IMG/VR virus record: IMGVR_UViG_3300048031_000012
Span: 1 to 24,855 of that record
Strand: one strand, 5' to 3'
Length of the DNA stretch: 24,855 nt
DNA from: a virus
In this document: positions 1 to 24,855 of the stretch, in pieces
Layout of the letters: each line of letters opens with the position of its first letter
How positions within the stretch are numbered: position 1 is the stretch's first letter
Program-made: the position numbers and the translations under genes
The notes under the pieces: model-generated
The model's database searches: none
Seen by the model: the letters and a program-made list of their open reading frames with translations, nothing else
What the model was told of the DNA's origin: nothing

Positions 1-9
1 ACAAAGATG

Positions 10-34
10 CCAGTTCTCCGAGCAGCTTTGCGAC
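10..34 (+). repeat. Long direct repeat, copy 1
   Basis: This copy starts CCAGTTCTCC and continues GAGCAGCTTTGCGAC. It is followed at 35-60 by a decayed copy ending GCTTTGTTGCGACAC. Its upstream neighbour is outside the window, so it cannot be seen whether a 15-bp palindrome precedes it as it does the other two copies. Confidence 0.8.
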
Positions 35-72
35 CAGAGCTTTCGGCTTTGTTGCGACACTTGCCAATATGT

Positions 73-87
73 GTAGTGACACACTAC
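73..87 (+). repeat. 15-bp palindrome GTAGTG-ACA-CACTAC (site 1)
   Basis: The arms are perfect 6-bp inverted repeats around a 3-nt centre. It is the first of eleven sites sharing GTAGTG-NCN-CACTAC in this window, and it lies between long direct repeats 1 and 2. Confidence 0.9.
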
Positions 88-97
88 CACAATTATA

Positions 98-124
98 CCA
101 GTTCTCTGAGCAGCTTTGCGACAC
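98..124 (+). repeat. Long direct repeat, copy 2
   Basis: This copy starts CCAGTTCTCT and ends GAGCAGCTTTGCGACAC, matching copy 1 with one substitution over the shared part. It begins 10 nt after the 15-bp palindrome at 73-87. Confidence 0.85.
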
Positions 125-139
125 ATCGTTACTTCGTGT

Positions 140-165
140 GTACATCTCCTTGTATGTTTATGTAC
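140..165. repeat. Imperfect inverted repeat GTACAT/ATGTAC
   Basis: GTACAT (140-145) and ATGTAC (160-165) can pair around a 14-nt loop. A second imperfect palindrome follows at 172-188 (TTTAC, GGGCCC, GTAAA with one extra C). Both lie between long repeats 2 and 3; their function is unknown. Confidence 0.4.
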
Positions 166-192
166 GTCGTGTTTACCGGGCCCGTAAATAAG

Positions 193-207
193 GTAGTGAC
201 TCACTAC
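193..207 (+). repeat. 15-bp palindrome GTAGTG-ACT-CACTAC (site 2)
   Basis: A perfect member of the GTAGTG-NCN-CACTAC family, placed 9 nt upstream of long direct repeat 3. Confidence 0.9.
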
Positions 208-216
208 ACGTCGACG

Positions 217-243
217 CCAGTTCTCGAAGCAGCTTTGCGACAC
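217..243 (+). repeat. Long direct repeat, copy 3
   Basis: This copy starts CCAGTTCTCG and ends AGCAGCTTTGCGACAC. It begins 9 nt after the palindrome at 193-207, nearly the same spacing as copy 2, so palindrome plus long repeat behaves as one unit repeated about every 119 nt. Confidence 0.85.
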
Positions 244-271
244 GACATGTACGCAGATGCCTTGTTTTTAT

Positions 272-373
272 AATGTTCCGTTGTAATGTTCCTAATGTTC
301 CACAAGAAGTTCCACAATGTGCAAAAATAAGTCATTGATTTTATTATAATGTTCCTAATGTTCCTAATGTTCC
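272..373 (+). repeat. Iterons, left arm: six copies of AATGTTCC
   Basis: AATGTTCC occurs at 272-279, 285-292, 294-301, 348-355, 357-364 and 366-373. The last three are perfect 9-bp tandem repeats (TAATGTTCC). All six face the same way; the right arm carries six copies in the opposite orientation. A TATAAT-like sequence abuts the first copy (269-274), and another abuts the inner cluster on the opposite strand. Confidence 0.9.
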
Positions 374-462
374 ATGAAAAAAAATATAGCACCCCATACG
401 CGACCCCCCTTATTATGCGATACCAACTACCCACACAATTTGCCTACACCCCAAAAATTAAC
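374..462. other. A/T- and C-rich centre of the iteron array (candidate origin core)
   Basis: This 89-nt segment is the symmetry centre between the opposed iteron arms. It opens with a run of A, continues with C-rich stretches, and has no iterons. In iteron-type origins the unwinding element lies next to such arrays; that this is an origin is inference only. Confidence 0.35.
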
Positions 463-582
463 GGAACATTTGGAACATTGGAACATTCCAATGATTTCAA
501 GCACTTACAGACACACCAAATGGAACATTATAAAACCCGATTGGAACATTGTAATCTTATCAATAACTTAGCACGGAACATT
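463..582 (-). repeat. Iterons, right arm: six copies of GGAACATT
   Basis: GGAACATT, the reverse complement of the left-arm unit, occurs at 463-470, 472-479, 480-487, 522-529, 543-550 and 575-582. The inner trio (463-487) is complementary to the inner trio of the left arm (348-373), so the two could pair over about 25 bp as a cruciform or RNA stem. Confidence 0.9.
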
Positions 583-595
583 ACCTTTTAACTCA

Positions 596-610
596 GTAGT
601 GTCTCACTAC
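596..610 (+). repeat. 15-bp palindrome GTAGTG-TCT-CACTAC (site 3)
   Basis: A perfect family member between the iteron array and the early promoter, about 70 nt upstream of the -35 box. Confidence 0.9.
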
Positions 611-625
611 CTTGTACAACCTCGC

Positions 626-655
626 AATACCTGACGATACCCTGTAATACTTGAC
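626..655 (+). repeat. Three 10-bp-period units upstream of the promoter
   Basis: AATACCTGAC, GATACCCTGT and AATACTTGAC follow one another with an exact 10-bp period, so the units would face the same side of the helix. The third contains a TTGACA-like hexamer without a matching -10. They may be an activator or repressor array for the adjacent promoter; this is inference. Confidence 0.5.
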
Positions 656-677
656 ACAACAAAACACTCTGAAAAAC

Positions 678-706
678 TTGACATTACATGGTTATCATGT
701 TATATT
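678..706 (+). promoter_or_regulatory. Early sigma70-type promoter with operator-like palindrome
   Basis: A consensus -35 TTGACA (678-683) is separated by 17 bp from -10 TATATT (701-706). Transcription would start near 713 and read rightward into the long early operon. The spacer contains ACATG-GTTAT-CATGT (686-700), an inverted repeat exactly between the boxes, where a repressor would block RNA polymerase. The hexamers and spacing are seen directly. Repression is inference. No phage RNA polymerase gene lies in the window, consistent with use of host polymerase. Confidence 0.8.
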
Positions 707-763
707 GGTATATGTTCTGGTGTTATGACTAACGTCCCAGCTCCGCGGGCATCGCTACCTAGT

Positions 764-778
764 GTAGTGTCTCACTAC
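764..778 (+). repeat. 15-bp palindrome GTAGTG-TCT-CACTAC (site 4)
   Basis: A perfect family member in the transcribed leader, about 50 nt downstream of the expected start site. In RNA it would form a 6-bp hairpin with a UCU triloop near the 5' end of the message. It could therefore act either on DNA or on RNA. Confidence 0.9.
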
Positions 779-827
779 TAAATTACTACCAACTAACTAC
801 TAATCAAAACTAACTAATCAAACCAAT
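779..827 (+). promoter_or_regulatory. G-free untranslated leader of the first gene
   Basis: Forty-nine consecutive nucleotides contain no G on the + strand, and CTAATCAAA is repeated at 800-808 and 814-822. Such a leader is expected to stay unstructured and favour ribosome loading on the first gene. The composition is visible; the effect is inferred. Confidence 0.45.
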
Positions 828-837
828 GGAGATTATC

Positions 838-1050
838 ATGCCTATCAAAGCCTATTGCCTCTCATGCGAGCAACCTTACTCACAACGCCGAAAACAACTG
901 GGTTACAACTTCTGCCTAGATTGTGGTGAATACCAAGCGACTAAGCAACGCGCAGGATGGTGTATCGCACCTATCGCGCACAAGCAAGGCGCAACACTTG
1001 TCACCAATCCAAACGACCTCAAGGGTCTCAACAAATACACGGGGGAGTAA
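838..1050 (+). CDS. Small zinc-ribbon protein
   Basis: This 70-residue protein has two CxxC pairs, C7/C10 and C26/C29, the spacing of a zinc ribbon, so it probably binds zinc and may contact nucleic acid or a host protein. I prefer the ATG at 838: GGAGA lies 5-9 nt upstream of it, whereas an in-frame ATG at 826 would contain that ribosome-binding site in its own first codons. It is the first gene after the early promoter, a position where phages often put host-takeover factors; no specific role can be named. The rest of the protein, with a basic stretch and a Gly/Asn-rich C-terminus, resembles short conserved phage proteins of unknown function. Confidence 0.8.
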   Translation: MPIKAYCLSCEQPYSQRRKQLGYNFCLDCGEYQATKQRAGWCIAPIAHKQGATLVTNPNDLKGLNKYTGE

Positions 1051-1051
1051 G

Positions 1052-1300
1052 ATGAAGTTCGAAAACTACAGCGTGGTGAAATGCCCTATGGGTATATCTA
1101 TCAAACCTAACAATGGTGACAGCGATTTAGAAGTAACCTTAACTATAGAAAATGATACTCTACACGTAACTTTGCACGCACACGACAATGATTGGTGTGG
1201 CTCTGACCACATCGTAAGTGAAGCTCGATACCCAATCAAACATTACTGTGAGTGTCACGCAAAATTCGAAGACTGTAGATATCAGGATTGTTGCAGATGA
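1052..1300 (+). CDS. Hypothetical 82-aa protein with Cys-rich C-terminus
   Basis: It starts at the ATG at 1052, one base after the previous stop, with GGGGGAG (1041-1047) as ribosome-binding site. The N-terminal two thirds look like beta strands (alternating hydrophobic residues around LEVTLTIENDTLHVTLHAH). The last 20 residues contain five cysteines (pattern CxC, C, CC) plus His, which suggests metal binding or disulphides. I do not recognise the family. The stop codon overlaps the next start (ATGATG at 1297-1302), indicating translational coupling. Confidence 0.7.
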   Translation: MKFENYSVVKCPMGISIKPNNGDSDLEVTLTIENDTLHVTLHAHDNDWCGSDHIVSEARYPIKHYCECHAKFEDCRYQDCCR

Positions 1301-1527
1301 TGAAATTCTGGACAGTACTTCTACTGACGTATCACGCAGGGTCTGACGATGTCGAACCTATGACTTCAAGTATCCTGTTACCCTCGATGGAAATATGCGG
1401 CGATGTGATGGACGACTTCTATCCAACTATATTCACGCACTATCCTGACAGCATGGCTCAATGCCTAGAAACCGCCGAGGCTTCAACAACTATGACAAGC
1501 CCAATGCCAAAACTAAGACCGTTCTAA
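1297..1527 (+). CDS. Hypothetical 76-aa protein, possibly exported
   Basis: The ATG at 1297 overlaps the previous stop (ATGA); a second in-frame ATG sits at 1300. The N-terminus MMKFWTVLLLTYHAG is short and hydrophobic like a weak signal peptide or membrane anchor. It is followed by an acidic domain with two cysteines, in MEICGDV and DSMAQCLE. Tiny exported or membrane proteins with this layout occur in other phage genomes, but no function is known to me. The gene ends just before the strong ribosome-binding site of the next one. It could be dismissed as chance, but coupling on both sides argues that it is real. Confidence 0.6.
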   Translation: MMKFWTVLLLTYHAGSDDVEPMTSSILLPSMEICGDVMDDFYPTIFTHYPDSMAQCLETAEASTTMTSPMPKLRPF

Positions 1528-1538
1528 AGGAGGACATT

Positions 1539-2456
1539 ATGAATAACGTACACCAACTAGCCACCGCGAGTAGTGACCCACTACCAACAGATGCACCGAC
1601 ACTTGGCTCATCTGCAATGCTCGTAGAAGTCAACATCTCTACATGGGCAGGTCGAAAGAAAGACAAGCGGGCTTCCGCTGATGTCGCTTCCGCGAACCAC
1701 GCCGACAAAGAGGTTGCTAACGTGATCAAGAAGTTACTCGCTAACTCTGACACACTCAAAGCAATACAGACACACGTCACCGCGGCGCGCAACATGCACT
1801 CGAATATGACGATGCCTTGGTCTAACTCTGGGCTACGTCTGTTACCTACAGCGCAATACTTCAACTACAGCGAAGCTATGTCTCAAATGCAGAATGAGTT
1901 TGACGCACTAAAGACTAAGTTTCTAAACTCGTACAACGACGAAGTAATAAACGTACAGCTAAAGCTCGGCTCGTTGTTCTCGCGTGACGACTATCCCACG
2001 ATTGAAACACTCGACAGTAAGTTTGCTTTCCGTATGAACTATATGCCATTGCCAGATGTCGGTGACTTCCGTGTCGATGTGGGCAACGAAGCACTACTCG
2101 AAATCAAGCAGAAGTATGAGGACTTCTATTCCAAACAATACAATACAGCTATGAATGACGTGTGGACACGTTTGCACAAGGCACTGACAAATATGTCTGA
2201 GCGCCTAGACTACAGCAGTAAAGAGGATAAGAAAGTATTTCGTGATACACTCGTTGGTAATGTCACTGACATGATAGAACTACTACGTGTGTGTAACGTG
2301 ACGAAGTCTGTCCAGATGTCCGACATGGCTAACAAACTCGAAGATGCAATGTCTGGTGTTACAGCCGACGCATTGCGTGAGGACGATACGTTCCGCGCCG
2401 AAACCAAAGCGGCAGTCGATGCCGTTATGAAATCACTACCATCATTAGATATATAA
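1539..2456 (+). CDS. Conserved phage protein of a MoxR-VWA module (DUF3150-like)
   Basis: This 305-residue, mainly helical protein starts at ATG 1539 behind AAAGGAGG (1526-1533), the strongest ribosome-binding site here. After a disordered N-terminus that contains a 15-bp palindrome (1570-1584), the segments VNISTWAGRKKDKRAS and MPWSNSGLRLLPTAQYFNY match my recollection of a protein family found beside AAA+ and VWA genes in phages and mobile elements. The DUF3150 label is tentative. No catalytic motif is apparent. Its place before the MoxR-like ATPase (2721) and the VWA protein (4306) suggests it is the third member of that module, perhaps a substrate or adaptor; this is inference from context. 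Confidence 0.75.
   Translation: MNNVHQLATASSDPLPTDAPTLGSSAMLVEVNISTWAGRKKDKRASADVASANHADKEVANVIKKLLANSDTLKAIQTHVTAARNMHSNMTMPWSNSGLRLLPTAQYFNYSEAMSQMQNEFDALKTKFLNSYNDEVINVQLKLGSLFSRDDYPTIETLDSKFAFRMNYMPLPDVGDFRVDVGNEALLEIKQKYEDFYSKQYNTAMNDVWTRLHKALTNMSERLDYSSKEDKKVFRDTLVGNVTDMIELLRVCNVTKSVQMSDMANKLEDAMSGVTADALREDDTFRAETKAAVDAVMKSLPSLDI
1570..1584 (+). repeat. 15-bp palindrome GTAGTG-ACC-CACTAC (site 5), inside a gene
   Basis: A perfect family member within codons 11-16 of the 1539-2456 gene, read as SSDPL in a disordered N-terminal tail. Placement in a tolerant segment suggests the DNA or RNA motif, not the peptide, is what is maintained. Confidence 0.85.
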
Positions 2457-2468
2457 GAAAGGTTTACC

Positions 2469-2672
2469 ATGCACATACACTTTGTAGGTTTTCGCACAGA
2501 TGCAGAATACTCTGCCGCAGTACGTGTGTGGGGAAAGCCTGACTTTATACATATGTGGCACGACCACAGAATGTACGGTGATATCGGGGACAGCGATACT
2601 GTTGTCCTCGCTTCAAAAGGTACGGATAATCCGCACCCTAAATATTCGTGGCAAGATCACGAGCTATGGTAG
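2469..2672 (+). CDS. Hypothetical 67-aa protein
   Basis: The start ATG at 2469 follows AAGAAAGG (2455-2462). The protein is rich in His, Trp and Asp (MHIHFVGFRTDAEYSAAV, IHMWHDHRMYGDI) and could be a small alpha/beta fold; no known domain is visible. Its last codon is TGG and its stop TAG is part of the 15-bp palindrome at 2669-2683, the first of three genes in the window whose stop codon is supplied by this repeat. It lies between two members of the MoxR-VWA module and may be an accessory to it, which is only a positional guess. Confidence 0.65.
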   Translation: MHIHFVGFRTDAEYSAAVRVWGKPDFIHMWHDHRMYGDIGDSDTVVLASKGTDNPHPKYSWQDHELW

Positions 2673-2683
2673 TGGCTCACTAC
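2669..2683 (+). repeat. 15-bp palindrome GTAGTG-GCT-CACTAC (site 6), carries a stop codon
   Basis: A perfect family member. The TAG at 2670-2672 ends the preceding gene. The rest lies in the 48-nt gap before the MoxR-like ATPase, whose G-poor leader resembles the one before the first gene. Confidence 0.9.
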
Positions 2684-2720
2684 TTAACAACACTAAACTT
2701 AAACAAGAAAGAAGAACAAC

Positions 2721-3833
2721 ATGAATAATCAAGCACAATCAATGTACGCACTAAGCCCAGATCAAGTTGCTGATGCAATCAAGAGCCAACTACATGTGGA
2801 TGAAGAAGATAAGAACACACTTATCGTTGAGGGTCACATGGGTAGCGGCAAATCTTCGATACTGAAAACACTGGACGCGCAGTTACCGAAACACAAAGCA
2901 ATCTATTTTGATTGCACAACCAAGGCAGATGCAGGTGACTTGATGATGCCCAAGTTCAAAGACCTAGAAGGTAACGACTATGTGACCTTTGCCACTAACG
3001 AGGAGCTAGGTGTACACATCAAAGATCAACCACTCATTATTATGATAGACGAGGTGGGTAAGAACAAGAGCTTACAGAACCCACTCAATCGTTTGTTCCA
3101 AGAGCGTATGATTGGTATGAACAAACTACATCCTGACACGTTAGTGTTTGCTACAACTAATATTGGTGCAGAAGGTGTCGGTGATATGTTCATGCCACAC
3201 ACATGTAACCGCGTTACGTTTGTACGTATGCGTAAACCTAACAATACGGAATGGATCGAATGGGGTATCAACAACGACATAGACCACAGCCTACTTGGTT
3301 GGTGTAAGGACAATCCACAGTTGTTTGCATCGTTTGAAGACGTGAAAGACCCAGATGAAAACCCGTGGATATTTCACCCAAAAGCTTTTAGACGTTCGTT
3401 CTTTACGCCGCGCTCGGGTCACAAAGCATCTAACTGGCTAAAACAACGCCACCTCCTTGATGATCAAACACTCACAGCCGCATTGATGGGTACGATTGGT
3501 GATCGTGCGGCAATGGACTTGATGGCGTTTGTGACACTAGCTGATCAGCTACCTACCTTGCAGTCTATCAAAGACAATCCAAAGAGTGCCAAAGTACCTG
3601 ACAGCGCCGCCGCTATATGTATGGTTGTGTATAGAACTCTGTCTGCGTTGGACAAAGACTGGCTCAACAGCTGGATGGATTACTTGCCACGCCTCGATAC
3701 CGAAGCACAAGCTATGTTCGCTAATGGTGTACGCGCACCGAAGTATTCAAAGCAGTCAATGGTTATGACTAACAAGAAGTTCACCGAGTGGGCTATGAAG
3801 AACAACCACCTATACACAGCAGACAAGGTATAA
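2721..3833 (+). CDS. MoxR/CobS-like AAA+ ATPase
   Basis: This 370-residue ATPase has a Walker A motif GHMGSGKS (residues 38-45), Walker B LIIMIDE (105-111) and a sensor-1 asparagine in ATTN (N147). The layout and spacing are those of the MoxR branch, which includes CobS-like proteins in marine phages. MoxR ATPases act as chaperone-like hexamers that remodel a partner carrying a VWA domain; the partner here is very probably the 4306-5568 protein. True cobaltochelatase function is unlikely, since no CobN-type subunit is seen and the family name often comes only from ATPase similarity. The C-terminal ~170 residues are less conserved and helical. The ribosome-binding site is a weak purine stretch (AAGAAAGAAGAAC). 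Confidence 0.88.
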   Translation: MNNQAQSMYALSPDQVADAIKSQLHVDEEDKNTLIVEGHMGSGKSSILKTLDAQLPKHKAIYFDCTTKADAGDLMMPKFKDLEGNDYVTFATNEELGVHIKDQPLIIMIDEVGKNKSLQNPLNRLFQERMIGMNKLHPDTLVFATTNIGAEGVGDMFMPHTCNRVTFVRMRKPNNTEWIEWGINNDIDHSLLGWCKDNPQLFASFEDVKDPDENPWIFHPKAFRRSFFTPRSGHKASNWLKQRHLLDDQTLTAALMGTIGDRAAMDLMAFVTLADQLPTLQSIKDNPKSAKVPDSAAAICMVVYRTLSALDKDWLNSWMDYLPRLDTEAQAMFANGVRAPKYSKQSMVMTNKKFTEWAMKNNHLYTADKV

Positions 3834-3835
3834 TT

Positions 3836-4003
3836 ATGGAAAAGAGTTATGACGTAACTGTCGAAGGGCTAGTATCACGAGTTATCTGTGTACTTGCACA
3901 CACCGAAGCCGAAGCAGTCGCAGAGGCAAAGAAAGAGTTCACTTCATTAGTGGGCGCATTAAACGCTGTCGTTGTTACAGCAGAGGAGAGATATAATGGG
4001 TAA
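3836..4003 (+). CDS. Hypothetical 55-aa protein
   Basis: The ATG at 3836 comes three bases after the ATPase stop, so translation is probably coupled. The sequence begins MEKSYDVTVEGLVSRVICV and continues with an Ala/Glu-rich helix (HTEAEAVAEAKKEF). This beta-then-helix pattern is common in tiny phage proteins of unknown role. It overlaps the next gene by 8 nt. It sits inside the MoxR-VWA module, but nothing in the sequence shows what it does. Confidence 0.65.
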   Translation: MEKSYDVTVEGLVSRVICVLAHTEAEAVAEAKKEFTSLVGALNAVVVTAEERYNG

Positions 4004-4304
4004 ACGATGGACAGATAAAGAGGACGGTATCCTCGAAACACTACGTGATGGGGGCATGACCTTTGAGGAAGTTGCTTCCATAATGGGACGCACAAAGCAA
4101 GCAGTACAGCAACGTGCATCTGTATTGAAACGTAACGAACCTACGTTTCGTGAAGTTGTGGATACAGCTTTTGAGAAGCACGGTATCGAGTTCGGTGAAC
4201 CTGATAAGCCGTTGCCGAGAATACAATACATGCTCAGTCAAATGGAACAAGACATCAAGCCGAAGCCGCAGTGGTGGAAAGCTATGATGTGGTGGAGGAA
4301 ATAA
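3996..4304 (+). CDS. SANT/Myb- or GcrA-like DNA-binding protein
   Basis: This 102-residue protein starts at ATG 3996 with GAGGAGAG just upstream. Residues 3-45 read as a three-helix DNA-binding domain: RWTDKEDGILETLRDGG, then FEEVASIMGRTKQAVQQRAS, with the spaced aromatic and leucine residues of Myb/SANT or GcrA-type helix-turn-helix domains. A C-terminal tail rich in Trp and Lys (QWWKAMMWWRK) follows. It is one candidate reader for the 15-bp palindromes or the iterons. The fold assignment is from pattern recognition; target and role are not known. Confidence 0.7.
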   Translation: MGKRWTDKEDGILETLRDGGMTFEEVASIMGRTKQAVQQRASVLKRNEPTFREVVDTAFEKHGIEFGEPDKPLPRIQYMLSQMEQDIKPKPQWWKAMMWWRK

Positions 4305-4305
4305 A

Positions 4306-5568
4306 ATGCTAGCAATCAAACAACTAACTGAGGAGCAACGACTAACAAAAGCCGTTGTATCTATTATGAGTAGCCCGAAGTATGTCGCACTCGCAGGGGT
4401 GCTAATGATCGGGGAGCGTTCTGTAGTGGACGACCCGAGCGTACCGACGGCATGTACCAATGGACGTGACGAGTTCTACGGACGTGAGTTTGTAAGTAAG
4501 CTCAACGATGCCGAGCTTAGATTTCTGGTGTTGCACGAAGTGTATCACAAGTTGTTCCGTCACTTGACCACATGGAAACATCTATACTTGCAAGACGCAC
4601 ATCTTGCGAACGTAGCGTGTGACTACGTGATCAACCTAAAGATTGTAGATGATAACTACCAAGATGGGTTTGCTACTATGACAGGCGAACTTTCAAAAGG
4701 TTGCTATGATCGTCAGTACGTTGGTATGGATACCGCGCAGGTGTACAACTTGCTACGTAAAGATCAACCGCAAGGCGGCGGCCAAGGTGGTGGCGTTGGT
4801 AATCCCGAAGATGGTGATGGTACGCCCGAAGATGGTAGTGGCTCACTACCGAACGGACAAGAACCATTCGATGTACACGATTGGGACGGTGCGCAAGAAA
4901 TGACCGCCGATGAACAACGTGATCTTGCCAGAGAGATTGACGAGGCAGTACGTCAAGGTGCATTGGTTGCAGGGAAGATGGGCAGTGGTGGTGATCGTGA
5001 CCTAGAAGCATTGCTAGAACCACAAGTCGATTGGCGTGAAGTGTTGCGTGAGTTTGTGCAGGCTACATGTACAGGCAGTGATTACTCTACATGGCGTAAA
5101 CCAAAACGTAGGTTGCTTGGTCAAGGTATATACATGCCTAGCACGTACAGCGAACAGGTCGGGGAACTGGTGGTTGCAATCGACACGTCTGGGTCTATCC
5201 AACAGCCCGAAGTCACCGCGTTTCTTTCCGAGGTCAAAGCAATATGCGATATGGTACACCCAGATAAAGTACGTCTGTTGTATTGGGATACAAAGGTATG
5301 TGGTGATGAAACGTATGACACGCATGAACTAGAAACACTTATACAATCTACCAAGATCAAAGGCGGTGGCGGTACAGATGTAGACTGTGTGACTGAGTAC
5401 ATTCGTGAAGAAAGCATCAACGCGCAAGCGGCTATCATCCTAACAGATGGAGAACTATACAGTGGTTGGGGTCAGTGGACTATGCCTGTGTTGTGGTGCG
5501 TTATCGACAACAAGCACAAAGTGCCAGACGTAGGTAAATGTGTACACATAAAATCGAGGGACATGTAA
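4306..5568 (+). CDS. Putative metallopeptidase with VWA-like domain (DUF2201 family, CobT-like)
   Basis: This 420-residue protein has two domains. The N-terminal half carries the zincin motif HEVYH (residues 77-81) of DUF2201-type putative metallopeptidases. A Gly/Glu/Asp-rich linker (about 155-185) follows. The C-terminal half is VWA-like with MIDAS residues DTSGS (293-297), the Thr in GGGGTD (353-358) and TDGE (380-383). In known systems such proteins partner a MoxR-type ATPase, present at 2721-3833. Zn-dependent proteolysis is therefore possible but unproven. The linker contains a 15-bp palindrome (4835-4849). Its stop codon shares a base with the next start (TAATG). CobT-like is a similarity label only; cobalamin synthesis is not implied. 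Confidence 0.85.
   Translation: MLAIKQLTEEQRLTKAVVSIMSSPKYVALAGVLMIGERSVVDDPSVPTACTNGRDEFYGREFVSKLNDAELRFLVLHEVYHKLFRHLTTWKHLYLQDAHLANVACDYVINLKIVDDNYQDGFATMTGELSKGCYDRQYVGMDTAQVYNLLRKDQPQGGGQGGGVGNPEDGDGTPEDGSGSLPNGQEPFDVHDWDGAQEMTADEQRDLAREIDEAVRQGALVAGKMGSGGDRDLEALLEPQVDWREVLREFVQATCTGSDYSTWRKPKRRLLGQGIYMPSTYSEQVGELVVAIDTSGSIQQPEVTAFLSEVKAICDMVHPDKVRLLYWDTKVCGDETYDTHELETLIQSTKIKGGGGTDVDCVTEYIREESINAQAAIILTDGELYSGWGQWTMPVLWCVIDNKHKVPDVGKCVHIKSRDM
4835..4849 (+). repeat. 15-bp palindrome GTAGTG-GCT-CACTAC (site 7), inside a gene
   Basis: A perfect family member located in the flexible Gly-rich linker of the metallopeptidase-VWA gene, where it encodes SGSL. As at site 5, it falls in a region where protein sequence is least constrained. 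Confidence 0.85.
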
Positions 5569-6020
5569 TGGGATATCGTAGTGACGTACATATCGCTGTA
5601 GCCTTTGACAGCAAGAAAAACATGGACGAAGTCATAGCGGCGTACGCCTTGAACATAAATGTAGAGAAGCACAACTTAGTAAATGACTGGGTCATAAAAG
5701 ACGACAACATTCTGTATTTTCACGCAGACAGTGTAAAGTGGTACGACAACTACGAGTGGGTGCAGGGCTACGAGTATATGTTCGAGCTTGTGAAGGAGTT
5801 TTGTGAGGCGCGAGGTTTTTCTTCCGCCTTCCGCCTCTTACGTATTGGCGAAAGCGACGACGATGTAGAGGACAGGCACGATTGGTTTGATGGTGATTAC
5901 GAACATAACGCCGACGACGATCCTCTTTTTGAAAACGAAGCCGACGATAGCGACACCACGTTGATCGACAAACTAATGCTAAACATGGAGATTGTGAGAA
6001 AGATAGAGGTAACACTATGA
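5568..6020 (+). CDS. Conserved phage hypothetical protein (MGYRSDV-type)
   Basis: This 150-residue protein starts at ATG 5568, sharing one base with the preceding stop, with GAGGG about 9 nt upstream. The opening MGYRSDVHIAVAF is typical of a small protein family common in phages and conjugative elements. Members have an alpha/beta N-terminal domain (here about residues 1-95), and this one ends in a strongly acidic tail with a run of Asp and Glu (about 96-130). No catalytic motif is visible and the family has no established function that I know of. The acidic tail could mimic DNA, which is speculation. Confidence 0.75.
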   Translation: MGYRSDVHIAVAFDSKKNMDEVIAAYALNINVEKHNLVNDWVIKDDNILYFHADSVKWYDNYEWVQGYEYMFELVKEFCEARGFSSAFRLLRIGESDDDVEDRHDWFDGDYEHNADDDPLFENEADDSDTTLIDKLMLNMEIVRKIEVTL

Positions 6021-6142
6021 GTAACGAGGAACTAATCGCAGTGCTTGAAGAACACGTCACTTGCGAATGGGAAATTACCGATACTGGCGAAGGTATTGTA
6101 ACAATAAACTTTATCACCAACATAGCCGAGGGAGATGAATAA
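6017..6142 (+). CDS. Hypothetical 41-aa protein
   Basis: A very short acidic protein beginning MSNEELIAVLEEHVTCEW and ending AEGDE. Its ATG (6017-6019) overlaps the previous stop as ATGA, and its own stop overlaps the next start as TAATG, so it is coupled on both sides and leaves no gap. That tight fit is the main evidence that it is translated. No domain is recognisable. Confidence 0.6.
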   Translation: MSNEELIAVLEEHVTCEWEITDTGEGIVTINFITNIAEGDE

Positions 6143-6363
6143 TGAGTAAGATTGGCAACTATGTAGTAGGACTACAGGAGCAAGAGATTTTCATCGAATG
6201 TCCTGAGTGCAAAGACACAGATCAACACGGTAAAGTTACAGGCGAGGAGTTCAAGTGGACAGGTGGCATGTACGAGCCATTCGAAACATGGGTTGATTGC
6301 GAAAACTGTAATGGACTTGGGGAGATCGAACGTGATTACGACGACGATTCGTGTGGGCAATAA
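6142..6363 (+). CDS. Small zinc-ribbon protein (DnaJ-like Cys pairs)
   Basis: This 73-residue protein has CPEC (C20/C23) and CENCNGLG (C53/C56), reminiscent of the CxxCxGxG repeats of DnaJ zinc domains, so it probably folds around one zinc ion. An acidic tail (DYDDDS) follows. Start ATG 6142 shares a base with the preceding stop and has GAGGGAG upstream. The last codons and stop are buried in a hairpin (6351-6373). It is the second zinc-ribbon protein of the early operon. Partner unknown. Confidence 0.75.
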   Translation: MSKIGNYVVGLQEQEIFIECPECKDTDQHGKVTGEEFKWTGGMYEPFETWVDCENCNGLGEIERDYDDDSCGQ

Positions 6364-6373
6364 ATGCCCACGC
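6351..6373 (+). promoter_or_regulatory. Hairpin spanning a stop codon
   Basis: GTGGGCA (6353-6359) pairs with TGCCCAC (6365-6371) around a 5-nt loop that contains the TAA stop. One wobble and one more pair extend the stem to nine. No U-tract follows, so it is more likely an mRNA processing, stability or pausing element at the 3' end of the first gene group than an intrinsic terminator. Confidence 0.5.
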
Positions 6374-6420
6374 AGATGCTTTAAACTAAACAATAACATT
6401 TAACAACAGGATAACAACAA

Positions 6421-7518
6421 ATGACACTAACATATTCATCATTCGGGAGCTTCGACGAGGTAGTGGCTCACTACGAAAGCATAAAGCCAATGGGCGGTAG
6501 TGGTAACAAGGGTAAAGACATCAGACCCATAGGTGATCGCAAACGTAAGTACGAACGTATCGTAAAGATAAGCAACAACTGCTATGCACTATCAGACGGC
6601 TTTCACTTTGGTGATGCACACTTTAATTGGGGTTGGGGCTATACAGCTTCTGCTGAGTATGTACCTACACTAAAGGACATGGAGAAGTATGCACCTATCA
6701 TATGGCGCAAGAAACGTGACGGCACAGAACAAGTCACAATACGCAACGGGTATGGAAATCACGCGCACAACTCACGCTATGCTTTTATAAACAGGCATAC
6801 ACCAAAAGGTCTGGGGTTTGTTGTCGACAATGGTAAACAGTATGTGACTAAGACAATGGGTAGGTATCCTGACCATAGGCATGACGAACGATATTACTTA
6901 GCCAAGACCCATACCGCACCGCGTGTTATCTACGACCACATAAATGATCAGCAAAACGCTAATTGGTATCAAAAAAATGCTAAGAAGTGGGTCATGTTAC
7001 ACGACGACAACTCTGCCTTAGTGTTCAACAAAGCCGAAAGTAAAGATCGGTTCTCTGGTGTTGACTGGGTACATGCCAAGGGTACAGGACGCGCACTGCC
7101 GAAAGCGCCGCGTGTGAACATAGAACTCAAAGCCAAGTACAAGGACTCAATCAAAAAGTTTTTCGAATGGGGTATGACTATGTCACCGCTAATGCCATTG
7201 GAGGACAACGAGTACCTGTATAAACATCATCAAGACTTGGTTGAAGCCTACGGTCAAACAAGGAACAACCACTGGAGGAAAGTAGATGGTATGAGAGGAC
7301 GTGAGATTGTGCGTAGTAGTAGACACCCTGCACGGCTAGCGTTTTGGATAGAGTTTGCCAAACAATGCTATGCACCAGACGAGCAGAGTTGGAGTTTCAA
7401 CAGTTCGCCGTTGCTGACTAAAATAAAAACCAAAGAAGATATTTCCCATGTACGAGCATGCTTCAACAGATTTATCAACACAGAACTTGGGTTCATTACA
7501 AAAGGAGAACAACTATGA
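6421..7518 (+). CDS. Large hypothetical early protein, 365 aa
   Basis: I do not recognise this protein. It is basic and rich in Tyr, His and Asn, with segments such as YGNHAHNSRYAFINRH and RYPDHRHDERYYLAKTH; the many His and Asp residues could bind metal, but no known catalytic motif is clear. The gene starts at ATG 6421 with AGGATAAC upstream, after a 57-nt A-rich leader that begins with the hairpin at 6351-6373. A 15-bp palindrome lies at codons 14-18 (VVAHY). Its stop overlaps the next start (ATGA), which suggests that it and the 7515-8405 protein are made together and may work as a pair. Confidence 0.75.
   Translation: MTLTYSSFGSFDEVVAHYESIKPMGGSGNKGKDIRPIGDRKRKYERIVKISNNCYALSDGFHFGDAHFNWGWGYTASAEYVPTLKDMEKYAPIIWRKKRDGTEQVTIRNGYGNHAHNSRYAFINRHTPKGLGFVVDNGKQYVTKTMGRYPDHRHDERYYLAKTHTAPRVIYDHINDQQNANWYQKNAKKWVMLHDDNSALVFNKAESKDRFSGVDWVHAKGTGRALPKAPRVNIELKAKYKDSIKKFFEWGMTMSPLMPLEDNEYLYKHHQDLVEAYGQTRNNHWRKVDGMRGREIVRSSRHPARLAFWIEFAKQCYAPDEQSWSFNSSPLLTKIKTKEDISHVRACFNRFINTELGFITKGEQL
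6460..6474 (+). repeat. 15-bp palindrome GTAGTG-GCT-CACTAC (site 8), inside a gene
   Basis: A perfect family member near the 5' end of the 6421-7518 gene, encoding VVAHY. It is read in a different frame from sites 5 and 7, so the conserved element is the nucleotide sequence rather than a peptide. Confidence 0.85.
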
Positions 7519-8405
7519 GTGACTTAGAATTAAAATTAGTAAGAGATTTAGAAAAACCAAACCCAGATTATAAGGTATATACACCTAATCTAGATGTGCA
7601 GATGATGGCAGATGCACTAACCAAAAAGGTTCGCGGTTACAAGACCGCGCCTAAAAGTTTGGAATCCATGTGGGTTTACAGACCGCAAGACACCTACGCT
7701 ATGGGTTGGATAAGATACGCAGACGTGTTTCAAGGTGGTACAGGTGACAAGCGGCATGCTGTTTATTCGCCTAACATACAGAACGGCAAGTACTCGTATG
7801 GAGATAATTGCTTCATGTCTTCAGCACTGCATTTCAACAAGGGGTTACTTAACGCATGTAAATACCTACGCCCACCAACCGCAAAGCAAGCGTTGCAACA
7901 AGTGCAAAGGGATTTTGCTAGAGGTGTGTCTCGTTCGTTGGACGAAGTAAAGACCAAGGCGCACAAGATAACGAACAAGATCGACACCGATGTATTTGGT
8001 AGGACACGCCTAAACACTGCACCTCTTAAAAGAGAACTCGCTAACATACTAAAATCAGACTATGAGTTTCTCGACAAAGAACTTGAAGTGCAACTAACCG
8101 AAGCCTTTGAAGCGGTTAAGGAGCTACATGATGGCAGAGATATACATGATAGAGACCACACATTTATTGAGGTCATACAAGCTCAAGGTGCTAATCTATA
8201 TCGAGGCTTCAAGAGAGTAAGCCAAAGCTACTCACTGTTTCGTCACGACGATAGCGCTGAGAACAAGATAGTGTACACACAGGAAGAACTACCAGAGAAC
8301 CTACTCGGTGCGATGTCTGTGCTATCTATGGTCGAGGAAGATCAGTATGTTGCAGGTGTTGGATATCGTGCAGGGGAAAATATGTTCTACATCAAAGGTG
8401 AGTGA
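7515..8405 (+). CDS. Hypothetical early protein, 296 aa
   Basis: Start ATG 7515 is well placed behind AAGGAG (7502-7507) and overlaps the preceding stop. I see no catalytic motif. The N-terminal ~110 residues are mixed alpha/beta with many aromatics (MWVYRPQDTYAMGWIRYADV). Residues about 115-220 are strongly helical and charged, and a small beta-rich end follows. This could be a structural or DNA-associated early protein, but function is unknown. It is coupled to its neighbours on both sides (ATGA at its start, GTGA at its end). Confidence 0.75.
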   Translation: MSDLELKLVRDLEKPNPDYKVYTPNLDVQMMADALTKKVRGYKTAPKSLESMWVYRPQDTYAMGWIRYADVFQGGTGDKRHAVYSPNIQNGKYSYGDNCFMSSALHFNKGLLNACKYLRPPTAKQALQQVQRDFARGVSRSLDEVKTKAHKITNKIDTDVFGRTRLNTAPLKRELANILKSDYEFLDKELEVQLTEAFEAVKELHDGRDIHDRDHTFIEVIQAQGANLYRGFKRVSQSYSLFRHDDSAENKIVYTQEELPENLLGAMSVLSMVEEDQYVAGVGYRAGENMFYIKGE

Positions 8406-8665
8406 GCGTGGGAACAACTGACACTATCACGTACCGCGTGACAATACACCCTACTACAAATAAGGTTAATGTAATGTCTTTTGATCTAGACGCTATTGAC
8501 GCGACAGGTTTAGGAGTATATGACACTATAAACGAAACACCTAAATGGATCAGGGAGCGTATCGCTACACTTATGCTCGTTGATCCTACACCACCTACTG
8601 AACCAATAGAAGGTGTAGGTCACAGGATCGACAAAACTACTTATTGGATTTACGCTGATAGGTAG
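8402..8665 (+). CDS. Hypothetical 87-aa protein, GTG start
   Basis: The likely start is GTG at 8402, overlapping the preceding TGA as GTGA; GTG at 8408 is an alternative with slightly better Shine-Dalgarno spacing. The protein has a beta-rich N-terminus (TITYRVTIHPTTNKVNVMSF), an amphipathic helix (PKWIRERIATLMLV) and a C-terminal strand (TTYWIYADR). Proteins with this outline occur in other marine phages without known function. Its TAG stop is supplied by the palindrome at 8662-8676. Confidence 0.7.
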   Translation: MSVGTTDTITYRVTIHPTTNKVNVMSFDLDAIDATGLGVYDTINETPKWIRERIATLMLVDPTPPTEPIEGVGHRIDKTTYWIYADR

Positions 8666-8676
8666 TGACACACTAC
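8662..8676 (+). repeat. 15-bp palindrome GTAGTG-ACA-CACTAC (site 9), carries a stop codon
   Basis: A perfect family member. TAG at 8663-8665 is the stop codon of the 8402-8665 gene. It stands 11 nt before the G-rich hairpin at 8688-8711, so the two form a tandem structured element. Confidence 0.9.
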
Positions 8677-8687
8677 CAATTTAACTT

Positions 8688-8711
8688 TGGGGGGCGGACA
8701 TCTGCCCCCCA
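8688..8711 (+). promoter_or_regulatory. G/C-rich intergenic hairpin
   Basis: GGGGGGC (8689-8695) and GCCCCCC (8704-8710) form a perfect stem, extended inwards by one wobble and one pair to an ACAT loop and outwards by T-A. It is very stable but no U-run follows within 15 nt on either strand. It lies 33 nt before the nuclease gene and may act as an RNA processing or pausing element. Confidence 0.6.
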
Positions 8712-8743
8712 TCGAAGCCAGTTATTTTACATGGAGATCAACA

Positions 8744-9052
8744 ATGGCAACAACACCAGAAGCTAAAGTAAAGAAGGTAGTGACTAACTACCTAAAGAAG
8801 ATGGGAGCATACTACTTCTACCCTGTTACAGGTGGATTTGGACGAAGCGGCGTACCTGACATAATCGCATGCTACAAAGGTCTGTTCCTTGGTATTGAAT
8901 GTAAAGCAGGGAAGGGGAAGACTACCGCACTGCAACAGAAGAACCTAGATGATATCAAAACAGCAGGGGGTTTTGATTGGGTTGTAAACGAAACAAATAT
9001 GCACCAAACACAAACACAGATTAAGTATTGGGCATCAACACAACAGGAATAA
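8744..9052 (+). CDS. VRR-NUC domain nuclease
   Basis: At 102 residues this is a stand-alone VRR-NUC protein of the PD-(D/E)XK superfamily. The catalytic pattern is GVPDII (D39), then GIECKAG (E52, K54), and a downstream Gln (Q64) in TALQQKN. Phage and bacterial stand-alone VRR-NUC enzymes cut structured DNA such as Holliday junctions, so a role in resolving replication or recombination intermediates fits the nearby polymerase and helicases. Start ATG 8744 has GGAG about 8 nt upstream; longer in-frame starts would run through the hairpin. An imperfect palindrome (8777-8791) lies in its N-terminal helix. Confidence 0.9.
   Translation: MATTPEAKVKKVVTNYLKKMGAYYFYPVTGGFGRSGVPDIIACYKGLFLGIECKAGKGKTTALQQKNLDDIKTAGGFDWVVNETNMHQTQTQIKYWASTQQE
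8777..8791 (+). repeat. Imperfect 15-bp palindrome GTAGTG-ACT-AACTAC (site 10), inside a gene
   Basis: It differs from the family consensus at one position (C to A at the start of the right arm). It lies in the VRR-NUC gene, encoding VVTNY in the same reading frame as site 8. It may be a decayed or weaker site. Confidence 0.6.
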
Positions 9053-9057
9053 ACAAT

Positions 9058-9591
9058 ATGAACATTTTGAATAACATGGAATCGCAAGAAGTTTTTATCG
9101 TACATCAAATGCCTACAGGCACTGCCTTTGGGGTACGGGTCGATAACGGCGAAAAGGTTTTTATAAACTCTAAGCTAGCTAAGAAGCACACTGTCGCAGA
9201 AGAACAAGTACGGACACTTGTACTAATCCCGAACACTAAGATCGACACACCTTGGCAAGCTGTTGGTGTATCTGGGATTGATATTTCGCACTTTGAAAAG
9301 CCGACACCTCGAGTAAACACTATCGACTTAGAAGATCGTATTGTGAAGTATTTCAGAGAGGATGAAAATATGCACGCGATTGATGCTGAAAAATTGGCGG
9401 AAGCATTAGACGTAGACGTTATATCTATGCAAAAAACACTGGAATATATGCACACTGCAGGGGAAATAAGTAGGGCTGAGGTACATTGTGAGAGTGGGCA
9501 ACATGCACCCGATTGGGTTTTATGGTCTCCCCACAACGAATGGTTCGAGCTACGGGTAGATACTTCTGCGGTGGATGGGTATAGAGATTAA
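9058..9591 (+). CDS. Putative winged-helix protein, 177 aa
   Basis: Residues about 10-65 resemble a small beta domain (GTAFGVRVDNGEKVFINS). Residues about 90-145 look like a winged helix: LEDRIVKYF, then AEKLAEALDVDVISMQKTLEYMHTAG and a short beta wing. This suggests a DNA- or RNA-binding regulator. ATG 9058 is preceded by AGGA and lies five bases after the nuclease stop; the alternative ATG at 9076 lacks a ribosome-binding site. The stop shares a base with the next start (TAATG). Domain calls are by eye, and another fold remains possible. Confidence 0.65.
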   Translation: MNILNNMESQEVFIVHQMPTGTAFGVRVDNGEKVFINSKLAKKHTVAEEQVRTLVLIPNTKIDTPWQAVGVSGIDISHFEKPTPRVNTIDLEDRIVKYFREDENMHAIDAEKLAEALDVDVISMQKTLEYMHTAGEISRAEVHCESGQHAPDWVLWSPHNEWFELRVDTSAVDGYRD

Positions 9592-9782
9592 TGCACGACA
9601 AAAAGAAACTAACACCCGCCCTCGAATACGAATTACAGTTCTTACGAAAACAAGTAGACTTTTGGCAACAGCAATACGTACAGCCAACTGCATCACCATC
9701 TGCACGGGATCGTTACGATTACGCCAAAACAGATTTGACTAAGTTTGTAAGCAACCGCCGCAAAGAAGGATACAACATATGA
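9591..9782 (+). CDS. Hypothetical 63-aa helical protein
   Basis: A short, charged protein with two predicted helices (ALEYELQFLRKQVDFWQQQY and RYDYAKTDLTKFVSNRRKEG), compatible with a helical hairpin or coiled coil. The ATG shares a base with the preceding stop, and its end overlaps the next gene by 4 nt. Its coupling between a winged-helix protein and the HTH-diphosphohydrolase is the only functional hint. Confidence 0.65.
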   Translation: MHDKKKLTPALEYELQFLRKQVDFWQQQYVQPTASPSARDRYDYAKTDLTKFVSNRRKEGYNI

Positions 9783-10234
9783 CCAAGAAAGAAGAACGTG
9801 TGTGGACGTATCTACTTGCCAACCGCAAGGCAAGTTCTATCCAAGTAGCTGAGGCAACGAGTACGAGCGTGGAATATGTAGATAAGATGATAGAAACTAT
9901 ATCGTCACCCAACTGGAGAGAAGAAGTACCTGTGCCTAAGTTTGTAAAGGACGACAACGCTAAGACTAGGTACGATCTACTGCCACCAGAGTTACTCGAA
10001 GAAACAGCAAAAGTCCTTACGTTTGGCGCACAGAAGTATAGCGCGCACAACTGGGCGCAAGGTGCATCTTGGAGTAGATACTTTAGCGCAATGATGCGTC
10101 ACATGTGGGCTTGGTGGAGAGGTGAAGATAATGACCCCGAAACAGGGTTTTCACACTTAGCACACGCCGCATGCTGTCTTAGCTTTCTCATAGCTTATCA
10201 GCGGCGCGGCCTTGGAGAGGACGATAGAGTATAA
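9779..10234 (+). CDS. HTH domain fused to dATP/dGTP diphosphohydrolase-like domain (MazG-related)
   Basis: This 151-residue protein has two parts. Residues 1-45 look like a helix-turn-helix (RVWTYLLANRKASSIQVAEA, then STSVEYVDKMIE). Residues about 60-142 match the phage dATP/dGTP diphosphohydrolase domain (former DUF5664): RYDLLPPELLEETAKVL, FGAQKYSAHNW, SWSRYFSAMMRHMWAWWRGE and ETGFSHLAHAACC, with the Glu, Asp and His residues expected to bind metal and nucleotide. Family members hydrolyse purine dNTPs to dNMP plus pyrophosphate and help shape the phage nucleotide pool; MazZ of 2-aminoadenine phages is a relative. The HTH fusion is unusual and could link DNA binding to nucleotide hydrolysis, or simply be a structural extension. 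Confidence 0.8.
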   Translation: MTKKEERVWTYLLANRKASSIQVAEATSTSVEYVDKMIETISSPNWREEVPVPKFVKDDNAKTRYDLLPPELLEETAKVLTFGAQKYSAHNWAQGASWSRYFSAMMRHMWAWWRGEDNDPETGFSHLAHAACCLSFLIAYQRRGLGEDDRV

Positions 10235-10596
10235 TGGGCAGTAAAATTAAACCTATAACTGAAAAGATAATTACTCTTAGTAAAGCGGGTATGTGTAAGG
10301 AAGACATAGCACGAGAAGTACAAGGGACTTACGCACAGGTTGCCGCGTCCATAGCAAGGGCGCAAAGGCGCGGAGATTTGCCGCCAAATAAGCCAGTTCC
10401 CATCACAGACATAGCATCGTTTAGACGTCGTTACGATATTAAGACAGGTAGTGTTGGTTCGTCGTTGGTAGAAAACACCACCAAAGAAGTATGGGATTTT
10501 GCCGCAGACCAAATGCTAAGAAACGATTACCCTAGCTTGGCAGATTACCTCGTCGATTTGTTAGTAGATGAATACTACAAAAAGAAAGTTAACTAA
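10234..10596 (+). CDS. Putative HTH DNA-binding protein, 120 aa
   Basis: Residues about 8-45 form a likely helix-turn-helix: TEKIITLSKAGMCKEDIAREV, then YAQVAASIARAQRRGD, like the resolvase/Myb-type modules common in phages. The rest is mixed, with an acidic helical C-terminus (SLADYLVDLLVDEYY). The ATG shares a base with the previous stop (TAATG), and its stop in turn overlaps the polymerase start. Immediate proximity to the polymerase gene suggests a regulatory or replication-accessory role; the target is unknown. Confidence 0.7.
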   Translation: MGSKIKPITEKIITLSKAGMCKEDIAREVQGTYAQVAASIARAQRRGDLPPNKPVPITDIASFRRRYDIKTGSVGSSLVENTTKEVWDFAADQMLRNDYPSLADYLVDLLVDEYYKKKVN

Positions 10597-12422
10597 TGGA
10601 TGTATATACGCTCGACTTTGAGACTTACTATGATCAGGACTACTCACTATCTAAGATGACGACAGAAGATTATGTGCGCGACTCGCGGTTCGAAGTAATC
10701 GGCCTTGCTATAAAAAAGAATGATAAAGCCACTCAGTACTTAAACGACCCCGCGACCATTGAACGTCTACTATCATACATAGACTTCTCTCAGAGCGCCA
10801 TCCTAGCACAGAACACTATGTTCGATGGAGCTATACTAAGTTGGAGATATGGTGTGAAGCCGAAGGTTTGGTTCGATACTATGTGCATGGGTAGAGGTTT
10901 ACACGGCGTGGATGCAGGCGCATCATTGCGGGCTTTGTCTGAACGCTACGGTATTGGTGAGAAAGGTTTCGAAGTACACAACGCCAAGGGCAAACGCCGC
11001 GCCGATTTCACCGCGGAAGAAGCTAAGAAGTATGGCGAGTATTGCATACAGGATGTCGAGTTAACGTATAAGCTGTTTAAGATTATGGGGGCTAACTTTC
11101 CGCGCACTGAGCTAAAGCTGATCGACGTTACATTACGTATGTTTATTGACCCGATACTTGATCTAGACCTCGGGTTGTTGGAACAGCACTTGGAAGACAC
11201 GCAAGATCGTAAGGATAAACTGCTGCGCGATGCAGGGGTGACCGATAAGAAAGACTTGATGTCAAATCTAAAGTTCGCTGACATGCTACGTGATCTTGGT
11301 GTCGAGCCGCCTATGAAGACCAGTCTGACAACAGGTAAGGAGACGTACGCCTTTGCTAAGAGCGACGAAGACTTCAAGGCATTACAGGAGCATGCTGATG
11401 ATCGTGTACAATCTCTAGTAGCGGCGCGCCTTGGGAACAAATCTACTCTTGAGGAAACACGTACGCAGAGGTTTATAGGTATATCTAAACGTGGTCGTTT
11501 ACCCGTACCGATTAGGTACTACGCGGCGCACACCGGCAGATGGGGTGGGTCAGATAAAATTAACTTACAAAACCTACCGAGCCGTGGGCCAAATGGTAAG
11601 AAGTTAAAGAAGGCTATCATTGCACCAGAAGGACACACAGTTGTCGAAGCCGATTCGTCCCAAATCGAGGCGCGAGTGCTTGCGTGGTTCGCAGGGCAGA
11701 ACGATCTTGTAGATCAGTTCGCCAAGGGTGAGGACGTGTACAAGTATATGGCGTCAAGTATATACAACGTGGCCGTAGAAGACGTGACTAAAGACCAAAG
11801 GTTCGTGGGTAAGACTACAATTCTAGGTGCGGGCTACGGCATGGGGGCAGAGAAGTTCGGCATGCAGTTAAAGACGTTTGGGTTTGAGGTGTCTGAGGAC
11901 GAGGCAAGACGGATTATATCTATCTATCGAGAAGCTAACTTTAAGATAAGCAAGGTATGGAGAGATGCTAACTACATGGTTAAGCAGTTGGCTAACTACC
12001 GTGCTGTGCAGTTTGGTAAGAAGGGTATCATTGGGGTAGACCCTAAAAACCAAGCCCTGATAGTACCTAGTGGGTTAAAGATATTTTACCCTGAGTTACA
12101 TGGGGAGCAGTCTGAGAGTGGTTTCGAATATACATACAAAGTACGCCGAGGCCGAACACGGATATATGGTGGTAAAGTTATCGAGAACGTGTGTCAGGCT
12201 ATAGCGCGTTGCATAATAGGTGAGCAGATGCTACTAATTAATAAGAAGTATAAAGTAGTGCTTACTGTACACGATTCGATTGCATGTTGTGTACCCGACG
12301 AGGAGGTCGCTGAAGCACAAGCATACGTGGAGAGATGTATGAGATGGACACCAGACTGGGCAGAGGGCCTTCCTGTCGATTGCGAAAGTGGCACTGGCAA
12401 ATCATACGGAGATTGTGAATGA
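10596..12422 (+). CDS. polA: Family A DNA polymerase with 3'-5' exonuclease domain
   Basis: This 608-residue replicative polymerase has an N-terminal proofreading exonuclease: ExoI D7-x-E9 (DFET), ExoII N73xxFD77, ExoIII Y149xxxD153. There is no 5'-3' exonuclease domain, as usual in phages. Polymerase motifs are motif A DSSQIEAR (D353), motif B RFVGKTTILGAGYG (402-415) and motif C VHDS (D560). In motif B, Leu410 occupies the position of E. coli Phe762 / T7 Tyr526. In published surveys of viral PolA, Leu762 variants were linked to slower polymerases and often to temperate phages. Motif C reads HDS rather than the common HDE, as in many phage relatives. It overlaps the preceding gene as TAATG and the following nuclease gene as ATGA. 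Confidence 0.96.
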   Translation: MDVYTLDFETYYDQDYSLSKMTTEDYVRDSRFEVIGLAIKKNDKATQYLNDPATIERLLSYIDFSQSAILAQNTMFDGAILSWRYGVKPKVWFDTMCMGRGLHGVDAGASLRALSERYGIGEKGFEVHNAKGKRRADFTAEEAKKYGEYCIQDVELTYKLFKIMGANFPRTELKLIDVTLRMFIDPILDLDLGLLEQHLEDTQDRKDKLLRDAGVTDKKDLMSNLKFADMLRDLGVEPPMKTSLTTGKETYAFAKSDEDFKALQEHADDRVQSLVAARLGNKSTLEETRTQRFIGISKRGRLPVPIRYYAAHTGRWGGSDKINLQNLPSRGPNGKKLKKAIIAPEGHTVVEADSSQIEARVLAWFAGQNDLVDQFAKGEDVYKYMASSIYNVAVEDVTKDQRFVGKTTILGAGYGMGAEKFGMQLKTFGFEVSEDEARRIISIYREANFKISKVWRDANYMVKQLANYRAVQFGKKGIIGVDPKNQALIVPSGLKIFYPELHGEQSESGFEYTYKVRRGRTRIYGGKVIENVCQAIARCIIGEQMLLINKKYKVVLTVHDSIACCVPDEEVAEAQAYVERCMRWTPDWAEGLPVDCESGTGKSYGDCE

Positions 12423-13093
12423 GTAAAGCCGCGCCGTGGTCGTTTAGTCGGATCAAAGCATTTGAGCAATGCCCCAAACAGTTCTACCATGAGAAGGTAC
12501 TCAAGCAGTATCCGTTCAGAGAAACCGAGGCCATGCGCTACGGTACTGAGTTTCACAAGGCATGTGAGGATTACATAGGTAAAGGTACTCCTGTACCCGC
12601 CAAGTTCGACTTTATAAAACCTACGTTGGATTCCCTTAATAACAAAAAAGGTAAGAAGATAGTAGAGCAGAAGTTAGGCTTGACCGCTGACCTAGAACCC
12701 TGCAGTTTCTTTGCAAAAGATGTATGGTTTAGAGGTATTGTTGATCTTGCGATCATAGATAAAGAAACTGGGGTGGGTTGGATCGTTGACTACAAGACAG
12801 GCAGATCGGCGAAGTATGCTGACAAAGGCCAGTTGGAGTTGATGGCGTTGACAATCTTTAAACATTACCCCGAGGTCACTAAGCTAAATGCAGGTCTGTT
12901 GTTCGTTATTGCCAAGAGCCTTGTCAAAGCCGAATATGAAATAGACTTACAGCAACTTCTATGGGGGAAATGGTTAGCAAACTATGCTAAGATGGAGAAA
13001 GCGTTCGAGGTGGATGTTTGGAATCCAAAGCCATCTGGACTGTGTAAACGACACTGTCAAGTAGTTGAGTGTCCCCATAATGGAGCAAACTAA
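12419..13093 (+). CDS. Cas4/RecB-like PD-(D/E)XK nuclease with four conserved Cys
   Basis: This 224-residue nuclease begins with the SFSRIKAFEQCPKQFYHEK signature of the PDDEXK_1 family. Catalytic residues are H46 (YGTEFHKACE), D109 (RGIVDL), D124-Y-K126 (VDYKTG) and Q138 in the QLEL helix. C18 plus the C-terminal C209, C213 and C218 match the four-cysteine iron-sulphur layout of Cas4 and AddB. Known relatives degrade DNA ends as exonucleases. Here it is coupled (ATGA) to DNA polymerase and lacks any CRISPR neighbours, so a part in phage replication or recombination, or in host DNA degradation, is more likely than adaptation. Confidence 0.9.
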   Translation: MSKAAPWSFSRIKAFEQCPKQFYHEKVLKQYPFRETEAMRYGTEFHKACEDYIGKGTPVPAKFDFIKPTLDSLNNKKGKKIVEQKLGLTADLEPCSFFAKDVWFRGIVDLAIIDKETGVGWIVDYKTGRSAKYADKGQLELMALTIFKHYPEVTKLNAGLLFVIAKSLVKAEYEIDLQQLLWGKWLANYAKMEKAFEVDVWNPKPSGLCKRHCQVVECPHNGAN

Positions 13094-13383
13094 TGCCATA
13101 CGTAAATAAACCCCGCCCATACAAAAAAGAATATCAACAGCAGAAAGCGAGAGGAGAACACGAAGCTCGTATGGAGCGACAACGCGCCAGACGTGCGATG
13201 GATAAGAAAGGTAAAGATGCCAACAAGAATGGCAAAGCCGACAAGCGAGAAGGTAAAGATATCGCTCACAAGAAGGCACTAAGTAAAGGCGGCACAAACA
13301 AGGACGGATACAAAGTCCAAAGCCGTAAGAAAAATCGAGCCGCGGGTGGTGCTATGAGCAGCCCCAAAAAGAAGAAAAAGTAG
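13093..13383 (+). CDS. Highly basic conserved phage protein, 96 aa
   Basis: Lys and Arg make up roughly a third of this protein. It begins MPYVNKPRPYKKEYQQQKA, has HEARMERQRARRAMDKKGKD, a central GKDIAHKKALSKGGTNKDG and ends in a poly-Lys tail. Proteins with the same HKKALSKGG core are widespread in phages with no assigned role. Its charge suggests nucleic-acid binding or co-packaging with DNA. The start shares a base with the nuclease stop, and its TAG stop is supplied by the palindrome at 13380-13394. Confidence 0.8.
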   Translation: MPYVNKPRPYKKEYQQQKARGEHEARMERQRARRAMDKKGKDANKNGKADKREGKDIAHKKALSKGGTNKDGYKVQSRKKNRAAGGAMSSPKKKKK

Positions 13384-13394
13384 TGACTCACTAC
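13380..13394 (+). repeat. 15-bp palindrome GTAGTG-ACT-CACTAC (site 11), carries a stop codon
   Basis: The last and most distal family member in the window. TAG at 13381-13383 ends the basic-protein gene, and the helicase ribosome-binding site follows 3 nt later. No copy was found from here to the end of the window. Confidence 0.9.
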
Positions 13395-13407
13395 TACGGA
13401 GAACAAC

Positions 13408-14943
13408 ATGGAAATTTTGCGGGATAAAGCAATAATGCTACGGGTGCGCAACCCAAAGCAAATAACAACAGCTATCCCCAACAGCAAGGAGCTACCTATG
13501 AACAAGGTCGTCGTAAAGTGGGGGTTAGATGAAGTTCTATCCCTGCGTTCGTTAAACATAAACGCACCATCACCGATTACAAAACGGTACAGTTGGCCGG
13601 GGCAATACACGCCCTTTGATCATCAGAAAGACACCGCGTCTTTTATGACGCTGAACAAGAAGTCTTTTTGCTTTAACGAGCAAGGCACAGGTAAAACTGC
13701 ATCGGCTATATGGGCGGCGGATTATCTTATGACCCAAGGCAAAGTTAAACGTGTGCTTGTTGTATGCCCTTTGTCGATTATGGATAGCGCATGGCGCAAC
13801 GACTTATTCTCCTTCGCTATGCACCGCACGGTAGATGTAGCACATGGGAGCAAAGATAAACGTAAAAAGATAATCAACAGCGGGGCTGAGTTTGTAATTA
13901 TAAACTACGATGGTGTTGAAGTTGTCAAAGACGAGATAGCCGCGGGCGGGTTTGATTTGTTTATCGTAGACGAGGCTACACATTATAAGAACGCACAGAC
14001 AAAACGGTGGAAGACCCTAAACAAACTAATCAAAGAAGACGATTGGTTGTGGATGATGACAGGTACACCCGCCGCACAAAGTCCAGTTGATGCCTACGGC
14101 CTAGCTAAACTTGTAAACCCATTGTCAGTGCCGAGATTCTTTGGGGCATGGAGAGACATGGTCATGTGGAAAGTCACGCAGTTCTCTTACAAACCTAAAG
14201 AGACCGCCAAGGATACAGTGTTCCAAGTGCTACAACCTGCGATTAGGTTTACTAAAGAAGAGTGCCTTGACTTACCCGACATGGTTTACACTAAGCGCTT
14301 TGTCGAGATGACACCACAACAGAAGAAATACTACGAAACATTGCGTAAGCAGATGTTAATGCAGGTAGCAGGGGAGTCCGTGACTTCGGCTAACGCCGCG
14401 ATCAACATGAACAAGCTACTGCAGATCAGCGCAGGGGCAGTATATACTGACGATGGTGATTCGGTAGAGTTCGACATCAGAAGCCGATACCAAGCGTTGA
14501 AAGAAACTATAGACGAGAGCAGTAAGAAGGTAATTGTATTCGTGCCGTTCCGGCATACTATAGATATGCTAGCACAGAAGCTCCGAGATGACGGCGTCAC
14601 GTCTGAGATCATACGAGGAGATGTATCTGCGGCTAACCGCACACAGATATTTGACAGGTTCCAATCGACACCTAATCCGAAAGTCCTAGTAATCCAACCG
14701 CAGTCCGCCGCGCATGGTGTGACCTTGACTGCGGCGAATACAATAGTATGGTGGGGGCCTACTTCTTCTTTGGAGACTTATCTACAAGCTAACGCCCGTA
14801 TTCACCGTGCGGGACAAGACCATAAGTGTACTGTAATTCAATTAGCGGGGTCAGCCGCGGAAAAACGTATTTACCGCATGCTAGACGAGCGTATAAACAT
14901 ACACACTGCTATGATAGATTTATATAAAGAAATACTTGACTAA
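13408..14943 (+). CDS. SNF2/DEAD-like superfamily 2 helicase
   Basis: This 511-residue ATPase has a SF2 core. Motif I is NEQGTGKT (residues 90-97), motif II DEAT (188-191), motif III TGT (218-220), then a second RecA-like lobe with VIVFVPFRHT and VLVIQPQSAAHGVTLT, and motif VI ARIHRAGQ. HRAGQ and GVTLTAA are typical of SNF2-type translocases; phage homologues are thought to remodel replication forks or aid recombination. The chosen start ATG 13408 has GGAG at 13398-13401. A second in-frame ATG at 13498 has a stronger AAGGAG with 6-nt spacing, so a form shorter by 30 residues is possible. The 30-residue N-terminus looks like normal protein and I retain it. Confidence 0.92.
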   Translation: MEILRDKAIMLRVRNPKQITTAIPNSKELPMNKVVVKWGLDEVLSLRSLNINAPSPITKRYSWPGQYTPFDHQKDTASFMTLNKKSFCFNEQGTGKTASAIWAADYLMTQGKVKRVLVVCPLSIMDSAWRNDLFSFAMHRTVDVAHGSKDKRKKIINSGAEFVIINYDGVEVVKDEIAAGGFDLFIVDEATHYKNAQTKRWKTLNKLIKEDDWLWMMTGTPAAQSPVDAYGLAKLVNPLSVPRFFGAWRDMVMWKVTQFSYKPKETAKDTVFQVLQPAIRFTKEECLDLPDMVYTKRFVEMTPQQKKYYETLRKQMLMQVAGESVTSANAAINMNKLLQISAGAVYTDDGDSVEFDIRSRYQALKETIDESSKKVIVFVPFRHTIDMLAQKLRDDGVTSEIIRGDVSAANRTQIFDRFQSTPNPKVLVIQPQSAAHGVTLTAANTIVWWGPTSSLETYLQANARIHRAGQDHKCTVIQLAGSAAEKRIYRMLDERINIHTAMIDLYKEILD

Positions 14944-14963
14944 CTACCATATAGTCGTATATG
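14936..14963 (+). promoter_or_regulatory. Possible internal promoter with inverted repeat
   Basis: TTGACT (14936-14941) and TATATG (14958-14963) are 16 bp apart. The -10-like box forms the right arm of the inverted repeat CATATA-GTCG-TATATG (14948-14963). The upstream AATACTTGAC matches 10 of 10 bases found at 646-655 near the main early promoter. The match to consensus is modest, so this is a weak call; it could drive the last replication genes. Confidence 0.3.
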
Positions 14964-14994
14964 ACAGTAAAACAAGTATAAAACGGAGAACAAC

Positions 14995-15384
14995 ATGGCT
15001 GTGTCAATAGACAAGTTAGTTAATGCGTACACTAAGATACGCGACAAACGATCGGAGTTAACTTCCAAATATAAAGAGGAAGAGGGCAAACTCCGTGAGC
15101 AACAGGACAAGGTAAAACTTGCCCTGTTGGAATACTGCAAGGAACACGAAGTTGATAGTGTACGCACTGCATCAGGTTTGTTCTATCGCACTGTGAAGCA
15201 ACGCTACTGGACGAGTGATTGGGAATCCATGCACAATTTTATAATGGATAATAAAGTACCCGAGTTTTTTGAAAAGCGTTTAAACCAAACCCATGTACGT
15301 CAGTTCATTGAGGAAAACCCTGACCTAGTACCGGCAGGTCTTAATGTAGATTCTGAGTACGCAATCTCTGTGAGGAAAAAATGA
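14995..15384 (+). CDS. Gp157-like coiled-coil protein, 129 aa
   Basis: The first ~60 residues form a charged coiled coil (SIDKLVNAYTKIRDKRSEL, KYKEEEGKLREQQDKVKL). The rest contains SGLFYRTVKQRYWTSDWE and a C-terminal segment, PDLVPAGLNVDSEYAISVRK. The pattern is that of short phage proteins related to the siphovirus Gp157 group, often placed beside ssDNA-binding or recombination genes. The ATG follows CGGAGAACAAC, the same leader as the helicase gene. It overlaps the next gene as ATGA. Exact role unknown; recombination accessory is a guess from context. Confidence 0.7.
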   Translation: MAVSIDKLVNAYTKIRDKRSELTSKYKEEEGKLREQQDKVKLALLEYCKEHEVDSVRTASGLFYRTVKQRYWTSDWESMHNFIMDNKVPEFFEKRLNQTHVRQFIEENPDLVPAGLNVDSEYAISVRKK

Positions 15385-15611
15385 GTGATATTGAATCGCC
15401 ATATGTGAATATAAATACTGTAGTGGATTACTTCCAAGTGTCCCTGTCTACAATTCGAAAGTGGGTATATACAGGTGAAATCCCTGCGAGTAGCTACATA
15501 AAGGTGGGTGATATCTACCGGTTTCGGCTCGATGAAGTGGAAGCGGCATTAGCTTCTAAAACCAACAAGGCTCAAAAAGAAGCCCCAAAAACAAATTCAG
15601 AAGGAGAATAG
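15381..15611 (+). CDS. Excisionase/MerR-type HTH protein
   Basis: This 76-residue protein reads as a winged-helix HTH_17 domain: PYVNINTVVDYFQVSLSTIR, then KWVYTGEIPASSYIKVGDIY and RFRLDEVEAALAS, followed by a polar tail. Family members include phage excisionases and small transcription regulators that bind short DNA sites. No integrase is in the window, so excisionase function cannot be claimed. It is translationally coupled to the upstream coiled-coil protein and ends 3 nt before the SSB-like gene. It is another candidate binder of the palindromes. Confidence 0.8.
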   Translation: MSDIESPYVNINTVVDYFQVSLSTIRKWVYTGEIPASSYIKVGDIYRFRLDEVEAALASKTNKAQKEAPKTNSEGE

Positions 15612-15614
15612 TAT

Positions 15615-16493
15615 ATGTCAGAAGTATCATTGTTTGGAGAAGGCAACTCCCTAGTAAGTAGCGACCTGTTTAAACAACTGCAGGAAGCCGACGATAATCT
15701 AGCCGGTGGCAGTGGCGGCGGTGGATCAAACCGTATCAGTCTACGCGGTGGTCGATTCCGTCAAATGGTCAGCGGAGAACAAGTCAATGTTAAGAGCGAT
15801 GGCCTCTTAAACGTAGTCGTTATCAACGCGGCAAAGTTATCACGTACATACTATGCAGGGGCATACGATCCTGAGAACCCAACTCCACCTGCTTGTTGGT
15901 CTCCTGATACACAAACTCCGTCTAAAGATGTACCTGCGGATACCCGCCAAGCATCTCGTTGTATGGATTGTCCACAGAATATCAAAGGCTCTGGGCAAGG
16001 CGAAAGCCGTGCATGTCGCTACAATCAGCGCGTTGCTGTGTTACTCGAAGGTGAGTACGACACTGTGTACCAACTGCAGTTACCCGCTACGTCTATATTT
16101 GGCGAAGCTAAAGACGGTAAGATGGGTATGCAAGCATACGCTAAATACCTTAAAGCTCACAAAACACCGTCAATCGCTGTGCTTACGCAGATGTATTTTG
16201 ACGAAAACAGTGACACACCTAAACTGTTCTTCAAGCCAGTCCGTCCATTGACTGAGGAAGAGCTAAATAAAGCTGTGTCCATGAAAGATAGCGATGACGC
16301 TATCAAAGCAATTACGTTGACCGTTTCCCAAACCGACAAGGTAGAGACACAACGTAATGGATCAGTGGCAAAGCAAGAGCCTGTACTCGACGATGCACCT
16401 GAACCTAAGAAGGTCGCCAAGAAGAAAGAGGTTACTGCTCCCTCTCCTGACGAGGCCGATCTTGCTTCTATCGTAGACAACTGGGACGACTGA
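15615..16493 (+). CDS. SSB-like protein with putative zinc site, 292 aa
   Basis: A conserved phage protein. After a Gly-rich N-terminal linker, the core (about 40-230) contains SLRGGRFRQMVSGEQV, AAKLSRTYYAGAYDP and four cysteines, C94, C116, C119 and C134, spaced like a metal site. The C-terminal 60 residues are disordered and end in an acidic tail (DEADLASIVDNWDD), as in ssDNA-binding proteins that recruit partners. Position between the HTH protein and the primase-helicase supports a ssDNA-binding role. I do not know direct proof for this family, so SSB-like is inference. Start ATG 15615 follows AAGGAG (15601-15606). A strong hairpin follows the gene. Confidence 0.65.
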   Translation: MSEVSLFGEGNSLVSSDLFKQLQEADDNLAGGSGGGGSNRISLRGGRFRQMVSGEQVNVKSDGLLNVVVINAAKLSRTYYAGAYDPENPTPPACWSPDTQTPSKDVPADTRQASRCMDCPQNIKGSGQGESRACRYNQRVAVLLEGEYDTVYQLQLPATSIFGEAKDGKMGMQAYAKYLKAHKTPSIAVLTQMYFDENSDTPKLFFKPVRPLTEEELNKAVSMKDSDDAIKAITLTVSQTDKVETQRNGSVAKQEPVLDDAPEPKKVAKKKEVTAPSPDEADLASIVDNWDD

Positions 16494-16523
16494 GGGGTCA
16501 GTCACCTAGTTTAACGATAGGCA

Positions 16524-16572
16524 GTCGTGGCGGGTTTACCACCCTTTCGAGAGCCCGCCACGACATATTTTT
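16524..16572 (+). terminator. Perfect 11-bp hairpin with short U-tract: attenuator or terminator
   Basis: GTCGTGGCGGG (16524-16534) is exactly complementary to CCCGCCACGAC (16554-16564), with a 19-nt loop. ATATTTTT follows, then the primase ribosome-binding site. The stem is very stable, but the large loop and short U-tract make it an imperfect intrinsic terminator. It would let abundant SSB-like mRNA be made while only some polymerases continue into the primase-helicase gene. Partial termination is inference. Confidence 0.6.
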
Positions 16573-16584
16573 GGAGCAGTAACA

Positions 16585-19410
16585 ATGAACAACTTAGACT
16601 TTTTAAAAGGATTACTCAGCGACTCAGGACATTATTGCGTATTTGCCGCTAAAGGTGACGTACGTATACAAAAGTTTTATGATACTATTGAAGACGCAGA
16701 GAGAGCTACACGTAAGTTTATCACAGATGGGCTAAACACGTACTTTGCTTTAAGCACATTTAAAGAACCGACCAAGGATGCGGGTCGTAAAGGTACGAAC
16801 GCACACGAGTTGAAGTCTTTCTTCCTCGACTTGGATTGTGGACCAACATACGAATACCCTACTAAAGAAGCCGCAGTATCCGCAGTGCGTGATTTCTGCA
16901 AGAAACTATCACTCCCTAAACCCTTGATGGTTAACAGTGGACGTGGTGTGCATGTATATTGGCCTCTTACCGAAGCACTTTCGGCGGAGCAGTGGGCTGT
17001 GGAAGCCGACAGATTAAAGCGGTGCTGTTCTGATAACGGGTTACTCGCTGACCCTGCTGTTACTGCTGACGTGGTACGTATCCTACGTATGCCGAACTCA
17101 AAGAACTATAAGGAAGACCCGCCTTTACCAGTAGACTTTCTTGGTGTGTCTATGCCAGAACCTGTTGCGCTTGAAGATTTTACATCCAAGCTAGGCGTCT
17201 TAGCGAAGCCAGTTATCAAGATTGACTTGGGTACTGACGCTCTTTACGAAGCCTACGCCGAGAACAGTGAGAATGTTTTTAAGACAATCATAAAGAAAAC
17301 TGTGCAGGGGAGAGGGTGCGCACAATTAAAATACATCGCCATGAACCAAGCAGAAGTTAGCGAACCTTTGTGGAGAGCCGGTCTATCTATTGCGAAGTTC
17401 TGTAGCGATGGAGCCACAGCCGCAGTAAAAATATCAGAGAAACACCCCGGATACAACGAAGCAGATATGCGCAAGAAGATGGACGAGATAAAAGGGCCAT
17501 ACACCTGTGCGCGTTTCAACGACCTTAACGAAGGCACATGCCAGAACTGCCCTTTATGGAACGAGATTAAATCGCCGATTGTACTGGGTAAGCGTATTCG
17601 GGAATCCGAAGGTGAAGTGGTAGTATCTGCACCTATAGTAAAAGCAGGGGTGAAGAAGTCCGAAGAGTTTGAGATACCAGAATATCCTAATCCTTACTTC
17701 CGTGGAGCGGCGGGTGGCGTATTCTTACGCAGTAGTAACTCCGATGGGGATATAGAAGAAGAGGTTATATACCATCACGACATTTATATTACTCGACGTC
17801 TGCATGACATCGAACTGGGCGAGACGCTAGTGTTCCGCCTACATTTACCAAAAGACGGTGTACGACAGTTCAACGTACCTCTTACGAGTATAACTTCCCG
17901 TGAGGAGTTCCGTAAGTGTATGGCGAAAGAAGGCGTAACTGCATGGGGAAAGGCTTTAGATAAATTAATGGCATACACAACAAAATGGGTAGACGAACTA
18001 CAACGCACAACTGTAGCTGATGAAGCGCATCGACAATTCGGTTGGGTCAGCGACGACATGGAGGCGTTTGTATTAGGTGGCAAGCTAGTTACTGGGACAG
18101 GCGTGGACTTTAATCCACCATCAGCAAAGACTGCGGGTTTGATTGATGCGTTTGAACCTAAAGGAACCCGTGAAAAATGCGTTGAGTTAATGGAGTTCTA
18201 CAACAAGCCGGGTTATGAACTACACCAGTACGTGTTGGGTATTGGTTTCGGCTCACCTCTCATGGCAGTTACAGGTCTAAATAGTATGGCTGTGCATCTT
18301 TATGGTGGGTCAGGTGTAGGTAAGACTACTGCACAAATGGCGGCACTCGGTATATGGGGCAGTCCTGATGAACTGATGAACAAACCAGAGGATACTCACA
18401 ACTCACGTATGAACCGTGGGGAAGTTATGCACAACATACCGCTAGTGTCCGATGAGATGACTAACGTAACAGGTGAGCAGATGTCTGAGTATGTTTACCA
18501 AGTATCCGGCGGTCGACAAAAGAATAGACTATCCGCTAATGGTAACATCGAACGAGCGAGGGGCAAACCTTGGCAACTACTCGCGTTAAGTTCAGGTAAC
18601 ACAAGCGCATGGGAAGTGTTGGGTCGGCACAAAGCAACGCCGAAAGCAGAGATGTACAGGATGTTTGAAATCCATGTGCAGAAGAAGCATTTCCTCAAAG
18701 GACAGAACACAGAGACTACTCACCTGTTTAGCGACTTTAAGAGCAACTACGGGCATATAGGCACAGAGTATATCCAGTGGGTTATCAACAACAAAGCAGA
18801 AGTGCGCCGCACAGTGGAGACTGTACGTGAGCGTCTTGATAAGGCCGCAGGGCTCGGCCCTGAGAATAGGTTTTGGTCTAACGGTAACTCTGTAATTATA
18901 GCAGGGCTTATCATCGCTAAGAAGTTGGGCTTCATAAACTATGATGTCGGTGCTGTGTATAAGTGGGTGGTAGGTGAATTACTTTCTCGTAACAGCTACG
19001 TCAACGATGCGGGCTCGTCTGTTACACAAACACTCAACAACTACTTGTCAGAAAACTACAACAACATGCTGAAGATCGAAAGCACTGAAGACCTTCGTGG
19101 TAAAAACGACAACGGCTTAGATCAACTTGTACCTGTAGGTGCATCACCCCGCGGTCATTTAGTTGCACGTTACGAACCGGACACTAAGCTATTGTTCTTA
19201 CGATTGAAGCCGTTCCGAGAGTGGTGCGTAGATCAGCAGATAAACTACCAAGGTGTAGTGGACGAATTAAAAAATAAGTTAGGCGCAAAACGAACGAAGA
19301 AACGACTTACTAAAGGTACTGACTTCAACCTACCGCCGGATTGGGTGCTAGAGATGGAGTTTGCAGAGATGGAGCAAGAAAGCGATGGAGCAGAAGGTAT
19401 TGAAGGTTGA
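16585..19410 (+). CDS. AEP primase-helicase fusion (PrimPol plus DUF927-like helicase)
   Basis: A 941-residue replication protein. The N-terminal ~200 residues are an archaeo-eukaryotic-type primase: FFLDLDCG (D82, D84), SGRGVHVYW (118-126, H123) and VRILRMPNSKNYK. A Cys cluster (C308, C319, C322 with nearby residues) may bind zinc. From about residue 370 a DUF927-like region leads into a helicase ATPase with Walker A GGSGVGKT (574-581), an acidic Walker B pair D623/E624 in VSDEMTN and SSGNTSAW as the likely sensor. Known relatives synthesise primers and unwind the fork. ATG 16585 has GGAG at 16573-16576, immediately after the hairpin. The C-terminus overlaps the next small gene by 26 nt. Confidence 0.9.
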   Translation: MNNLDFLKGLLSDSGHYCVFAAKGDVRIQKFYDTIEDAERATRKFITDGLNTYFALSTFKEPTKDAGRKGTNAHELKSFFLDLDCGPTYEYPTKEAAVSAVRDFCKKLSLPKPLMVNSGRGVHVYWPLTEALSAEQWAVEADRLKRCCSDNGLLADPAVTADVVRILRMPNSKNYKEDPPLPVDFLGVSMPEPVALEDFTSKLGVLAKPVIKIDLGTDALYEAYAENSENVFKTIIKKTVQGRGCAQLKYIAMNQAEVSEPLWRAGLSIAKFCSDGATAAVKISEKHPGYNEADMRKKMDEIKGPYTCARFNDLNEGTCQNCPLWNEIKSPIVLGKRIRESEGEVVVSAPIVKAGVKKSEEFEIPEYPNPYFRGAAGGVFLRSSNSDGDIEEEVIYHHDIYITRRLHDIELGETLVFRLHLPKDGVRQFNVPLTSITSREEFRKCMAKEGVTAWGKALDKLMAYTTKWVDELQRTTVADEAHRQFGWVSDDMEAFVLGGKLVTGTGVDFNPPSAKTAGLIDAFEPKGTREKCVELMEFYNKPGYELHQYVLGIGFGSPLMAVTGLNSMAVHLYGGSGVGKTTAQMAALGIWGSPDELMNKPEDTHNSRMNRGEVMHNIPLVSDEMTNVTGEQMSEYVYQVSGGRQKNRLSANGNIERARGKPWQLLALSSGNTSAWEVLGRHKATPKAEMYRMFEIHVQKKHFLKGQNTETTHLFSDFKSNYGHIGTEYIQWVINNKAEVRRTVETVRERLDKAAGLGPENRFWSNGNSVIIAGLIIAKKLGFINYDVGAVYKWVVGELLSRNSYVNDAGSSVTQTLNNYLSENYNNMLKIESTEDLRGKNDNGLDQLVPVGASPRGHLVARYEPDTKLLFLRLKPFREWCVDQQINYQGVVDELKNKLGAKRTKKRLTKGTDFNLPPDWVLEMEFAEMEQESDGAEGIEG

Positions 19411-19612
19411 CGATCTAAACCCTGATGGGTTACGGATCACTGTTGACTGGGAAGACATGAGTGTGGGGGCATCCATATTTGTGCCTTGTATCAACACTGA
19501 GAAGGGTAAAGAGCAACTAAACAAGGTCGCAAAGCTAAAAGAATGGAAGTTTGATACGCAAACCTGCATAGAAGACGGTAAATTAGGTTTACGTACGTGG
19601 CGTACTGTGTAA
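19385..19612 (+). CDS. Hypothetical 75-aa protein, last early gene
   Basis: The likely start is ATG 19385, 26 nt inside the primase-helicase gene; a TTG at 19361 is less likely. The protein is a small beta/alpha domain (DGLRITVDWEDMSVGASIFVP, then a helix with KGKEQLNKVAKLKEWKF and a C-terminal strand, LGLRTWRTV). Similar short proteins are common in phage replication regions and have no known function. It is the last + strand gene before the terminator at 19664. Confidence 0.7.
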   Translation: MEQKVLKVDDLNPDGLRITVDWEDMSVGASIFVPCINTEKGKEQLNKVAKLKEWKFDTQTCIEDGKLGLRTWRTV

Positions 19613-19663
19613 CAATACTGGTACGACGTTCGCCTGTGAATGTTGTTCTCAACCTGAATACTT

Positions 19664-19689
19664 GCCCCTGCTTCGGCGGGGGCTTTTTT
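19664..19689 (+). terminator. Intrinsic terminator of the early operon
   Basis: GCCCCTGC and GCGGGGGC form an 8-bp stem (one G-T wobble) closed by the very stable C(TTCG)G tetraloop, followed by six T. It sits 51 nt after the last early gene and 2 nt before the end of the convergent late gene, so it stops rightward transcripts from running antisense into that gene. Read leftward, the hairpin lacks a U-tract. Confidence 0.93.
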
Positions 19690-19691
19690 CG

Positions 19692-22600
19692 TTAGAAGCC
19701 TTGGAAGCCTTTGTCGTAGTCTCGAACAATAGACTCCATGAACTCTGTGTATGTCATACCACCCTTCATCTTAGAGGTTGTACGCTCGAAGCTACGTGCG
19801 GATCGCTCTTTAGTATCTCGTGTGATACGAGACTTCTCTGCACCTCTTGGAAGACCTTCATTGTATCGTTTGATAAGACGGTCTGCTTCTTGCACACCTT
19901 CACGATCTCCATTACGCAACGCCATATTACGACGACGTAGTAGTTTTGTCCGTCTGCTACTTACAGCTTCTTCACGACGACGAGCGTTCTTGTTGAACTC
20001 AAGCTGTTGTATGTAAGACTGTGGCGCAAACCCAAGACCCTGCATAATAGCGTTGTACGCATTTATGTCTTCGGTAATTGGATCACCACGACGTGTCGTT
20101 GCGCCTTCTCTGTAGAACCGCCAACCTTTAGAGAAGTTGCGGATAGCCGCAGGCACTGCTGTTTCGGCACCGCGTTTAACTCCCTGCATATCCCCGTCAG
20201 CAAATCCTTGCCATATTTCACCCCCGCCACGTAGGCCACTAAGAGTAATCCCTAGAACCGGACCACCTATCTGCTCTGCGAATGTCCACAGAGGGCTCTG
20301 ATCTTTGTCCACAAGTGGCGGGCGATATAACAAACTGTTGAGCGAGATACGATTAGCTACATCTATGCCAAGTAACTCGTTGGCCGCACCGCCGTATATA
20401 CCTTCGCCAGTAAATTTCCTTAGTGCAGATTCGAAGTCATCCTCGTCGTCATCCCTAAGCATATTATAAATCATGCCGAACGCACCCATCATTGGCATAC
20501 CACCTGCACCTGCCATAACACCTGTAGAGATCAAGAAGTTACGTAGACCTATCCTTGCGAGCTTACGATCCTTAGAAATCTGCTGTGCTTCGGCTTCGGT
20601 GACGCCCATATCTTGCATAATCTTAGCGACGTTTGTAGACCCGATGGATTCATGCCCCAACTTATACATCATGTAGTATTTGGCGATAGCGAAGCGTTTG
20701 AACAAGAATAGTACATTACCTACACCGCTTTGCGCCCATACTGGACGACCCGCCGCCGCTGTTGAACCAAGAGTAAACTCAGTTGTCTCGATAGCTTTCT
20801 GTGCGGCGTCTTTATAATCTTGGTCTGTGAGCTGTTTACCTTCAGCTTGTAGCTTCCGTACTTCAAGTGCGTACGACGCAGTGAGAGTTGTTTCCCTGTT
20901 AAACCGTTCCGCGTGATGGAACATGCCGCTAGTCCACCTGTTTATACCTTCCAACGGGGCATCACGACCTATCTCAAGGCTTTCTTGAGTCATAGACTGA
21001 TTTGCTTGTCCTTGGTCAGCAGCTGTTTCAAACAGAATATCGGCTCGAATCTTTTGCATTTCCGGCGGTAACTGCTCAAACGTATAGTTAAAGGAGGACT
21101 TACCAATAATACCCATTTTAACTTCTTGTTCTATAGGCTTTCCATCAGGGCCAGACACCATGATACCCCGTGTCTTAGGAGCGTTCATAATTAGGCTAGT
21201 AGCTTCCCCATATGCACGGGCAGTATTATTTACACCGTATTCGGCTGAGATGACAGGCATGGCACTCATAGCAACATCGAAGAATGTAATCGCTGCTGAC
21301 GAGAAGTTGAAACCCATCGTCATGTTAAAGCCGACACCGTTAGCCACTTGTGACCATCGAGGTACGTTAGGTTTTTGAGCGAACTTGGCGATCTGATCTA
21401 ATTTACGTGCTATCTCTGCAGTCTCAGGGTTTTTAAGGAATTTGTCTTCTTTGAGCTTGTTGCGGAACTTCTCTATCTCCGCCGCCGCTTGAATCTGCAC
21501 GATCTGACGGTTCAGGTCACGACCTTTTTCTTTCATCATAGTGACAGCGTCGAACTCAGTGTCACCTATTTTGGTTGGAGTGTTGTCACCTATATAACCA
21601 CGTACATCTTTACGTCTGCGGAATCCCTGCATAAACGAACGCTCTGGCATTGCGTCTAGGGCTAGGTCTACGACACTCTGTACTGCCGCATCGTACTGTT
21701 CAGGGTCTTTGAAACTACTTTTGGACATCTCCATAGTCTTTAAGATATCGTAAACAAACGAAGAGCTTGGCACAGAGCTGTAGTTCATAGGTTGATCTGC
21801 ACGAGTATACTCAGGTTTAGTGCCTATAGCAGATACAGATTCGGCAACTTTGAACGCCTTGTCTAGCTGTTTACGGTTCTGGTAATACTCTACAGCAGTT
21901 TGAGGTTGCCCTTCTTCATTGAGGAACGTGTACTGCAGGCGGTGCTTACCTTTACGCATAAGAGGGAAGTACGGTTTAATAATACCGCTTTCCTTCATAA
22001 GAATCTCTGACAACTTCTCAAACGCAGACGCGCGTGTCTTAGGATCGGCGATAGATGCCTCTAAACGAGCGCGTAGGGCTGGAAGAATTTCGTCGTATGT
22101 ATCTTCAAAAAAGTTGCGCATTTGCCTATAGAACTGCTGACCTTCTTTACCCATAGCGTTGTACTGCTTGCGCAGTGCGTCGTAAGCCACCAAATCTTTT
22201 GGGTCAGGGTCTTTCATATTCTTAGCTTTAGTAGTCTTAGCTTCTTCGTGATTTTTGTTAAAGTTCTCTACCCAAGCAGTGCGGGCTTTCTCCGACTTAA
22301 ATTCTTTTACAACAGACTTCTTAGCAATAATATCGTTGTATGCTGCTTTGTAAGAACTGTAGAACGACGGCGGCTTTGATGGGTCTACACGCAGTGCAGT
22401 AGACTTAGGAATTATGTTGTTCATAATCTTAGCAGCAGCTTTATTCTTTCGAGTCCAACTTACATAATTGTTGGTCATAGCGTCGAGCGCGTCATTTCGT
22501 GAGCGCATAGCCCCACTCATCTTACGAATAAGAATGTTTAACTCAGGTGCGTATGGTATTTTCTTTTTAGCAACATCTGCAAGGATACGAGAGTCTAGCG

Positions 22601-24855
22601 ACCCAAGTATAATGTTCTTCACACCTCTGGAAGCCGGTTCAGTTCTGTTATACAGCATGTCGCTTGCCATATCCACATACTCTGCACGTTTGCTCGCCGG
22701 TACAGCCTCAATAGAACTCTTAGCAACATCCATGCTACCCTCTGGGGTTGCCGTAGCTAACAACATCGAAGGTGCCGCCCGTGTGTCTGGAGATGGAGTG
22801 AGCATACCGTTAATGATACGATCTACTTCATCAAGTGCAGACTCTGGAGATTTCGGGTTTAAACCGATCAGCTTACGGACGATACGTCTAACCGCACCTG
22901 TAAACTTCTCCCAGCCTGACATCTTACCGCCGTCTACCCGAGTAAGCGATAACGCGCTTTGGAACTCAGGGTTACTAAAGGCTTCAGCGACAAACTCATC
23001 AAGGTTAGCTGTGCCGTACACTTCACCAAACTGCTCTCGCACTACGTTAAACAATGTATTCAACTGCTTAATTTCAGGTAGTTTCGGGTTTGCCAAGGAC
23101 GCTGAAGTGGCCGCGTGGGTCATCTCATGCAGGATAGTATGTATGTTCATACCATTAGTAGCGTCTATAGATATTGTGTTAGTTTCAGGCTCAAACAACC
23201 CAGCAGCTTTGCGTCCCACCATTGTAGATAGATCGTCAACCACCTGCACCTGTGTAGTGCCAGCGACTTCGGCTAACTTACCCGCAATCTGACGGACACG
23301 AGGTACTGAGCTTGTAGTGGCTATAGCGTTTAGAACAAATGGTAAGTCGCCTCGTTGTAAAGCGTTACGAATACTTGGGAGCAGTGCTTGATCTAGCCCA
23401 TGCACGGGGTCAACAAGTAAGAAACCTAACGTGTCTTTACTATATAAAAGCCCATCATAAGCATCGTCGTACTCTTGCTGAGATAGGAGTTTGTCATCAT
23501 TTTGAGTATCTTCGTATACGTACCTACTACCTTCTTTGTCAGTACGTGTCGCCACAGCTGGGTCTAGCTTTGCGTTTGCTCGTACTTTAGTCTTCCTGAA
23601 CCCTTGATCGGCTAGATATGACTCTAGTTTTGTAAGCCCCCGCTTGAGCGTAATAGTGCCCGCTTCTTGATCTCCGCGCATAGATTGGTCAAGCGCAACT
23701 TCAGTGGGATTAATAACCTCTGCGGTATAATCGTTTACCTGCTTCTTAAACTCGTTAGCTACCCCTGCTTGGACATCTTTTATACCTTTAACCATACCGA
23801 TATAAACATCAGATGGGCTAAACTTAACAGTATCACGATTAGCTATACGACGGGCGTCTAGCATCTCTAGTATAGCACCTCTAGACATGTTTTCGTGAAC
23901 CCAACGACGTGCGTCCGCCGCGGACTTCTGTGTCATGCCGTTGTAAAAAGCAAACTCTTTAGGGGTGTAGTCCTTCTTAATAGTCTGGGTAGGGCCGACC
24001 ACCACAGTTGCACCGATTTCGGCAAGGGCATCAACAGGTCTACGGAACCGTTTAAAGAATGTCTTAGCGGCTAGGGCTGGGGCGTCGTCTTTAAGGTCAG
24101 CATCCGATATATTAAGCAACTCGACAATGCCTTCTTTATCGACTGCGGTAGTAACTTCAGGTGCAGACCGTGGGTCAAGCTGTGTATCGTGGTACTCTCG
24201 GCTTTTTGCTCGGCGTCCGTCTTCAAACAACGTGTCAAGTTTTGTTTGCGCCTCTTGGTCACGGGTATCTTCCGCGGCTTGTAGTTGTGCTTGTGGTACT
24301 GACGCACCTTGAACTACACTCGGCGGCACTTCAGATGGTGCGTATAGTGGGTCGTCTTGAAGGACTGGTTTGCCAATAGGTGCAAGAGTTGTCGGGTCAG
24401 TAGGCACTTTAGTACCCGGTATGAGTTGAGTCCCGCCTCTTTGCCCCGATACAGCATTAGTTTGTGTAGCATCAGGTACAACCGGCTCCGTTACTATGGC
24501 GTCAACTTGATCTTCAAGGTTTTCAAGAGCTATCTCTTGAGCCGCTGCTTTTTCGTTTATCTGTTCAAACGCAGCTTCTTGGTCTTCTATTTCTTGTTCT
24601 TTATCAGTTAGTGTATCTCGCTGTGATCCCTCTGTTCTTCCAGACACATCAGCATCTGGCAAACTTCCTCCCATTGAAACGGGGTCAAGTGCTGCAGTTC
24701 TTGTGGAATCTCCACGTTCACTTCCTCTTCTTGAGAGTTCTGCCAAGCGATCTCTACCACCCGGAACGCTTTCTCCAGCTCTTTTGTCTTTAGATTTAAC
24801 CTCTGTGGCCACTCCTGCATCTATATCTCCTAACAACTTCGCTACTTTATCCTTT
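19692..24855 (-). CDS. Giant phage protein with zincin motif, partial (5' end beyond window)
   Basis: The frame is open to the window edge, so the true start lies outside; over 1,715 residues are visible. Numbered from codon 24836, the N-terminal ~300 residues are low-complexity and disordered with a coiled coil (about 78-118). About 500-680 holds a metallopeptidase-like domain with HEMTH (570-574) and downstream glutamates in DEFVAEAF (about 613-620), a possible third zinc ligand. Long helical regions follow, with hydrophobic segments near 1170-1200 and 1427-1460 and a basic C-terminus. The architecture resembles giant phage proteins of the polyvalent/PLxRFG or internal-virion type, ejected into the host with the DNA. 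That role is inferred. The gene is convergent with the early operon, as expected for a late gene. Confidence 0.85.
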   Translation of the reverse strand, partial: KDKVAKLLGDIDAGVATEVKSKDKRAGESVPGGRDRLAELSRRGSERGDSTRTAALDPVSMGGSLPDADVSGRTEGSQRDTLTDKEQEIEDQEAAFEQINEKAAAQEIALENLEDQVDAIVTEPVVPDATQTNAVSGQRGGTQLIPGTKVPTDPTTLAPIGKPVLQDDPLYAPSEVPPSVVQGASVPQAQLQAAEDTRDQEAQTKLDTLFEDGRRAKSREYHDTQLDPRSAPEVTTAVDKEGIVELLNISDADLKDDAPALAAKTFFKRFRRPVDALAEIGATVVVGPTQTIKKDYTPKEFAFYNGMTQKSAADARRWVHENMSRGAILEMLDARRIANRDTVKFSPSDVYIGMVKGIKDVQAGVANEFKKQVNDYTAEVINPTEVALDQSMRGDQEAGTITLKRGLTKLESYLADQGFRKTKVRANAKLDPAVATRTDKEGSRYVYEDTQNDDKLLSQQEYDDAYDGLLYSKDTLGFLLVDPVHGLDQALLPSIRNALQRGDLPFVLNAIATTSSVPRVRQIAGKLAEVAGTTQVQVVDDLSTMVGRKAAGLFEPETNTISIDATNGMNIHTILHEMTHAATSASLANPKLPEIKQLNTLFNVVREQFGEVYGTANLDEFVAEAFSNPEFQSALSLTRVDGGKMSGWEKFTGAVRRIVRKLIGLNPKSPESALDEVDRIINGMLTPSPDTRAAPSMLLATATPEGSMDVAKSSIEAVPASKRAEYVDMASDMLYNRTEPASRGVKNIILGSLDSRILADVAKKKIPYAPELNILIRKMSGAMRSRNDALDAMTNNYVSWTRKNKAAAKIMNNIIPKSTALRVDPSKPPSFYSSYKAAYNDIIAKKSVVKEFKSEKARTAWVENFNKNHEEAKTTKAKNMKDPDPKDLVAYDALRKQYNAMGKEGQQFYRQMRNFFEDTYDEILPALRARLEASIADPKTRASAFEKLSEILMKESGIIKPYFPLMRKGKHRLQYTFLNEEGQPQTAVEYYQNRKQLDKAFKVAESVSAIGTKPEYTRADQPMNYSSVPSSSFVYDILKTMEMSKSSFKDPEQYDAAVQSVVDLALDAMPERSFMQGFRRRKDVRGYIGDNTPTKIGDTEFDAVTMMKEKGRDLNRQIVQIQAAAEIEKFRNKLKEDKFLKNPETAEIARKLDQIAKFAQKPNVPRWSQVANGVGFNMTMGFNFSSAAITFFDVAMSAMPVISAEYGVNNTARAYGEATSLIMNAPKTRGIMVSGPDGKPIEQEVKMGIIGKSSFNYTFEQLPPEMQKIRADILFETAADQGQANQSMTQESLEIGRDAPLEGINRWTSGMFHHAERFNRETTLTASYALEVRKLQAEGKQLTDQDYKDAAQKAIETTEFTLGSTAAAGRPVWAQSGVGNVLFLFKRFAIAKYYMMYKLGHESIGSTNVAKIMQDMGVTEAEAQQISKDRKLARIGLRNFLISTGVMAGAGGMPMMGAFGMIYNMLRDDDEDDFESALRKFTGEGIYGGAANELLGIDVANRISLNSLLYRPPLVDKDQSPLWTFAEQIGGPVLGITLSGLRGGGEIWQGFADGDMQGVKRGAETAVPAAIRNFSKGWRFYREGATTRRGDPITEDINAYNAIMQGLGFAPQSYIQQLEFNKNARRREEAVSSRRTKLLRRRNMALRNGDREGVQEADRLIKRYNEGLPRGAEKSRITRDTKERSARSFERTTSKMKGGMTYTEFMESIVRDYDKGFQGF

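Follow-up and report, generated by a model that had tools for sequence, protein, structure and literature searches.

The window, a stretch of viral DNA of 24,855 bases, carries near its left end a conserved array of short iterons arranged in two facing groups. This array is probably the replication origin of the phage, served by the phage's own fusion of an AEP primase with a DUF927 helicase. It is most likely an origin of the SaPI-Rep type in altered form and not a categorically new system, the altered features being presumably IHF-bent arms, a C-tracted centre and a distance of 16 kb between origin and initiator.

Anatomy of the array

Exact AATGTTCC/GGAACATT octamers occur 12 times in the window, all of them inside 272-582 and none elsewhere, against 0.78 expected for the whole window and a maximum of 4 over 100 shuffles. 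The original prediction of twelve 8-bp iterons, six facing six, around an 89-nt centre is thereby borne out (Table 1), as is the spacing of 8-9 bp given for the inner trios (9/9 on the left and 9/8 on the right). The mirror symmetry claimed for the array is perfect in orientation, six + octamers being followed by six − octamers, and roughly true of the inner trios, but it does not extend to the outer spacings, which differ between the arms (counted inward, 0/13/22 on the left and 0/32/53 on the right). The complementarity of the inner trios follows from the repeats facing each other. A degenerate seventh site in the left arm may also be functional. Searches of the window against Rfam and for tRNAs gave no match.

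Table 1. Features of the array and of the genes and signals associated with it (positions in the window)
Feature	Position	Strand	Remarks
Left outer iterons AATGTTCC, starting at 272, 285, 294	272..301	+	Exact matches; +0 +13 +22 kept in close relatives
Degenerate seventh left-hand site AAGAAGTTCC	304..313	+	Near-invariant in an alignment of 15 relatives
IHF-consensus site AATCAATGACTTA	328..340	-	Exact match; 7 bp from iteron at 348
Left inner iteron trio, starting at 348, 357, 366	348..373	+	Exact matches; 9-bp period
Centre, 89 nt	374..462	no strand	C-rich on + strand; conserved GCGACCCCC at 400-408
Right inner iteron trio, starting at 463, 472, 480	463..487	-	Exact matches
IHF-like site TTTCAAGCACTTA	495..507	+	One mismatch; perfect in L014
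Right outer iterons, starting at 522 and 543	522..550	-	Exact matches
IHF-consensus site TATCAATAACTTA	558..570	+	Exact match; 7 bp from iteron core ending at 550
Last right iteron, starting at 575	575..582	-	Exact match
Early sigma-70-type promoter TTGACA-17-TATATT	678..706	+	Conserved in relatives; outside the array, 96 bp to its right
AEP primase-polymerase (residues 1-204) fused to DUF927/SaPI-Rep-type helicase (about 364-931)	16585..19410	+	Profile and fold matches

The centre is a candidate unwinding or priming region. Its AT content of 58%, against 54% in the coding part of the window, is unlike that of a classic AT-rich unwinding element and speaks against an origin; the arms reach 65-69%, and the centre of some relatives up to 70%. 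On the early-sense strand of the centre C is strongly favoured over G in most relatives, and GCGACCCCC is conserved there.

Using the IHF consensus WATCAANNNNTTR, we found two exact matches in the whole window, both within the array (P 0.0015 when the array region is shuffled). The left-arm IHF site is oriented opposite to the right-arm sites, and in the window each sits between the iterons of its own arm. Across relatives, a gap of 7 bp to the iteron core is seen for 51/58 exact and 47/59 one-mismatch IHF-type sites, cases that are not independent events because the relatives share ancestry; the spacing is retained even where the array layout differs. Consensus sites between iteron groups at constant spacing are the arrangement of an IHF-assisted origin, and the sites may be occupied by IHF. 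An exact IHF-type motif also adjoins an iteron in the staphylococcal element PT1028 (L316 2572-2584), by chance or as the site of another binder. The staphylococcal host of PT1028 is not known to have IHF, and the motif by itself is therefore no proof of IHF.

Conservation among relatives

Relatives were gathered through homologues of the downstream DUF3150 protein and a scan for paired octamers, which together yielded more than 100 viral loci, and the array layout is shared by dozens of contigs from related ocean phages. In close relatives the octamers sit at +0 +13 +22 +76 +85 +94 / -191 -200 -208 -250 -271 -303 exactly or nearly so, and L004 has unchanged arms around a centre shortened by 35 bp. 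Distant relatives (DUF3150 34-55% identical) retain the octamer core and the facing orientation with altered spacing; their exact core copies range from 7 to 12, so that a rule of six per hexamer is not established. A set of 61 distinct arrays, each with at least seven cores, includes 49 perfect inward mirrors, and of its 607 sites 593 fit an inward mirror. The median centre of this set is 100 bp, and 39 of the 61 arrays have an inner left spacing of 9. The iteron core is TAATGTTC, and the eighth position of the octamer prefers C and tolerates G or T. A search for near-identical isolated phages found none. The contig G011, with six sites of mixed orientation and no DUF927 gene, is a doubtful bearer of the array.

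The putative initiator

As originally predicted, the phage encodes its own primase-helicase, an AEP/DUF927 fusion of 941 aa with a Pfam DUF927 match at E 1e-23. Its helicase is of the SaPIbov1 Rep/Cch group: the nearest solved relatives by sequence are the SaPIbov1 initiator helicase (8tch, profile E 4e-20) and SCCmec Cch (5dgk, 3e-15). In the predicted fold, a moderate model (mean pLDDT 65), residues 364-933 match 8tch and 5dgk with Z of 18.7 and 20.2, respectively, and residues 1-204 align with the AEP domain of S-2L PrimPol. Binding of iterons by the C-terminal domain of the helicase has been shown for Cch2 and is reported for SaPI Rep (PMC7581432).

Iteron clusters beside other DUF927 helicases

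In seven of eight other DUF927 elements, clusters of 7-11 short iterons lie just downstream of the helicase gene, equalled in 0 of 200 shuffles; the eighth, U10, has a weak cluster only. The iterons are TTTCACCT in Epona, GTAACAA in phiRg507T2_3, GGTAACC in THSA-485A, GGGGAAC in phiAH14b and GAACCAA in P12620-1. MT835606 also has a cluster, but its array is the same as that of phiRg507T2_3, so the two are not independent. Directly downstream of the helicase gene of PT1028, which is SaPI-like, nine AGTTCCC iterons lie in a trio, then a pair at 9-bp spacing and, beyond an AT-rich stretch of about 90 bp, another site that faces this pair. Inner pairs spaced by 9 bp face each other across about 80-100 bp in Epona, phiRg507T2_3 and MT835606; those of THSA-485A and PT1028 are similar, apart from a single 7-bp spacing or degenerate site. 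The Klebsiella phage P12620-1 (L322 5526-5800) has eleven GAACCAA in mixed orientation, a layout unlike that of the other DUF927 elements. The records of Epona, phiRg507T2, THSA-485A and phiAH14b hold no origin annotation for these clusters.

The window array has the same geometry, with short iterons in two groups facing across a centre and an inner spacing of 9 bp. Such facing iterons beside other DUF927 helicases are the strongest evidence that the array in the window is the origin type of this helicase family. The earlier remark that facing 9-bp iterons fall outside the standard designs was only partly right, since several phages and a SaPI-like element have them downstream of a DUF927 helicase. 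In the window the array (272-582) does not lie directly downstream of the helicase gene (16585-19410), and the region 19300-19800, which does, holds no iteron cluster. Because of this separation, we class the array as a positional variant and not as a strict member of the SaPI-Rep/DUF927-type origins.

Genomic setting and alternative readings

In long contigs the array occupies a divergent region between leftward terminase and structural genes and a rightward early operon, which runs from a zinc protein through DUF3150, AAA and VWA proteins to PolA, SNF2 and the primase-helicase. The cumulative GC-skew minimum usually falls 0.4-4 kb from the array, and the maximum close to the primase gene, at the convergent end. 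GC skew had been proposed as a check on the origin, and in most long contigs (G022 is an exception) the pattern is the one expected for a bidirectional origin, though gene direction confounds it.

An operator array through which a phage regulator controls divergent late and early promoters would also be at home between divergent gene blocks, with a conserved sigma-70 promoter close by and small HTH proteins encoded nearby. We nevertheless regard control of early transcription as improbable: the array and the early promoter do not overlap, neither the HTH_17 protein nor the small zinc protein is detectable in the array-bearing G006, G010 and G014, and the same geometry adjoins DUF927 helicases in unrelated phages. 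Moreover, a dispersed palindrome, GTAGTG...CACTAC, makes a better operator candidate.

This 15-bp palindrome, GTAGTGNNNCACTAC, has ten copies over the early region (73, 193, 596, 764, 1570, 2669, 4835, 6460, 8662 and 13380), against 0.06 expected for the searched pattern. The copies flank the array and follow the early promoter, and from sequence the palindrome is a candidate operator or stoperator. Its sixth position switches genome-wide by phage between GTAGTT...AACTAC and GTAGTG...CACTAC, as in G001, L005 and L020 versus the window, G002, G018 and G023. The former dominates 9 to 2 in G001 and 7 to 0 in L020, the latter 10 to 0 in the window and 12 to 0 in G018, and the Pseudomonas phage Rollin has GTAGTA...TACTAC. 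The switch looks like one of repressor-operator specificity. A reading as LexA direct repeats (GTTC spaced 11) was rejected, the spacing here being 9.

Other peculiarities of the region are three copies of a 34-nt repeat of the ACAAAGATGCCAGTTCTCCGAGCAGCTTTGCGAC type to the left of the array (1-34, 89-122 and 208-241), partly kept in relatives, and a conserved early module consisting of DUF3150, AAA ATPase and DUF2201/VWA proteins (1539-5568), which is also present in the cyanophage Pag-Yong1. The AAA ATPase gene (2721-3833) is 99% identical to that of L006 and only 65-67% to those of otherwise close relatives, a pattern that suggests allele exchange. A PDB search with a neighbouring 292-aa protein returned no homologue.

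The terminase genes lie 1-3 kb from the array in full contigs, and cosB of phage lambda likewise pairs repeated sites with an IHF site. The array could thus be imagined as a cosB- or pac-like packaging site made of terminase small-subunit boxes plus IHF. However, the array follows the DUF927 helicase rather than the packaging genes. Of 17 contigs drawn from the searches with the array and the primase, 15 have DUF927, and one of the remaining two is cut inside the primase gene. Four phages with a 44-47% identical large terminase (023Pt_psg01, DSL-LC04, HTVC027P and HTVC023P) have a different primase without DUF927, and the stretches of 34-41 kb read from them contain neither an AATGTTC cluster nor an above-background mirror array. 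G006, G010 and G014, with a 48-50% identical terminase, have both the DUF927 primase and the array. In Rollin, by contrast, no terminase homologue was detected, yet its primase is related (30% identical) and a mirrored array of another iteron lies in the corresponding divergent region. Eight of its nine TATGCAA genome-wide fall in 260-679, as three facing three and two outer sites, and one of its two exact IHF sites falls inside the array. The iteron sequence therefore changes while the mirrored layout persists, which is what the original prediction had proposed to look for in relatives. Rhizobium phage RHph_TM3_14A, whose primase is 25% identical, yielded no array in its divergent region; nor did a Bacillota MAG contig (33% primase) or Rollin-related fragments, whose coverage perhaps stops short of that region. 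The result for RHph_TM3_14A counts against the origin reading, as do the weak cluster of U10 and the 16 kb between the array and the proposed initiator gene. Since the array does not follow the terminase lineage and the ends of long contigs are far from it, we consider a packaging site very unlikely.

Besides a bidirectional-type origin, which is the best supported, a cruciform or RNA stem and a partition centromere had been offered at the outset. The strand does fold far better than shuffles (z about -5.9), but any facing repeats fold so. In the L010 group the right arm has lost one site and changed its spacing with the left arm layout unchanged, and iterons retain sequence and orientation where the pairing register is lost, which makes a long stem or cruciform hard to credit. 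Lambda attP, in which tandem 9-bp arm-type sites are flanked by IHF sites, resembles the array in both respects. Yet no integrase gene adjoins the array, and tyrosine integrase (PF00589) was detected in 0/15 contigs, several of them 55-65 kb long, with a control positive in 14/14 genomes; an attachment site is therefore largely refuted as far as the tyrosine type searched for is concerned, and we give it next to no weight. The iteron array is real and centromeres commonly contain such arrays, but a scan of 20 early proteins turned up no ParA/ParB family and there is no sign of a low-copy plasmid state; a partition centromere is an unsupported reading of negligible likelihood.

Proposed mode of action as an origin

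For the array as a replication origin we propose the following scheme. The primase-helicase would bind the iterons, its C-terminal domain probably making the contact as in SaPI Rep, and two of its oligomers, one per arm, would assemble head-to-head on the facing inner trios. A bend made by host IHF between the two iteron groups of each arm would bring the outer sites back onto the inner trio. The helicases would then open the centre of about 90 bp and part, one moving left into the structural genes and the other right into the early operon. More speculatively, the C-rich early-sense strand of the centre with GCGACCCCC could be the first priming template.

A bolder version makes the array a new class of origin, in which the folding back of two IHF-bent arms loads two hexamers of the AEP-primase/DUF927-helicase, head-to-head, onto duplex DNA, the strand-specific C-tract centre is a built-in priming site, and the facing-iteron part defines the whole DUF927 helicase group, from Gram-positive satellites to marine phages. 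We hold this to be possible but rather unlikely.

Many uncultured aquatic phages form a large group that lacks a mapped replication start; the array offers them a candidate origin open to experiment, and it links their primase-helicase to the initiator helicases of SaPI and SCCmec. Facing 9-bp-spaced iterons together with a DUF927 helicase in the genome would provide a simple rule for locating origins in many phages and satellites, and the variation of the iterons opens comparative access to the DNA-recognition code of the helicase C-terminal domain.

Comparison with known systems

In lambda attP and cosB, repeated protein sites are combined with IHF bends, as proposed for the array; unlike them, the array belongs to a phage without a detected integrase and has no link to the terminase type. 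Phage P4 has octamer iterons at ori1 and crr, and its alpha protein is a primase-helicase fusion acting as initiator. The array and its gene share both traits, but P4 uses two separate regions. Faecalibacterium phage Epona, Ruminococcus phiRg507T2, Thermoanaerobacterium THSA-485A and Pseudomonas phiAH14b have facing groups of 7-8 bp iterons like those of the window, but with other iteron sequences, no exact IHF site and a position directly downstream of the gene.

SaPI origins with a SaPIbov1-type Rep or SCCmec Cch share with the array the short iterons, inner pairs that are spaced by 9 bp and face each other over about 90 bp, and a self-loading helicase of the DUF927 type. The window departs from them in several respects: its helicase is joined to an AEP primase, 16 kb separate the helicase gene from the proposed origin, which adjoins the early operon, the centre has C-tracts and is not AT-rich, and each arm has IHF-consensus sites at fixed spacing. 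In addition, the array belongs to large phages without a detected integrase and not to satellites. Within this family the inner geometry of PT1028 is closely similar to that of the window array, and the core GTTCC is common to both.
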